A DNA stretch of 64,000 nt from Burkholderiales bacterium (GTDB lineage: Bacteria > Pseudomonadota > Gammaproteobacteria > Burkholderiales > SG8-39): contig JAOSJV010000012.1 of NCBI GenBank assembly GCA_027493935.1, positions 124,001 to 188,000 of the forward strand. Reading direction: 5' to 3'. Below, piece by piece: positions 1-64,000 of this stretch; the first letter of the stretch is position 1, and each line of letters begins with the position of its first letter. Position numbers and translations under genes: made by a program. Below the pieces are notes generated by a model. It ran no database searches. It saw only the letters and a program-made list of their open reading frames with translations, and was not told the DNA's origin.

Positions 1-1
1 C

Positions 2-1294
2 GCCGACGCGGGGCTCGGGCGCGATTCGCCGCTCGCGCTCGAGGCCCGGCTCGAAGCGCCGTCGCTGAAACCGTTCGCGGCGTTGTTCGCGCTCCCGGCG
101 AGCCTCGCGGGCTGGGTACAGGCCGACGTCGCCGCGACCGGCACGATCGGCGCGCCAACGTGGCGCGGCACCCTCGAGGCGCGTGACGTCGTCATCCAGT
201 CGCCGCCGTACGGCATCGACTGGCAGGAAGGGCGGCTGCGCGTGGAGCTTGCCGGGCGCGCGGTGCGCGTGACCGAGCTCGCGCTCCACGCCGGCGGCGG
301 ACGCTTCACGGCCGACGGCGTCCTGGAGCAGTCCGGTGAGGCGACCGCCGGCCGCGTGAGGTGGCGGGCCGAGCGGTTTGCCGCGCTCAATCGCCCGGAT
401 CGCAACCTGACCGTGTCGGGCGACGGAACGGTCGGGCTGGACGCCGGGCGGCTCACGCTGCGCGGCGCGCTGCGCGCCGATTCCGGACACTTCGAGATCG
501 ATCCGCGCACCACGGCCGCGCTCGGCGAGGACGTCGTCGTTCTCGACCGCAAGGAGAAGAGCGCGCAGCGCGCCGGCGCGCACCGGCTGCCGCTGGTGGT
601 CGACTTCGACCTCGATCTCGGTAAGGACCTCTTTGTGCGCGGTGCCGGACTCGATGCGCAGCTCGAGGGTGCGCTAAGCGTCACGAGCCTGCCCACCGGG
701 CAGATCGTCGCGCACGGCACGGTGCAGACCCGTCGCGGCGTCTTCCACGCGTACGGGCAGAAGCTCGACATCGAGCGCGGCCGGCTGCTGTTCGACGGGC
801 CGGTCGAGAACCCCGGCCTCGACGTCGCAGCGTGGCGGCGCAACCAGGCCGTCGAAGCCGGCGTCGAGGTCAAGGGTCCGCTGCGCACACCGCTCGTCCG
901 GGTGGTCTCGAATCCGCCGGTGCCCGAGAGCGAGCAGCTCGCCTGGCTGGTGCTCGGCCGGCCGGCCGAGTCGGGCGCGCAGACCGACTACGCGGCGCTG
1001 CAGGTCGCGGCTGCCGCTCTGCTCGGCGCGCGGGGGAGCGCGCCGCAACGCTCCGTGGCCCAGGCGGTCGGACTGGACGAGATCGGTTTCCGCGCCGACG
1101 GCACGTCGGGCAGCCAGGCGGTCACGCTCGGCAAGCGGCTGAGCGAACGGCTGTACGTCACCTACGAGCAGTCCGTCGACGCGGCGCTCGCGGTGCTGCG
1201 TCTCGAGTTTGCGCTCACGCGGCGGTTCGCATTGCGCGCCGAGACCGGCACCCGCAGCGGGATGGACGTCTTCTACCGCTACTCCTTCGACTGA
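2..1294 (+). CDS. tamB: TamB C-terminal part (translocation and assembly module, inner-membrane component), cut by window start
   Basis: The frame is open from base 2; the track start at 83 is only an internal TTG, so the true start lies upstream of the window. The visible ~430 residues are the C-terminal DUF490 region: repetitive beta-rich sequence, then the conserved tail with 'AWLVLGRP', 'GLDEIGFR' and a final 'YVTYEQSVD...FYRYSFD' that ends on an aromatic residue like an outer-membrane strand. TamB is known to span the periplasm and work with the Omp85 protein TamA in outer-membrane protein insertion and lipid transport. tamA would be expected upstream, outside the window. Family assignment is firm; only the end of the protein is visible. 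Confidence 0.85.
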   Translation, partial: ADAGLGRDSPLALEARLEAPSLKPFAALFALPASLAGWVQADVAATGTIGAPTWRGTLEARDVVIQSPPYGIDWQEGRLRVELAGRAVRVTELALHAGGGRFTADGVLEQSGEATAGRVRWRAERFAALNRPDRNLTVSGDGTVGLDAGRLTLRGALRADSGHFEIDPRTTAALGEDVVVLDRKEKSAQRAGAHRLPLVVDFDLDLGKDLFVRGAGLDAQLEGALSVTSLPTGQIVAHGTVQTRRGVFHAYGQKLDIERGRLLFDGPVENPGLDVAAWRRNQAVEAGVEVKGPLRTPLVRVVSNPPVPESEQLAWLVLGRPAESGAQTDYAALQVAAAALLGARGSAPQRSVAQAVGLDEIGFRADGTSGSQAVTLGKRLSERLYVTYEQSVDAALAVLRLEFALTRRFALRAETGTRSGMDVFYRYSFD

Positions 1295-1435
1295 CGCGGG
1301 CCGCGGATTTGATGTGCGCTAAATTCCCGGCGGACGCATCGCCGGCGCGAATGGCGCGATCAGTTTTCTCGAGCGTCGCGGCCGGGCGATGCGGCTAGCA
1401 TTGCAGCTCCACCGTCACGCAGCAGGAGTGAGGTC

Positions 1436-2011
1436 ATGCGCTCGTTCGTCACTTTCACGGTGCTCGCCGGATTCGCTTGCGCCGCGGTCGCGCAGGGCAA
1501 CGTCGTCGAGGCCTACACCGCGGAGGCACGCGCCGCCGCGGGCAGCATGATGGCCGCGCTCGCCGGGGAGCTGAAGAAGGAGATCGCGAGCGGCGGGCCG
1601 GCCAGCGCCATCGGCGTCTGCAAGGGGCTTGCGCCGCGCATCGCGGCGGACATCTCGCACCAGCACGCCTGGAAGGTGAGCCGCGTGAGCCTGAAGCCGC
1701 GCAACCCGGTGCTCGGTCCGGCCGACGCGTGGGAACAGCAGGCGCTGATCGAGTTCGACCGGCAGGCGGCAGCGGGGGCGAAGCCCGAGGCGCTCGAGCG
1801 CGCCGAGATCGTCGAGGAGCCGCAGGGACGCTACTTCCGCTACGCAAAGGCGCTGCCGGTGCAGTCGCTCTGCCTGAACTGCCACGGTACGCCGGACAAG
1901 ATCGCGCCGGGCGTGAAGGACAAGCTCGCCGCCGAGTATCCGAACGACCGCGCGACCGGCTACGCACCCGGCCAGATCCGCGGCGCGATCTCGATCAAGC
2001 GGCCGCTGTAG
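1436..2011 (+). CDS. DUF3365 (Tll0287-like) periplasmic c-type haem protein
   Basis: The 191-residue protein opens with a Sec signal peptide (MRSFVTFTVLAGFACAAVAQ). The body matches the DUF3365/Tll0287-like fold, a PAS-like haem-binding domain often found alone or as a sensor input. The single c-type haem site CLNCHG lies near residue 144, followed by the usual 'GY..GQIRGAISI' tail. The ATG is preceded by AGGAG at good spacing. It stands alone between tamB and the convergent phaZ. The role is probably redox or gas sensing or electron transfer in the periplasm; no partner kinase or cyclase is adjacent, so the precise role is not shown. Confidence 0.85.
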   Translation: MRSFVTFTVLAGFACAAVAQGNVVEAYTAEARAAAGSMMAALAGELKKEIASGGPASAIGVCKGLAPRIAADISHQHAWKVSRVSLKPRNPVLGPADAWEQQALIEFDRQAAAGAKPEALERAEIVEEPQGRYFRYAKALPVQSLCLNCHGTPDKIAPGVKDKLAAEYPNDRATGYAPGQIRGAISIKRPL

Positions 2012-2029
2012 GAAACCCCGGCGCGAGCG

Positions 2030-2140
2030 GTCTTGGCGAAGGATTGCCGCCCCCGAGCACGCTCACCGGGGGCGACCCAGCACGTCCGAGCTTGCGGGGG
2101 ACCGGGTACCCGCTTGCGCGGCAATGACCGTGCGCGGAAT
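2030..2140. repeat. Degenerate REP-like intergenic repeat between convergent genes
   Basis: The gap between the DUF3365 gene and phaZ contains short inverted segments (CCCCCGAG / CTCACCGGGGG) and, on the minus strand, GTCATTGCCGCGCAAGCGGG. The latter resembles the GTCATTCCCGCG-AAGCGGGAATCC intergenic repeat common in betaproteobacteria, with a few changes. A related sequence occurs near 26.3 kb. It probably acts as a bidirectional transcript end; this is inferred from position and symmetry only. Confidence 0.4.
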
Positions 2141-2157
2141 CGCGCCCGGCGCGCCGC

Positions 2158-3375
2158 TCAGGCGTACTCGCGGATGAAGTTGCGCACGCGCGGCGCGATC
2201 AGCTCGCGCCACTTGCGGCCGCTGAAGATGCCGTAGTGCCCGACGCCGGGCGCGAGGTAATGCGCGCTGCGGTGCGCCGGGATGCCGGTGCACAGCGCGT
2301 GCGCCGCCTCGGTCTGCCCGGCACCCGAGATATCGTCGAGCTCGCCCTCGACGGTGAGCAGCGCCGTGCGCGAGATCGCCGCCGGCCGCACCGGCTCGCC
2401 GCGCACCCGCCAGCGCCCCTCCGGAACGTCGAAGCGCTGGAACACCGTGGCGATCGTGTCCAGGTAGTACTCGGCCGGCATGTCGAGCACCGCGTTGTAC
2501 TCGTCGTAGAACCGGCGGTGCGCCGCGGCGCTGTCGCCGTCGCCCTCGATCAGGTGGTTGTAGTAGTCCCAGTGGGCGTCGGCGTGGCGCGTCGCGTTCA
2601 TCGCGACGAAGCCGAGCCATTGCAGGAAGCCCGGATAGACCCGGCGCATGAAGCCCGGGTACTTCACTGGCACCCGCTGGATCAGCGCGCGCTCGAACCA
2701 CGCGAGCGGCTTCTTGGCGGCCAGGCCGTTCACCGCGGTCGGGCTACGACGCGCGTCGATCGGTCCGCCCATCATCGTCATGGTCCGCGGCGCCGCCGCT
2801 TCGCCCGCGGCGGCCATCAGCGCGACTGCCCCGAGCACCGGCACGGTCGGCTGACAGACCGCGATGACGTGCATGTCGGGGCCGAGGTAGCGCATGAACT
2901 CGCGCACGTAGTCGACGTAGTCGTCGAGATGGAACGCACCCTCCGCGAGCGGCACCATCTTGGCGTCGACCCAGTCGGTGACGTAAACGTCGTGCTCGGG
3001 CAGCAGCGCGCGCACGGTGTCGCGCAACAGCGTCGCGAAGTGGCCCGAAAGTGGCGCCACCACCAGCACCTTGGGATCGCGGCGCTGTGCGGCGCGCTCG
3101 AAGTGCAGCAACCGGCAGAACGGCTTGCCGATCGCGACGCGCTCGGTCACCGCCACCTCGACGCCCTCGACCGCCGTGCGGTGCAGTCCGAATTGCGGCT
3201 TCTCGTAGCGGCGCGTGAGGCGCTGCACCAGGTCGGCCGAGGCCGCTAGGCGCTCGGAGGCCGGCAGGTAGGAAAGTGGGCTGAACGGATGGGTGAACAG
3301 CTCGCGGTTCAGGTGCGCGAGCGCGTGCCACGGTGCGAGCATCGCGTGCTGCAGCTCGTGCAGCTCGTACAGCAT
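2158..3375 (-). CDS. phaZ: Intracellular polyhydroxyalkanoate (PHB) depolymerase
   Basis: At 405 residues this is the usual length for the intracellular PHB depolymerase family (Ralstonia PhaZa1 type), which hydrolyses native PHB granules in the cytoplasm. The nucleophile is a cysteine in place of the serine of a lipase box: 'HVIAVCQPTVPVLGA' near residue 180. Late Asp and His ('VEGELDDISGAGQT', 'GVGHYGIFSGRKW') complete the triad, and there is no signal peptide. The ATG has a GGGAGGG ribosome site just upstream. A palindrome (3397-3412) lies directly upstream and may be an operator. An enoyl-CoA hydratase, acyl-CoA ligase and esterase nearby fit a storage and fatty-acid context. Confidence 0.93.
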   Translation of the reverse strand: MLYELHELQHAMLAPWHALAHLNRELFTHPFSPLSYLPASERLAASADLVQRLTRRYEKPQFGLHRTAVEGVEVAVTERVAIGKPFCRLLHFERAAQRRDPKVLVVAPLSGHFATLLRDTVRALLPEHDVYVTDWVDAKMVPLAEGAFHLDDYVDYVREFMRYLGPDMHVIAVCQPTVPVLGAVALMAAAGEAAAPRTMTMMGGPIDARRSPTAVNGLAAKKPLAWFERALIQRVPVKYPGFMRRVYPGFLQWLGFVAMNATRHADAHWDYYNHLIEGDGDSAAAHRRFYDEYNAVLDMPAEYYLDTIATVFQRFDVPEGRWRVRGEPVRPAAISRTALLTVEGELDDISGAGQTEAAHALCTGIPAHRSAHYLAPGVGHYGIFSGRKWRELIAPRVRNFIREYA

Positions 3376-3396
3376 TCGTCCCTCCCGCTGCGGCTT

Positions 3397-3412
3397 TTAA
3401 CCTTATGGTTAA
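3397..3412. promoter_or_regulatory. Palindrome TTAACC-TTAT-GGTTAA upstream of phaZ
   Basis: A perfect 6+6 bp inverted repeat with a 4-bp spacer sits in an A/T-rich island about 20 bp upstream of the phaZ start codon, overlapping the stop codon of the EamA gene. Short symmetric A/T-rich sites in a GC-rich genome are typical of repressor operators. No regulator gene is adjacent, so the binding protein is unknown. It could instead contribute to a phaZ promoter. Confidence 0.4.
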
Positions 3413-4352
3413 CTTATATCAGGTTTCGCCGGCGGATGCTGCGCGCGCAGCGCGCGACGCACGTAGAGGTTGTTCGCCGCCAGCGCGCCGATCACCAGCG
3501 CCGCCCCGGCGATCTCGGTTCCGTCGAACCGGTGGCCCTGCGCGATGCGGATCGCGAACGTGACGACCGGAATCAGATTGCCGAGCAGCACTGCGTTGAG
3601 CGGCCCGAGCGCGCGAATCCCGGCGTTCCAGCACAGCACGCCGACGAGCGCGCTGAGGAAGGTAAGGAACGCGATCTGCCAGCCCACCGCCGCCAGCGTC
3701 GCGGCGCGCGGTACGCCGACGACGCCGAGCCCGGTCGCCGCGATCGCGACGAGCGCGATGGCGAAGCTCGCCGGCAGGCAGGTGAGCGCGGTGTAGCGCA
3801 GCGGGCTCCAACCGGCGAACTTGACCACGCCGAGCACGTAGACCACCCAGCTCGCCGAGCCGAGCAGCACCAGCGCGTCGCCCCAGAGCGAGCCGGCGGC
3901 GAGCGCGGCGGCAGGATCGCCCTTCGTGACCACCAGCACGACGCCGGCGAAAGCGAGCGCGACGCAGCCGAGGGTGAAGCGCGCCGGCCGCGCGCCGCGC
4001 CACGCCCAGTGGGCGAGCGCGGTGAGCGGCGCCTGCAGCGCGGTGATGATCGCCGCGTGCTCGGGCGCCGTGTACTGCATGCCGGCGAACGTGAACAGGT
4101 TGTAGCCCGCGAACCCGAAGCAGCCGAGCGTCGCGGCAAGGGCGAGGCGGCCGTCATAGGCGAGGGCGCGGCGCCCTCGACCGCCCACAGGATCGCCACG
4201 AAGCAGGGGGCAACCGCCGCGTAGCGCAGCGCGGTGAGCCAGTACGGATCGACCAGCGTCACCGCGTCCTTGGCGATCGGGAACGTCGCGCCCCACACCA
4301 ACACCGAGACGCCGAGCAGGGCCGTGCCGCGGAGCGCGCGGTCTGGGCTCAT
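3409..4352 (-). CDS. EamA/DMT-family transporter (frameshifted in this sequence)
   Basis: Two overlapping frames form one ~300-residue, ten-helix EamA transporter. The frame starting at 4352 gives MSPDRALRGTALLGVSVLVWGATFPIAK (helix 1, typical 'WG..F' motif) and a second helix up to 'AILWAVEG'. The frame ending at 3409 supplies helices 3-10. The switch lies at about 4165-4175 in a GGCGCCGCGCC stretch and needs one extra base. The family exports small metabolites or amino acids; the substrate cannot be told. It is the next gene upstream of phaZ on the same strand. The frameshift is probably a sequence error, but a true pseudogene is not excluded. Confidence 0.75.
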
Positions 4353-4452
4353 GGGCGATGGGTCACGGGGGACCGGTGACGGGCGCCGCCAGCGCCGCGC
4401 GAGTCACGCACCGCTCGTCACCACTCACCCTTCACCATTCGCCCTTCATGCC
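4350..4452. repeat. Heptanucleotide-periodic intergenic repeat (copy A)
   Basis: Two blocks show 7-bp periodicity: ATGGGCG-ATGGGTC-ACGGGGG... from 4350 and TCACCAC-TCACCCT-TCACCAT... from 4418. They are inverted relative to each other, so the transcript could fold. The same kind of sequence recurs between other genes in this window. No coding potential is seen. Confidence 0.55.
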
Positions 4453-4468
4453 CTCCACCCATCATCGG

Positions 4469-6152
4469 TCACGCCGCGCGCTTGCCCTTCGCGATCTCTT
4501 CTTCGCGCAGCGCGCGGCGCAGGATCTTGCCGACGTTGGTCTTCGGCAACTCGTCGCGGAACTCGATGAAGCGCGGCCGCTTGTAGCCGGTCAGGTGCTG
4601 CTCGCAGTGCTTGCGCACGTCGGCTTCGGTGAGCGCCGGGTCCTTCTTGACGACGAAGAGCTTGACCACTTCGCCGGACTTCTCGTCTGGCACGCCGATC
4701 ACCGCGCACTCGAGCACGCGCGGATGCATGGCGACCACGTTCTCGACCTCGTTCGGATAGACGTTGAAGCCGGACACGAGCACCATGTCCTTCTTGCGGT
4801 CCACGATGCGCACGTACCCCTTCTCGTCCATGTAGCCGATGTCGCCGGTGGCGAAGAAGCCCTCGGCGTCGATCGACTTCGCGGTGTCCTCGGGGCGCTG
4901 CCAGTAGCCTTTCATCACCTGCGGCCCGCGGATGCAGATCTCGCCCACCTCGCCGAGCGGCCGCAGGCTGCCGTCGTCGCCCTTGATTGCGATCTCGGTC
5001 GAGGGCACCGGCAGTCCGATCGAGCCGTTCCACTCGGGCAGATCGAGCGGGTTGGCGGTCGCGACCGGTGAGGTCTCGGTGAGACCGTAGCCCTCGACCA
5101 GCACCTTGCCGGTGACCTTCTTCCAGCGCTCGGCGACCGCCTGCTGCACCGCCATGCCGCCGCCGATGGCGAACCGCAGGTGCGAGAAATCGAGTTTGGC
5201 GAAGTCCGGGTTGTTGAGCAGGCCGTTGAAGAGCGTGTTGACTCCGGTGATGGCGTTGAACTTGTGCTTGGCGAGCTCCTTTACGAAGCCGGGGATGTCG
5301 CGCGGATTGGTGATCAGCACGTTGCAGCCGCCGAGCTTCATGAAGGTCAGGCAGTTCGCGGTCAGCGCGAAGATGTGATAGAGCGGCAGCGGCGCGATGA
5401 CGACGATGCTCTCCTCGCCCAGATAAGGCTTGAACCAGGCCGACACCTGCTCCAGGTTGGCGATGATGTTCCGGTGCAGCAGCATCGCGCCCTTCGCGAC
5501 CCCGGTCGTGCCTCCGGTGTACTGCAGGAACGCGATATCGTCCGGCCCGATCTCCGCCGGCTTCAGCTCGTGCTGCGCGCCCTGCCCGAGCGCCACGTTG
5601 AATCGGATCGCGGAGGGAAGCGAATACGCGGGCACCATCTTCTTCACGTGCCGCACCACGAAATTGACGATGGCGCCCTTCAAGCCGAGCATGTCGCCGA
5701 GCGCGGCCAGCACGACGTGCCTGACCGGCGTGCTCGCCAGCACCTGCTCGAGCGTGGCGGCGAAGTTCTCGAGGATGACGATCGCCTCGGCGCCCGAGTC
5801 CCTGAGCTGGTGCTCCAGCTCGCGCGGCGTGTAGAGCGGGTTGACGTTCACGACGGTGTAGCCGGCGCGCAGCGCGCCGAAGATGCAGATCGGATACTGC
5901 AGCACGTTCGGCATCATGATCGCGACGCGTGCGCCGCGCGCGAGTCCCCTGCGCCTGAAGCCAGGCGCCGAAATCGCGCGCGTACTTGTCGAGCTCGCCG
6001 AAGGTAATCGTGTGGCCCATGTTGTGATAGGCGGGCTTGCCGGCGTACTTGCGCACGCTCTCTTCGAAGACCTGGGCGACCGACCGGTAGCTGTCCGCGC
6101 GGATGTCGGCGGGCACGCCCTTCGGATAGCTCTTCAGCCAGACTCGCTCCAT
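4469..6152 (-). CDS. fadD: Long-chain fatty-acid-CoA ligase (FadD type), frameshifted in this sequence
   Basis: The frame from 6152 starts [17 protein letters not shown], the characteristic FadD N-terminus, with AGGAGG directly upstream. After 'FGAWLQAQG' it continues in the frame listed as 4469..5917. The shift is at the CCCC run 5946-5949 (one G too many on the coding strand; removing it restores '[20 protein letters not shown]'). The AMP-binding signature '[14 protein letters not shown]', 'GYGLTETSP', '[12 protein letters not shown]', '[16 protein letters not shown]' and the C-terminal lysine region '[11 protein letters not shown]' are all present, giving ~560 residues as usual. It activates long-chain fatty acids for beta-oxidation at the inner membrane. 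Confidence 0.88.
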
Positions 6153-6225
6153 TGCCGCATCCTCCTTGAGTAAGCGGCGCCGCCCTCGCGCCGCAAGCCG
6201 ATTCTACCCGCGTCGGTGCGACGGC

Positions 6226-7224
6226 CTAGCGGCGCGCCGCGGGTAGGCGGTACCGTTGGAAGAAGCGCCAGATCTCGGCGTTGGCGTCGATCACGTCGGT
6301 TCCCGGGCCGAGCAGCCGCGGCAGGTAGTTGCGCTCGCCGCCGGGCCAGACGTGCCCGGCGCCGGAGAGCTTCCAGAGTGCGATTTCCACCTCGTCGCGG
6401 CATCCCCGGTAGACGAGGAGCGTGGCGGTGTGCGAGGCGCGGTCCGCGGCGCCCTGGCGCCGGTCGCTGACCGCGGGCGGCGCGTGGCACCCGGCGTACG
6501 CCGCCCATTCCGCCAGCGACGCCTCGACCGGCCGGTGGGGGATGCGCACGTTCGTGAAAGGGAACGGCGGCCCGAGGCCGCCGTCGTAGAGCGCCCGCGG
6601 GTCGTCCACGCTGTGGATGTGCAGGATCGGCATCGGGCGCGCGGCTCGGAATGTCGGCATCGCGCTCGCGCCGGCGACCGGCGCGATGGCCGCGATCCGA
6701 TCGGAAAGCTCGGCCGCCAGGCGGTAGCTCATCATCGCGCCGTTCGAGAGGCCGGTCGCGTACACGCGCGAGGCGTCCACCGGATAGCGCGCCGCCAGCT
6801 CGTCCAGCAGCGCGCGCACGAAGCCCACGTCGTCGGTGCCCTGCTCGGCGGCGGCGCCGCAGCAGGCGCCGGCATTCCACGTGAGCAGGCTGTCGCGCAG
6901 CACGCCGGTGCCGTTCGGGTAGGCGACGATGAAACCCGCACGGTCGGCGAGCGCGTCCATTCCGGCGTAGCGCTGCTGGGCGAGCGCATTGCCGCCGCCG
7001 CCGTGGAAGTTGAGCACCACCGGCAGCGGCCGGCGCTCGGCGACCTGCGGCGGATAGTGCACGAGTGCCGTGCGCTTCATGCCGTCGTGGCGGACGGTGA
7101 CGCTCACCGTCGCGCCGGTGGCGGCCTCCGACGCCGGCGCGGCGCACGCGAGCGCGAGGCCGAGCAGCAGCGCCCCGAGCGCGGGAGGCCCGATCGCGGT
7201 GGCAAGCGGCGCGCCGCGCTCCAT
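6226..7224 (-). CDS. Secreted LpqC-type esterase (PHB depolymerase-like alpha/beta hydrolase)
   Basis: A Sec signal peptide (PPALGALLLGLALACAAPASEAA) is followed by an alpha/beta hydrolase of the LpqC/poly(3-hydroxybutyrate) depolymerase-like family. It has the oxyanion motif 'NFHGGGGNA', 'WNAGACCG', the nucleophile elbow 'GLSNGAMM', Asp in 'HSVDDP' and His in 'GAGHVWPGG'. Such proteins are exported esterases acting on PHB oligomers, feruloyl or acetyl esters; the substrate here is unknown. I prefer the ATG at 7224 because residues before it look unrelated to a signal peptide; the track start at 7260 is possible. It is followed after ~100 bp by a same-strand MFS gene upstream. Confidence 0.82.
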   Translation of the reverse strand: MERGAPLATAIGPPALGALLLGLALACAAPASEAATGATVSVTVRHDGMKRTALVHYPPQVAERRPLPVVLNFHGGGGNALAQQRYAGMDALADRAGFIVAYPNGTGVLRDSLLTWNAGACCGAAAEQGTDDVGFVRALLDELAARYPVDASRVYATGLSNGAMMSYRLAAELSDRIAAIAPVAGASAMPTFRAARPMPILHIHSVDDPRALYDGGLGPPFPFTNVRIPHRPVEASLAEWAAYAGCHAPPAVSDRRQGAADRASHTATLLVYRGCRDEVEIALWKLSGAGHVWPGGERNYLPRLLGPGTDVIDANAEIWRFFQRYRLPAARR

Positions 7225-7360
7225 GCGCCGGAGTTTGCCTGAGCGGACGGCACGCCTCAACTACCCGCGGCGTCCGCGGCGTGGGGGATCGTGCGCGCCA
7301 GCGCGACGGCGGCGCGGCGCAGGCCCGCGCGGGCGCGTGCGCCCGGCGCTGCGGCTTCGC

Positions 7361-8566
7361 TCACGCACGTGCGCGCCAGCGCAGCACGAGCGGCGCGAGC
7401 AGGCCGCCGATGCCGAGGCTGATGTAGGCAGCGCCCCAGGCAGCCGCGGGCGCGCCGCCGGCGGCCGCATCGTACACGGCGCCGAACGCGAGCGGCGCGA
7501 TGAACCCGGCGCCGAACCCGAGCGTCGAGTGCAGCGCCATGGCGGCGCCGCGGTGTGCCGGATCGGCCGCCTCGACGAGCCCGGCGGTGAGCGCGGACGA
7601 GTCGCTCATGACGAGGATCATGTGCAGCGCGACGAGCATGGCCAGCGCGTACCACGGCAGCCCGAGCAGGAACCCGAGCACGCAGGTAAGCGCACCCGAG
7701 GCGCTCATCGCCACGCGGATGACGCGCTCGCGGCCCGAGCGCATGGCGAGCTCGTTGCCGAGGATGCTCGCCGCGGGCGAGATCGCGTTCGCCACCGCCG
7801 TGATCGCGATCGGCCCTAGCAGCCACCCGCCGCCGCTCGAGCGCTCGGCGCTCGTCAGGAACGCCACCACCCACGAGCGCGTCCCGAAGAGCTCCCAGCA
7901 GTGCACCGCGTAGCCGAGCGCGAAAACCATCGCCGCGCGGTTGCGCAGGACCGGCCGGAAGTCGAGCAGCCTCGCGCTCGCCACCCCGCGCGCGGGCCGG
8001 CGCGGCGGCAGCAGCCGCGCGACGATGGCCCCCGCGAGGGGCGGTCCGAGCGCGGCGGCGAGGAACGCGGCGCGCCAGCCGGCGCGCGCCGCCACCTCAC
8101 CCGCGAGCAGCACCGAGCCCGCCATGCCGACGCCGAAGATCGCCGTGTAGAAGGCGATGCCGCGGCTCTGCGCGCGGCCAGCGGTGTTGTCGGTGAGCGC
8201 GCGCAAGCCCGGCATGTACGTGCCGGCGACCCCGGCGCCGACGAGCAGCTGGAACGCCCCGCCGCTCGCCGCGCCCTGCGCGAACAGGCCGAAGCCGGCC
8301 GAGCCGGCCGCCGCCGCCAGCGTCGAGGCGAAGTAGATGCGCCGCGCGTCGATGCGGTCGGTGAGGGTGGTCAGCACCGGCACCGCGACCATGTAGCCGG
8401 CGAAGAACAGCCCCGAGAGTAGCCCCGCCTCCGCCCCGCTCATGCCCCACTCGGCCTGAAGGTCCGGGAGCAGCGCCGGATACGTCGAGAAACCGGCGAG
8501 GCTCACCACGTGGGCGACGCACATCCATGCGATGACCCGCCGCGCGGGCGGATGACCGACGCTCAT
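7361..8566 (-). CDS. Major facilitator superfamily transporter
   Basis: This 401-residue protein has about twelve hydrophobic helices. It carries the MFS loop 2-3 pattern 'LTDRIDARRIYF' and the first-half motif 'GLFFAGYMVAVPVL'. The N-terminus 'ARRVIAWMCVAHVVSLAGFSTYPALLPDLQAEW' is typical of the CynX/NarK-like or YbfB-like subgroup with 'PALLPDL'. The substrate cannot be deduced. Its neighbours are a secreted esterase downstream and fatty-acid genes, so uptake of an ester hydrolysis product is possible but only inferred. Confidence 0.8.
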   Translation of the reverse strand: MSVGHPPARRVIAWMCVAHVVSLAGFSTYPALLPDLQAEWGMSGAEAGLLSGLFFAGYMVAVPVLTTLTDRIDARRIYFASTLAAAAGSAGFGLFAQGAASGGAFQLLVGAGVAGTYMPGLRALTDNTAGRAQSRGIAFYTAIFGVGMAGSVLLAGEVAARAGWRAAFLAAALGPPLAGAIVARLLPPRRPARGVASARLLDFRPVLRNRAAMVFALGYAVHCWELFGTRSWVVAFLTSAERSSGGGWLLGPIAITAVANAISPAASILGNELAMRSGRERVIRVAMSASGALTCVLGFLLGLPWYALAMLVALHMILVMSDSSALTAGLVEAADPAHRGAAMALHSTLGFGAGFIAPLAFGAVYDAAAGGAPAAAWGAAYISLGIGGLLAPLVLRWRARA

Positions 8567-8580
8567 CGAGGCGCGTGGCT

Positions 8581-8620
8581 GGTCACGGGAGATCGGTGGA
8601 CGATGCTGGGTGATGGCCGG
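8581..8620. repeat. Heptanucleotide-periodic intergenic repeat (copy B, degenerate)
   Basis: The sequence GGTCACG-GGAGATC-GGTGGAC-GATGCTG-GGTGATG shows a loose 7-bp period like copies A and C-F. It lies between the MFS gene and the enoyl-CoA hydratase gene; the rest of this 150-bp gap shows nothing else recognisable. Confidence 0.4.
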
Positions 8621-8716
8621 AAGACCCTCGCCGGGCGCATGTTCGCGCGCCGAGGAGACGGCCCTTCACCGCCGGACGCCGCGATCATCGCCTGTGACCG
8701 GCTCCGCCACTGCCGC

Positions 8717-9493
8717 TCAGCGGTGCTTCCACGCCGGCTTGCGCTTCTCCACGAACGCGCGCATCCCCTCCTTCTGGTCCTCGGTGGCGAAGAGCGAGTG
8801 GAACATTCGCCGCTCGAACAACACGCCCTCGGCGAGCGGCGCCTCGTAGGCGCGGTTGATGGCCTCCTTGGCGGCCATCACCGAGGGCAGCGACATCTCG
8901 CCGATCGTCGCCGCGCATGCGAGCGCCTCGTCGAGCAGCTTGTCGGCGGCGACGACGCGCGAGACGAGCCCGGCGCGCTCGCCCTCCGCCGCGTCCATCA
9001 TGCGGGCCGTGAGACAGAGGTCCATCGCCTTCGCCTTGCCCACCGCGCGCGGCAGGCGCTGGGTGCCGCCGGCGCCGGGGATGACGCCGAGCCTGATCTC
9101 GGGCTGGCCGAACTTCGCCGTGTCCGCGGCGATCAGGATGTCGCACGCCATCGCGAGCTCGCAGCCGCCGCCGAGGGCGTAGCCCGCCACCGCCGCGATC
9201 ACCGGTTTGCGCACCTTGCGCACGGCCTCCCAGTTGCGCGTGATGTACTCGGTCTTGTAGACCTCCATGTAGCCCCAGTCCTTCATCGCGCCGATGTCGG
9301 CGCCGGCGGCGAAGGCCTTGTCGCTGCCGGTGATCACGATCGCGCCGACGCCGTCGTCGGCATCGAACGCCAAGAGCGCCGCCCCGAGCTCGTCCATCAG
9401 CGCGTCGTTTAGCGCGTTCAGCGCCTTCGGCCGGTTCAGCGTGATCAGGCCGACCCGGCCGCGCATCTCGACGCTGATGTTCTCGTATGCCAT
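8717..9493 (-). CDS. Enoyl-CoA hydratase
   Basis: The start is set at [22 protein letters not shown] (9493); the track start at 9586 lies in repeat DNA. The 258 residues match the short-chain enoyl-CoA hydratase (crotonase) family: oxyanion-hole segments 'KAFAAGADI' and '[10 protein letters not shown]', and the two catalytic glutamates in 'GGGCELAM' and '[21 protein letters not shown]'. The reaction hydrates trans-2-enoyl-CoA to 3-hydroxyacyl-CoA in beta-oxidation or (as PaaF/FadB1-like) aromatic and branched-chain degradation. The closest match by eye is the EchA8/PaaF-like group. Confidence 0.9.
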
Positions 9494-9511
9494 GTTTCCC
9501 CCCGGGAAGTC

Positions 9512-9588
9512 GTCAGCCGGCAGTCGGCCGTCGGCAGCAGTCGGTGCTGCGCGATCGCGATCCTGCCGCCCACTGTCCACTGTCAACT
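9512..9588. repeat. Heptanucleotide-periodic intergenic repeats (copy C, two blocks)
   Basis: The blocks CAGCCGG-CAGTCGG-CCGTCGG (from ~9513) and CCACTGT-CCACTGT-CAACT (from ~9570) repeat with a 7-bp period. They fill the gap between the aldolase and hydratase genes and are not coding. Confidence 0.55.
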
Positions 9589-9608
9589 CGCAGCGGCCGG
9601 CCGCCGCG

Positions 9609-10352
9609 CTAGCGCAGCGACTGGACGATCTGCCGCCCCGCCTGCGCGAGCAGCAGCGCGTCGATACCCACCGCGACCAGCGTGAACCCCTTCTGCAGGT
9701 ACTGCTTCGCCGCCGCCGCGCTGCCGACGTAGATGCCGAGCGGCATCCGCGCGCGCTCGCACGCGAGGCGCACGCCCTCGATCGCCGCCAGTACGTCGAT
9801 GTGCTCCACCTCGCCCATCCGATCCATGCTGCCCGACAGGTCGTACGGCCCGACGAAGACCGCGTCGACGCCCGGCACCGCGACGATCGCGTCGATGTTC
9901 TCGATCGCGCTGATGTGCTCGACCTGAACGATCACCGTGGTGGTCTCGTTCGCGCGCGCGACGTACGCCTGGAACGCCGCGCCGTAGCCTTGCGCGCGCA
10001 CGATCCCGACCCCGCGCGTGCCCTGCGGCGGATACTTGCAGAACGAGACGACCGCGCGCGCCTGCTGCGCGCTCGTCACCATCGGCACCACGACCCCGGC
10101 CGCGCCGATGTCGAGCGCCTTCTTGAGCGTCGCCTCGTGGCCGTCGGGCACGCGCACCACGCACGGCACGCGGGCGGCCTGCAGCAGCGACTGCGCGGCG
10201 AGGAAGTCGAGCGGCGCGTGCTCGCAATCCACGAACAGCCAGTCGAAGCCCGCGGCCGACAGGAGCTCGGGCACCTCGAGTGCGGGCAGCGTGACGACCG
10301 TGCCGAGCAGGGTCTCGCCGCGGCGCAGACGGGTCGCGAAGTCCGTCGTCAT
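9609..10352 (-). CDS. HpcH/HpaI-family aldolase (2-dehydro-3-deoxyglucarate / 4-hydroxy-2-oxoheptanedioate aldolase type)
   Basis: The start [18 protein letters not shown] at 10352 is chosen because its ATG overlaps the TGA of the upstream gene (ATGA), a translational-coupling arrangement. The 247 residues contain '[15 protein letters not shown]' (catalytic and metal-binding region), 'VVRVP', 'GVVVPMV', '[12 protein letters not shown]' (metal Glu) and '[12 protein letters not shown]' (metal Asp). The family is metal-dependent and cleaves 2-keto-4-hydroxy acids to pyruvate and an aldehyde in the cytosol. Substrate choice between sugar acids and aromatic products is not visible. Confidence 0.87.
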
Positions 10353-10978
10353 GCGCCGCCCGTCTCGCGCGCGAGCGCGGACTTGTATTCGGAGAGCGGC
10401 ATGACGTTCTGCGACGGCAGCCGCCGGCGGTCCGCCTCGACCGCGCTGAGCGCGACGGCCTCGCGCATGCCGGCGCGACAACGCTCGGTGAGCTCCTGGT
10501 ACAGGCGCGTGGCGTTGCGCTTCCACACGAGCTCGGCCTCGGTCAGCTCGCGCTTCACCCGCGCCGGGATGCCCGCCACCAGCGTGCGCGGCGGCACGAC
10601 CGTCTCGGCCTTCACGAACGCAAGCGCGGCGACGATCGCCGAGTCGCCGATCACTGCATTGTCGTTTACCACCGCATTGATGCCGACCATCGCGTTACGC
10701 GCGACCGTCGCACCGTGAATGACCGCGCCGTGCCCGATGTGCCCGTCCTCCTCGATCACGGTGTCCCTGTCCGGGAAGCCGTGCACGATGCAGCAGTCCT
10801 GGACGTTCGCGCCGCGCCCGATCACGAGCCGGCCGAAATCGCCGCGCAGGCTGGCCGAGGGACCGACGTAGGCGCCGGGGCCGACGATCACGTCGCCGAT
10901 CAGCACTGCCGAGGGATGCACGAACGCGGTAGGATCCACTACCGGCGTGATCCCGTCGATCGAATAGACCTTCAGCAT
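10349..10978 (-). CDS. paaY: PaaY-like gamma-carbonic-anhydrase-family hexapeptide protein
   Basis: The protein starts at MLKVYSIDGITPVVDPTAFVHPSAVLIGDV (10978; the longer track ORF is antisense to the GDPD gene). It is a left-handed beta-helix hexapeptide-repeat protein with the gamma-CA metal histidines ('NVQDCCIVHGFPD', 'IGHGAVIHGA'). PaaY proteins of the phenylacetate pathway are thioesterases that remove dead-end CoA products, and a C-terminal extension of ~40 residues as here is typical. It overlaps the HpcH/HpaI aldolase gene downstream by 4 bp. A paaZ/boxD-like gene lies ~39 kb away, not in the same cluster. Confidence 0.78.
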   Translation of the reverse strand: MLKVYSIDGITPVVDPTAFVHPSAVLIGDVIVGPGAYVGPSASLRGDFGRLVIGRGANVQDCCIVHGFPDRDTVIEEDGHIGHGAVIHGATVARNAMVGINAVVNDNAVIGDSAIVAALAFVKAETVVPPRTLVAGIPARVKRELTEAELVWKRNATRLYQELTERCRAGMREAVALSAVEADRRRLPSQNVMPLSEYKSALARETGGA

Positions 10979-11080
10979 GGGGTGTCCATCGTGCGGCAAC
11001 GATGCAGCGTGAGAATCCGGACCTGCGCCCCGCGGCGCCCCCGGCGCGCTCGCGCGGCGCCGGTCCGTGGATTCTAGCGC

Positions 11081-12058
11081 ATGCCGTCCGCCCGCCTTCG
11101 CCGCTCGATCCAGCTCGCCGCCGCCGCACTCGCGATGAGCGAGGCCGCGGCATTCGACCTGCAGGGCCACCGCGGCGCGCGCGGTCTCGCGCCGGAGAAC
11201 ACGCTGCCGGCGTTCGCGCGCGCGCTCGCGATCGGCGTGACGACGCTCGAGCTCGACTGCGGCGTGACGCGCGACGGCGCGCTGGTGGTCTCGCACGATC
11301 GACGGCTGAACCCCGACATCACCCGCGGGCCGGGAGGCGCGTGGCTGGACGGTCCCGGACCGATGATCCATGCGCTCGACTACGCCGAGCTCGCGCGCTA
11401 TGACGTCGGCCGCATCCGCCCCGGGTCCGAGTATGCGAAACGGTTCCCGGATCAAACCCCGGTCGACGGCACGCGCATCCCGCGGCTCGCCGACGTGTTC
11501 GCGCTCGTCGCGCGGGCGCGAAACGCGACGGTGCGGTTCAACATCGAGACCAAGATCGATCCGACCCGGCCGGAGGAGACGCTCGCTCCGGACGAATTCG
11601 CGCGCGCGCTGGTGCGCGAGGTGCGCGCGGGCGGCATGGCGCGGCGCACGACGATCCAGTCGTTCGACTGGCGCACGCTGCGCGTGGTGCAGGCCGAGGC
11701 GCCCGAGATCGCCACCGTGTACCTGAGCGCCGCGGACACGATCGGCTCCGGCGACCGGGCCTCGCCGTGGACCGCCGGTCTGCGGCCGCGCGATTACGCC
11801 TCGGTACCGGCGATGGTGAAGGCAGCCGGCGGCGCCATCTGGTCGCCCGCCCACGCCGAGGTCACGCCGGCGCTCGTACTTGAGGCACATCGGCTCGGCC
11901 TGGCGGTGATCCCGTGGACCGCGAACGCGCCAGCCGAGCTCGAGCGCCTGCTCGACCTCGGTGTCGACGGCATCATCACCGACTACCCCGACCGGCTACG
12001 CGCCGCGCTCGCCGCCCGCAGGCGCGCGCTGCCGACGCCAACGCCGGTCGAGCGCTAG
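11081..12058 (+). CDS. Glycerophosphodiester phosphodiesterase, periplasmic
   Basis: The 325-residue protein has a signal-like N-terminus ending at ..AMSEAAAFDLQ. The GDPD TIM-barrel motifs are complete: 'GHRGARGLAPENT' (catalytic His and metal Glu), 'ELDCGVTRDGALVVSHD' (metal Glu/Asp, second His), 'NIETK' and the final 'GVDGIITDYPDRL'. It hydrolyses glycerophosphodiesters to an alcohol and sn-glycerol-3-phosphate. It diverges from paaY (gap ~100 bp). Its 3' end overlaps, on the other strand, the tail of a LysR remnant. Confidence 0.9.
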   Translation: MPSARLRRSIQLAAAALAMSEAAAFDLQGHRGARGLAPENTLPAFARALAIGVTTLELDCGVTRDGALVVSHDRRLNPDITRGPGGAWLDGPGPMIHALDYAELARYDVGRIRPGSEYAKRFPDQTPVDGTRIPRLADVFALVARARNATVRFNIETKIDPTRPEETLAPDEFARALVREVRAGGMARRTTIQSFDWRTLRVVQAEAPEIATVYLSAADTIGSGDRASPWTAGLRPRDYASVPAMVKAAGGAIWSPAHAEVTPALVLEAHRLGLAVIPWTANAPAELERLLDLGVDGIITDYPDRLRAALAARRRALPTPTPVER

Positions 12059-12304
12059 CGCGGCGCGGGCCCGGCTGAAGCAGGCCGCCGGCAAGCACTC
12101 AGCCTCGGCGAGAGAGGCCCGTCCGCCGTCGGTCACCTCGACGCCGTGGCCGACGCGGTCGAAGAGCGCGAACCCGATCTCGGCCTCGAGCTTCGCGACC
12201 TGCTCGCTCACCGCCGACTGGGAGATGTGCAGACGGCCCGCCGCCCGGGTGAAGCTGCGCGCCCTGGCGACGGCGAGGGCGTAGCGCAGCGATCGAAGCT
12301 CCAT
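11996..12304 (-). pseudogene. LysR-type regulator remnant (N-terminal HTH only)
   Basis: The ORF starts [40 protein letters not shown], a clear LysR winged-helix DNA-binding domain, and continues to '[15 protein letters not shown]'. After ~65 residues the LysR pattern stops; the linker and the entire substrate-binding domain (~220 residues) are absent. The frame ends inside the 3' end of the GDPD gene. The 5' part is therefore a stub left by a deletion that joined it to the GDPD end. It is divergent from glnS, with ~150 bp between the starts. It might still make a small HTH peptide. Confidence 0.75.
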
Positions 12305-12457
12305 GGCACGGCAATTGTAGTGGACGCGCGCGCGCGCGACACGTCGCCGGGTCGCCCGCCCGTCGCAGGGCCGGCAGCCGGCCGGCGCCCGGCGGACGCT
12401 GCGGTAGAATCCCGCGCGAGCGGCGCGTCGCCGCGCCGCCGATATTCCCGCGCCGAG

Positions 12458-14227
<1,770 letters not shown>

Positions 14228-14312
14228 CCGCGAGCCGGGTCGGCCGCGCGCCGCGTTTCTTGATGCATCTCGGAGTCCGACGACCGGCGCGGGTATATTC
14301 TGGGCCGACACG

Positions 14313-14714
14313 ATGCGCTCCACCTTGATCCGCCGCCGCCTCTTTCGTCCGCGCCTCCTCCGCGCCTTCGCCCGGCTGGCGATCGCGGTGTTCTGCGCGC
14401 AGGCGGCGCAACCGCTCGCCGCCGCGGTGGTGGCAGCGCACGCGCCTCCGGTCTCCCTCGCGGTCTGCACCGCGACGGGGCTCAAGCGCGTCGCCCCTGG
14501 CGGAGAGCCCGTACCAGCGCAGCAGGAGACTTCGACCGCCGGGCATTGCCTGCTCTGCTTCGCCGGCGGCGAGGCGATGCCGCAATCGGACGCACAGGCT
14601 CGGGCCGTAGCACCGGTCGCTCAGTACCGGCGCCCCCGCGCGGTCGCGCCGGCGCCCGGCATCGACGTACCTCGGCCATCGGCGCGCGATCCCCCGCACG
14701 GCCTCGCCGGCTAG
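14313..14714 (+). CDS. DUF2946-like small secreted protein, likely copper-related
   Basis: Starting at MRSTLIRRRLFRPRLL (14313), the 133-residue protein has a signal-anchor-like hydrophobic stretch (RLAIAVFCAQAAQPLAAAVVA) and a CxxC pair in 'GHCLLCFAGG' near residue 90. This is the hallmark of DUF2946 proteins, which commonly neighbour copper chaperones and copper receptors. A -10-like TATATT lies about 20 bp upstream. It precedes the PCuAC gene by 84 bp on the same strand, supporting a copper-handling pair. Family assignment rests on the motif and context. Confidence 0.65.
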   Translation: MRSTLIRRRLFRPRLLRAFARLAIAVFCAQAAQPLAAAVVAAHAPPVSLAVCTATGLKRVAPGGEPVPAQQETSTAGHCLLCFAGGEAMPQSDAQARAVAPVAQYRRPRAVAPAPGIDVPRPSARDPPHGLAG

Positions 14715-14798
14715 GAAATCCTCGCGCCGTGCGGCATGCTGTCGTGCGGCCCTGCGCCGGCCCGCCGGCGCTGCAAGCAGAATTCAGGAGAGTGCAAG

Positions 14799-15317
14799 AT
14801 GCAGCAGTTGATGGCAGCGCAACCTGCCCGCCGGATCCGTGCACGCGCCCTCGCCGCGCTCGCGCTCGCGGCCGTCATCCTCGGCACCGCCCCGCTCGCG
14901 GTCGCCCAGGTGAATGTGTCCGCGCCGTGGGTGCGCGGCACCGTCGCGCCGCAGAGGTCCACCGGCGCGTTCATGAAGATCGTGTCGCCTTCCGACGCCG
15001 CGCTCGTCGGCGCGGCCTCGCCCGCCGCGAAGCAGGTCGAGATCCACGAGATGGCGATGGTGAACAACGTGATGCGCATGCGCCCGATCAAGGAGCTCGC
15101 GCTCCCGGCCGGCAAGGAGGTCGAACTCAAGCCCGGCGGCTACCACGTGATGCTGATGGGCATCGAGCGCCAGTTCAAGAAGGGCGACGTCATCCCGATC
15201 ACGCTCAGCATCCGCGGCAAGGACGGGACGGTGCAGACCGTCGAGGTCGAGGCCGAGGTGCGCGAGCTCGGCGCAGCCGCAGCCCCAAAACCGCCCATGG
15301 AACACGGCCGCCACTGA
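14799..15317 (+). CDS. Periplasmic copper chaperone PCu(A)C
   Basis: This 172-residue protein has a long signal peptide (ARALAALALAAVILGTAPLAVAQ) and the PCuAC copper site. Met/His ligands sit in 'EIHEMAMVNNVMRMRPI' and 'GGYHVMLMGI', close to the consensus H(M)X10MX21HXM. A His/Met-bearing tail (PPMEHGRH) adds possible ligands. The family delivers Cu(I) to the Cu-A site of cytochrome oxidase. The ATG has GGAGAG upstream. Transcription probably ends at the hairpin 15335-15360. Confidence 0.92.
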   Translation: MQQLMAAQPARRIRARALAALALAAVILGTAPLAVAQVNVSAPWVRGTVAPQRSTGAFMKIVSPSDAALVGAASPAAKQVEIHEMAMVNNVMRMRPIKELALPAGKEVELKPGGYHVMLMGIERQFKKGDVIPITLSIRGKDGTVQTVEVEAEVRELGAAAAPKPPMEHGRH

Positions 15318-15334
15318 CCGCCAGCGCACCGTGA

Positions 15335-15360
15335 CGAAGGGCCGCGCAAGCGGCCCTTCG
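15335..15360. terminator. Strong bidirectional hairpin between PCuAC and mvaB
   Basis: CGAAGGGCCGC-GCAA-GCGGCCCTTCG forms a perfect 11-bp stem with a GNRA-type GCAA tetraloop between two convergent genes. There is no long T-tract, so it may be a hairpin that blocks or protects transcript ends from both sides rather than a classical terminator. Confidence 0.75.
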
Positions 15361-15391
15361 CTGCTCAGCGTTCTACGTTTCGCGACCGCCC

Positions 15392-16372
15392 TCACCCGAG
15401 CGCGCGCCGCACGCTCGCGATCGGATGCAGCCGCAGCCGCGGCCCGGCCTTCATGACCTGGCCGGGCAACGGGTGCCCAACCACCTCCTCGACGCGCCGC
15501 GCCACCGCGATCAGGCGCTCGAGATCGATCCCGGTCTCGAATCCGCACTCGTGCAGGAGGTAGACGAGGTCCTCGGTGCAGATGTTGCCGGTCGCGCCGG
15601 GCGCGAACGGGCAGCCGCCGATGCCGCCGATCGAGCTCTCGAACTCGCGGATGCCGAGCTCGAGCCCGGCGAGCACGTTCGCGAGCCCGATGCCGCGCGT
15701 GTTGTGGAAGTGCAGCGCGATCTCGACCGCGGGGAAGCGGCCGCGGATCGCCTCGACCGCGCGCTCGACCAGCGGCGGGGTCGCCATGCCGGTGGTGTCC
15801 CCGAGCGAGACGTGGCGCACGCCCTCGCTGGCGTAGGCCTCGACGATGTGCAGCACCGCGTCCACCGGCACGTCGCCCTCGAACGGGCAGCCGAACGCGG
15901 TCGCCACCGCGCCGCGCAGCGGGATGCCGGCCGCGCGCGCGATCGCGGCGACCTCGGCCACGTTCGCGAGGGAGCCCGCGACCGGCTTGTTCAGGTTGGC
16001 CTCGTTGTGGCTCTCGCTCGCCGACACGAAGCACACCATCATGTCGACGCGCGCGGCGGCGGCCGCCTCGGCCCCCTTCGCGTTCGGCACCAGCGCCTGC
16101 AACCGCACGCCCGGCCGGCGCGCGACCCGCGCCATGACCTCGGCGGCATCGGCCATCTGCGGCACCGCGCGCGGCGAGACGAACGAGGTCGCCTCGAAGC
16201 TCGACACGCCGGCCGCGGCGAGCGCGTCGAGGATCTCGACCTTCGCTTCGGTCGGGATCGGCTTCGGCTCGGCCTGGAACCCGTCGCGGGTGCCCACCTC
16301 GGTGACGCGCACCCTGCGGTCAGCCGGATCACGCGGGGAGAAGCTGCGGGCGGTAACGGCCATGGCGGGCAC
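15392..16372 (-). CDS. mvaB: Hydroxymethylglutaryl-CoA lyase
   Basis: The 326-residue DRE-TIM metallolyase has 'VTEVGTRDGFQAEPKPIPTEAKVEI' at the N-terminus, 'LHFHNTRGIGLAN' with the metal histidines, and the active-site cysteine loop 'GGIGGCPFAPGATGN'. It cleaves HMG-CoA to acetoacetate and acetyl-CoA, the last step of leucine degradation. Other leucine-pathway genes are not adjacent here. The Arg of the 'RDG' catalytic motif is present. Close relatives in the family use other 3-hydroxy acyl-CoA substrates, so exact specificity is inferred. Confidence 0.9.
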   Translation of the reverse strand: MPAMAVTARSFSPRDPADRRVRVTEVGTRDGFQAEPKPIPTEAKVEILDALAAAGVSSFEATSFVSPRAVPQMADAAEVMARVARRPGVRLQALVPNAKGAEAAAAARVDMMVCFVSASESHNEANLNKPVAGSLANVAEVAAIARAAGIPLRGAVATAFGCPFEGDVPVDAVLHIVEAYASEGVRHVSLGDTTGMATPPLVERAVEAIRGRFPAVEIALHFHNTRGIGLANVLAGLELGIREFESSIGGIGGCPFAPGATGNICTEDLVYLLHECGFETGIDLERLIAVARRVEEVVGHPLPGQVMKAGPRLRLHPIASVRRALG

Positions 16373-16685
16373 CGCGCGCGGGCGGGATCGAGTGGCGATC
16401 GCGCGAGATTACCACCATGCCGCGGCGGTGCGGTGCAGCGGAACGTCGAGCCGCTCGTGCTAGGCGCGTTCGTGTGACGGCGTATGAATGCGCGTCGCGG
16501 AGCGGCGGCTGTCGCGGCTCGCGACGGCCGTGCCCCGGGCTCGGACGCATGCGCGGCGCGCTCCGCCCTGCAGGGCACCGGCGTCGGGGCGGGACGACAC
16601 GCGCCGGGCGCGGCGAGTGCCCAGCGAAACTTCCGTTCGAGGCCCCGGTCGAACATCATTGGGATTGCGCATTTCGCGCTTGGCC
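16373..16685. other. Non-coding gap between mvaB (-) and a small membrane protein gene (+)
   Basis: About 310 bp separate the divergent starts. The reading frames here have no recognisable protein similarity. The final 60 bp upstream of the small gene are less GC-rich (ATCATTGGGATTGCGCATTTCG) and are the likely promoter region. No RNA gene or repeat was recognised. Confidence 0.4.
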
Positions 16686-16901
16686 ATGACGAGGTTACCG
16701 CTGTTCCGTAACCGCTTCTCCGGCCCCGGCCGACGCCGCTTGAGAACGGCACTCGCCGCAGGGTTGGGCGTACTCGTGGTCGCCGCCGCCGCGTTCGGCG
16801 CCTACGCGTACATCGCGTACCACGACAAGCTCGCCAAGGGCACCGGCGGCCTGGGCCCGGTGACCGTCCCGCTCGGCACGGCCGACTACATCCGGCGGTA
16901 G
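16686..16901 (+). CDS. Small single-pass membrane protein, unknown
   Basis: The short ORF MTRLPLFRNRFSGPGRRRLR... encodes 71 residues: a basic N-terminus, one long hydrophobic helix (TALAAGLGVLVVAAAAFGAYAYIAY), then a short tail with 'GLGPVTVPLGTADYIRR'. The topology predicts N-in, C-out anchoring. The start is chosen because the longer track ORF upstream is Arg-rich and unlike protein. It is convergent with fumC. No family is recognised. Confidence 0.5.
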   Translation: MTRLPLFRNRFSGPGRRRLRTALAAGLGVLVVAAAAFGAYAYIAYHDKLAKGTGGLGPVTVPLGTADYIRR

Positions 16902-16959
16902 GCCCGGGCGGGCCGCCGTTCCTGCTCGCGGCGACGCCGCTTGCCGCGATCGCGCGTCG

Positions 16960-18342
16960 CTACACCATCTCGTCCGGGCGCACCCAGGCGTCGAACTCCG
17001 CGCCGGTGACCTCCCCGAGCGCGAGCGCGGCTTCGCGCAGCGTCGTCCCCTCCGCGTGCGCCTTGCGCGCGATCTTCGCCGCCTTGTCGTAGCCGATACG
17101 CGGCGCGAGCGCGGTGACGAGCATCAGCGAGCGGCCGACGAGCTCGGCGATGCGCGCGCGGTCGGGTTCGATCCCCGCGGCGCAATGGCGGTCGAACGAG
17201 CGCGCGCCGTCGGCGAGCAGCCGGCAGCTCTGCAGGAAGGCGTGGATGATCACCGGCTTCGCGACGTTCAGCTCGAAGCTGCCGGACGCGCCGGCGATAC
17301 CGACGGCGACGTCGTTGCCGAGCACCTGCGCGGCGAGCATCAGGACCGCCTCCGACTGGGTCGGGTTGACCTTGCCCGGCATGATCGAGCTGCCCGGCTC
17401 GTTCTCGGGGATCGTGATCTCGCCGATGCCGCAGCGCGGCCCGCTCGCGAGCCAGCGCACGTCGTTCGCGATCTTCGCGAGCGCGACGGCGGCGGTCCTC
17501 AGCGCGCCGTGGGCGTGCACCAGCGCATCGTGCGCGGCGAGCGTCTCGAACTTGTTCGGCGCCGAGGCAAACGGCAGCCCGGTCCGGGCGGCGAGCTCGG
17601 CGGCGACCTGCGCGCCGAAGCCCGGCGGCGCGTTGAGGCCGGTGCCGACCGCGGTGCCGCCGATGGCGAGCTGCGCGAGCCGCGGCAGGGCGGCCTCGAT
17701 GTGCGCGGCTGCCTGCTCGAGCTGGGCGGCGTACGCCGAGAACTCCTGCCCGAGCGTGACCGGCGTCGCATCCTGCAGGTGCGTGCGGCCGATCTTGACG
17801 ATGCCGGCGAACGCCGCGCTCTTCGCCGCGAGCGTCGCGGCGAGCGCGCCAAGGGCCGGTCTTACGTTCCGCGCGAGCGCGGCGTAGGCCGCCACGTGCA
17901 TCGCGGTCGGGAACACGTCGTTCGACGACTGGCCGCGGTTCACGTGATCGTTCGGGTGAACGAGCCGACCCTCGCCGCGCGCGCTGCCGAGCATCTCGCT
18001 CGCGCGGTTTGCGAGGACCTCGTTCATGTTCATGTTGGTCTGCGTTCCGGAGCCGGTCTGCCACACCGCGAGCGGGAACTCGTCGTCGTGTATGCCCTCG
18101 AGCACCTCGTCGGCCGCGGCGACGATCGCATCGGCGATCCCCGGATCGAGCTCGCCGAGCGTGCGGTTGACGCGCGCGGCCGCGCGCTTCACCTGCGCGA
18201 GCGCGCGGATGAGCTCGGCCGGCATCCGCTCGGTCGATATGCGGAAGTACTCGAGCGAGCGCTGGGTCTGCGCGCCCCACAGGCGCGCCGCGGGCACCTC
18301 GATCGGGCCGAAAGTATCGCGCTCGGTGCGGGTGTCTGCCAT
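16960..18342 (-). CDS. fumC: Fumarate hydratase, class II
   Basis: Starting at [17 protein letters not shown] (18342), the 460 residues match FumC throughout: '[13 protein letters not shown]', '[19 protein letters not shown]', '[19 protein letters not shown]', '[12 protein letters not shown]', and the fumarase/aspartase signature '[13 protein letters not shown]'. It interconverts fumarate and malate in the TCA cycle without an iron-sulfur cluster. The nearby genes (ndh, mvaB) are also central or energy metabolism but a shared operon is not evident. Confidence 0.96.
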
Positions 18343-18395
18343 GGCCGGTCCTCCTGCTGGGTGGCCGTCGAGCGGTGGCCGGACGCGGCTCGCCG

Positions 18396-19660
18396 TCAGC
18401 CGGCCGGCCCGCCGCCGCCGATCACGATGCGCGCGTGCCGCTCGAAGGTCCAGTACGACCAGGCCCATTCCAGCAGCACGACCACGCGGTTGCGGAATCC
18501 GATCAGGAAATAGATGTGCGCGAACAGCCACGCGAGCCACGCCGGGTAGCCCGAGAGCCGCACGCCGCCGATCAGCGCCACCGCCGCGCGGCGCCCGATC
18601 GTGGCGAGCAGGCCGTAGTCGCGGTAGCGGAACGCGGGCAGCGCCGCGCGGCCGGCGATGCGCGAACGCACCGCCCGCGCGGCGTGCGCGCCCATCTGCT
18701 TCGCCGCCGGTGCGATGCCGGGCACCGGCCTGCCCTCCGATTCGATCGCGGCGAGGTCGCCGATCACGAAGATCTCCGGATGCCCCGGAACCGACAGGTC
18801 CGGCCCCACCCGCACGCGCCCCGCCCGGTCGAGCGGCGCGCCGAGCGTGCGGCCGAGCGGCGAGGCCGCGACCCCCGCGGCCCAGACGACGGTGCGGGCG
18901 GCAATGCGCTCTGCGCCGATCGACACTCCCGCGGCATCGATGCCGGTGGCAAGACAGCCGGTGCGCACCTCGACGCCGAGCCGCTCGAGCTGCCGGCGCG
19001 CCTTCAGCGGAGCTCGGGCGGATACGGCGGCAGCACGCGGTCGGCCCCCTCGAGCAGGATGACGCGCGCGCCGCGCGTGTCGATGCGGCGGAACTCGCCA
19101 GGCGGCGTGTGGCGCGCGATCTCGGCGAGCGTGCCTGCGAGCTCGACGCCGGTCGCGCCGGCACCGACCACGACGAACGTGAGCCAGGCCGCGCGCGCCG
19201 CCGCATCGCTCTCGCGCTCGGCGCGCTCGAACGCGGTGAGCACGCGGCGGCGGATGTCGAACGCGTCCTCGAGCGTCTTCAGCCCCGGCGCGAAGCGCGA
19301 CCACGCGTCGTTGCCGAAGTAGCTGTGCGTCGCGCCGGAGGCGACGACCAGGTAGTCGTACGCGATCCGCGCGCCGTCGTCCAGCGCGACCGCGCGCCGC
19401 GACGGGTCGATGCCGGCCACCTCTGCCATCAGCACGGTCAGATTGCGCTGGCGCCGCAGGATGTGCCGGATCGGCGCGGCGACCTCGGCGGCCGACAGCC
19501 CGGCGGTCGCCACCTGGTAGAGCAGCGGCTGGAACAGATGGTGGTTCGCGCGGTCGAGCAGTGTGATGCGCACGTCCGCGCGGGCGAGCCCGCGCGCCGC
19601 GGCGAGGCCGCCGAAGCCGCAGCCGATGATGACGATGTGAGGCGGGGCGGTCGCCTGCAT
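18396..19660 (-). CDS. ndh: Type II NADH dehydrogenase (Ndh), frameshifted in this sequence
   Basis: Start [26 protein letters not shown] (19660) carries the FAD Rossmann motif. The second dinucleotide motif '[15 protein letters not shown]' binds NADH. The first frame stops after '[10 protein letters not shown]' and the second frame (18396..19304) continues '[14 protein letters not shown]'. One base is missing at about 19012. The C-terminus has the membrane-anchor region typical of NDH-2 ('[24 protein letters not shown]'). The enzyme passes electrons from NADH to quinone without pumping protons. Total ~420 residues is normal. Confidence 0.87.
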
Positions 19661-19691
19661 GCGACCAGTATAGCGGCGCCCTCGCCCGGGC

Positions 19692-21224
19692 TCAGCCCGG
19701 GCACTCGATGGTCTTGCTGACCGAGCCGTCCTCGCCAACCGATTCTAGGCGCACGTCGAAGCCCCACAGGCGCGCGAGGTGCTTCAGCGTCTCCTCGGCC
19801 TCGTCCTCGCGCAGCGGCCGGTTGCGCGCGGCCTGGTGGCGCAGCGTCAGCGAGCGGTCGCCGTCGCGCTCGAAATTCGCGACCTGGATGTCCGGCACGA
19901 CGTATTCGCGGTTGTACTGGCGCGAGAGCAGCGTGCGGATGCGCTGGTAGCCGGCCTCGTCGTGGATCGAGTCGACGATGAGCTCCGGCTCGTCCTCGTA
20001 GTCGGCGATCGCGAAGAAGCGGAAGTCGCGGATCAGCTTCGGCGACAGGTACTGGGCGATGAACGACTCATCCTTGAAGTTGCGCATCGCGAAATCGAGC
20101 ACCTGGCGCCAGTCGCCGCCGGCGATCTCCGGGAACCACTGGCGGTCCTCGGTGGTCGGCGCCTCGCAGATGCGCTTGAGGTCCTGGTACATGGCGAAGC
20201 CGAGCGCGTAGGGGTTCAGCCCGCCGTAGCCCTGCTGGTCGAACCCGCGCTGCGCGATGACGTTGGTGTGCGACTGCAGGAACTCGAGCATGAACGCGTC
20301 GTCGATCAGACCCTTGTCGTAGAGGCGGTTGGTGAGGGTGTAGTGCCAGAAGCAGGCCCAGCCCTCGTTCATCACCTTGGTCTGCGACTGCGGGTAGAAG
20401 TACTGCGCGATCTTGCGCACGATGCGCACGATTTCCTTCTGCCACGGCTCGAGCTTCGGCGAGTACTTCTCGACGAAGTAGAGAATGTTCTCCTCGGACT
20501 CCGCCGGAAACGGGTGACGGCCCGCGGCGCGCGGCTCCTTCGCCTCGGCGCGCGGCAGCGTGCGCCACAGGTCGTTAAACAGCCGGCGCGCGTTCTCCTC
20601 GCGCCCGGCCTGGCGCCGCTCCTCGTCCTTGAGCGACTTCGCGCCGGGCCGCTTGTACTTGTCGACCCCGTGCGGCGCGAGCGCGTGGCACGAGTCGAGC
20701 ACCTCCTCGACCGCGCCGACGCCGAAGCGCTCCTCGCACTTCAGCACGTAGTTGCGCGCGAACACCAGGTAGTCGAGGATCGCGTCGGCGTAGGTCCACT
20801 GCCGGAAGAGGTAGTTGCCCTTGAAGAACGAGTTGTGGCCGTAGCAGGCGTGCGCGATCACCAGCGCCTGCATGGTGATCGTGTTCTCCTCCATCAGGTA
20901 GGCAATGCACGGATCGGAATTGATCACGATCTCGTAGGCGAGCCCCTGGTAGCCCTTGCGGTAGAGCGCCTCGTTGCGGATGAACTCCTTGCCGTGGGTC
21001 CAGTGCGGGTAGGTGATCGGCAGGCCGGTGGACGCGTAGGCGTCGAGCATCTGCTCGGAAGTGATCACCTCGATCTGGTTCGGGAAGGTGTCCAGCCCGA
21101 ACTCGCGCGCGCACTCGCCGATCGCCTCGTCGTAGCGCCGGATCAGCTCGAAGGTCCACTCCGGACCGCGCGAGATCGGCTCGGCCGCGCGCAGCGTCGC
21201 GCCGCCGTTCACGCCGCTCCCCAC
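19692..21224 (-). CDS. ycgB: SpoVR family protein (YcgB)
   Basis: The 510-residue protein aligns along its full length with SpoVR/YcgB: 'PNQIEVITSEQMLDAYAS.GLP', 'INSDPCIAYLMEENTITMQALVIAHACYGHNSFFKGNY', 'WACFWHYTLTNRLYDKGLI', 'GYGGLNPYALGFAMYQDLKRICE'. The function is unknown; in gammaproteobacteria it is co-regulated with YeaG and YeaH under RpoS and nitrogen stress. Its start overlaps the end of the yeaH gene by 16 bp, so the three genes form one operon here (yeaG-yeaH-ycgB order of transcription). Confidence 0.93.
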   Translation of the reverse strand: MGSGVNGGATLRAAEPISRGPEWTFELIRRYDEAIGECAREFGLDTFPNQIEVITSEQMLDAYASTGLPITYPHWTHGKEFIRNEALYRKGYQGLAYEIVINSDPCIAYLMEENTITMQALVIAHACYGHNSFFKGNYLFRQWTYADAILDYLVFARNYVLKCEERFGVGAVEEVLDSCHALAPHGVDKYKRPGAKSLKDEERRQAGREENARRLFNDLWRTLPRAEAKEPRAAGRHPFPAESEENILYFVEKYSPKLEPWQKEIVRIVRKIAQYFYPQSQTKVMNEGWACFWHYTLTNRLYDKGLIDDAFMLEFLQSHTNVIAQRGFDQQGYGGLNPYALGFAMYQDLKRICEAPTTEDRQWFPEIAGGDWRQVLDFAMRNFKDESFIAQYLSPKLIRDFRFFAIADYEDEPELIVDSIHDEAGYQRIRTLLSRQYNREYVVPDIQVANFERDGDRSLTLRHQAARNRPLREDEAEETLKHLARLWGFDVRLESVGEDGSVSKTIECPG

Positions 21225-22492
21225 GCGGTCTCCTTCTTGAACAGGTCGCGGAACACCGGGTAGATCTCGGCGCGGCCGTGCACGCGCCGCATCGCGAAGT
21301 TCGGCTCAGCGCCGGCGAGCTCCTCGTAAGCGGCCCACAGCGTGCTGGTGCGGTTGTCGTTCTCGTCCGGGATCTCGACGTAGGCGAAGTAGCGGGCGAG
21401 CGGCAGCAGGAACTCGCGCAGGTAGCGCATGCTCTTCGCCGGGTCGCTGCCGAACGCGTCGCCGTCGGAGGCCTGGGCGGCGTAGATGTTCCAGCCGGCC
21501 GGCTCGAAGCGCTCGTCGACGATCTTGTGCATCAGCTCGAGGGCCGAGCACACCACCGTGCCGCCGGTGCGCGGATCGTGGAAGAACGCGTCCTCGTCGC
21601 ACTCCTCGGCGTTGTCGGTATGGCGGATGAACACCAGCTCGACGTGCTCGTACTTGCGGGTGAGGAACAGGTAGAGCAGCGCGTAGAAGCGCTTGGCGAG
21701 CTCCTTCTTGCGCTCGTCCATCGACGCCGAGACGTCCATCAGGCAGAACATCACCGCGCGTGCCACCGGCGCCGGCACCGCCACGCGGTTGCGGTAGCGC
21801 AGGTCGAGGTCGTCGAGGAACGGAACGCGCGCGAGCTTTTTCTCGAGCTCCTCGACGCGCTCGCGCAGCATCGAAACCTGCAGCACCGACACCGAGCGCC
21901 GCTCGGCCTCCTCGAGCTCGCGCCGCGCCGCCTCGAGCTCGTCGCGGATCGCCGATGAAAGGGCGATGCGCCGGCCGAGCGACTGCTTCAGCGTGCGCAC
22001 CACCGCCAGGTTGTTCGGCGAGCCCTCGCGCCGGAAGCCGGCGCGCACCCACTTGCGCTCCGGCACCTCGCCGAGGAAGTTGCGCACCATGTCCGGGAGC
22101 TCCATGTCCTCGAAGAAGAGATCGAGGAATTCCTCGCGCGAAAGCGTGAACACGAAATCGTCGACCGTCTCCCCCTCACCGCCCTGGTTGCCGCGGCCCT
22201 GGCCCTCGCCGCCGCCCTCCGGCCGCGGAATGGTGTCGCCGGCGCTGAACTCCTTGTTGCCGGTGTGGACGATCTCGCGCTCGCCGCCGGGCCCGTGCCG
22301 GAACACCGGCTCGCGGATGTCGCGCGCCGGGATGTTGACGTTGCCGCCCTTGTCGATGTCGGTGATCGAACGCTCGGCGACCGTCCCCTTCACCGAGCGG
22401 CGGATCTGCTCCTTGTAGCGGCGCAAGAAGCGCTCGCGGTTGACCGCGCTCTTGTTGCCACCCGCGAGCCTACGGTCGATGAGGTGGTCCAT
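21209..22492 (-). CDS. yeaH: YeaH/YhbH family protein (DUF444, VWA-like)
   Basis: The 427 residues match DUF444: 'IDRRLAGGNKSAVNRERFLRRYK' at the N-terminus, a Gly-rich middle (GGGEGQGRGNQGG), and a von Willebrand A-like domain whose metal site 'MFCLMDVSASMDERKKELAKRFY' is intact. The protein is cytosolic and always linked to the YeaG kinase, for which it is a probable partner or substrate adaptor. It starts 6 bp after the yeaG stop codon and overlaps ycgB. Confidence 0.93.
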   Translation of the reverse strand: MDHLIDRRLAGGNKSAVNRERFLRRYKEQIRRSVKGTVAERSITDIDKGGNVNIPARDIREPVFRHGPGGEREIVHTGNKEFSAGDTIPRPEGGGEGQGRGNQGGEGETVDDFVFTLSREEFLDLFFEDMELPDMVRNFLGEVPERKWVRAGFRREGSPNNLAVVRTLKQSLGRRIALSSAIRDELEAARRELEEAERRSVSVLQVSMLRERVEELEKKLARVPFLDDLDLRYRNRVAVPAPVARAVMFCLMDVSASMDERKKELAKRFYALLYLFLTRKYEHVELVFIRHTDNAEECDEDAFFHDPRTGGTVVCSALELMHKIVDERFEPAGWNIYAAQASDGDAFGSDPAKSMRYLREFLLPLARYFAYVEIPDENDNRTSTLWAAYEELAGAEPNFAMRRVHGRAEIYPVFRDLFKKETAWGAA

Positions 22493-22498
22493 GTGCCC

Positions 22499-24425
22499 CT
22501 ATTGGGACTTGCGCACCCGCAGATACCACTCGCACAGGAGCCGGACCTGTTTCTCGGTGTAGCCCTTGTCGACCATCCGCGCCACGAAGTCCTTGTGCTT
22601 CTGCTCGTCGTCGGTCGACGCCTTGGTCGAGAACGAGATCACCGGCAGCAGATCCTCGGTGGTGGCGAACATCTTCTTCTCGATCACCTCGCGCAGCTTC
22701 TCGTAGCTCCTCCAGTCCGGGTTCTTGCCGCCGTGCGACGCGCGCGCGCGCAGCACGAAGTTCACGATCTCGTTCCTGAAGTCCTTCGGATTGGCGATGC
22801 CGGCCGGCTTCTCGATCTTCTCCAGTTCCGAGTTGAGATGCTGGCGGTCAAAGATCTCGCCGGTCTCCGGATCGCGGTACTCCTCGTCCTGCAGCCAGCA
22901 GTCGGCATAGGTCACGTAGCGGTCGAAGATGTTCTGGCCGTACTCGGTGTACGACTCGAGATAGGCGGTCTGGATCTCCTTGCCGATGAACTCGGCGTAG
23001 CGCGGCGCGAGATAGCCCTTGATGAACTCGAGATAGCGCCGCTTCCAGCTCGTCCGGCAGATCCTCCTTCTGCAGCCGCTGCTCGAGCACGTACATGAGA
23101 TGCACCGGGTTCGCCGCGACCTCGGTCTGGTCGTAATTGAACACCGCGGAAAGCACCTTGTACGAGAAGCGCGTCGAGATGCCGGTCATACCCTCGTCGT
23201 GGCCGGCGTAGTCGCGGTACTCCTGGTAGGACTTGGCCTTCGGGTCGACGTCCTTCAGGCTCTCGCCGTCGTAGACCCGCATCTTCGAGTACAGGCTCGA
23301 GTTCTCCGGCTCCTTCAGGCGCGTCAGCACGGCGAACTGCGCCATCATGTCGAGCGTGCCGGGGGCGCACGACGCATCGGCCAGGCTCGAGTTGTTCAGC
23401 AACTTCTTGTATATCTTGTACTCCTCCGAGACCCGCAGGCAATACGGCACCTTGACGATGTAGATGCGGTCGAGGAACGCCTCGTTGTGCTTGTTGTTGC
23501 GGAAGGTCTGCCACTCGGTCTCGTTCGAGTGCGCGAGGATGATGCCCGAGAACGGGATCGCGCCGAAGCCCTCGGTGCCCTTGTAGTTGCCCTCCTGCGT
23601 GGCGGTGAGCAGGGGATGCAACATCTTGATCGGTGCCTTGAACATCTCGACGAACTCGAGCAGACCCTGGTTGGCGAGGCACAGCCCGCCGGAGTAGCTG
23701 TAGGCGTCGGGGTCGTCCTGCGCGTAGCGATCGAGCTTGCGGATGTCGACCTTGCCCACGAGCGAGGAGATGTCCTGGTTGTTCTCGTCGCCCGGCTCGG
23801 TCTTGGTCACCGCGATCTGCTTCAGGATCGAGGGCTTGAGCCGCACCACGCGGAACTTGGCGACGTCGCCGTCGAACTCCTTCAGCCGCTTCACCGCCCA
23901 CGGCGACATGATCCCGGAGAGGTAGCGCTTCGGGACGCCGTATTCCTTCTCGAGCTGCTCGCCGAACTGCAGCGGGTTGAAGAGCCCGAGCGGAGACTCG
24001 TTCACCGGCGAGCCCTTCAGCGCGTAGATCGGGTAGGCCTCCATCAGCTGCTTGAGCCGCTCGGCGATCGAGGACTTGCCGCCGCCGACCGGGCCGAGCA
24101 GGTAGAGCACCTGCTTCTTCTCCTCCAGGCCCTGCGCCGCGTGCTTGAAAAACGAGACGATCTGGTCGATCACCTCTTCCATGCCATAGAACTCGTCGAA
24201 GGCCGGATAGCGGCGGATCATCCGGTTGCCGAAGATGCGCGACAGGCGCGGGTCGTTGCGCGTGTCGATGAGCTCGGGCTCGCCGATCGCCTTGAGCATG
24301 CGCTCGGCGGGCGTCGCGTAGGCCAGCGGATCGAAGCGCCCGAGGTCGAGATATTCCTGGAGCGACATCTCCTCGTGGTTCGTACTGGTGTAGTACGACC
24401 GGAAGCTCTGGACGATGTCAACCAT
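22499..24425 (-). CDS. yeaG: PrkA/YeaG serine protein kinase, frameshifted in this sequence
   Basis: The frame from 24425 begins MVDIVQSFRSYYTSTNHEEMSLQEYLDL, the canonical YeaG start. It includes the AAA-type P-loop 'LLGPVGGGKSSIAERL' and runs to 'EDLPDEL'. The real C-terminus then continues in the frame listed as 22499..22915 ('TYADCWLQDEEYRDPETGEIFDRQHLN'). The shift is at about 23041-23046; skipping one base gives 'DELERRYLEFIKGYLAPRYAEFIG'. The ~640-residue total matches E. coli YeaG. A strong GGAGGTGA ribosome site precedes the ATG. It is the first gene of the yeaG-yeaH-ycgB stress operon. Confidence 0.92.
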
Positions 24426-24600
24426 TGCTCACCTCCACATGGCGGGCGAAATCCCCCGCCGAAATCCCATATAGACCCGGCGTGCCACGCTCAGGTTCCT
24501 GTCCTGATCAGGCATTTCGCGATCCAGCACCCCCCTGCCCGCTCCGCGAACCCTCTGCTGCTAACGTCTCGACGGTGGTTTCTGTTTACGACTGGCGCAC
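24426..24600 (-). promoter_or_regulatory. Upstream region of the yeaG operon with candidate promoter elements
   Basis: On the minus strand the 5' region contains TGGCACG, a good sigma-54 -24 element, but the -12 position reads GTCT rather than TTGC. It also contains TCTATAT about 45 bp before the ATG, which resembles a sigma-S/sigma-70 -10 element. In enterobacteria this operon depends on RpoS and on NtrC/sigma-54. The motifs here favour a sigma-S-type start, but neither is proven. Confidence 0.35.
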
Positions 24601-24929
24601 ACTGTAGCGCTTTCCTTGTGCGCGATAAACCGCCTAATTTGCGCTAGCATGCAAATAAGCGGTCGGCGCGGCGCTCGTCGCGTGACCGAAGTCTCATCGT
24701 GTCTGCCAGTCGCGTCACTAACCATGGCGTGGAGACCGTCACTCGCGCCTTGCAGCTGCCGGCCGCGCACGGCGATGGTGCGCGAACGGCCCTCGGTGCA
24801 CTGACCCGAGCGCCGCGCCCGACTGCTGCGCGGAGGGGGCAAGGCGAGCGCGGCGACGCGCGACGTGACGGGATGCGCGCCGCCGCCTACAGACAGTCAG
24901 GCTCAGCCCGATGTGCGCCGCAGCAGCGG
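24601..24929. other. Stretch without recognisable gene
   Basis: No frame shows recognisable protein similarity, and the track ORFs here are compositionally Arg/Ala-rich shadows. A locally A/T-richer segment (CGCCTAATTTGCGCTAGCATGCAAATAAG near 24640) may be a promoter. It borders the molybdenum hydroxylase relic and may be decayed DNA from the same event. Confidence 0.35.
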
Positions 24930-25225
24930 TCACGCCTTGTCGCGCTTCACCGGCATATCGACGTGCTCGACGCCGATCGGCCGCAGCGCCTCGATCACCG
25001 CGTGCACGGGTGCGGGCGGTGCGCCGATCGGCCCGGCCTCGTCGACGGCTTTCGCCCCCCGGCACGTTGGTGCGGGCCGGCGAGCGCTGGTCGAACAGCG
25101 CGACTGACGAAGGAAGCTCGTCGGCCTGCGGTCGCGCGCAGGCCCGGAGCGAGTCGGTCTCCGACCGGCCGGATTCCGCGTCATTGCGGCGCGTCTCGAG
25201 CAGGGCCTGCCCGGCACCGCGGTGG
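24930..25225 (-). pseudogene. Relic of a molybdopterin hydroxylase large subunit (xanthine/CO dehydrogenase type), C-terminus only
   Basis: Two adjacent minus frames together read 'GQALLE...ADELPSSVALFDQRSPARTNVPG' then 'AKAVDEAGPIGAPPAPVHAV' and 'IEALRPIGVEHVDMPVKRDKA' before a stop. This is the C-terminal signature of the aerobic CO/xanthine dehydrogenase large-subunit family ('MPRADELPS', 'TNPLGVKGAGEAG.IGALPAVINAV', 'DALAPLGV.H.DMP'). Only ~95 residues of the normal ~750 remain, some conserved positions have changed, and a C6 run at 25065-25070 breaks the frame. No medium or small subunit genes are nearby. Confidence 0.7.
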
Positions 25226-25555
25226 CGCGGGCGGTCGGCTTTCGGCGGCGTGTTCACCGCGTCGACCTCGCGCGCGGCCGAGTGCGCTGCCACCCGCGGG
25301 GGCCACACGAGCGGCGCGCCAGCAGGGCGCGCGTGCCGCGGGCGGAACGGTCGCGTCGCGGGGCCGTCGGGGAGCGCGCCGGCGCCGGTCCACACCGCGG
25401 ACGCGCCCGGCGCGGCGCGTGTTGCGCGCGTATCGACCGCCCGGATCGGTGCGCCCGCGTGCGGCGAGCGCACCCGGGTGCCGTACCCCTGACCGGGAGG
25501 CGCGATGTCGCCGGGGAGCCGGCCGCACGGGCGCACGCCCGTATAATCGCGCGCC
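25226..25555. other. Stretch without recognisable gene
   Basis: This GC-rich 330-bp region lies upstream of an MBL hydrolase gene. Frames on both strands are Arg/Ala/Pro-rich with no recognisable motif. The last 60 bp (CCCGTATAATCGCGCGCC) include TATAAT, a perfect -10 hexamer about 12 bp before the MBL start codon, so transcription of that gene probably begins at or very near its ATG. Confidence 0.45.
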
Positions 25556-26203
25556 ATGCCGCTCAAGTGCGCAATCCTGCCAGTCACGCCGTTCCAGCAG
25601 AACTGCTCCATCGTCTGGGACGACGCGACGCGCGGCGCCGCGGTGGTCGATCCCGGCGGCGACCTCGGCGAGATCAAGCGCGCCGCCGCCGAGCACGCAC
25701 TCGCGGTCGAGAAGATCCTGCTCACGCACGGCCACATCGACCACGCCGGCGGCGCCGCCGAGCTCGCGCGCGAGCTCGGCGTGCCGATCGAGGGGCCGCA
25801 TCGCGACGAGCAGTTCTGGATCGATCTCTTGCCGGGCCAGGCGCGCGAGTGGGGCTTTCCGCCAGCGGCCGCCTTCACGCCCGACCGCTGGCTCGCGCAG
25901 GGCGACACGGTCGCGGTCGGCGGACTCGCGCTCGAGGTGCGACACTGTCCGGGCCACACGCCCGGACACGTGATCTTCTTCCATGCGCCCTCGCGCCTGG
26001 CGATCGTCGGCGACGTCCTGTTTCGCGGCTCGATCGGGCGCACCGACTTTCCGCGCGGCGACCAAGCGACGCTCCTGCGCTCGATCCGGGAGCAGCTCTT
26101 CACGCTGGGCGACGACGTCACCTTCGTGCCCGGCCACGGGCCGCTCTCGACGATCGGCGAGGAGCGGCGGACCAACCCGTTCGTCGCCGACGCACTCGCC
26201 TGA
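25556..26203 (+). CDS. MBL-fold hydrolase of the glyoxalase II-like YcbL group
   Basis: The 215-residue protein carries the metallo-beta-lactamase metal motif 'LLTHGHIDHAGGA' (HxHxDH) and later metal ligands 'HCPGHTPGHV', 'VGDVLF' and 'VPGHGPLSTI'. The start MPLKCAILPVTPFQQNCSIVWD is typical of the YcbL/GloB2 group, single-domain zinc hydrolases related to hydroxyacylglutathione hydrolase. They lack the C-terminal glutathione-binding domain of GloB. A perfect TATAAT lies just upstream, suggesting a nearly leaderless transcript. Substrate is a thioester or lactonyl compound, not determined. Confidence 0.88.
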   Translation: MPLKCAILPVTPFQQNCSIVWDDATRGAAVVDPGGDLGEIKRAAAEHALAVEKILLTHGHIDHAGGAAELARELGVPIEGPHRDEQFWIDLLPGQAREWGFPPAAAFTPDRWLAQGDTVAVGGLALEVRHCPGHTPGHVIFFHAPSRLAIVGDVLFRGSIGRTDFPRGDQATLLRSIREQLFTLGDDVTFVPGHGPLSTIGEERRTNPFVADALA

Positions 26204-26284
26204 GCGGCGGCGCTGGCGCGCCCGGCCGCGAGGCGCGAACCTGCGGGCAAACGATCCCCGCGAACGAGGTCGTGTGAGGACCCG

Positions 26285-26395
26285 CCGAACGGCAGCCAAA
26301 CCGTCATCCCGGCGAGAGCGCAGATCCGGGAGGTCGTCGAATGCGTTCGCGCTGGATTCCCGCTCCCGGATCACCCCAGCCGGGACGGGCTTGGC
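26285..26395. repeat. REP-like intergenic inverted repeat
   Basis: The sequence CGTCATCCCGGCGAGAGCG...GATCCGGGA and, 40-60 bp later, TGGATTCCCGCTCCCGGATCACCCCAGCCGGGACG form imperfect dyads. They resemble the 'GTCATTCCCGCG.AAGCGGGAATCC' family of betaproteobacterial intergenic repeats. The element lies between the convergent MBL and CBS genes and could end both transcripts. Confidence 0.55.
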
Positions 26396-26407
26396 GGGCA
26401 CGACGAC

Positions 26408-26908
26408 CTAGCGCTTGCGTGCTGCGCGCTTCCGCGCCGGCGCCTTGCGTGCCGCACGTTTCCGCGCCGGCGCCTTGCCGGGCGCCCGCATGCCCGCCGC
26501 CGGCGGCCGCGCCGCGGCGGCCCCGCGCCCGGAGAGCAGCCTCACGAACACCGAGAAGAGATCGCTCTCGGTGATGATGCCCTGCAGGTTGAGGTCTGCA
26601 TCGACCACCGGCAGGCAGCCGATCTTGTGGCTCATCATCAGGCGCGCCGCCTCGACCACCAGCAGGTCGGCCTTCGCGCTGATCACCGGCCGGTGCATCA
26701 CCTCGACGATCTCCACCGGCGCGTTCTGGTAGCGGGTCGCCGCGAGCAGCAAGTCGCGCTGGGCGACGAGCCCGACGAGCCGGCCTTGCGCGTCCACGAC
26801 CGGCAGGTGGTGCACGCCCGCGTTGCGCATGAGATCGAACGCCGACCGGTAGTCCGCGTCGGCGCGCACGGTCACGACCGGCGCGGTCATGTGCTTGGCA
26901 ACGTACAT
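26408..26908 (-). CDS. CBS-domain-pair protein with Lys/Arg/Ala-rich repeated tail
   Basis: Start MYVAKHMTAPVVTVRADADYRSAF (26908). Two CBS motifs follow: residues ~1-60 ('HHLPVVDAQGRLVGLVAQRDLL') and ~70-130 ('GCLPVVDADLNLQGIITESDLF'), the normal adenosine-nucleotide-binding Bateman module. Unusually the last ~30 residues are a tandem basic repeat, KAPARKRAAR twice, like histone H1/AlgP tails. This suggests nucleic-acid or polyphosphate binding joined to an energy-sensing module; that link is an inference. The gene is convergent with the MBL gene and divergent from panE. Confidence 0.85.
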   Translation of the reverse strand: MYVAKHMTAPVVTVRADADYRSAFDLMRNAGVHHLPVVDAQGRLVGLVAQRDLLLAATRYQNAPVEIVEVMHRPVISAKADLLVVEAARLMMSHKIGCLPVVDADLNLQGIITESDLFSVFVRLLSGRGAAAARPPAAGMRAPGKAPARKRAARKAPARKRAARKR

Positions 26909-27029
26909 CGTCCGCCCTTCAACCTTCGCCCCTTCCACAACCGGACACGATCATACCGCCGCGACGCGCGGCGCGGCGGGAACGCGCCCGGGGTATCCTT
27001 GCAGCGTAGCCCGGAAGGATGGACTGGTG

Positions 27030-27966
27030 ATGAAGATCCTTGTGCTCGGCGCCGGCGGCGTCGGCGGCTATTTCGGCGCACGGCTGGTGCAGGCCGGCGC
27101 CGATGTGACCTTCCTCGTGCGCGAACGGCGCGCGCAGCAACTAGCGGCCGACGGCCTCGTGGTCCAGACGCCCGACGGCGAGTTCCGCGTGGCGGCGAGG
27201 CACGTGCAGCGGCATGCGATCGCTGCGCCCGCGGACCTCGTGGTCGTCGCGGCCAAGGCCTACGACCTCGCCGCCGCGATCGACGCGATCGCACCGGCAG
27301 TCGGCCGGCAGACGCTCGTGCTTCCGCTGCTGAACGGGCTTGCGCACCTCGATCGGCTCGAGGCGCGGTTCGGCGCCGAGCGCGTGCTCGGCGGCACGTG
27401 CTGGATCGCGGCGACGCTCACGCCCGAAGGCGTGGTGCGGCAGCTCGCCGGCTTTCACAAGATCCGCTTCGGCGACCGTGCCGGCCGCGAGCGGCCGCAG
27501 CTCGCGGCCCTCGCCGAGGCGTTCGCCGCAACCCCGGTGGACGCGGGCGAGGAGTCGGGAATACTGCACGTCATGTGGGAGAAGTTCGTCCTGCTCGCCA
27601 GCCTCGCCGCCACGACCTGCCTGATGCGCGGCGCCGTGGGGGGACATTCTCGCAACCGCCGACGGCGAGGCGATCATGCGCGAGATGCTCGGCATCTGCA
27701 CCGGCGCTGCGGCCGACGCCGGCTGGCGGCCGCGCCCGGAGGCGGCGCAGGAGAGCGAGCGGCTGCTCTTCGCGCGCGGCTCGGCGTTCGCCGCCTCGAT
27801 GCTGCGCGACATCGAGCGCGCAGGCCCGACCGAGGCCGACCATATCGTGGGCGATATGCTCAAGCGCGCGCGGGCCGCCGGCCTCGACACGCGTCTGCTC
27901 GCCGCGGCCTACTGCCACCTGCAGGTGTACGAGGCGCGCCGCGCCGCGCATCAGGCGGCGCGCTGA
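27030..27966 (+). CDS. panE: 2-Dehydropantoate 2-reductase (ketopantoate reductase family), frameshifted in this sequence
   Basis: Start MKILVLGAGGVGGYFGARLVQAG (27030) holds the NADPH Rossmann motif. 'VVVAAKAYDL' and 'LPLLNGLAHLD' are typical of the family. The frame breaks at the GGGGGG run 27638-27643; removing one G gives 'MRGAVGDILATADGEAIMREML', and the C-terminal domain continues in the frame ending at 27966 ('GPTEADHIVGDMLKRA', the usual substrate-binding helix). The reaction is NADPH reduction of ketopantoate to pantoate in CoA synthesis, but many paralogues act on other keto acids. Confidence 0.87.
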
Positions 27967-27995
27967 GCTCCGCGGGGTGCGATGGCGAACTCATC

Positions 27996-28180
27996 GCGGC
28001 TGCAGGCGCCGGACGGACGCAGCGGGTGATCCTCCGCGGCACGCGCGACGACACCACCCGCCGGCTTCGCCGGCACCCCTCCTCAGCGAGGAGGGGAGTG
28101 CGGCTGCAGGCGCCGGGCGGACGCAGCCGGTGATCCTCCGCGGCACGCGCGACGACACCCCGGCTTCGCCGGGAGCGCGC
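27996..28180. repeat. Tandemly duplicated 60-bp intergenic element with strong hairpins
   Basis: Copies at 27996-28055 and 28100-28159 are nearly identical (GCGGCTGCAGGCGCCGG..., ...GCGGCACGCGCGACGACACC, two or three differences). Each is followed by CCGGCTTCGCCGG hairpins, and the first also by CCCCTCCTC-AGC-GAGGAGGGG, a perfect 9-bp stem. The block separates convergent panE and an MBL gene, so it can terminate both. A related block occurs at 53228-53322. Confidence 0.8.
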
Positions 28181-28198
28181 CTCAGAGCGGGGTAGGGG

Positions 28199-29143
28199 CT
28201 ATCCGTGCGCGTCGAGCCAGGCGGCAAGGCCCTGCGCGTTGAGCGTGATATCGAGCGCGAAGAGATCGAGCAATGCCGCGCGCGCGAGCGGCCAGCGCTG
28301 GCGCGCGGCCTCGGCGAGCACGATCTCACGCACCCCCGCCTCGAGGCGCGCCGCGCGCTCGGGCCCGGCGTCGCGGCACGCGAGCGCGAGATCGCGGTGC
28401 GCGTCGATCAGCCGGTGCAGGTCGGCGCCGAGGCGCGGCACGTCGCGCACCTGGCCGAAGTGGGTGACGTAGATCGCCTCGGGCGCAAGCGCGAGCATCA
28501 TGTCGACCGATGCGTGGTGCGGCTCGGGCTCCCACTGCACCGGGCTCGTGCTCGGCATCACGAACTGCAGGCCGTCACGGTCGGTTTCGCGGTACGACAG
28601 GCCGAAGGTGTCGCCGGCGAAGATGTGGCCGGAGCGGCCGTCCACCACGACGACGTGATGCCGCGCGTGGCCCGGGGCGTCGAGGAAGCGGAGCTCGCGG
28701 CCGGCGAGGCTCACCGTCGAGCCGTGTGGCGTCTCGACGATCCGCTCGGCCGGCACCGGCAGGATCTCGCCGTAGGTCCGCTGCATGGTCTCGGCGCCGT
28801 AAATCGCGATCGTCGCGGCGACCAGCCGGCCCGGATCGGACATGTGCCGCGCCCCGCGTGGGTGCACGGTGAGCCGCGCGTTCGGCAGCTTGGACATCAG
28901 AAGCCCGGCGGCGCCGGCGTGGTCGAGATGGATGTGGGTGAGCACGACGTAATCCACGCGCTCTGGCGGTATGCCCTTCGCGGCGAGCGCAGCCAGGATC
29001 CGCGGCACGGCGCGGTTGGCCCCGGTGTCGACGATCGCGGCCCGGCCGCGCTCGACGATGATGTGGGCGGAAGTCTGCAGCGGCCGGTCGTAGACCGTGT
29101 CGACGGTGCTGATCCCGTGCAGGTGATCGATGATCGCGGTCAT
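28199..29143 (-). CDS. MBL-fold metallo-hydrolase, unknown substrate
   Basis: Start [30 protein letters not shown] (29143). The ~314-residue protein has the metal motif '[17 protein letters not shown]', then '[16 protein letters not shown]', '[10 protein letters not shown]' and '[10 protein letters not shown]'. A C-terminal helical domain of ~80 residues follows. This is the subgroup often annotated as flavodoxin-like or quorum-type MBL proteins in betaproteobacteria; no specific reaction can be given. The upstream extension in the ORF track (to 30160) is antisense to pdxH and is not coding. Confidence 0.82.
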
Positions 29144-29414
29144 GGCGCGGCCGATAGTGCCACGGGTCGCGCCGGCGCGGCACCGCGATTCCGCGATCGG
29201 CTGCTCGGACCTCCCAATACCGATGCGGCCGCGGAACAGCGGATCTACAAAGGCCGGTTGGGAAGGGAAGGGTCCCGACCATTCCCCCGGGCCCCTAGCG
29301 TTCGGGGATGGTCTAGGGGCAACTCGCCTCGGGCCCGTACGACCCCGATTCCGGAATGAGCACGGCCGCGACTTTGGGATACGTTCTAAACTCGCGGCCT
29401 GCGAAGGCACCCGG
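29144..29414. promoter_or_regulatory. Divergent intergenic region with inverted repeat upstream of pdxH
   Basis: The 270-bp gap between the divergent MBL and pdxH starts contains an 8-bp perfect inverted repeat GCCCCTAG (29291-29298) / CTAGGGGC (29313-29320) with a 14-nt loop. It also has a short A/T-richer segment TTTGGGATACGTTCTAAACTC at ~29374-29394 that could hold the pdxH promoter. The hairpin could be an operator or an attenuator-like element; it does not match a riboswitch I know. Confidence 0.4.
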
Positions 29415-30064
29415 ATGACCACGAGCATCGCCGACCTGCGGCGCGAGTACTCGCGCGAAAGCCTGGACGAATCGAGCGTCGCGCCCGACCCGATCGAGCA
29501 GTTCCGCACCTGGTTCGACGAGGCACTCAGGTCGGACCTGCCCGAGCCGACTGCGATGACGCTCGCCACCGCCGCGGCCGGCGCCGACGGCGTGGCGCGC
29601 CCTCGGCGCGCATGGTGCTGCTGAAGGGCTTCGATACGCGCGGATTGGTCTTCTTCACCAACTACGAGAGCCGCAAGGGCCGCGAGCTCGCCGTCAATCC
29701 GCACGCGAGTCTGGTGTTCTTCTGGCCCGAGCTCGAGCGCCAGGTCAGGATCGAGGGCGGCGTCGCGCGGGTCGACGCGGCCGAGTCCGACGAGTACTAC
29801 CGCAGCCGTCCGCTCGGCGCACGCATCGGCGCGTGGGCCTCGCCACAGAGCGATGTGATCGAAGGCAAGGCGACGCTGATGGCGCGCGCCGCCGAGATGG
29901 GGTTGCGGCACGGCCTCAACCCGTCGCGGCCGCCGCACTGGGGCGGCTACCGGCTCGCGCCCGACGCATTCGAGTTCTGGCAGGGTCGCCCGAGCCGGCT
30001 GCACGACCGCATCCGCTACCGGCGCGACGCCGGACGCTGGCGCATCGAGCGCCTGGCGCCGTAG
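29415..30064 (+). CDS. pdxH: Pyridoxamine 5'-phosphate oxidase, frameshifted in this sequence
   Basis: Start [30 protein letters not shown] (29415) is typical PdxH. The frame breaks at the CCC run 29600-29602; adding one C gives '[31 protein letters not shown]', which contains the FMN-binding segment. The C-terminus '[33 protein letters not shown]' is the PdxH signature. Total ~216 residues is normal. The enzyme makes pyridoxal 5'-phosphate with FMN and O2 in the cytosol. The next gene (GH17) starts 15 bp downstream. Confidence 0.92.
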
Positions 30065-30079
30065 CGGAGGCGCGCGCGA

Positions 30080-31734
30080 ATGGTGCGCCGCGCGCTCGTC
30101 CTCGCGGCCCTTGCCGCCTGTGCCGTGGCGAGCCTCGCGGGGTGGTGGTTGCGCGGCCAACCGGTGCGGCCGGTCGATGCGCCGGTCGAGCGCGTCGCTT
30201 GCGCGTCCTATGCGCCCTACCGGCTGCCGGGCCAGTCACCGTTCGTACCCGGCATCCGCATCCCGGCCGCGCAGATCCGCGCCGACCTCGAGCTGCTCGC
30301 GAAGCGCGTGCGTTGCGTGCGCACCTACTCGGTGAGCCAGGGGCTCGCCGAAGTGCCGCGCATCGCGCGCGCGCTCGGCCTCGAGGTGCTGCTCGGCGTC
30401 TGGATCGGCCGCGACGAACGGGCGAACGAGCGCGAGCTCGCGCTCGCGATCGACGTCGCCAACCGCGCCCCCGAGGCAGTGCGGGCGGTGATCGTGGGCA
30501 ACGAGGTGCTGCTGCGGCGCGAGCAGCCGCCGGAGCGGCTGCGCGCCATGATCGAGCGCGTGCGCACGGCCGTCCCGCAGCCGGTCACCTACGCCGACGT
30601 GTGGGAGTTCTGGCTGCGCCACCGCGAACTCGCGCAGTCGGTGTCCTTCGTAACCGTGCACATCCTGCCGTACTGGGAGGACGATCCGGTGCCGGTCGAG
30701 CGGGCGGTCGGGCACCTGAAGCATGTCTACGGCGAGGTGCGGCAGGCCTTTCCCGGTAAAGCCGTCCTCCTCGGCGAGACCGGGTGGCCGAGCGCGGGTC
30801 GCAACCGCGCGGGCGCAGTGCCCGGGCGCGTCAACCAGGCGCGGTTCATCCGCGAGTTCTCGCCGCCGCCCGCGCGGGCGGCATCGACTACAACCTGATT
30901 GAAGCGTTCGATCAACCGTGGAAGCGCCGTCTCGAGGGGACGGTCGGCGGCCACTGGGGTCTGCTCGACGCCGCGGGCGCGGCGAAGTTCCCGCTGCGTG
31001 GCGCGCTCGCCGAGGAGCCAACTTGGCATCGCGCCTGGATCGCCGGGGCCGTGCTGGGCGGCCTGATGGCGCTCGCCGCCCGCGCGGGCGTGCTGCCGTT
31101 CGTGCGCCGCCGGCCGGGTGCGGTCCCGATCGCGGCGGCCGGCCTCGCCGGCGCGGCCTCGGGCGGCGTCCTCTGGGCGCAGCTCGGGTTTCTCGCGGAG
31201 AGCTCGCGCACCGCGCTCGAGTGGGCGGTGGGCGGCCTGCTGACCGTCAGCGCCGGCGCAGCGGCGGTCCTGCTCGGCGGCGCAATAGCGCGCGCGATCG
31301 GCGCGCCGGCTCCGGGCGCGGATGCGACCGGCGTGCTGCGGCCAGCGGCCGCCATCGTCCGCGCGCGGGCCGTGCCGGGAGACCCCGGCGCGTGGCTCGC
31401 GCTCGCGCGCCTCCTATTCCTGTTCGCCGCGGCGGCACAGTGCCTGATGCTCGTGTTCGACGCGCGCTATCGCGACTTCCCGCTGGCGCTGTTCGCGGTT
31501 CCGGCCGCGGGTTTCGCGCTGCTCGCCCTGACGCCGCACGCGCAGCGCCCGGCGGGTGTCGAGGAGCGGTTGCTCGCCATGGTCACCGTGGCTGCGGTAC
31601 CGATGGTCGCAGTGCAGGAGACGCTGGCGAACGCGCACGCGCTCGCGTGGTGCGGGCTTTGCCTACTGCTCGGCGGGGCGGCGCTCTGGCCGACGCCCGC
31701 CGGCCGCCGAACGCGCGAGCACGAGCACGCCTAG
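30080..31734 (+). CDS. Membrane-bound GH17 beta-glucan hydrolase/transglycosylase-like protein, frameshifted in this sequence
   Basis: An N-terminal anchor (ALVLAALAACAVASLAGWWL) is followed by a GH17 (beta-1,3-glucanase) domain with acid/base Glu in 'AVIVGNEVLLR' and nucleophile Glu in 'LLGETGWPSAG'. The first frame ends after 'IREFSPPP'; adding one base near 30860-30871 gives 'AAARAGGIDYNLIEAFDQPWKRRLEG' and the rest of the protein. The C-terminal ~230 residues form about seven membrane helices. With the adjacent GH17-GT2 gene it probably trims, branches or cyclises a periplasmic beta-glucan, as NdvC-like proteins are thought to do. Linked to pdxH only by proximity. Confidence 0.8.
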
Positions 31735-32052
31735 AAGAAACCCGACCGCGCCGAGTTCGGCGTCGTAGAGCGCGAGCGCCGCGGCGCCCAGCATCGCGGC
31801 GGCGAGCGCGGCGCCGGCGCGCCGGGCGAGCGTCGCGACCGCGCCGAGCGCCGCGGCGCCGATCCCGAGTACTCCCGTGTGCAGCAGGTCGATGAGCGCG
31901 CCGCGCGGCGCGCACCACCACGGTCCGCCCCCCGCGCACAGGTGTCCGAAAGCCTCCGGCTCGATCAGCCCAAGCCGCAGCCCGTAGGCCGCGGCCCCCG
32001 CCACCACCACTGCAGCGACGAGTGCGTACGGCGCCCAGCGGCTGCGTGTCAT
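31663..32052 (-). CDS. Small multi-pass membrane protein between the two glucan genes
   Basis: Start MTRSRWAPYALVAAVVVAGAAAYGLRLGLIEPEAFGHLC (32052). The 129 residues form about four hydrophobic segments with 'CAGGGPWWCAPRGALIDLLHTGVLG' in a loop between the first two; its paired cysteines could form a disulfide. The last ~70 bp overlap the 3' end of the GH17 gene on the opposite strand. Similar small proteins accompany GH17/GT2 genes in other bacteria to my recollection, but I cannot name a family. It is not shown to be expressed. Confidence 0.55.
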   Translation of the reverse strand: MTRSRWAPYALVAAVVVAGAAAYGLRLGLIEPEAFGHLCAGGGPWWCAPRGALIDLLHTGVLGIGAAALGAVATLARRAGAALAAAMLGAAALALYDAELGAVGFLLGVLVLARSAAGGRRPERRPAEQ

Positions 32053-32343
32053 CCGTTGCCTCTGCGTTGCGTTATCTGCGGCAGCTGGAAGTCGTCCGAG
32101 GCCGACAGTTCTGGGCCGCTCACCGGCGCGCCGTCGGCCGCTCCCGACGCCGGGCGCACCCGGGCGCCCCGAAACACTGCAAACATTGTAAACAGAGCAA
32201 CGAGCGGTGGCCGGGAACCGCCGGAAGGCTCTGGAGTAAATGCCGCGCTTGAGGCAGAATCCGCGACCTACGCCGTGCGCGCTTCGCCGGCGTCGAGCCC
32301 TACCGCACCGATCGGCCGAACACTTCACTCGCATCTCATCGGC

Positions 32344-35075
32344 ATGTCCCCGCAGACGCTGCGCGAAACTGTCGCCGCGCTTCGCCCGCCGGCGCGTCCG
32401 CGCGCCGGCCGCGCCGCACGCATCACGCTCGCAGGCCTGCTAGGCGTGCTGATCGCCGCCGCCGCGGCGGCGGCGAACTACGGCCTCTGGACATTCTTCA
32501 ACCGGCCGGTCGAGGCGCCGGAGTGGTCCGGCAAGGTGAAGGGCGTCGCCTACAGCGGCTTCCAGCGCGACCAGGATCCGACCCGGCGGCGCTTTCCGAC
32601 CGAGGCGGAGCTCGACCGCGACCTCGCCCTGCTCGCCGGCGTCACCGGCCGCATCCGGACCTACACGGCGATCGAGAACAGCGCCGTCGCGCGGCTCGCC
32701 GACAAGCACGGACTGCGCGTCGCGGCGGGCGCGTGGCTCGACCGGCGCGCGGGCAATAATCGCAACGAGCTCGACGCCCTCGGCTGGATCGTGCAGTCGA
32801 ACCGCAACGTGGACAGCGTGATCGTCGGCAACGAGGCGATCCTGCGCGGCGACCTCTCGGTGCCCGAGCTCCTGCGCTACATGGTCGAAGCGAAGCGGCG
32901 CACGCGCCTGCCGGTGTCGACCGCCGAGCCGTGGCACGTGTGGCTCAAGCATCCGGAACTCGCGCGGCGCGTCGATTTCATCACCGTGCACCTGCTGCCG
33001 TACTGGGAAGGCGTGCCGGTGCACGAGGCGGTGGACTACGTGTTCATGCGCTACGAGGAGCTCAAGCGCAAGTACCCGAAGAAGCGCATCGTCATCGGCG
33101 AGGTGGGCTGGCCGAGCCAAGGCGACCGGCGCGACGGCGCGGTGGCCTCGCCCGCCGCGCAGGCACAGTTCCTGCGCGAGTTCCTCGAGGTGGTGCAGGA
33201 CCGGCGCATCGAGTACTACGTGATGGAGGGTTTCGACCAGCCGTGGAAGCGCGCGGCGGAGGGCCGTGCCGGCCCGTACTGGGGCATGTTCGACGCGTAC
33301 CGCGCGCCGAAGTTCGACTGGAGCGGCCCGATCGCCGGCGATCGCCATTGGCGCGCGAAGGCGCTCGCCGCCTCGCTGCTCGCGTTCGTCCCGATCGTCC
33401 TGTTCGCCAGCCGGTTCCGCCGCCTGCGCTGGCAGGGTATCGCCTTCTTCGCGCTGCTCGTTCAGGCCTCGGCCGCGGCGCTCGTGTGGACGGCGTCGGT
33501 GCCGTTCGCCTTCTACCTCGATCCCCTCGACTGGGCGATGCTCGCCGCGCTCGCGCCGGCGCTCGTCGCGATGATATCCGTGCTGCTGGTGAACGGCTTC
33601 GAGTTCGTCGAGACGCTGTGGAACCGGGGCTGGCTGCGCGCTTTCGCGCCGCACGCCGAGCCGCCGGCGCGCGAGCCGTTCGTATCGATCCACCTGCCGT
33701 GCTGCAACGAGCCGCCCGAGATGGTGATGCTCACGCTGGCGAGCCTCGCGCACCTCGACTACCGCAACTTCGAGGTGCTGGTGATCGACAACAACACGCA
33801 GGACGAGGCCAAGTGGAAGCCGGTCGAGGCGTTCGTCGCGACGCTCGGACCGCGGTTCCGCTTCTTCCACCTGCCGTCATGGCCCGGGTTCAAGGCGGGC
33901 GCGCTCAACTTCGCGCTCGGCGAGATCGACCCGCGCACCGAGATCGTCGGCGTGGTCGACGCCGACTACGCGGTGAGCGGCAACTGGCTTGCGAGCCTGG
34001 TGGGCCATTTCGATGCGCCGCAGGTGGCGGTGGTCCAGGCGCCGCAGGCGCACCGCGACTTCGAGGCGAACGCGTTCCGGCGCATGTGCAACTGGGAGTT
34101 CGACGGCTTCTTCCGCATCGGCATGCACCACCGCAACGAGCGCAACGCGATCATCCAGCACGGCACGATGACGCTGGTGCGGCGCGCGGCGCTCGAGCGC
34201 ACGGGCAGGTGGTCCGAGTGGTGCATCTGCGAGGACGCCGAGCTCGGGCTACGCCTGATGCACGCCGGCTACGAGATCAAGTACGTCGACGCGGTGCTCG
34301 GCCGCGGCCTCACGCCGGCCGACTTCCGGGCGTTCAAGGCGCAGCGCTTCCGCTGGGCGTTCGGCGCCATGCAGATCCTCAAGCGCCGCTGGGGCTGGCT
34401 CAACCGGCCCGGGCCGCTCACCGCGGGCCAGCGCTACCACTTCCTCACCGGCTGGTTCTGGTGGTTCGCCGATGCGCTGCACCTCGTGTTCAGCTTCCTT
34501 GCGCTGGCGTGGACCGCCGGCATGATCGCTGCGCCGCATCTGTTCAGCCTGCCGCTCGATCTGTTCGTGCTGCCGGTGCTCGGGTTCCTCGCCGCGAAAG
34601 CGTTCTTCGGGCCGGCGCTCTACCGCGCGCGCGTGCCGTGCGGGTGGCCCGACGTGATCGGCGCGTCTGTCGCGAGCATGGGGCTCTCGCATGCGATCGC
34701 GCGCGGGATCTTCGAGGGCTCGCGCGCAAGGAAGGCAAGTTCATCACGACCACGAAGGGGTGGCAGCCGCGCGGGCGCCTCGGCGCGCTCAACGTCGTGC
34801 GCGAGGAGGCGCTGATGTTCGGCGCGCTGGCGCTCGGGGCGGCGGGCATACTGTGGCGCTACAGCGCGGGCCACCCGGAGGCGATGCTGTGGCTCGCGGT
34901 CCTGGCTGCGCAGGCGCTGCCCTATTTCGCCTCGCTCGCCTCCGCGGCGATCTCGGCGCGTGCGGCGGTCGCCGTGGCCGCGCGCCCGACGACGCAGCCC
35001 GCCGGGCTCAAGCCGGTGGCCGAAGCCGGGACGCTCGGCGGCGCGGTGCACGAGCCGCAACGCAGCGCCGCCTGA
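32344..35075 (+). CDS. ndvB: NdvB-like beta-glucan synthase: GH17 domain fused to GT2 glycosyltransferase, frameshifted in this sequence
   Basis: Start MSPQTLRETVAALRPPARP (32344). Order: one TM helix (~residues 20-45), a periplasmic GH17 domain (~60-330; catalytic Glu in 'SVIVGNEAILRG' and 'IVIGEVGWPSQG'), several TM helices, a cytosolic GT2 domain (~440-720; 'VVDADYAV' DxD, 'CEDAELGLRL', 'QRFRW'), then TM helices. The first frame ends in junk after 'ARGIFEG'; one base shift at ~34718-34722 restores 'LARKEGKFITTTKGWQPRGRLG' and the tail to 35075. This layout is that of P. aeruginosa NdvB, which makes periplasmic cyclic beta-(1,3)-glucans linked to osmotic and biofilm antibiotic tolerance. 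Confidence 0.88.
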
Positions 35076-35176
35076 CGCGCCCCGGCGGCGCGCGCCGGCG
35101 GGCGCCCGCTCGAGGCTGCCGTCAGGCTGCGTGATCCGGCTGCGCTATCCTTCTCTCCCGGGAGGAGGAACGGCAA

Positions 35177-36701
35177 ATGCTCGAGCTCGCACATCTGGTC
35201 GCGCATCACACGCGCTTCCGGCCGGACAACCCGGCGGTCGTCTTCGAGAACGATCGGCTGACCTGGCGGCAGTTCCACGCCCGCGTCGCGCGCGTCGCGA
35301 ACGTCCTGCGCGGGCTCGGCATCGGCGCGGGCGACAAGGTCGCCACCGTGATGACCAACTGCCGCGAGCTGCTGGAGGTCTACTGGGCCGTGCCGTCGAT
35401 CGGGTCAGTGCTCGTGCCCCTCTCGCCGCTCCTGATGCCGGCCGGGCTCGTCGGCCTCGCGCGCGACGCCGGCGTGAAGTGCATAGTCAGCCAGCGCCCG
35501 CTCGTTCCGGTGCTGCAGGCCATGCGCGACGAGCTCGGCGAGCGGATCCTGCTCGTCGACGGCGCCGAGCCCGGCTACGGCGACTACGCGGCGCTCGCGG
35601 CGCAGTCCGCCGAGACGTTCGAGCCGGCGCGCGTCGCCGCCGACCAGCTGTTCAACATCATGTACACGAGCGGCACCACCGGCCTGCCGAAGGGCATCAT
35701 GCACAGCCACTTCACGCGCGCGATGTACGCGCTGTGGCTCGGCGCGGCATGGCGCATGACCCCCGAGTCGCGCGCGCTGCACACCGGCGCGCTGGTGTTC
35801 AACGGCGCTTTCATCACCATGATGGCCTCGTTCTATCTCGGCGGCACGTTCGTGCTCGCGCGGCAGTTCGACGCCGAGGGCATGATCGCGGCGATCGAGC
35901 GCGAGCGCATCACGCACATCATGGTGGTGCCCTCGCAGATCATCGCGCTCTTCAACGCGCGCGGGTACGACCCGGCGCGGCTCGCCTCGCTCGAGATGAT
36001 CCTGTCGCTCGGCGCGCCGCTCTTGAACGAGTACAAGGAGCGGCTGAACCGCGAGCTGCCCGACCGCTTCTACGAGCTCTACGGGCTCACCGAGGGCTTC
36101 GTCACGGTGCTCGACCGCACCGACGCGGTCCGCAAGGCGGGCTCGGTCGGCCGCCCGCCGCAGTTCGCCGAGATGCGGATCGTGGGCGAGGACGGCAAGG
36201 ATTGCCCGCCGCGCGCGATCGGCGAGATCGTCGGCCGCAGCCCGATCCTGATGGCCGGCTATCACAACCGCCCCGACCTCACCGCGCAGGCGATCCGCGA
36301 TGGCTGGCTCTACTCGGGCGACATGGGCTACGTGGACGAGGAGGGCTACCTCTACCTCGTCGACCGCAAGAAGGACATGATCGACTCCGGCGGCGTGAAG
36401 GTCTACCCGAAGGACATCGAGGAGATCGCGGCCCAGCACCCGGACGTGCGCGAGGTCGCGGTGTTCGGCGTGCCGCACGAGAAGTGGGGCGAGACGCCGC
36501 TCGCCGCGGTGATCCTGCGCGAGGGAGCACCGACCTCGGCCGCGGCGCTGCGCGACTGGATCAACGGGCGCGTCGCCGCGCGCTACCAGCGCGTGAGCGA
36601 GGTGGTGATCGTGGCGGACTTTCCACGCAGCGCCGCCGGCAAGACGCTGAAGCGCGAGATGCGCGAGCCGTACTGGGCGGGGGAAGGCGCGCAGGATCTA
36701 G
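35177..36701 (+). CDS. AMP-dependent acyl-CoA synthetase/ligase (stop codon hidden by an indel)
   Basis: A complete ANL-family enzyme: 'NIMYTSGTTGLPKGIMHSH' (P-loop), 'YELYGLTEGF', 'YSGDMGYVDEEGYLYLVDRKKDMID' and the C-terminal catalytic Lys in 'SAAGKTLKREMREPYW'. GGGAGGAGG precedes the ATG. The track ORF runs on to 37333 through antisense DNA. If the G5 run 36679-36683 loses one G the frame reads 'YWAGKARRI' and stops at TAG 36699-36701, the normal length (~507 residues). Medium- or long-chain fatty acid or aryl acid substrates are possible. Confidence 0.85.
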
Positions 36702-36707
36702 AACGGA

Positions 36708-36728
36708 AAGTGGGCAGTGGGCAGCAGG
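36708..36728. repeat. Heptanucleotide-periodic intergenic repeat (copy D)
   Basis: AAGTGGG-CAGTGGG-CAGCAGG lies in the short gap between the convergent acyl-CoA synthetase and HIBADH-type genes and repeats with a 7-bp period. Confidence 0.55.
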
Positions 36729-36736
36729 CCGGCGGC

Positions 36737-37641
36737 TCACTCGTCGCCCGGGAGAGGGATGCCCGTCAGCGCCCGGTACAGCCTGACGAGCGCGGCGTCG
36801 TCGGCGCGCCCGAGACCGGCCGCCTGCGCCGCCACGTAGACCTGATGCGCGACGGCGGCGACCGGCACCGGGAAGCGCGCCCCGCGCGCCACCTCGAGCA
36901 GGATCGAAAGGTCCTTGGCGAGCACGTCGAGGGCCGCCCTCGGCGCGTAGTCGCCGGCGAGCACGCGCGGCATGCGGTCGGCGAAGATCCAGCTCGCGCC
37001 GGAGCTCGCGCCGACGACGTCGCAGATCGTCTGCGGCGCGAGCCCGAGCCGGATGCCGAGCGCCATCGCCTCGCACGCGGCAGCGAGGTTCACGCCGGCG
37101 AGCATGTTGTTCACGATCTTCGCGCGGGAGCCGTCGCCGACGCGCGCGCTCACCCGCAGGCGCGCGCCCGAGATCGTCTCGAGCACCGGCCGCGCGCGCG
37201 CGAGCGCCGCGTCGGCGCCGGCGAGCATCATGCTCATCGTGCCGGCGCGCGCTTTCGCCGGCCCGCCCGACACCGGCGCATCCACCATGTGCAGGCCGCG
37301 CCGGGCGAGGCGCGCGGCGAGGACTCCGCGTAGGCGGGCGCGACCGTGCTCGACATCACCAGCACGGCGTCGACGCCGAGGGTCTCGGCCGCCCCGGATG
37401 GCCCGAACACGACCTCCTCGGTCTGCGCTTCGTCCACCACGAGCGTGATGACGACCGCGCACGCCGCGGCCAGCGCCGCCGGCGAGTCGCAAACCTGCGC
37501 GCCGGCGGCGCGCGCCTCCTCCTCCGCCTCGCGCCGGACGTCGCGCACGCGCACCGCGAGACCGCGCTCGCGCAGGCGCAGCACCACCCCCATGCCCATC
37601 TGGCCGGCGCCGACGACACCGACACTCTGCTTACCGTTCAT
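36737..37641 (-). CDS. NAD(P)-dependent beta-hydroxyacid dehydrogenase (HIBADH family), frameshifted in this sequence
   Basis: The N-terminus MNGKQSVGVVGAGQMGMGVVLRLRERG (37641) bears the dinucleotide motif. After 'VLVMSSTVAPAYAES' the true sequence moves to the frame of ORF 36737..37492 near 37318-37325: 'LARRGLHMVDAPVSGGPAKARAGTMSMMLAG' (substrate motif), then the catalytic lysine region 'SRAKIVNNMLAGVNLAAACEA'. Total ~300 residues. The family oxidises 3-hydroxyisobutyrate, tartronate semialdehyde or threonate. 'DAPVSGGPAKA..GT' plus 'GASSGAS' resembles L-threonate dehydrogenase/LtnD-like members. No sugar-acid genes are adjacent, so substrate is open. Confidence 0.82.
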
Positions 37642-37835
37642 GCGTGCTCCCCGGTGATGGGCGCTCGCCGCGCGCCACGCGCCCGGGCGCAAGAAAGCGA
37701 GAATCCCCCGTGCGGCGCACAGCGTAGCGTGAAGGCCGCCGCGGCACCAACAGACCCCACGCCAGCGGGCGCCTGCGGCGCCCGCATAAGCGTGGCAGAC
37801 TTTCCTTCTTGACGCTCCACTGAACGAGGTGCTCC

Positions 37836-38453
37836 ATGGACAGAAAACTCGCAGCGCTCGCATTTGCGACCCTCTGCTTCGCGGCGCTGCCGGCGGGCGC
37901 ACAACCCCCCGCGGCGAAGCCCGAGCTCGCCAAGGCGACTTTCGCGGGCGGGTGCTTCTGGTGCATGGAGCCGCCTTACGACAAGCTCGACGGCGTGGTC
38001 TCCACCACCTCGGGTTACGTCGGCGGTCACAAGGCGAACCCCACCTACCGCGAAGTGACGGGCGGGACCACCGGACACACCGAGGCGGTCCAGGTGGTCT
38101 ATGACCCGCGCAAGGTGAGCTACGGGAAACTGCTCGAGGTCTACTGGGTGAACGTCGACCCGACCGACGCCTTCGGCCAGTTCTGCGACCGCGGCCCGCA
38201 GTATCGCCCGGGCATCTTCGTCCACGACGCCACGCAGCGGCGCGCGGCCGAAGCGTCCAAGGCCGCGCTGGCCAAGGCAAAGCCGTTCGCCGCGCCAATC
38301 GTCGTCGAGATCGTCGATGCGACGACTTTCTACCCGGCCGAGGAATACCATCAGGACTACTACCGGAAGAACCCGCTCCGCTACAAGTTCTACCGCACAG
38401 GCTGCGAGCGCGACGCCCGCCTCGAAGCGCTGTGGGGCAAGGCACCCGGCTGA
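37836..38453 (+). CDS. msrA: Peptide methionine sulfoxide reductase MsrA with signal peptide
   Basis: A Sec signal peptide (MDRKLAALAFATLCFAALPAGAQ) precedes the MsrA domain. The catalytic cysteine is in 'FAGGCFWCMEPPYDKLDGV', with 'SGYVGG', 'GHTEAVQVVYDP' and 'FYPAEEYHQDYY'. The 205-residue length and a C-terminal Cys ('YRTGCERDARLEALWG') fit. It repairs oxidised methionine (S-epimer) and the signal places it in the periplasm. A second MsrA without signal is encoded at 40707-41279 on the other strand, so the two serve different compartments. Confidence 0.93.
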   Translation: MDRKLAALAFATLCFAALPAGAQPPAAKPELAKATFAGGCFWCMEPPYDKLDGVVSTTSGYVGGHKANPTYREVTGGTTGHTEAVQVVYDPRKVSYGKLLEVYWVNVDPTDAFGQFCDRGPQYRPGIFVHDATQRRAAEASKAALAKAKPFAAPIVVEIVDATTFYPAEEYHQDYYRKNPLRYKFYRTGCERDARLEALWGKAPG

Positions 38454-38487
38454 GCGCGCGGCGCGGAGGCTTCGCCGCGGCGCGCGC

Positions 38488-39503
38488 ATGACCACGCAGT
38501 TCGATCTGTTCGGCGCCGATTCCGCACGCCCGGCGCGGTCCGCGGCACTCGGCGCGTCTGCGCGTCCGGCGATCGCGCCGATGGCGCCCGGGGCGCGTGT
38601 TGCCGCGCTCGGCCGCGCGCTCCCGGCCCAGCTCCACCTCGGCACCTCGTCGTGGGCGTTTGCGGGGTGGGCCGGGATCGTGTACGCGCGCGCCGCCCCG
38701 AGGGCGAGCTTGCGCGCGAGGGCCTGCGCGCCTACGCGGCGCATCCGCTCCTGCGCTGCGTCGGCATCGACCGCACCTTCTATGCGACGCTCGCCGCCGC
38801 GGACTTCGCGCGCTATGCCAGCCAGGTGCCCGCCGCGTTCCGCTTCGTCGTCAAAGGCCCGGCGCTCGTCACCGACCCGTTCATCCGCGCAGCGCGCGGC
38901 AAGCCGGCCGGCGATAATCCGCGCTTCCTCGACGCGCACTTCGCCGCCGCGCATTGCGTCGCGCCCTTCCTCGAGGGCCTCGGCGCCAAGGCCGGCCCGC
39001 TCGTGTTCCAGTTTCCGCCGCTCGGCCGCGCATGGGCGCGCGACCCGGCGCGCTTCACCGCGCGGCTGCACGGCTTTCTCGCCGCGCTGCCCGCCGGGCC
39101 CACGTACGCGGTCGAGCTGCGCGACCGGGAGCTCCTCGGCGACGGGCTCGCTGCGGCGCTCGGCGCGGCGGGCGCCCGCTACTGCTTCGGCGTCCACCCG
39201 CGCCTGCCCGATCTCGACGCGCAGGCCGCACTCATGGCCGATCCGGGCCCGCTCGTCGTGCGCTGGAACCTGCACGGCGGCCTCGCCTACGAACGCGCCC
39301 GCGCGCGCTACGCGCCGTTCGACCGCCTGGTCGACGAGGACCTCGGCACGCGCTGCGCGCTCGCCCGCCTCTGCGCGCAGGCGCTCGCGGCCGGTCGGCC
39401 GGCATTCGTCGTCGCGAACAACAAGGCCGAGGGCTGCGCGCCGCTGACGCTCACCGCGCTCGCCGACGAGATCGTCGCGCGGGCGGCCGCACGCGGCGCA
39501 TGA
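38488..39503 (+). CDS. DUF72 (YecE-like) protein, frameshifted in this sequence
   Basis: Start MTTQFDLFGADSARPARSA (38488). After a variable N-terminus comes 'LHLGTSSWAFAGWAGIVYA', the DUF72 opening. The frame breaks at the CCCC run 38696-38699; one added C gives 'ARAAPEGELAREGLRAYAAHPLLR', and the TIM-barrel-like domain continues ('YASQVPAAFRFVVKGP', 'FLEGLGAKAGPLVFQFPP', 'FVVANNKAEGCAPLT'). The function of DUF72 is unknown. It overlaps the SEL1 gene by the ATGA junction. Confidence 0.85.
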
Positions 39504-40143
39504 AGCTCGCACGCGCGGCGTGGACCGGCTTCGTCGCGGCCGTGCTCGGTGCGCACGTGGCGGCGCGCGCGGCCGAACCCGGGGTGGACGCCTACGAGCG
39601 GGAGGCCTATGTGGAGGCGCTGATGGCCTTTCGCCGCGCGGCCACGGAAGGCAACCGGCTCGCGCAGTTCAATCTCGCGATGATGCTCTTCCGCGGCGAG
39701 GGCGTGGCGGCCGATCCGGCGCAGGCGCTCGCCTGGCTGAGACGATCGGCCGACGCCGGCTTCCCCAGGCGCAGTACAACCTCGGGCTGCTGTACGAGCG
39801 CGGCTCGCACGTCGAGCGCTCGCAGCGCCAAGCGACGGCATGGTTCCGGCGCGCCGCCGAGCAGGGGCACGCGGACGCGCAGCTCGCCGTGGCGACGCAG
39901 TACTTCCTGGGCCGCGGCACGCCGCGCGACTACGCGCAGGCGGCTCGATGGTACGAGGCCGCTGCGGAGACGGGCGATGCGGCCGCCCAGTACATCACTG
40001 CGAGCCTGTACGAGCGCGGCACCGGGGTGGCGCAGGACCTGCGCCGGGCGCTCGACTGGTACGCGCGCGCCGGCCGCCAGGGGGACCTCACCGCGCAGGA
40101 GAAGGCAAAGGAAATCGCACGGCGCTTGCGCGGCGGCGACTAG
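39500..40143 (+). CDS. SEL1/TPR-like repeat protein, secreted, frameshifted in this sequence
   Basis: Start MKLARAAWTGFVAAVLGAHVAARAAEPG (39500) includes a signal peptide. About five SEL1 repeats of 36 residues follow ('AQFNLAMMLFRGEGVAADPAQALAWLRRSADAGF', 'AQYNLGLLYERG...', 'AQLAVATQYFLGRGTPRD'). The frame breaks at the CCCC run 39763-39766; adding a C gives 'DAGFPQAQYNLGLLYERG'. SEL1 proteins act as periplasmic or membrane scaffolds. Coupled by a 4-bp overlap to the DUF72 gene. Confidence 0.85.
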
Positions 40144-40262
40144 CGACTCCCGGCGAACGGAGCCCGCCGCCCGGTTCGCGACCCCGTCTCCGGGCCGAGT
40201 CTCGCGCGAGCGAGGCGCGGCCGAGGCCGGCCTCGATCGCCGCACCCGCCGCCGGGCGGGCG

Positions 40263-40583
40263 CTACTTGCGAACGGCCTTGCGCGCCCTGCGCACCACCT
40301 TGCGGATCGACTTGCGCACCGCGCGCACCGTCTTGCGGGCGCTGCGCCGCACGCTCTTGCGCGCCGCGGTGGCCTTCTTCGCCACCCGCTTCGCCGTCTT
40401 CTTCGGCTTCTTCTTGCCGGCGGCGGCGGCCTCGCTCTTGCTCGTGCGCTGCAGGTCCATGCGGTGCGCGCGCGAGTATTGCTGGATATCCTTGAAGCGC
40501 CCCTTGCGGTCGCGCACCGCGTAGAGCTTCTTGCCGCTGCTGCTGCGGTGGGTGGTCCGTCTCGCTTTCTTTCTCGCGGCCAT
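40263..40583 (-). CDS. Lys/Arg-rich histone H1-like small protein
   Basis: Start MAARKKARRTTHRSSSGKKLYAVRDRKGRFKDIQQYSRAHR (40583, the second Met; upstream residues are unrelated). Residues 15-50 form a small conserved segment, 'KKLYAVRD.KGRFKDIQ.Y.RAH..D..R.SK.E', found in many short bacterial proteins. The C-terminal ~55 residues are almost only Lys, Arg, Ala, Ser and Val with repeating 'RKSVRRSARKTVRAVRKSIR'. It probably binds DNA or RNA non-specifically. A separate gene here (CBS protein, 26.4 kb) carries a comparable basic tail. Confidence 0.75.
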   Translation of the reverse strand: MAARKKARRTTHRSSSGKKLYAVRDRKGRFKDIQQYSRAHRMDLQRTSKSEAAAAGKKKPKKTAKRVAKKATAARKSVRRSARKTVRAVRKSIRKVVRRARKAVRK

Positions 40584-40706
40584 GCCTGCTCCTTGGTTGT
40601 CGTGGGACGGCGCGGCACGCGACGCTCCGGTCATCATGCAGGTGTCAACGCCGCTCCGCGGCGTCGATTATTGGAGCGCATGCACGGCGCGTCAAGCGCC
40701 GTACGC

Positions 40707-41279
40707 TCAACGCTTGAGCTTGGCCAGGAAGTGCCTGCGGAACTTGCCGACCTTCTCGGCGACCACCCACATGCAATAGGGCTGGGCGGGATTGCGCGCG
40801 AAGTATTCCTGATGATAGCTCTCGGCCATCCAGAACGTGTCCGCGGGTGCGAGCTCGGTCACGATCGGAGCGTCGTAGACGCCGCGGCCGGCGAGCTCGG
40901 CGATCGCCTCCCGCGCGATGCGCTTCTGCTCGTCGGAGTGGTAGAAGACGGCCGAGCGGTACTGCGTGCCGACGTCGTTGCCTTGGCGGTTGAGCGTGGT
41001 CGGGTCGTGGATCACGAAGAACACTTCGAGCAGCTCGCGGAAGGAGACCGCCTGCGGATCGAACGTGATGCGCACCACCTCGGCATGCCCGGTCCGGCCG
41101 GAGCAGACCGCGTCGTAGCTCGGCGCGGGCTGCGCTCCGCCCATGTAGCCGGACTCGACCGCTTCGACCCCGCGCAGCTCGTCATAGACCGCTTCCAGAC
41201 ACCAGAAGCAGCCGCCGGCGAGCGTGGCGACCGCCTTGCCGGGCGGGACGGCATCGGGCGCGATACCGGGATGGGTCAT
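40707..41279 (-). CDS. msrA: Peptide methionine sulfoxide reductase MsrA, cytosolic
   Basis: Start [37 protein letters not shown] (41279). The 190 residues have the catalytic '[11 protein letters not shown]', 'ESGYMGG', '[12 protein letters not shown]', '[26 protein letters not shown]'. The last Cys may act as resolving residue. There is no signal peptide, unlike the msrA at 37.8 kb. The longer track ORF upstream enters the nrdJ promoter region. The gene diverges from nrdJ, with ~350 bp between the starts. Confidence 0.93.
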
Positions 41280-41627
41280 CGTCGAGGGCCTCCAGGTCGG
41301 CCGCCGCGCGGCGCTCGGGGGTGGTCTGCTTTTTTGAATCAGAAGCTTATACGTTCGGCTCGCCCCCGGAAGGGCGCGGGTCGCCGGGACGGGCGCCGCC
41401 CCGGCCGGCCGGATCTGGCGCCGCACACGGTCTGTTGCGACGCAGCAACAAGATGTAGTAATGCAAAGAATCTCACACACAAGATCTTGTGACCGGTGGC
41501 GGGCGTGATTTGGCTCACACCACATGCCCGGTTCCGGTACAGAATACGTCCTCTCAAACTGGCCAAGCCTTCCGCATGGGGGTATCCTGGCCGAAAACCA
41601 CAAGACGAGACTTCAAAGGAAACAAAG
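41280..41627. other. Divergent msrA-nrdJ intergenic region
   Basis: This 348-bp region contains no gene. The half next to msrA is GC-rich without recognisable signal. The half next to nrdJ is distinctly less GC-rich and holds the paired NrdR boxes (41446-41492) and a ~130-nt leader. I looked for a cobalamin riboswitch, expected before some B12-dependent RNR genes, and saw no B12-box-like sequence. Confidence 0.5.
41446..41492 (+). promoter_or_regulatory. Paired NrdR boxes upstream of nrdJ
   Basis: Box 2 is CACAAGATCTTGTG (41478-41491), a perfect 14-bp palindrome matching the NrdR consensus (acaCwAtATctwGtgt). Box 1, CAACAAGATGTAGTAA (41446-41461), is a weaker match. Their AAGAT cores are 31 bp apart, about three helical turns, the standard spacing for cooperative NrdR-ATP/dATP binding. 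NrdR represses RNR genes across bacteria. nrdR itself is not in the window. Confidence 0.88.
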
Positions 41628-44477
41628 ATGAAAGAGCTGCAAGCTAAACAAGACTCTCAAGTCGAGCTCGCCCCGCTGCCCGCGCAGGAGATCTGTGCCG
41701 AAGTGCTGGTCGAGAAGTACGCCAAGGGCGGCGAACGTACGGTCGAAGAAGTGCGCCGGCGCGTCGCGCGCGCGCTCGCCGCCGTCGAGCCCGAGGACAA
41801 GCGCGCACACTGGGAAGCAAAGTTCTTCGAGGCGCAGGAACGCGGCTTCGTCCCGGCCGGGCGCATCAACTCTGCCGCCGGCACGACGCTCGCCGCCACG
41901 CTGATCAACTGCTTCGTCCAGCCGGTCGGAGACTCGATCACCGAGGTGGTCGACGGCAAGCCCGGCATCTACACCGCGCTGTCGGAAGCGGCCGAGACCA
42001 TGCGCCGCGGCGGCGGCGTCGGCTACGACTTCTCGTCGATCCGGCCGAAGGGCGCGCTCGTGCGCGGCACCCAGTCGCGCGCGAGCGGTCCGGTGTCCTA
42101 CATGCGCGTCTTCGACCGCTCGTGCGAGACGGTCGAGTCGGCCGGATCGCGCCGCGGCGCGCAGATGGGGGTGCTGCGCTGCGACCATCCCGACGTCGAG
42201 GAGTTCGTCCACGCCAAGGACAGCGGCGAGCTCACCAACTTCAACATCTCGGTCGGCGTGACCGACGAGTTCATGCGCGCGGTGGAGGCCGACGGCGACG
42301 CCGAGCTCGTGCACAGGGCCGAGCCGGCCGCCGACGAGAAGGCGGCCGGCGCCTACCAGCGCGAGGACGGGTTATGGGTGTACCGCAAGGTGCGCGCGCG
42401 CGAGCTGTGGGACCAGATCATGCGCTCGACCTACGACCACGCCGAGCCCGGGATCCTGTTCCTCGACCGCATCAACAAGGACAACAACCTCTACTACTGC
42501 GAGACGATCGAGGCCACCAACCCGTGCGCCGAGCAGCCGTTGCCGGCGTACGGCTGCTGCTGTCTCGGCTCGATCGACCTCGCACGCTACGTCAAGCGAC
42601 CGTTCACCGAGCGCGCCGAGTTCGACTACGCGGGCTTCGGCAAGACGGTGGACGTCGCGGTGCGCATGCTCGACAACGTGCTCGACGCCACCAACTGGCC
42701 GCTCGCGCAGCAGAAGGCCGAGGCGCACGCCAAGCGCCGCATCGGCCTCGGCATCACCGGGCTCGGCGACGCGCTGATCATGCTCGGGCAGCGCTACGAC
42801 GCGCCGGAAGCGCTCGCCACTGCGGGCCGCATCGCCGAGTTCATGCGCGACCGCGCTTACCTCGTCTCGGTCGAGCTCGCACGCGAGCGCGGCGCCTTCC
42901 CGCTCTTCAACGCCGATCTGTACCTCTCCGGCGGCAACTTCGCCTCGCGCCTGCCGGCCGAGGTGAAGCAGAAGATCCGCGCGCACGGCATCCGCAATTC
43001 GCACCTGCTCTCGATCGCGCCGACCGGCACCATCAGCCTCGCGTTCGCCGACAACGCGTCGAACGGCATCGAGCCGCCGTTCTCGTGGACCTACACCCGC
43101 AAGAAGCGCACCGCCGACGGCACCTTCAAGGAGTACCAGGTCGAGGACTACGCCTGGCGGCTCTACCGGCATGTCGGCGGCGACCTCGGCAATCTGCCCG
43201 ACTGCTTCGTCACTGCGCTCGAGCTCTCGGCCCAGGCGCACAAGAACATGGTGGCGGCCGTGGCGCCGTACATCGACTCGAGCATCTCGAAGACGGTGAA
43301 CGTGCCGGAGGACTATCCGTACGGCGAGTTCGAGGATCTCTACCTCACCGCGTGGAAGTCCGGTCTGAAGGGGCTCGCCACCTACCGGCCGAACGCGGTG
43401 CTCGGCGCGGTGCTCTCGGTCGAGTCGAAGAAGGAGCCGCAGGACGTGCGTCTCGACGACGAGCGCAATCGTCGCCTGTCGATCAAGTCGCTGCCGGCAC
43501 CGGTGCTCTCGTCGCTGCGCTGGCCCGGGCGCCCAAGCCTGCCGGGCGGCAACCTCGCCTGGACCTACATGATCCGCTACCCGCACGGCGAGTTCGCGCT
43601 CTTCGTCGGCCAGGTCGAGAACGGCAGGCCCTACCCGTTCGAGGTCTGGGTGAACGGCGCCGAGCAGCCGCGCGGACTCGGCGCGGTCGCGAAGACGCTC
43701 TCGATGGACATGCGCGCGAACGACCGCGCCTGGCTCAAGCTGAAGCTCGACGTGATGTCGAAGACTTTCGGCGACCCGTTCGACCTGCCGTTTCCGCCGC
43801 ACGGCGAGCTGAGGAAGGTGCCCGGCATCGTCGCGGCGGTGGCGCAGGTCGTGCGCTTCCGCTGCGAGCAGCTCGGCGCGTTCGATGCCGACGGTCCGAC
43901 GCCGGTGCTCGACGCGATGTTCAGCGTGCAGGAGCCCAAGACGGGCACCGACGGCACGCTCTCCTGGACGGTCGACATCCAGAACCCGGGCTCGGGCGAC
44001 GATTTCGTGCTCGGCCTGAAGGAGATCACGCTGCCCGACGGCGTTACGCGGCCGTACTCGATGTGGCTCTCCGGCCACTATCCGCGCGCGCTCGACGGGC
44101 TCTCGCGCATCCTCTCGCTCGACATGCGGGTGATGGATCCGGCGTGGATCGGCATGAAGCTGAGGAAGCTGCTGAACTACTCCGAGCCGCTCGGCGACTT
44201 CATGGCCTTCGTGCCGGGTCAGCGCCGCCAGCGGACCTATCCCTCGATCGTGGCCTACATGGCGCAGGTGATCATCCACCGCTACGCGATGCTCGGCGTG
44301 CTCGACGAGCACGGTTACCCGACGCGCGAGATGGGCATCCTGGAGGCCCCGCGCGAGGCGAACGAGCCGAAGCTCATGCAGGGCGCGCTCTGCAGCGAGT
44401 GCGGCAACTACGCGGTGATCAAGAAGGACGGGTGCGACTTCTGCACCGCATGCGGCGCGGTGGGGAGCTGCGGATGA
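41628..44477 (+). CDS. nrdJ: Adenosylcobalamin-dependent (class II) ribonucleoside-diphosphate reductase
   Basis: Start [18 protein letters not shown] (41628), preceded by AAAGGAAA. The 949 residues contain the RNR barrel with active-site cysteines ('[13 protein letters not shown]', '[18 protein letters not shown]'), '[14 protein letters not shown]', '[12 protein letters not shown]', and two later TSCPD-type domains ('[15 protein letters not shown]', '[14 protein letters not shown]'). It ends with a zinc-ribbon-like '[22 protein letters not shown]'. It reduces ribonucleotides using adenosylcobalamin, with or without oxygen. Controlled by the NrdR boxes upstream. Its stop overlaps the next ATG. 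Confidence 0.95.
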
Positions 44478-44850
44478 GCTTTGCCGCGCCCCGCCGAGCG
44501 CTCGCCCCGGTCCTGTTCGCGGGCGTGCTCGCGATCGCGCCCGCGCTCGCCGCGGACGAAGCCGGACAGGAAGCGCCCGCCGGCGGCCGCCGGGCGCGGT
44601 CGAGCGCGCGGCCGAGCGCACCGGCGCGGCCCTCAAGCGCGCCGGCGAGAAGACCGGCGCGGCGCTCGACCGCGCGGCGAAGAAGACCGGCGCGGCGGTG
44701 GAGCAGGCCGCGACCAAGACCGGCGAGGCCGCCGAGAAAGCGGCGCAGAAGACCGAGTCAGGGCTCCGGACCGCGTTGCGCCGAACCGGCGAGTGGTTCC
44801 AGCGCGCCGGCCGAACCATCCGCGGCTGGTTCGGCGGCGACGACACCTAG
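44474..44850 (+). CDS. Exported Ala/Lys-rich amphipathic-helix protein, frameshifted in this sequence
   Basis: Start ATG at 44474 overlaps the nrdJ stop. A signal peptide ([21 protein letters not shown]) is followed, after a one-base shift near 44600, by repeats of an 11-residue pattern in a third frame: '[20 protein letters not shown]', '[20 protein letters not shown]', then '[22 protein letters not shown]'. The pattern resembles LEA-like/apolipoprotein-type helices that may lie on membranes or protect proteins in stress. No ORF longer than 60 residues in the track reflects this correctly. No named family is certain. Confidence 0.65.
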
Positions 44851-44884
44851 CGTCACCGGCGCGCATCGGACTTGCCGGCACGCC

Positions 44885-45841
44885 TCAGCGCCGGCGGCCG
44901 GACCAGTTCACCAGCGCGATGCCGCCGGCGACGAGCAGCGCCGCCGCCGCGAACACCCACGTGATGCGCTCGTCGAGGAGCGCCACTCCGAACAGTACGC
45001 CGAACAGCGGCGTGAGCGAGGTGAACACCGAGAGGCGCGCGGCCAGGTAGCGCGTGAGCAGCCAGAACCAGGCGAGGTAGCTCGCGAACGCGACGAGCGC
45101 CCCCTGGTAGGCGAGCAGCGACACCGTGAGCGGCGTGAGGCGCACGATGCCGGGCTCGCCCAGCGCGATCGACACCGCCGGCAGCACCGCGGCCGACACC
45201 GCGAGCTGGTAGAAGAGCGTCTTCGTCGCGCTCGCGTGCGCGAGCCGCGTCGCCCGGATCAGCACGATGGTGGTCGCCCACAGGAACGCGGCGAGAACCC
45301 CGCAGAGATCGCCGACGAGCGTCCCGCCGTCGGCCGACAGGAAGCCCTCGCCGAAGGCGGCGAAGATCCCGGCGAACGCGAGGAAGACCCCGGTCCACTG
45401 CCGCCCCGAGAGCCGCTCGCTCCTGACGAACCAGGGCAGCATCAGCGCGGTGAAGCAGGGCGTCGTGTAGACGAACACGATCATGCGCGAGGCGGTGGTG
45501 AAGGCGAGACCGCCGTAGATCAACACGAACTCCGCGGCGAACAGCGCGCCCGCCGCGAGGCCCGCGCGCAGCGTGCCGTCGGCGCCGAACAGGGCGATCC
45601 CGCGCACGCGCGCCCAGACGAGCAGAAGCGCGGTGGCGACGATCGACCGGATCGCCGCCTGCATCACGAGCGAGACGTCCGCGGCGGCGAGCTTGATGGT
45701 GACCTGCTGCAGCCCCCACGCGATGCAGAGCACGGTGACGAGCGCGAAGGCGGCGGCGTCGAGCGGCTGGCGGTCGGGGGCACGGGATCCTTGTGCTCGG
45801 GCGGTTCGGCGCCATCTGGCACATTGCGACGGCAGGCGCAC
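44885..45841 (-). CDS. EamA/DMT-family transporter
   Basis: The 318-residue protein has ten predicted helices in two EamA repeats. 'LCIAWGLQQVTIKLA' opens the first and 'LAYQGALVAFASYLAWFWLLTRYLAARLSVFTSLTPLFGVLFGVALLDER' is the conserved end of the second. The first ~28 residues are basic and may not be translated; a later start is possible. Substrate unknown. Its start lies 59 bp from the divergent cytochrome c gene. Confidence 0.87.
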   Translation of the reverse strand: MRLPSQCARWRRTARAQGSRAPDRQPLDAAAFALVTVLCIAWGLQQVTIKLAAADVSLVMQAAIRSIVATALLLVWARVRGIALFGADGTLRAGLAAGALFAAEFVLIYGGLAFTTASRMIVFVYTTPCFTALMLPWFVRSERLSGRQWTGVFLAFAGIFAAFGEGFLSADGGTLVGDLCGVLAAFLWATTIVLIRATRLAHASATKTLFYQLAVSAAVLPAVSIALGEPGIVRLTPLTVSLLAYQGALVAFASYLAWFWLLTRYLAARLSVFTSLTPLFGVLFGVALLDERITWVFAAAALLVAGGIALVNWSGRRR

Positions 45842-45900
45842 AACCGTCCGAGTGCCGCATAATCCGAGGTTCCGGGATCAAGATCAATCGCTGATCGACA

Positions 45901-46254
45901 ATGTACGATTCCCTTCTCGCCCGGGCGCCGGGCGCAATCGCCGCCGCCGCAGTGCTCGGCGCCCTGCTCGTCCCGCCGCCGGCGCTCGCCGCCGACGCGG
46001 CGCCCGGGCGCGCGCTGTACGAGGCTCGCTGCGGCGGCTGCCACAACCAGAGCGTGCACAACGACACTTCGCGCAGGGCGCGCAGCCTGAACGAGGTGCG
46101 CGCCCGCGTGGCGAACTTTTCGGCGCAGCTGAAGACCGGGTGGACCGCCGAGGAGGTCGACCACGTCGCGGTCTACCTGAACGAGCGCTTCTACCGGTTC
46201 CCGTGCGATCCGCCGCTCTGCGAGCGGGCCTCGTCGGGCACGCTGCTCCGCTAG
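45901..46254 (+). CDS. Small periplasmic c-type cytochrome
   Basis: A signal peptide ([19 protein letters not shown]) precedes a ~85-residue class I cytochrome c domain. It has one haem site 'CGGCHN' near residue 45 and a downstream region rich in Arg/Asn. Unusually the C-terminus has two more cysteines ('RFPCDPPLC'). The distal Met is not obvious, so the axial ligation may be atypical. It lies 34 bp upstream of the thiolase gene, but a functional link is not evident. Confidence 0.82.
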
Positions 46255-46288
46255 CGCGCCGCCGAACCACCGCGACGGGGCATCCCGC

Positions 46289-47488
<1,200 letters not shown>

Positions 47489-47593
47489 TCGGGAAGAGCT
47501 CGCGCCATGGCCGGACGCATCGGGTTCGCCGCGAGAAAGGGCGGTCGTACGAACAAGGGGAGCAGTCCCTTGTCTATCCCCCAATCGGCACGA

Positions 47594-47669
47594 GGGGGCG
47601 AGCCCCCGTTGTGCGATTCCCCGGGGCTAGCGTCTCGAGTCAGAGATCCGTCGACGAACTTCTGACTCG
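47594..47669. terminator. Two hairpins downstream of thiolase
   Basis: The first is GGGGGC-GA-GCCCCC (47594-47607). The second has a 9-bp perfect stem CGAGTCAGA / TCTGACTCG (47636-47644 and 47661-47669) with a 16-nt loop. Neither is followed by a T-tract. They lie just before the presumed IS end and are the likely stop for the thiolase transcript. Confidence 0.5.
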
Positions 47670-47724
47670 GGACACTCATATGGTCGCAAGGTTGTCAACA
47701 GTGCGTTTTTTCGTCGAATTCCAA

Positions 47725-47919
47725 ATCGATCCGGTGACGCGGCACGAGCGCTGCAGCGACGATGAATCAGACTCATATCCGTGGGTTGGTTACCACCTTT
47801 CACCGATTCGTCGCGGGAACTGCCTCGCTCTAGCGTCATGGATCAATCCTTGCGGGATGCCGGGGTAGTGTCCTCGAGGGTTTTCCCTATCGTTGCCCGT
47901 ACCGCATCACCGGATCGAT
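47725..47919 (-). ncRNA. Candidate bridge-RNA-type structured RNA of the IS110-family element
   Basis: On the minus strand, 20 nt downstream of the transposase stop, a long helix can form between arms 47898-47919 and 47725-47746. 22 of 22 bases pair, including two G·U wobbles, and 4 further outer pairs (one G·U) extend it to 26 bp (47721-47923). The arms enclose ~151 nt with several short hairpins (AGGG-AAAA-CCCT, GGAT-TG-ATCC, CGCT-AG-AGCG). G·U pairs only make sense as RNA of this strand. IS1111 elements are known to encode their recombination-guiding RNA in this place. The assignment is inference; the pairing is seen. Confidence 0.6.
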
Positions 47920-47939
47920 CTGGTGGTATCGACGTTGGT

Positions 47940-49052
47940 TCAAGCGCGCTCAGGCCTGGTTTGGGTCGAAGCGATGGCCCACACAAAGCCCGTCAGCTCG
48001 CGCGCCACGGCCACGCAGACCTTGTTCAGGTGCACGCCTCTGGCCTTGAGTACCGCGAAGCGTGCGCTCAGTCGCAGCTGCGCCTTCCAGGCCACGTCGC
48101 GAATCGCCTGCGGCAAGTCTTCCGCCCGGCGCTGTGCCTGATAGCCGATACGCGGAGGAAAGCGGTAATTCCATGCCGCCTCGGTGAGCAGCCGACGCGC
48201 GTGCGCATTGCCCGTCTTGGTGATGCTGCCACGCACCACCCGCTCGCCGCTCGAGTGCTCGCTCGGCACCAAGCCAAGATAGCTCATCAGTTGGCGCGGG
48301 TGGGCGAAGCGCGCGATGTCGCCGATCTCGGCCACCAAGCCAATGGCGCTGATCATGTCGATGCCGCGCAGCGCCTGCAGTGCCTGCACGATCGAGGCGA
48401 AGCGCCAGCCTTCGATCGAGCTGCCCAGCGCGGCGGTGAGCCGCGCCACGCGCTCATCTGCTGTGCTGACGGCTTGCCAGTACTCAGTGAAGGCGGTCTG
48501 CGCGCCGGACTGGGCAAAGCTCAACGTCGCCAGCCAACGATAGAACGTCTTGCTCCACGACGTGCGATGCGGGTAACGCACCTCGTGGCGGAGCAGGAAG
48601 CTCTTGAGCTGGTGGCGCGCTTGGGTGCGGGCGTTGACCGCGTCCTCGCGGGCACGCGCCAAGTCACGAATCGCCTCATCGGCCGGGTCGGGAATCCATA
48701 CCGCGCGCAACTCACCGGCACGCGAGAGCTCGGCCAAGCGGATGCCGTCGCGCCGATCGGTCTTGACGCGCTCGCCTGGGCGACGCGGGATCAGCGACGG
48801 GGCGATCACTTCGCAGCGATAACCACGCCGGGCCAGCTCGCGCTGCAGTCCATAACCGGTCGGACCAGCCTCATAGACCACATGAACCTGCGCCGCATCG
48901 CCGAAACGCGCAAACAGCTTCCGAAGCTTGCCGACGTCGTGCGCGATCGTGCCTACGAGGCGCGCCGGCGCCCGCCCTACCTCCGCCACGGCCACCGCGA
49001 TCGAGTCCTTATGCACGTCCAGTCCAACGAAAACTTTGATACCTTGTTCCAT
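47940..49052 (-). CDS. IS110-family transposase (DEDD recombinase)
   Basis: Start MEQGIKVFVGLDVHKDSIAVAVAEVG (49052) rather than the track start at 49094. The N-terminal RuvC-like DEDD domain shows Asp in 'VGLDVHKDS', Glu in 'VVYEAGPTGYGLQ', and Asp/Asp in 'VKTDRRDGIRLAEL'. A coiled linker follows, then the C-terminal Tnp domain 'LRGIDMISAIGLVAEIGDIARFAHPRQLMSYLGLVPSEHSSGE' with the catalytic serine region and 'GNAHARRLLTEAAW'. Full length (370 residues), no disruption, so probably active. SD GGAGA abuts the start within an inverted repeat. Confidence 0.93.
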   Translation of the reverse strand: MEQGIKVFVGLDVHKDSIAVAVAEVGRAPARLVGTIAHDVGKLRKLFARFGDAAQVHVVYEAGPTGYGLQRELARRGYRCEVIAPSLIPRRPGERVKTDRRDGIRLAELSRAGELRAVWIPDPADEAIRDLARAREDAVNARTQARHQLKSFLLRHEVRYPHRTSWSKTFYRWLATLSFAQSGAQTAFTEYWQAVSTADERVARLTAALGSSIEGWRFASIVQALQALRGIDMISAIGLVAEIGDIARFAHPRQLMSYLGLVPSEHSSGERVVRGSITKTGNAHARRLLTEAAWNYRFPPRIGYQAQRRAEDLPQAIRDVAWKAQLRLSARFAVLKARGVHLNKVCVAVARELTGFVWAIASTQTRPERA

Positions 49053-49142
49053 GGCCGGTCTCCATTGTGGTTGCTGACGACTCGTTCTCAGCATGTAGCT
49101 CGGCGCGGCCTGCCGCGCAACCTACGTCGCCGGAGACCGGCC
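49053..49142 (-). promoter_or_regulatory. Inverted repeat that could hide the transposase ribosome-binding site
   Basis: In the transposase leader GGCCGGTCTCC (49132-49142 complement) is followed 68 nt later by GGAGACCGGCC (49053-49063 complement), which touches the ATG. The second arm includes the Shine-Dalgarno GGAGA. The 11-bp perfect stem would hide the start when a transcript includes both arms, limiting transposase made from outside promoters, as known for some other IS families. Confidence 0.5.
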
Positions 49143-49178
49143 GCCTCACCTCAACACGACCATAGTGTCTAGCGCGCC

Positions 49179-49961
49179 GTGAGCAGGATGCCGGTCGTGT
49201 TCTTCGGGCACGGCAGCCCGATGAACTGCCTCGAGGACAACCGCTACACGCGGGCGTGGGGCGAGATCGGCCGCGCGGCTCCGCGGCCGCGCGCGGTCCT
49301 GTGCGTCTCGGCGCACTGGTACACGCGCGGCACCGCGGTGACCGCGATGGCCTCGCCGAAGACGATCCACGACTTCTACGGCTTTCCGCGCGAGCTCTAC
49401 GAGCTGCAATACCCGGCGCCGGGCGATCCGGCGCTCGCGGCGCGGGTCAAGGACCTGCTCGCGCCGACTCCGGTCGCGCTCGACCAGTCGTGGGGACTCG
49501 ACCACGGCACCTGGGCGGTGCTGCGGTTCGCGTATCCGCAGGCCGACCTGCCGGTGCTGCAGCTCTCGATCGACGCCACGCAGCCGGCCGCGTTCCACTA
49601 CGCGCTCGGACGCCGGCTCGCGCCGCTGCGCGACGAGGGCGTGCTCGTCGCGGGCAGCGGCGACGTCGTGCACAACCTGCGGCTTATGCGCCGCGAGGCG
49701 GGTGCGCCGCCCTACGACTGGGCGGTGCGGTTCAACGACTTCGTGCGCGACGCGCTCGCGCGCGGCGATCACCGCGCGCTCGTCGACTGGGAGGCGGCCG
49801 GCGAGGACGCGCGCCGGTCTAATCCGACGCCCGAGCACTACCTGCCGCTGCTCTACTGTCTCGGCGCACTGGCGGACGGCGAGCCCGCGCGCGTCGCGGT
49901 CGACGGCATCGAGATCGGCTCGGTCAGCATGCTGAGCGCCGTCTTCGGCGCCGCCGCCTGA
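49179..49961 (+). CDS. ygiD: LigB-type extradiol dioxygenase (YgiD, 4,5-DOPA dioxygenase family)
   Basis: The 260 residues match the class III ring-cleaving YgiD/DODA group: 'VFFGHGSPMNCLEDN' with the first metal His, 'VSAHWYTRG', 'LDQSWGLDHGTWAVLRFAYP', and 'GSGDVVHNLRLM' (metal and catalytic histidines). It cleaves catecholic rings with Fe or Zn at the active site. Starts GTG (49179) or ATG (49188) are both possible. The IS element ends only ~15 bp upstream, so the native promoter and perhaps a few N-terminal codons have been displaced. Confidence 0.88.
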   Translation: MSRMPVVFFGHGSPMNCLEDNRYTRAWGEIGRAAPRPRAVLCVSAHWYTRGTAVTAMASPKTIHDFYGFPRELYELQYPAPGDPALAARVKDLLAPTPVALDQSWGLDHGTWAVLRFAYPQADLPVLQLSIDATQPAAFHYALGRRLAPLRDEGVLVAGSGDVVHNLRLMRREAGAPPYDWAVRFNDFVRDALARGDHRALVDWEAAGEDARRSNPTPEHYLPLLYCLGALADGEPARVAVDGIEIGSVSMLSAVFGAAA

Positions 49962-49964
49962 GCT

Positions 49965-51533
49965 TCAGTACTTGAAGTCGGCCGCGCCGGCGGCGATCGC
50001 GGCGAGCACCTCGACGTGGCCCTGGACCGCGGCGCGGCGGTGGTAGAACGCGAGCGCCCGCAGCCCGCCGAGCTCCTCGCCGCCGCCGGCGCGCCCCGGT
50101 CCGCCGTGCAGGCACATCGGCATCACGTTGCCGTGCCCGGTGTGGCTCTGCCCGACCGCGGCGTTCACCGCCAGGATGCGGCCGTGGCAGTCGGCGAGCT
50201 CGGCCGCGGCGTCCGCCAGGAACGTCGCATCGCCGCTGAACACCGAAGCCACCAGCGACCCCTGCCCCATGCGCGCGATGGCGAACGCCTGCGCGGCGTC
50301 CGCGTACGGAACGACGGTCGCCGCCGGGCCGAACACCTCGACGTCGTGCACCGCGCGCGCGGCGAGCGGGTCGGCGCAGGCGAGCAGCGTGGGCGGCACG
50401 AACGCGGCCTTGGCCGGGTCCGCGTCGATCGGCTTGAACTGCGCGCCGCCGTCGAACACGACTTTCGCCTCGCGCTTGAGCGCGGCGATACCCTCGAGCG
50501 CGGCGCGCTGCTGGGTCCGGCTGACGAGCGGTCCCATGCGAACGTCCTTGTTGCGCGGGTTCCCGACGCTGGTCTTGCCAAGCTTCGCGACGATGGCCTC
50601 CTCGACCGCGCCGCGCGCCGCGGCCGGTACCAGCACGCGTCGTATCGCGGTGCACTTCTGCCCCGCCTTCTGCGTCATTTCGCGTACCACCTCGCGCACC
50701 AAGAGGTCGAACTCCGGCGCGCCGGGTCCGGCGTCCGGGCCGAGCAGCGCGACGTTCAGGCTGTCGGCCTCGACGTTGACGCGCGTCGAGTTGCGCAGGA
50801 TCGCAGCATGGCCGCGGATGCGCAGTGCCGTGTCGGCCGAGCCCGTGAACGAGACCGCGTCCGCGCCGGTGACGTGGTCGAGCATGTCGCCGGCCGACCC
50901 GCACACGATCGAGAGCGCGCCCTCGGGCAGCACGCCCGCCTTGACCACGTCCTCGACCATGCGCTGCGCGAGCCACGCGGTCGCCGTCGCCGGCTTGGCG
51001 AGCACCGGCACGCCGGACAGCAGCGCCGGCGCAGCCTTCTCCCACAGTCCCCACGCCGGGAAGTTGAACGCGTTGATCAGCACGGCGACGCCGCGCAGCG
51101 GCAGCGCGACGTGCAGGCCCTGGAAGCCCTCGTCCTTGCCGAGGCGCGCGAGCTCGCCGTCCTTGAGATAGCGCGCCGCGCCGAGCGCGCCGGCCGCGCG
51201 CGCGTAGAACTTGATGGTGAAGATTGCGCCGTCGATGTCGACCGCGGCGTCGGCCTCGGGCGAACCCGAGTTCCTGAGCGCGATCTCGAAGTAGTCCTTG
51301 CGGTGCGCCGAAAGCACGTCGGCGACTTTGGCGAGTGCCGCGGCGCGCTCGGCGTAGCCCAGCGCGCGCAGCGCCGGCCCGCCGGCGGCGCGCGCGTGCG
51401 CGAGCGCGGCGGCGAAGTCGATGCGCTCGGTCGAGGCCCGTGCGAGCTCCTCGCCGGTGACCGGGTCGACGAGCGCTGCGCCCGGGTCGCCGCCCTCCGC
51501 CCAGCGGCCGCTGACGTAGTTCGCGAGTTTCAT
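49965..51533 (-). CDS. Aldehyde dehydrogenase of the PaaZ/BoxD type
   Basis: The 522 residues form an ALDH domain with 'NAFNFPAWGLWEKAAPALLSGVPVLAKPATATAW', 'SFTGSADTALRIRGH', catalytic Glu in 'NVEADSLN' and Cys in 'QKAGQKCTAIRRVLVP'. This matches the N-terminal domain of PaaZ and the stand-alone BoxD (3,4-dehydroadipyl-CoA semialdehyde dehydrogenase of aerobic benzoyl-CoA breakdown). The C-terminal MaoC hydratase domain of PaaZ is absent, which favours BoxD or a PaaZ-like semialdehyde dehydrogenase. No other box or paa genes are adjacent. Convergent with ygiD, 3 bp apart. Confidence 0.87.
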   Translation of the reverse strand: MKLANYVSGRWAEGGDPGAALVDPVTGEELARASTERIDFAAALAHARAAGGPALRALGYAERAAALAKVADVLSAHRKDYFEIALRNSGSPEADAAVDIDGAIFTIKFYARAAGALGAARYLKDGELARLGKDEGFQGLHVALPLRGVAVLINAFNFPAWGLWEKAAPALLSGVPVLAKPATATAWLAQRMVEDVVKAGVLPEGALSIVCGSAGDMLDHVTGADAVSFTGSADTALRIRGHAAILRNSTRVNVEADSLNVALLGPDAGPGAPEFDLLVREVVREMTQKAGQKCTAIRRVLVPAAARGAVEEAIVAKLGKTSVGNPRNKDVRMGPLVSRTQQRAALEGIAALKREAKVVFDGGAQFKPIDADPAKAAFVPPTLLACADPLAARAVHDVEVFGPAATVVPYADAAQAFAIARMGQGSLVASVFSGDATFLADAAAELADCHGRILAVNAAVGQSHTGHGNVMPMCLHGGPGRAGGGEELGGLRALAFYHRRAAVQGHVEVLAAIAAGAADFKY

Positions 51534-51564
51534 GCCGGTTCCTCCTCAGGATGCGGTTGCGGTG

Positions 51565-51819
51565 TCAGGCGACGATCGTGGCGCCGCGGATCGTCGTCTT
51601 CGGCAGCTCGTCGCCCGCCGGGAACAGCGTGAAGTACTTGACGTTCTCGAACGGGATATAGAGCAGCGCGCCGTCAGCCTCGACGGCGAGGAAACGCCGC
51701 TTGAGGATCTCCTCCTCGACGAGCCTGCGGGCGTGCACGTTCGGCGCCTGGACCGGAAACTCGATCGTGACGGAACTGCCGTCGTTGAAGTGGATGGTAA
51801 GGCCGCGCTTCGGGGTCAT
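51565..51819 (-). CDS. Conserved small beta-rich protein, unknown
   Basis: Start MTPKRGLTIHFNDGSSVTIEFPVQ (51819; first 15 track residues look non-coding). 84 residues with alternating beta strands: 'FLAVEADGALLYIPFENVKYFTLFPAG..LP..TIRGATI'. Small proteins with this pattern are widespread in betaproteobacteria; no function is known to me. GGAGGAG precedes the start. It lies 31 bp upstream of the ALDH gene on the same strand and is probably co-transcribed. Confidence 0.72.
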   Translation of the reverse strand: MTPKRGLTIHFNDGSSVTIEFPVQAPNVHARRLVEEEILKRRFLAVEADGALLYIPFENVKYFTLFPAGDELPKTTIRGATIVA

Positions 51820-52002
51820 CGTCGACTGCTCCTCCGGTGGACCGCAGGGTGGCCAAGCTACCACAGCTTGGCGCGGCCCCCCACGCCGGGCAGGACCCTT
51901 GCCTTGTCGCCCCGCTCGGGTACGTCACCTCCGGCGCAAGGGCGGATTCCTTCGACAAGCTGCTAGCATCGGCGCGTCAACCGGAGCGCAAGGAGAAATC
52001 GC

Positions 52003-53160
52003 GTGGGTCCACTGCAGGGAATCCGGATCGTCGAGTTCGCCGGCATCGGGCCGGCACCGTTCGGCAGGATGCTGCTCGCCGACATGGGCGCCGACGTGCT
52101 CGTGATCGACCGCAAGCGGCGGCACGACGGGCAGCCCGCGGTGCCGCATTTCGCCTCGGGCCGCGCGGCGATCGCGATGCGCGGCAAGCGCTCGATCGCG
52201 CTCGATCTGCGCAAGCCCGATGGGCGTGAGGCCGCACTGCGGCTCGTCGCGCAGGCCGACGCGCTGCTCGAGGGCTATCGCCCCGGCGTGATGGAACGGC
52301 TCGGCCTCGCGCCGGAGACCTGCCACGCGCGCAACCCGAAGCTCGTCTACGCGCGCATGACCGGCTGGGGCCAGACCGGCCCGCTCGCGCCGGCGGCGGG
52401 GCACGACGTCAACTACGCGGCGCTCACCGGCGCGCTCCACTGCGGCGCGCGCGAGGGCGGCACGCCCTGGGCGCCGCCGACGCTCGTCGCCGATTTCGGC
52501 GGCGGCGGCATGTTCCTCGCCTTTGGCGTCGTCTGCGGCATCCTCGAGACGCGCCGCTCGGGTCAGGGCCAGGTGATCGACGCGGCGATGATCGACGGCG
52601 CGGCGCTTCTGATGCACGGCCTCTACACGTTCAAGGCCGCCGGGCGGTGGTCGAACACGCCCGGCACCAACCTGCTCGACTCGGGCGCGCCCTTCTACGA
52701 CGCCTACCGGTGCGCCGACGGCCGCTGGATCACGCTCGGCGCGATCGAGCCGCCGTTCTACGCGCTCCTGCTCGAGAAGCTCGGGCTCGCGGGCGATCCT
52801 CTCTTCGCCGACCAGTTCGACGAGGCGAAATGGCCGGCGCGCAGGCGCCGCGTCGCGGAGGTGATCCGCGGCAGGACGCGCGACGAGTGGTGCGCGCTCC
52901 TCGAGGGCACCGACGCGTGCTTCGCGCCGGTGCTCGACCTCGACGAGGCGCCGCGCCACCCGCACAACCGCGCTCGCAATAGCTTCGTCGAAATCGAGGG
53001 CGTGACGCAGCCCGCGCCCGGTCCGCGCTTCTCGCGCACGCCGGGCGACGTGCGCCACGCGCCGCCGCTGCCCGGAGCGGACACCGACGCCGCGCTCGCG
53101 GGCTGGGGCTTGTCGGAGGCGGAGATCGCCGCGCTGCGCGCGGCCGGCGCGATCGATTGA
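52003..53160 (+). CDS. CaiB/BaiF-family acyl-CoA racemase/transferase (alpha-methylacyl-CoA racemase type)
   Basis: The GTG start (52003) after AAGGAG gives [31 protein letters not shown], the usual opening. '[20 protein letters not shown]' and '[13 protein letters not shown]' carry the His and Asp that define AMACR activity, and '[20 protein letters not shown]' is characteristic. At 385 residues it is of normal length. It would racemise 2-methylacyl-CoA for beta-oxidation; CoA-transfer is the alternative function of the family. Confidence 0.9.
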
Positions 53161-53227
53161 GCGGCGCATATCCGCAGAAGCAGCCATTGCAGCGAGCACG
53201 CCCCCTTTCGCTCCTGCTCAAGGATGG

Positions 53228-53372
53228 ATGCCGGCGAAGCCGGCGGGGTGGTTGACGAGCTTTCGCGGTTCGACACCACCCCGGCCGCTGCGCGGCCACC
53301 CCTCGGAGAGGAGGGGACAAGGCCTACCGCAGCCAACGAGATCAGACTTCACCGCTCACCGCTCACTGCTCA
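53228..53372. repeat. Intergenic repeat block: hairpin element plus heptanucleotide repeat (copy E)
   Basis: GCCGGCGAAGCCGGCGGGGTGGTT and later ACACCACCCCGGCC form dyads, followed by GGCCGC-TGC-GCGGCC and CCCCTC/GAGGGG hairpins. The ACACCACCC...ACCCCTC...GAGGGG core matches the element at 28.05 kb. From 53348 the sequence TTCACCG-CTCACCG-CTCACTG-CTCACT has 7-bp periodicity. The block lies between convergent genes and likely ends both transcripts. Confidence 0.7.
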
Positions 53373-54167
53373 CTCGAGCGAGAGCGTCAGCCCCGGCAAC
53401 TCGATCCCGAAAAGCGTCGTGGACCACGTCTCGCCCGGCGCGACCGGCAGCGCGGCAGTGAGCGTACCGGTGGTGACGATCTCGCCCGCGGCGACCGGGG
53501 GAAACTGCGGCAGCCCGCGCAGCGCCTCGACCAGGTGCGCCAGCGCGAGGAGCGGGCTGTCGAGGACGTTCGCGCCGCCGCCCTCGGCGCGCACGACGCC
53601 GCCGCGCGCGAGCGCGATCGTGAACTCGCGCAGCTTGCGCGCGCAGTCCGCGATCTCCGCCACCGGAATCTTCGGTCCGACGACGAGCGCGCCGTGCAGC
53701 CCGTTCACCGCGACCGTGTCGGCGACCTTGAACTTCCACTGCGGGAACGGGCTCTGCACGATCTCGAAGCCGAGCGCGATCCAGTCGAGCGAGGCGAGGA
53801 TCGCAGCCTCGTCGCGTGTCGTCGGCGGCGGTGCCTTGAAATGCAGCACGATCTCGGGCTCGATGCGCGGCTCGGGGAACTGCGCGACCGCTTGCGACGC
53901 CCGTGCGGCGTCGGCGTATCGCACCGTCGTATCGTAGACGAAGCCCCAGATCGGCTCGTACACCCCGTACTCGGCCCAGATCGTCCGGTTGGTGAACCCG
54001 ATCTTGCGGCCGACCGGGCGCGCGCCCTGCGCGACGCGTGCGCGGTGCAGCGCCTCGGTGACGCCGTAGGCGCGCGCGACGTCGAAGCCCGGCTCGGTCT
54101 GGGTGAGCGGTGCGAGCGGCCGATGCGCGGCCCAGGCGTCGAGCAGCCGCTGCGCCAGCGGGTCCAT
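53370..54167 (-). CDS. 2-Keto-4-pentenoate hydratase family protein (MhpD/HpaH-like)
   Basis: Start MDPLAQRLLDAWAAHRPLAPLTQ (54167). The 265 residues belong to the fumarylacetoacetate-hydrolase-fold hydratases: 'GRKIGFTNRTIWAEYGVYEPIWGFVYDTTV', the metal site region 'EPRIEPEIVLHFK', and 'SPLLALAHLVEALRGLPQFPPVAAGEIVTTGTLT'. It hydrates 2-hydroxypenta-2,4-dienoate-type intermediates in meta-cleavage of aromatics. The nearby LigB dioxygenase and ALDH fit such a route. It lies 17 bp after the PPi-PFK gene on the same strand. Confidence 0.87.
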   Translation of the reverse strand: MDPLAQRLLDAWAAHRPLAPLTQTEPGFDVARAYGVTEALHRARVAQGARPVGRKIGFTNRTIWAEYGVYEPIWGFVYDTTVRYADAARASQAVAQFPEPRIEPEIVLHFKAPPPTTRDEAAILASLDWIALGFEIVQSPFPQWKFKVADTVAVNGLHGALVVGPKIPVAEIADCARKLREFTIALARGGVVRAEGGGANVLDSPLLALAHLVEALRGLPQFPPVAAGEIVTTGTLTAALPVAPGETWSTTLFGIELPGLTLSLE

Positions 54168-54184
54168 TGCGCCCTCCCGCCCGC

Positions 54185-55447
54185 TCACACCTTGAAGCCG
54201 GCGGCGAGCTTCTTCGGCACCGCCACGTTCTTCAGGCGCACGTAATCCGGCAAGCCGTTGCGGTACGGCGGGTAGTCCTCGCCGAGGATCAACGGCGCGA
54301 GGTACTGGCGGCACTTTTCGGTGATGCCGAACCCGTCGGCGGCGATGAAGTCCGCCGGCATCAGCTTCTCGACGTTCGCCACCTTGTCGAGCGGGGCGGT
54401 GCCGACCTTCCACTTGTACGGCTTGTTCGAAACGCGCACGATGGTCGGCATCACCGCGTTGTGCCCCTTCAGGGCGAGCTCGACCGCCGCCTTCCCCATC
54501 GCGTAGGACTGCGCGACGTCGGTCCTCGAGGCGATGTGACGCGCCGCGCGCTGCAGGTAATCGGCGACCGCCCAGTGGTACTTCAGGTCCAGCCCGCTCT
54601 TCACCATGCTCGCGACCACCGGGGCGACGCCGCCGAGCTGGGCGTGGCCGAAGGCGTCGCGCAGCCCCTGGTCGGACAGGAACTTGCCGTCCGGCCCCTT
54701 CACGCCCTCGGACACGACGACCGAGCAGAAGCCGTGCTTCTTCACCGCGTCGTCGATCCGCGCCAGGAACTTCGCCTGGTCGAACACCACCTCCGGGAAC
54801 AGGATCAGGATCGGGAGCTCGAGCTCTTTCGTCGAGGCCATGCCGCCCGCCGCCGCGATCCACCCCGCATGGCGCCCCATGACCTCGACGATGAACACCT
54901 TGGTCGAGGTGAGCGCCATCGAGGCGACATCCAGCGTCGCCTCGCGCGTCGACACGGCGACGTACTTCGCCACCGAGCCGAACCCGGGACAGTTGTCGGT
55001 GATCGGGAGATCGTTGTCCACCGTCTTCGGCACGTGGATCGCCTGCAGCGGGTAGCCGAGCTTCCCGGCGAGCTGCGACACCTTCAGGCACGTGTCCGCC
55101 GAATCGCCGCCGCCGTTGTAGAAGAAGTAGCCGATGTCGTGCGCGCGGAACACCTCGAGCAGCCGTTCGTACTGCGCGGGGTCCTTCTCGAAGGGCTTCA
55201 GCTTGTAGCGGGCCGAGCCGAAGGCGCCGCCCGGGGTATGCTTGAGCGCGGCGATCGCGCGCGCGCTCTCTCGCCCGGTGTCGACCAGGTCCTCGGCGAG
55301 CGCGCCGATGATCCCGTTGCGCCCGGCGAAGACCTTGCCGATCTTGGACTTGTGCTTGCGCGCGGTCCCGATCACGCCGGCGGCGCTGGCGTTGATCACG
55401 GCGGTCACGCCGCCGGATTGCGCATAGAAGGCGTTCCTCGGCTTCAT
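54185..55447 (-). CDS. pfp: Pyrophosphate-dependent 6-phosphofructokinase
   Basis: Start MKPRNAFYAQSGGVTAVINASAAGV (55447). The 420 residues show 'FYNGGGDSADTCLKVS' and 'IHVPKTVDNDLPITDNCPGFGSVAKYVA'. The Lys in 'PKTVDND' (Gly in ATP enzymes) marks PPi as phosphoryl donor. The reaction fructose-6-P + PPi to fructose-1,6-bisP is reversible, so it serves glycolysis and gluconeogenesis. It is typical of methylotrophic and many other betaproteobacteria. Confidence 0.9.
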   Translation of the reverse strand: MKPRNAFYAQSGGVTAVINASAAGVIGTARKHKSKIGKVFAGRNGIIGALAEDLVDTGRESARAIAALKHTPGGAFGSARYKLKPFEKDPAQYERLLEVFRAHDIGYFFYNGGGDSADTCLKVSQLAGKLGYPLQAIHVPKTVDNDLPITDNCPGFGSVAKYVAVSTREATLDVASMALTSTKVFIVEVMGRHAGWIAAAGGMASTKELELPILILFPEVVFDQAKFLARIDDAVKKHGFCSVVVSEGVKGPDGKFLSDQGLRDAFGHAQLGGVAPVVASMVKSGLDLKYHWAVADYLQRAARHIASRTDVAQSYAMGKAAVELALKGHNAVMPTIVRVSNKPYKWKVGTAPLDKVANVEKLMPADFIAADGFGITEKCRQYLAPLILGEDYPPYRNGLPDYVRLKNVAVPKKLAAGFKV

Positions 55448-55617
55448 GGGTATCCTCGATGGTCGCGGTGCGAATCGTACCGGCCGAATTATCGCCCGAG
55501 CGCGCCGCGGCGAGCGAGCACTTGATCTGGCGCAACGCCGCGGTGGCGTCCGCCGGGTACGTTCGGAGCCGGCCGGCATGCGCGCCGGCGCACGGTTAAG
55601 GCTACGATCCGCAGCCG

Positions 55618-57399
55618 ATGCAGGCCCACCAGACCGTTCCCCACCTGCGCGAGGTGATCGTGTTCCTCGCCGCTGCGGGCGTCATCGTGCCGTTGGTCTC
55701 GCGGCTGCGCGTGAGCCCGGTGCTCGGGTTTCTCGTGCTCGGCGCGCTGATCGGGCCCTACGGGCTGGGCCTGTTCGCCGACGAGATCGGTTTCCTGCGC
55801 TATGCGGTGATCGACGATCTCGCCGGCGTCCGGCCACTTGCCGAGCTCGGGATCGTCTTCCTGCTGTTCATGATCGGGCTCGAACTGTCGCCCGACCGGC
55901 TGTGGGCGCTGCGGCGCCTGGTCTTCGGGCTGGGCACGCTGCAAGTCGCCATCACCGCGGCCGTCGTCGGCCTGATCGCCTGGACCTTCGGCAATCCGCC
56001 CGCCTCGGCCCTGATTCTCGGGCTCGGCTTCGCGCTCTCGTCGACCGCGGTCGTCATGCAGCTGCTCGCGGAGCGCCGGGCGGTTGCGACCCCGCTCGGT
56101 CGCACGAGCTTCGCCATCCTGCTCCTGCAGGACCTCGCGGTGGTGCCGATCCTGGTGCTGATCGGACTGCTCGCCGCCCGCGCCGCCGACGACCTCCCGA
56201 TCGCCCTCGGGCTCGCGTTCGTCACCGCGCTCGCGGCCATCGCCGGCCTCGTCGTCGTCGGCCGCCTGCTGCTGCGGCCACTGCTCAGGCTCGCCAGCGC
56301 GACGCGCAGCCCGGAGCTGTTCATGGCGGTGACGCTGCTCACGGTGCTCGGCGCCGCCGCGATCACCGAACGGGCGGGCCTGTCGATGGCACTCGGCGCG
56401 TTCCTGGCCGGGCTGCTCCTTGCCGAGACCGAGTACCGGCACGAGGTCGAGGTCGATATCGAGCCGTTCAAGGGGCTCCTGCTCGGGCTTTTCTTCATGT
56501 CGGTGGGCATGGGCACCGACCTGCGCGTGGTGGCACAGGAGCCGGTCTGGCTGTTCGCCGCGGTGTTCGGGCTCCTTGCGGTGAAGGCGCCCATTATCGC
56601 CGGGCTCGCCCGGGCATTCGGGCTGCCGCGCCACGTCGCGGTCGAGGCCGGTCTGCTGCTCGGGCAAGGGGGCGAGTTCGCGTTCGTCGTCTTCGTGCTC
56701 GCCTCGGCGAGCGGTCTGCTCGCACGCGACACCGCACAATTCATGCTGATCGTGACCGCGCTCGGCATGATCGCAACGCCGGTGGTCGCCGGCTTCGCGC
56801 GCCGGGCGGGGCTCGCGCTCGAGCGACGCCACGCCGGCCGCACGGCGCAGCGCGATTTCCTGCCGCCGCGCGGGATCGCCGACCACGTGATCATCGCCGG
56901 ATTCGGCCGTGTCGGGCAGTTGCTCGCTCGTGTGTTCGATGCCTGCAATCAGGCCTACGTGGCGCTCGACGTGGACGCGGCGAACGTCGCGCAGCACCGC
57001 GCCAACGGGCTCCCGGTCTTCTACGGCGACGCGAGCCGGGTCGAGATCCTGCGGCGGATGCACGCCGAGCGCGCGCGCGCCGTGGTGGTGACGACCGACA
57101 GTCCGCTCGCCGCCCAGCACACGGTGCGCGCGGTGCGTAGCCGCTGGCCGCACCTGCTGGTGGTCGCGCGCGCGCGCGACGCGGCGCATGCCCGCCGCCT
57201 GCTCGAATGCGGTGCCTCCGAGGTCGTGCCGGAGACGGTCGAGGCGAGCCTGCAGCTCGCCGCCCGCGTGCTCGAGGCCGCCGGCGAGCCCGCCGAGGCG
57301 GTCGCGCAGTCGCTCGCCCAGCAGCGCGAGCTCGAACTCACCAAGCTCGAGTCCGCGGCCGAGGGCTCGCCGCGCCGCGTCCGGCAGGTGAGCGAATGA
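55618..57399 (+). CDS. CPA2-family monovalent cation:proton antiporter (KefB/YbaL-like)
   Basis: The 593-residue protein has ~12 TM helices ('LGFLVLGALIGPYGLGLF', 'LGIVFLLFMIGLELSP', 'FALSSTAVVMQLL', 'GAFLAGLLLAETEYRHEVE'). A cytosolic TrkA-N (RCK) domain follows: 'DHVIIAGFGRVGQLLARVFDACNQAYVALDVDAANV' binds NAD(H). Transport of K+ in exchange for protons is the usual role. There is no quaternary-compound or GSH-binding feature clear enough to name KefB or KefC. The phosphoribosyltransferase genes follow after 31 bp. Confidence 0.9.
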   Translation: MQAHQTVPHLREVIVFLAAAGVIVPLVSRLRVSPVLGFLVLGALIGPYGLGLFADEIGFLRYAVIDDLAGVRPLAELGIVFLLFMIGLELSPDRLWALRRLVFGLGTLQVAITAAVVGLIAWTFGNPPASALILGLGFALSSTAVVMQLLAERRAVATPLGRTSFAILLLQDLAVVPILVLIGLLAARAADDLPIALGLAFVTALAAIAGLVVVGRLLLRPLLRLASATRSPELFMAVTLLTVLGAAAITERAGLSMALGAFLAGLLLAETEYRHEVEVDIEPFKGLLLGLFFMSVGMGTDLRVVAQEPVWLFAAVFGLLAVKAPIIAGLARAFGLPRHVAVEAGLLLGQGGEFAFVVFVLASASGLLARDTAQFMLIVTALGMIATPVVAGFARRAGLALERRHAGRTAQRDFLPPRGIADHVIIAGFGRVGQLLARVFDACNQAYVALDVDAANVAQHRANGLPVFYGDASRVEILRRMHAERARAVVVTTDSPLAAQHTVRAVRSRWPHLLVVARARDAAHARRLLECGASEVVPETVEASLQLAARVLEAAGEPAEAVAQSLAQQRELELTKLESAAEGSPRRVRQVSE

Positions 57400-57430
57400 C
57401 CCGCGTGGCCGTTGCACGGAGCCGCACGCC

Positions 57431-57997
57431 ATGACCGGAGAGCGCCCGCCCGGCCGCCGCACCTGCCTCTACGACCGTCGGCAGCTCGAGACCAAGCTCG
57501 ACGACATGGCGCGCCAGGCCGCGGGCCTGCTCACCGCGCGCCACGAGGTCGTGCTGGTCGGGATCCGCCGCCGCGGCGTGCCGCTTGCCGAGATGCTGCG
57601 CGCGCGGCTCGCCGCGGGGTTCGGCTTTCCGCGCCTGCCGCTCGTCGAGCTCGCCATCAAGCGCTACGCGGACGATCTCACGCTGCTCTACCCGGAAACG
57701 CAGCTCGTCGAGGATCCGTCGCACGCCGGGCTCGATCTGCGCGGCAAGACGGTCGTCATCGTGGACGACGTGATGTACCAGGGGCACTCGATGCTGCGCG
57801 CGGTGGACTACCTCGCCGACAGGCAGCCGGCCGAGATGCGCACGGTGGTGCTGGTCGACCGCGACGTGGCGCGGCTGCCGGTGCGCACCGACATCTCGGG
57901 CGTGCGGCTGGACGTCGCGCCCGGCGATATCATCGAGTGCCACGTGCCGCCCTACGAGCCCGAGCTCGGGATCGAGCTGCTGCAGCCGACCCGGTGA
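57431..57997 (+). CDS. PyrR-like phosphoribosyltransferase
   Basis: The 188 residues are a type I PRTase with the PRPP loop 'TVVIVDDVMYQGHSM', Arg-rich 'LVGIRRRGVPLAEML', and 'LVDRDVARLPVRTDISGV', which matches PyrR (uracil PRTase/pyr operon regulator) of bacteria. In proteobacteria PyrR homologues are usually next to pyrBC; here the neighbours are an antiporter and another PRTase, so its regulatory role is doubtful. The final base overlaps the start of the next gene (TGATG). Confidence 0.83.
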   Translation: MTGERPPGRRTCLYDRRQLETKLDDMARQAAGLLTARHEVVLVGIRRRGVPLAEMLRARLAAGFGFPRLPLVELAIKRYADDLTLLYPETQLVEDPSHAGLDLRGKTVVIVDDVMYQGHSMLRAVDYLADRQPAEMRTVVLVDRDVARLPVRTDISGVRLDVAPGDIIECHVPPYEPELGIELLQPTR

Positions 57998-58628
57998 TGT
58001 TCGAGGACCGCGCCGACGCCGCCCGGCGCCTCGCCGAAGCGCTCGCGCATTACCGCGGCAGGAATGCGCTGGTGCTCGCGATCCCGCGCGGCGCGGTCGC
58101 GATGGGGCGCACGATCGCGGACGCGCTCGGCGGCGAGCTCGACGTCGTGCTGGTGCGCAAGCTGCGGGCGCCTGGCGCACCCGAGTTCGCCGTCGGTGCG
58201 ATCGACGAGACCGGCTGGGCGTACATCGCCGCGCATGCGGCGAGCGCGGGCGCCGACGCGGCCTACCTGGAGCGCGAGAAGCAGGCGCAGCTCACCGCCC
58301 TGCGCCGGCGGCGCGGCGAATACACGCCCGCGCGGGCGCCGATCGACCCCGCCGGACGCGTTGCGATCGTCGTCGACGACGGGCTCGCGACGGGCGCGAC
58401 GATGATCGCGGCCCTGCACGCGGTTCGCGCGCGCGCGCCCCGCGCGGCTCGTCTGCGCGGTCCCGGTCGCGGCGCCGGAGAGCGTGGACGCCGTGCGCCC
58501 CCTACGCCGACGAAGTGGTCTGCCTCGAGGCTCCCCAGCGGTTCTTCGCGGTCGGCCAGTTCTACCGCAGGTTCGATCAGGTCGAGGACGACGAGGTGGT
58601 GCGGCTGCTCGCCGCCGCGCCGGGCTGA
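57997..58628 (+). CDS. Second phosphoribosyltransferase-like protein, doubly frameshifted in this sequence
   Basis: Start MFEDRADAARRLAEALAHYRGRNALVLAIPRGAVAMGRTIADALGGELDVVLVRKLRAPG (57997). This is the PRTase group often fused to dienelactone hydrolase or erythromycin esterase domains, with PRPP motif 'VAIVVDDGLATGATM'. The frame slips at ~58441 (GCGCCCCGCG) and at the C5 run 58498-58502. The real C-terminus reads 'ARLVCAVPVAAPESVDAV' then 'YADEVVCLEAPQRFFAVGQF' and ends at TGA 58626-58628. Length ~210, normal. Substrate unknown. Confidence 0.78.
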
Positions 58629-58839
58629 CGCGGCGCGCGTCGGGCGGGCTCCGCTTCGGTCGCCCCCGCGGAGCCTGTGCCCGAACGCGGTCATCGGAGG
58701 GCGCGAGCTCGGAATGCGATCCCCCGCCCCTTCGGCCGCTTGCCGAATCCACGCTTGCGAGGCACGACGGCTTGCCTGCCGCCCGCGCAGTTTTCGCACC
58801 GCCGCGTTCGCGGGAGCGACGAACCCCTGCCGGGCCCTG

Positions 58840-59172
58840 CTACGCGCCGCGCGACTTCACCTCGCCGCGCTGGATGCGCAGCAGCTCTTCGAGCTGGCGG
58901 CGCGCGTCGTCGAACGCCTCGCGCACGGCGGCATAAGCGTCCTCGTCGTGCGCGCGGTTGACGACGATCTCGCGGCCGGGCACGCGCAGGTCGACGCGCA
59001 CACTGAACTCGCGCCCGTTCGACTGGTGACGCGACCGCTCCTCGACGACGACGCGGCAGCTGGTGATGTTCGCGCGCGTCGCCTCGAGCTTCGCGGCGCT
59101 CGCGTGAATCGCCGCCTCGAGCGGCTCGGACTGCCGGATGCCGCGAAACGTGACTTGCAGCGGGAGTTGCAT
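58840..59172 (-). CDS. hpf: Short ribosome hibernation-promoting factor / RaiA-like protein
   Basis: MQLPLQVTFRGIRQSEPLEAAIHASAAKLEATRANITSCRVVVEE... (110 residues) has the HPF/YfiA beta-alpha fold with 'REFSVRVDLRVPGREIVVNR...DAYAAVREAFDDARRQLEE'. It binds the 30S subunit and stabilises inactive ribosomes. It lacks the long C-terminal dimerisation domain. No rpoN or PTS genes are adjacent as in the common rpoN-hpf layout, so this is an additional, stand-alone copy. It is downstream of the RNase Z-like gene on the same strand. Confidence 0.87.
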   Translation of the reverse strand: MQLPLQVTFRGIRQSEPLEAAIHASAAKLEATRANITSCRVVVEERSRHQSNGREFSVRVDLRVPGREIVVNRAHDEDAYAAVREAFDDARRQLEELLRIQRGEVKSRGA

Positions 59173-59259
59173 CGTGACCTCTATCCCCTGGCAATCGCCG
59201 GCGGAGCGCCGGCATCGGTTCCAATCCAGCCCGCCCCGCGCGGCGGGCTTTGACCTCGA

Positions 59260-60269
59260 TCAATCCCCGCAGTGCGCCGCGGAAAGCTCGTCGCGCAGCT
59301 CGGCCTCGCGCTCGGTGTAGCGCGGCGAGAAGTGGAAGGGGACCACCCGCCGGGCGCGCGCCAGGCGCGCGATCGTGCCGGCCTGCCGCGCAGTGAGATG
59401 GAACTTGCGCGCCGCGTGGTCGGCGTCGGCGTTTAGGAACACCGACTCGATGAAGAGCTGGTCCGCGTCGGCGGCGAGCGCGGCGATGCGGCGCGCGTTC
59501 TCCTCGTGGTAGACGACGTCGGTGACGTAGGCGATCTTCTCGCCGGGCACGAGCCCGAGCACCTTTGTCTTGAGCTCCCCGAGCGGGAGCGTGCGCTCGT
59601 GCGGACCGTCGCGGTCGCGCCACCATGCCCGGATCGGCGTGCCTTCGGGGCGCCGGCGAACACCGCGTCCTTCAGCGCCTTGAGCCAGGGACCGGTCGGC
59701 AGGCCGAGCTCCGCCAGGCGGTTCTTCCACACGTTGACATGCATCTTCTCCTCCACCGCGAAGGCGAGGCATGCGGTCTTGTGATCGAGGAACTCGGCGC
59801 GCACGCTGAACGCCGGATCGTCCAGGAGCACGCCCGGCGGCAGGCGCGGCGCCGCGGCCGGCTCGCGCCGAAACCGCCGATGACAGCCGAAGCGCGCGGC
59901 GCGCATCGACCAGTCGGGGGCGACCTCGTGCACGGCGATGGCGAAGTCGACCGGGTAATTCTCGACGAGATTCCACGTGTACGCGGCGAGCTTGTGCTCG
60001 ACCTGCTCGAGGAACCCGGGCGGCCCGTAGAGCCGCACGCCCGTCTCGCGGCCGACGCATACGCGCAGCAGCCGGTCGAAGCCGTAGAAGTGGTCCATGT
60101 GCGTGTGCGAGACGAACACGTCCGACACGCGCAGCAGCTTCTTCGGCGGCAGCGCCGTGACATCGCCGAGGTCGAGGAGCAGCGCGCGGCGCTCGAACTT
60201 GAAATCGAGCAACAGCCCGGGGTCGCCGAACGGGCCGTTCACGAGCTCGGGGGAGAAGATCAGGCGCAC
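59260..60269 (-). CDS. RNase Z-like MBL-fold protein, frameshifted in this sequence
   Basis: The GTG at 60269 gives VRLIFSPELVNGPFGDPGLLLDFKFERRALLLDLGD; the track start at 60359 lies in repeat DNA. Metal motif 'VFVSHTHMDHFYGFDRLLR' (HxHxDH) and 'RLYGPPGFLEQVEHKL' follow RNase Z. The frame breaks at the GGGG run 59647-59650 (plus strand), adding one C on the coding strand gives 'FAGAPEGTPIRAWWRD'. The rest supplies 'IAYVTDVVYHEEN', 'LFIESVFLN' and 'HLTARQAGTIARLA'. About 336 residues. Whether it cuts tRNA 3' ends or is a phosphodiesterase relative is not certain. Confidence 0.78.
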
Positions 60270-60277
60270 GGGAACTT

Positions 60278-60320
60278 CGGTGGGCAGCGGGCAGTGGACA
60301 GCGGCCGGCGGGCGGTCACG
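60278..60320. repeat. Heptanucleotide-periodic intergenic repeat (copy F)
   Basis: CGGTGGG-CAGCGGG-CAGTGGA-CAGCGGC-CGGCGGG-CGGTCAC shows a 7-bp period like the copies at 4.4, 9.5, 36.7 and 53.3 kb. It lies between the divergent RNase Z-like and small-protein genes. Confidence 0.6.
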
Positions 60321-60370
60321 CGAGACCGGAGAGGGTAAACTCTCCGCAACCCCTTTCACTGCCGGCTGCC

Positions 60371-60625
60371 CTGTCCGTTTTTCCTGTCACCGTCGAGTGC
60401 TACGCCGGCTACCGCGGCGAGCAGGAGCCGCGGGCGTTCACGCTCGGCGAGCGGCGGCTGGAAGTCGCGGCGATCCAGGACCGCTGGCTCGCGCCGGAGC
60501 ACCGCTACTTCAAGGTCGCCGCGAGCGACGGCGACACCTATATTCTGCGCCACGACGCCCAGACCGGCGAGTGGACCCTGGGGGCGTTCCGGCGCGGGAT
60601 CGAGCGCGCAGCCAGTCAGGACTGA
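60371..60625 (+). CDS. Small conserved protein, start codon unclear
   Basis: An open frame ending at TGA 60623-60625 encodes 'VECYAGYRGEQEPRAFTLG' and 'DRWLAPEHRYFKVAASDGDT' then 'YILRHDAQTGEWTLGAFRRG'. This looks like a genuine ~80-residue beta-rich protein of a family common in environmental bacteria. No ATG, GTG or TTG precedes it in frame; CTG at 60371 is possible, or the T5 run at 60378-60382 hides an indel. It is missing from the ORF track. It overlaps the 3' end of the UPF0248 gene by ~10 bp on the opposite strand. Confidence 0.6.
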   Translation: MSVFPVTVECYAGYRGEQEPRAFTLGERRLEVAAIQDRWLAPEHRYFKVAASDGDTYILRHDAQTGEWTLGAFRRGIERAASQD

Positions 60626-60909
60626 GCGCCGCGGGCGCCGCACCTGGGCGGCGCCGTGCGGTGCCAGATCAGCTCGCCGACGCGCCAGAGCCTGCGCACG
60701 CGGTGGTGCGGGACGGTGTGCACCGACCCGTCCGCCTCCACCGCCTCGATGGCGAAATGCGCGCCGGGCGCGAAGCCGATGCGCGCCAGCGCAGCGTCTG
60801 CCTCGGCGCCCGCCACCGGATGCCAGTAGCCGATCACGAACCTCGCGCGGCCGAACGCCGGTTCCCAGCGGATCCGTGCCGGCAGCTCGTGGATCGGCAT
60901 TTTCTTCAT
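60616..60909 (-). CDS. UPF0248/DUF504 (MJ1316-like, predicted RNA cyclic-phosphate end recognition) protein
   Basis: Start MKKMPIHELPARIRWEPAFGRARFVIGYWHPV (60909), whose ATG overlaps the rtcA stop (ATGA). 97 residues with 'IRWEP.F....F.IGY', 'VHTVPHHRVRRLWRVGELIWHR', the pattern of DUF504. This domain has been proposed in comparative-genomic work to recognise RNA 2',3'-cyclic phosphate ends. It is coupled to RtcA, which makes exactly that end, so the pair is a coherent RNA-repair module. That functional link is an inference from context and family. Confidence 0.82.
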   Translation of the reverse strand: MKKMPIHELPARIRWEPAFGRARFVIGYWHPVAGAEADAALARIGFAPGAHFAIEAVEADGSVHTVPHHRVRRLWRVGELIWHRTAPPRCGARGAQS

Positions 60910-61952
60910 GCAGCGCCGTCCGCTGTCGGGGTGATCGTGACCCGCACCCGCTCGCCGTCCTGCGCGTGACCGAAGCGCACCGGCAGGAACTGCTCGATCA
61001 GCCACATCGCAGTACGCGCATGGTCCGAGAGCTCGCGCGTCGTGAACGCCGAGGCGCCGCCGGCGAGCGCGAGATAGACGAGGAGCTGGTCCGCGGCGTG
61101 GCGGTCGAGCGCTGCGCCGCTCGCGAGGTCCGCGGCGAGCGCGCGCCCGACCGCGTCGCCGAGCGCCTCGGCACGCACGCCGCGCTCGGCGGCGCGGCCG
61201 GCGCCGAGCACGCTCGCCTCGGCGCGCGCCCAGACGACGATCGCCCCGCCTTGCGCGATCGCGTCGGCGCCGCCGAGGACCGCGGTCGCGATGCGCGCGT
61301 TCGCCGCGTCAGGGCCAAGCGCCTGGAGCGCCCCGGCGCGCATCCGCTCGGCGATGTGCGCCGGGAGATGCGCGACGTGCGCCGACCCGCGGAGCTCGAC
61401 GAGTGCGCCCGGCGCGTCGAGCGCGACGGCGCGCAGCCGGGCGGGCGTCACGTCGAGCGCGATCTCGCCGCCGCCGCGCGGAAAATAGCCGCGCCGCAGG
61501 ACGCGCCCGGCCACGCGCGCGCCCATGCGCGCGAGGTGCGGCAGCAGCACCTCGATGAGGTAGTCGGCGGGCGGCGCCTGGCGCACGTCGGTGCCCCCGA
61601 CCACCGTCACGCGCGAGGCGACCGGCGCCGCGAGCAGCACCGGAAGCGCCGCCTGCAGCACGAGCGTAGCGCTGCCGGCGGTGCCGACTTCGAAGCGGAA
61701 CGCGCCGCCGCGCGGCGCGCCGGGCGCGAAGGTGAAGCTCGTGGCACGCAGCGCGAGACCCTCGACCCGCGCATCGCAGAGCGCGGCGACCGCGCGCACC
61801 GCCGCGAGGTGCTGGGGCGCGAGCCCGGGCTTCTCGCGGCCCGCCCGAACGTTGAAGAGCCGGATCGGCGTGCCGGTCACCGCGGCCAGCGCCACGGCGG
61901 TACGCACGAGCTGGCCGCCGCCCTCGCCGTGCGCGCCGTCGATCTCGATCAC
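60906..61952 (-). CDS. rtcA: RNA 3'-terminal phosphate cyclase
   Basis: The 348 residues match RtcA: 'IDGAHGEGGGQLVRTAVALAAVTG', 'RAGREKPGLAPQHLAAV', 'GGTDVRQAPPADYL', 'RRGYFPRGGGEI', and the nucleotidylated His in 'LDRHAADQLLVYLALAGG'. It uses ATP to convert RNA 3'-phosphates to 2',3'-cyclic phosphates. The rtcB ligase and the RtcR sigma-54 regulator usually associated in enterobacteria are not in the window. It overlaps the UPF0248 gene and follows the BCAM0308-like gene by ~30 bp, all on the minus strand. Confidence 0.93.
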   Translation of the reverse strand: MIEIDGAHGEGGGQLVRTAVALAAVTGTPIRLFNVRAGREKPGLAPQHLAAVRAVAALCDARVEGLALRATSFTFAPGAPRGGAFRFEVGTAGSATLVLQAALPVLLAAPVASRVTVVGGTDVRQAPPADYLIEVLLPHLARMGARVAGRVLRRGYFPRGGGEIALDVTPARLRAVALDAPGALVELRGSAHVAHLPAHIAERMRAGALQALGPDAANARIATAVLGGADAIAQGGAIVVWARAEASVLGAGRAAERGVRAEALGDAVGRALAADLASGAALDRHAADQLLVYLALAGGASAFTTRELSDHARTAMWLIEQFLPVRFGHAQDGERVRVTITPTADGAA

Positions 61953-61980
61953 CGCACGGCCGGGCCCGGAAGTCCGGCGG

Positions 61981-62487
61981 CTAGCGCGTCCAGTGCACGC
62001 GCAGCAGCCGGTCCTCCTTGTTGTAGTGGTACTCGAGCTTGCCGCGGAACGCGTGCTCGAGCGCGTCGCCGATCGCGCGCGCGAGGTGCGGCGCGGCCGT
62101 CGTCACGAGCAGTCCGTCGGCGCCGTCCTCGATCGCCATCAGGCGTTCGAGCGGGTGCTCGGCCTTCTCCCGCGCCTCGACGTTGCGGACCAGGTGGATG
62201 ATCTCATCGCGGTGCCCCTCGAGGAACTCGCCGCCGATCGCGACGTAGCCGGCGGGAAACCGGTCGAGCACGCGATGACAGGCCGGGCAGCGCTGTTCGT
62301 GCGCGCCGGCCTCGGCGGGCCCCCAGCGCCAGCGTCCGGCGCGGAACACCGCGCCGCAGTCGGGGCAGCGGGCCGGCTCGGGCAGCTTGGCGCGTGACTT
62401 GTAGGTGTCGTGCACGCGCTCCTGGAGCAATCGGTTGCTGCGGCGAATGCGGCGGAAACCTTCCGGGGCTTTGATGACCACTCCCAT
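61981..62487 (-). CDS. BCAM0308-like zinc-ribbon protein (NMD3-like C-terminus)
   Basis: Start MGVVIKAPEGFRRIRRSNRLLQERVHDTYKSRAKLPEPARCPDCG (62487). A four-cysteine zinc ribbon 'CPDCGAVF...CPACHRVLDRFPAGYV' is followed by a conserved alpha/beta segment 'HRDEIIHLVRNVEAREKAEHPLERLMAIED' and 'LEHAFRGKLEYHYNKEDRLLRVHW'. The group is known as BCAM0308 family in proteobacteria. The layout resembles the zinc ribbon plus following domain of archaeal/eukaryotic ribosome export factor NMD3, so an RNA or ribosome link is plausible. It is the first gene of the rtcA operon. Confidence 0.78.
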   Translation of the reverse strand: MGVVIKAPEGFRRIRRSNRLLQERVHDTYKSRAKLPEPARCPDCGAVFRAGRWRWGPAEAGAHEQRCPACHRVLDRFPAGYVAIGGEFLEGHRDEIIHLVRNVEAREKAEHPLERLMAIEDGADGLLVTTAAPHLARAIGDALEHAFRGKLEYHYNKEDRLLRVHWTR

Positions 62488-62565
62488 GGCGCCGGCTCCT
62501 TTCGCTGCTATCGTCCGCCAGCGGCCCGGGCGCGCATTGACGCAAGTCAAACCGGCGGCCCGGCC

Positions 62566-63812
62566 TCAGTCCCACCGCAGCGCGAGCCGGCCTCCACTCG
62601 TGCGCTCGACGCGCGTGCCGAGCTTTGCGCCTTCGCGGCCGAGCGTCGTCGCGAGCCAGCCCGTCTCCTCGTCGCTCGCGCGCTCCAGCCGAAAGCGGCG
62701 GATCCGCATCGGCACGAGCGCGAGCGCGAGAAGCCGCCCGCTCGCGGCCTCGACCGTCGCAAAGTACATCAGCGCGAGCTCTGCGCGGAACGACTCGTAG
62801 CCGCCGATACCTTCGTAGTCGTTCAGGAAGTCGCCGCAGCCGTACAGGATCAGCCGCTCGCGGTGAACCTCGATCCCCTTCGGGTGGTGCGACGAGTGCC
62901 CGTGCACGATGTCCGCGCCGCCGGCGTCGACGAGGCCGCGTGCGAACGCGCGCTCGGCATGTCCGATCTCGTAGCCCCAGTTGCCGCCCCAGTGGATCGA
63001 GACCACCACGACGTCGTGCCGGCCTTTCGCGCCGCGCACGCGCTCGGCGACTGCATCCACGCTGCGCGCCGAGAGATCCGGCAGCAGGCTCACGCCCGCG
63101 CGGGCTGCGCCCGCGGCCCATTCGGCGCCGACGCCGGAGCTCTCCGTGCCGTAGGCGAACACGAGCACGCGCCGTCCGCCCGGCAGCGCGATCGTCGCGG
63201 GCGCGGCGGCCTCGACCGCGTCGCGGCCGGCGCCTGCGGTGCGCATGCCCGCCGCGTGCAGCGTCTCGAGCGTGTCGGCAAGTCCGCGGTGACCCCAGTC
63301 GAGCACGTGGTTGTTCGCGAACACGCAGCAGTCGAGCTTCGCGGCGGTCAGGCACGCGACATTCGACGGATGCATCCGGTAGTGGATGCCCTTGCCCGGC
63401 CAGGCGTCCTCGGCGGCCGTCACCGACGTCTCGAGATTCACGATGCGCGCATCGGGCCGCACCCGCTCGAGCTCGGCGAGCGCATCCCCCAGACGTATGC
63501 GACCTGCACCGGCCGCGCGACCGGCCCGTTCGCCCGCTCCGCGAGCGCGACGTAGTCGAGCGCCGAGCGCGCGTAGGGCTCGTAGAGGTGCGGCGCGCTT
63601 GGGTGCGGCAGGATCTGGTCAACGCCGCGGCCCGTCATCACGTCGCCGCAGAGAAACAGCGTGACCGACGCGGCACCGACCTGCTCAATCGGCGCCATCG
63701 CAGTCGTCCGCCGCGGCGCAGCCGGCAAGCCGCCCGCCGCCGCGAGCGTCGCTGCAGCGGCACCGCCCAGCACTGCGCGACCGAGCGTTGCAAGGAAGCG
63801 GCGTCGCGTCAT
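62566..63812 (-). CDS. CapA-family (PgsA-like) metallophosphatase protein with Tat signal, frameshifted in this sequence
   Basis: Start MTRRRFLATLGRAVLGGAAAATLAAAG (63812) is a twin-arginine signal (RRRFL). The PGA_cap domain begins 'VTLFLCGDVMTGRGVDQIL'. The frame breaks at the C5 run 63486-63490 (G on coding strand); one added G gives 'YVWGDALAELERVRPDARIVNLETSVT', followed by 'CVFANNHVLDWGHRGLADTLETL', 'VSIHWGGNWGYE' and 'IVHGHSSHHPKGIE'. Metal-binding His/Asn/Glu are intact. Members of this family act in poly-gamma-glutamate synthesis or as exported phosphoesterases. Exported and folded in the cytosol first. Confidence 0.87.
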
Positions 63813-63856
63813 GCCGGTGGCGCGGACGCACAGCCATGCGCGTGCGGGCCGGCCGT

Positions 63857-64000
63857 TCAACGCCCGCCGGGCGCAGCGCCGCGGTGCAGGCGGTCGTCGT
63901 CGGCGATCTGCGCCAGCAGCTCCTCGACGCGCCGCGCGCCGCCGCGCTTGGCGAGGATCTCGCGCGGCGAGCGGCCGCCGAGCTGCACGCTCGGGCGATC
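63857..64000 (-). CDS. Gene cut by window end: possible MbcA/ParS/Xre-type antitoxin C-terminus
   Basis: The minus frame is open from the window edge to a TGA at 63857-63859 and reads 'DRPSVQLGGRSPREILAKRG' then 'GARRVEELLAQIADDDRLHR'. The 'P...LGGRSP.E.L....GA..VE.LL..I' pattern resembles the toxin-binding C-terminal region of DUF2384 (MbcA/ParS/Xre) antitoxins. Only 47 residues are visible, so this is tentative; a matching RES-domain toxin would have to lie outside the window, since CapA follows directly. Confidence 0.4.
   Translation of the reverse strand, partial: DRPSVQLGGRSPREILAKRGGARRVEELLAQIADDDRLHRGAAPGGR

What the first reader, a model, noticed from the sequence alone, without database searches (positions are those of the whole stretch)
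47721..47923. 26-bp G·U-containing helix closing a ~200-nt RNA directly downstream of an IS110-family transposase: bridge-RNA candidate
Seen: minus-strand arms 47898-47919 and 47725-47746 pair over all 22 positions with two G·U pairs, and four further outer bases (one G·U) extend it to 26 bp. G·U pairs are mismatches in DNA, so the pairing points to selection as RNA. The ~151-nt interior contains short hairpins with unpaired segments. Known: IS110-family elements use a non-coding 'bridge' RNA that pairs with target and donor DNA; in the IS1111 subgroup it lies downstream of the transposase gene, as here. Inference: this is that RNA, and the ~150-nt interior holds the target- and donor-binding loops. 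The long closing stem may be a subgroup feature not described so far.
Basis: partly seen in the sequence, partly recalled or inferred. Interest (0 to 1): 0.85.

Follow-up and report, generated by a model that had tools for sequence, protein, structure and literature searches.

The report
IS1111-type bridge RNA with long stem
A small jumping gene in this bacterium carries its own guide RNA, whose loops spell out both the element's end and the repeat it jumps into; the kind is known, but the long helix that closes the RNA, kept by matched changes in every relative tested, is not mentioned in the papers read.

Summary
It closes a 145-nt interior inside a 1494-bp IS110-family element (47677-49170, minus strand).

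Natural variation in relatives shows that the RNA is a bridge/seek RNA of the IS1111 type. In 31 elements the right target guide complements the cognate right flank (5.7 of 7 positions against 3.3 for swapped pairs; 0 of 100,000 permutations). The left guide tracks the left flank. A donor guide AUAxxAG repeats the element's right end, its xx agreeing wherever both could be read, through six states and at least six switches on the transposase tree. In the window, GGACACUA and CGCUAG spell the target CGCT|AGTGTCC exactly; the element sits at the edge of a REP-like palindrome.

The closing helix is under selection: 27 non-redundant relatives all have it, cognate arms pair far better than swapped ones, and 18 of 29 aligned pairs show double changes. 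It is not confined to this subgroup: IS4321 and IS5075 have a comparable stem. IS1111-type guide RNAs have been known since 2024, so this is a new member of a known kind; the conserved closing helix is the new detail.

The parts
47677..49170 (-). whole IS110-family/IS1111-type element, 1494 bp; left end AGACACTATGGTCG, right end CGACCATATG
   Evidence: near-identical copies elsewhere in the same genome share exactly this stretch; 7-bp left and 3-bp right extensions outside the inverted repeats
47940..49094 (-). transposase gene, 384 aa (relatives align from about residue 12-22)
   Evidence: Pfam Transposase_20 3e-22 and DEDD_Tnp_IS110 2e-16; NCBIfam transpos_IS110 'RNA-guided transposase' 6e-75
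47895..47923 (-). closing helix, 5' arm (29 nt)
   Evidence: fold z -5.97; pair list; covariation
47721..47749 (-). closing helix, 3' arm (29 nt)
   Evidence: as for the 5' arm
47929..47934 (-). additional outer 6-bp helix, 5' side (pairs with 47712-47717)
   Evidence: MFE fold; not tested for conservation
47712..47717 (-). additional outer 6-bp helix, 3' side
   Evidence: MFE fold
47815..47887 (-). target-binding domain: nested stems GGGAA/UUCCC and CCUCG/CGAGG enclosing a large loop
   Evidence: 4 pairs of the inner stem invariant in 15 relatives; fold
47866..47873 (-). right target guide GGACACUA, complementary to TAGTGTCC (all 8 bases of the target T|AGTGTCC)
   Evidence: cognate against swapped flanks in 31 elements: 5.68 against 3.28 of 7, 0/100,000 permutations
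47830..47835 (-). left target guide CGCUAG, identical to the top strand of the target CGCT|AG
   Evidence: two variable positions before TA agree with the left flank in 96% and 60% of 25 elements, against 46% and 22% for swapped ones; 0/20,000 permutations
47756..47814 (-). donor-binding domain GCGACGAAUC...GAUUCAUCGUCGC
   Evidence: conserved stem in 15 relatives
47772..47778 (-). donor guide AUAUGAG, repeats the right end CATATG|AG across the junction
   Evidence: xx of ATAxxAG agrees between RNA and right end in all elements where both could be read, six different states, at least 6 switches on the transposase tree
49157..49163 (-). left subterminal inverted repeat ATGGTCG (8 bp if the preceding T is counted)
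47680..47686 (-). right subterminal inverted repeat CGACCAT
47693..47698 (-). TTGACA, the -35 box of a promoter completed only when the ends join in the circle (-10-like GACACT at 49164-49169, 17-bp spacer)
   Evidence: 28 of 31 relatives place the best -10 match at a spacer of 17 (CATCAT/CATGAT in most)
47629..47676 (-). right part of the target: REP-like palindrome AGTGTCCCGAGTCAGAAGTTCGTCGACGG...
   Evidence: same palindrome at many other places in the genome
49171..49177 (-). left flank of the target, GCGCGCT

Best explanation
The region encodes the bridge (seek) RNA of an IS1111-type insertion sequence. When the element circularises, its joined ends complete a promoter that transcribes the transposase gene and the downstream RNA (inferred). 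The RNA is held shut by a 29-bp helix and carries two half-domains. [quoted passage not shown] In the 3' domain a guide AUAUGAG reads the element's own right end across the junction. The transposase (DEDD plus serine domain) uses these pairings to recombine the circle into the target at the shared AG. Shown here by comparative sequence: element boundaries, guide-target and guide-donor covariation, and conservation of the helix by compensatory change. Inferred from the published IS1111/IS110 work: transcription, protein binding and catalysis. Role of the helix (inferred, open): it holds the two domains together and is long enough to be a host RNase III substrate, which could release the roughly 150-nt 'long seekRNA'.
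For: Transposase family. Boundaries from near-identical genomic copies, subterminal repeats, 7/3-bp extensions. Target guides track flanking DNA in 25-31 elements, permutations 0/100,000 and 0/20,000. Donor guide agrees in all read elements with at least 6 coordinated switches. Exact uninterrupted site CCT|AGTGTCCCGAGTC present elsewhere in the genome. Closing helix in 27 of 27 non-redundant relatives, cognate -54.0 against swapped -30.8 kcal/mol, 0/20,000; RNAalifold finds the same helix unaided; covariation score 0.468 against 0.200 shuffled and at most 0.085 when slid. Junction promoter geometry. Experimentally proven NCR-derived RNA, same position and same guide order, in ISEc11, ISPa11, ISKpn4 (PMC11187229).
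Against: No expression or binding data. The transposase shares only about 24% identity with IS4321/IS5075 in the compared stretch, and no tree with named IS1111 and IS110 references was made. No RNA segment was identified that pairs with the left-end half of the donor. Some relatives (L040, L066) have a poor match between guide and flank. The window's own junction promoter is weak at -10 (3 of 6).
Confidence: 0.95

Rival explanations
1. The 29-bp inverted repeat works as DNA (a hairpin or protein-binding palindrome, or the trace of another insertion), not as RNA.
For: Arms are near-perfect and could extrude as DNA; A-C mismatches are not rare (24 against 47 G-U).
Against: It encloses the guide-bearing RNA at a similar distance in the relatives; G-U exceeds A-C mismatches; the arms are about 150 bp apart, unfavourable for DNA extrusion; the enclosed guides match DNA in the way RNA guides would.
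Confidence: 0.04
2. The region is a regulatory 3' UTR or antisense-type RNA controlling transposase expression, as proposed for Ssr9 of ISPpu9, rather than a guide.
For: ISPpu9, also in REP sequences with an AG repeat, has a downstream sRNA reported as a regulator (PMC8450116).
Against: Target- and donor-matching segments vary in step with flanks and ends, which a regulator would not need. A second role is not excluded.
Confidence: 0.03
3. A variant of the main reading: the RNA is the guide, but the closing helix matters only as a processing site or stabiliser and is dispensable for recombination, the short roughly 80-nt target domain being the working RNA.
For: For ISEc11 an 82-nt RNA was enough and the role of the longer RNA is unknown (PMC11187229). 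The target domain here is 73 nt.
Against: The donor guide, outside that domain, is under clear selection, so the longer RNA is probably used.
Confidence: 0.35

Closest known systems
seekRNA of IS1111-family elements (ISEc11, ISPa11, ISKpn4; Siddiquee et al. 2024, PMC11187229)
   Same: RNA in the non-coding region downstream of the transposase; top-strand complement 5' of the bottom-strand match; subterminal inverted repeats with 7- and 3-bp extensions; promoter at the circle junction; ISPa11 also targets REP sequences
   Different: transposase 384 aa (published range 330-350); the text read does not mention a long closing helix, though the supplementary folds could not be seen
bridge RNA of IS621 and predicted IS1111 bridge RNAs (Durrant et al. 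2024, PMC11208160)
   Same: separate target and donor guides, each read by covariation; core shared by target and donor
   Different: IS621 RNA lies upstream of the gene and begins with a 5' stem-loop; here both domains lie inside one long helix. Figures for ISCARN28, ISAzs32 and ISPa11 could not be viewed
IS4321 / IS5075 (L084, L083)
   Same: downstream RNA closed by a stem of about 30 pairs around a 130-150-nt interior
   Different: stem more interrupted and richer in A-U; transposase about 24% identical; different target (Tn21-type ends, from the literature)
ISSso6 (nearest named relative, 49.6% identity)
   Same: transposase subgroup
   Different: its RNA was not fetched or compared
ISPpu9 with Ssr9 (PMC8450116)
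   Same: IS110-family element at a fixed place in REP sequences with an AG repeat at the ends and a downstream small RNA
   Different: RNA described as a regulator; no sequence comparison made here

Membership tests
IS110 family (DEDD transposases) | RuvC-like DEDD domain plus C-terminal Transposase_20 domain | tested here: met
   Pfam and NCBIfam matches above cut-off; motifs GLDVHKDS, VYEAGP, KTDRRDG, GLVPSEHSSG in the translation
IS1111 group | subterminal inverted repeats of about 7-17 bp | tested here: met
   ATGGTCG/CGACCAT, 7-8 bp here; up to about 11 bp in relatives
IS1111 group | terminal extensions of 7 bp (left) and 3 bp (right), no target duplication | tested here: met
   AGACACT and ATG; target CT|AGTGTCC
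IS1111 group | long non-coding region downstream of the transposase gene | tested here: met
   263 bp between the gene and the right end in the window; same in relatives
IS1111 group | guide order: top-strand complement 5' of bottom-strand match | tested here: met
   GGACACUA at 47866-47873, then CGCUAG at 47830-47835
IS1111 group | transposase branches with IS1111 rather than IS110 references | not tested
   only about 24% identity to IS4321/IS5075; no reference tree was made
IS1111 group | transposase length 330-350 aa | tested here: not met
   384 aa annotated, about 365 aa as aligned with relatives; given in the literature as an observed range, not as a criterion
bridge/seek RNA | segments complementary to both strands of the target, covarying with it | tested here: met
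bridge/seek RNA | donor guide covarying with the element's ends | tested here: met
   right-end half met; left-end half not identified
bridge/seek RNA | RNA is expressed and binds the transposase | not testable with these tools
   needs RNA-seq of the purified complex

The most novel reading that the evidence does not exclude
IS1111-type elements generally make one closed RNA of about 150-200 nt in which a long, selected helix clamps the target domain and the donor domain together, and host RNase III cutting in that helix releases the 'long seekRNA'. The working guide would then be a true two-sided bridge RNA, not only the roughly 80-nt target-reading fragment.
Probability: 0.35. Interest if true: 0.6.

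Novelty: new member of a known kind. Interest (0 to 1): 0.42.

Why it matters
Bridge RNAs are a new route to programmable DNA insertion, and the IS1111 side of the family is far less understood than IS621. This subgroup offers about 30 natural 'reprogrammed' examples from which the target rule (two variable bases, TA|G, then five to six more) and the donor rule (AUAxxAG) can be read, and it points to a conserved closing helix whose role can be tested directly.

Tried and rejected
Rfam search found no family for the region, so known curated RNAs do not explain it. No sigma-70 promoter or intrinsic terminator lies inside the inserted element; the promoter exists only at the joined ends. A first reading of the junction (core GA) was rejected: the 7/3-bp rule and the guide's UA ending place the cut at CT|AG. 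A DNA-palindrome reading was considered and disfavoured. The idea that the long stem is unique to this subgroup was dropped after IS4321/IS5075; across 14 classical-type elements with a usable reading frame the stem score ranged from z -4.8 to +1.7, so it is clear in some and not demonstrable in others. A first attempt to find the stem in classical elements used wrong reading frames for many of them and was redone. The Shigella plasmid hit for ISSso6 was left unfetched on purpose.

Full report
Observation. The described pairing is present as stated and is slightly longer: 29 uninterrupted pairs between 47895-47923 and 47721-47749 with four G-U pairs, plus a 6-bp helix outside. The fold is far more stable than shuffles (z -5.97) and the two-arm duplex more so (z -13.8). 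The 145-nt interior alone is not unusually stable.

Setting. The neighbouring gene (47940-49094, minus strand) is an IS110-family transposase. The same genome (17 contigs, 5.19 Mb) holds another near-complete copy, a partial copy directly behind it, and a copy interrupted by another insertion. Comparing them with the flanks gives an element of 1494 bp, 47677-49170. Its ends carry subterminal inverted repeats ATGGTCG/CGACCAT, a 7-bp extension on the left and 3 bp on the right, the published IS1111 pattern (PMC11187229). The right flank is a REP-like palindrome found at many other places of the genome; one uninterrupted site, CCT|AGTGTCCCGAGTC, has the sequence the RNA predicts.

Relatives. A scan of one genome per species returned 58 loci encoding relatives, most with a complete downstream region. 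The same RNA is recognisable in them: a stem-loop with invariant CCUC/GAGG among the 15 aligned, a donor stem, and a helix closing both.

Closing helix. In 27 loci with less than 80% identical arms, every one forms 26-40 pairs. Cognate arms average -54.0 kcal/mol, swapped arms -30.8, and none of 20,000 permutations reaches the observed sum. On an alignment of 15 members RNAalifold finds the helix without being told. Counted directly, 18 of 29 pairs have changes on both sides, the covariation score is 0.468 against 0.200 in shuffles (0 of 500), and sliding the partner by 1-3 columns destroys it. Relatedness of the sequences is not fully removed by these controls, but the slid versions keep it and fail. 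IS5075 and IS4321, classical IS1111-family elements, have a comparable stem of about 30 pairs around 132-147 nt, so the feature is wider than this subgroup.

Target guides. The eight bases before a conserved UA in the 5' loop are complementary to the DNA just right of each element: mean 5.68 of 7 positions against 3.28 for swapped pairs, 0 of 100,000 permutations; positions 2-5 are right in 84-97%. The two bases before the second conserved UAG agree with the left flank in 96% and 60% of 25 elements, against 46% and 22%. In the window GGACACUA pairs with all of T|AGTGTCC, and CGCUAG repeats CGCT|AG. The order, top-strand complement first, is the IS1111 order (PMC11187229).

Donor guide. AUAxxAG in the 3' domain repeats the right end ATAxx|AG. 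The pair xx takes six states (TG, TC, CG, AG, GG, CC) and agrees in every element where both could be read. On the transposase tree this needs at least six switches, each made in both places. No counterpart for the left end was found.

Expression. TTGAC(A) in the right end and CATCAT/CATGAT in the left end come together with a 17-bp spacer in 28 of 31 relatives when the ends are joined; the window's own -10 is weak (GACACT). Such junction promoters are known for this family (PMC11187229). Transcription would run through the gene into the RNA.

Mechanism and open point. By sequence alone this is a two-sided guide RNA for an IS1111-type recombinase. Published work found that an 82-nt RNA suffices for ISEc11 and left the role of the 145-170-nt form open. 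Here the target domain is 73 nt and the donor guide lies outside it, yet is clearly under selection, which suggests that the longer form is used. A helix of 29 bp is long enough for RNase III, and cutting in it would give an RNA of about the published long size; that step is inference.

Novelty. IS1111 guide RNAs are known since 2024. The texts of the two founding papers mention no long closing helix in IS1111 RNAs, but their figures and supplements could not be read, so it may be drawn there. No solved IS1111-type complex was found: the clear PDB matches are ISCro4 and IS621.

Noticed in passing
window 47629-47677 and L006-L012, L020, L086-L099: A REP-like palindrome (about 49 bp, GAGTGTCCCGAGTCAGAAGTTCGTCGACGGATCTCTGACTCGGGACACTC) occurs at many places; 14 exact copies of AGTGTCCCGAGTC in the genome against 0 for the reversed pattern.
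   Followed up: partly
window about 47541-47583; L013, L017, L018, L019: A second dispersed repeat (GCGGTCGTACGAACAAGGGG...CCCCTTGTCTATCCCCC), in part arranged in series at C1:2124799-2125516.
   Followed up: no
L002 / L133 (C10:208499-210571): A full copy of the element is followed directly at CATATG|AG by the last 568 bp of a second copy, starting inside the transposase gene at AGCGGG; possibly an off-target insertion or recombination at the AG core.
   Followed up: partly
L003 with L005 (C1:809594-812429): A third copy is interrupted near the end of its transposase gene by another insertion of about 1.3 kb.
   Followed up: no
[quoted passage not shown]
   Followed up: no
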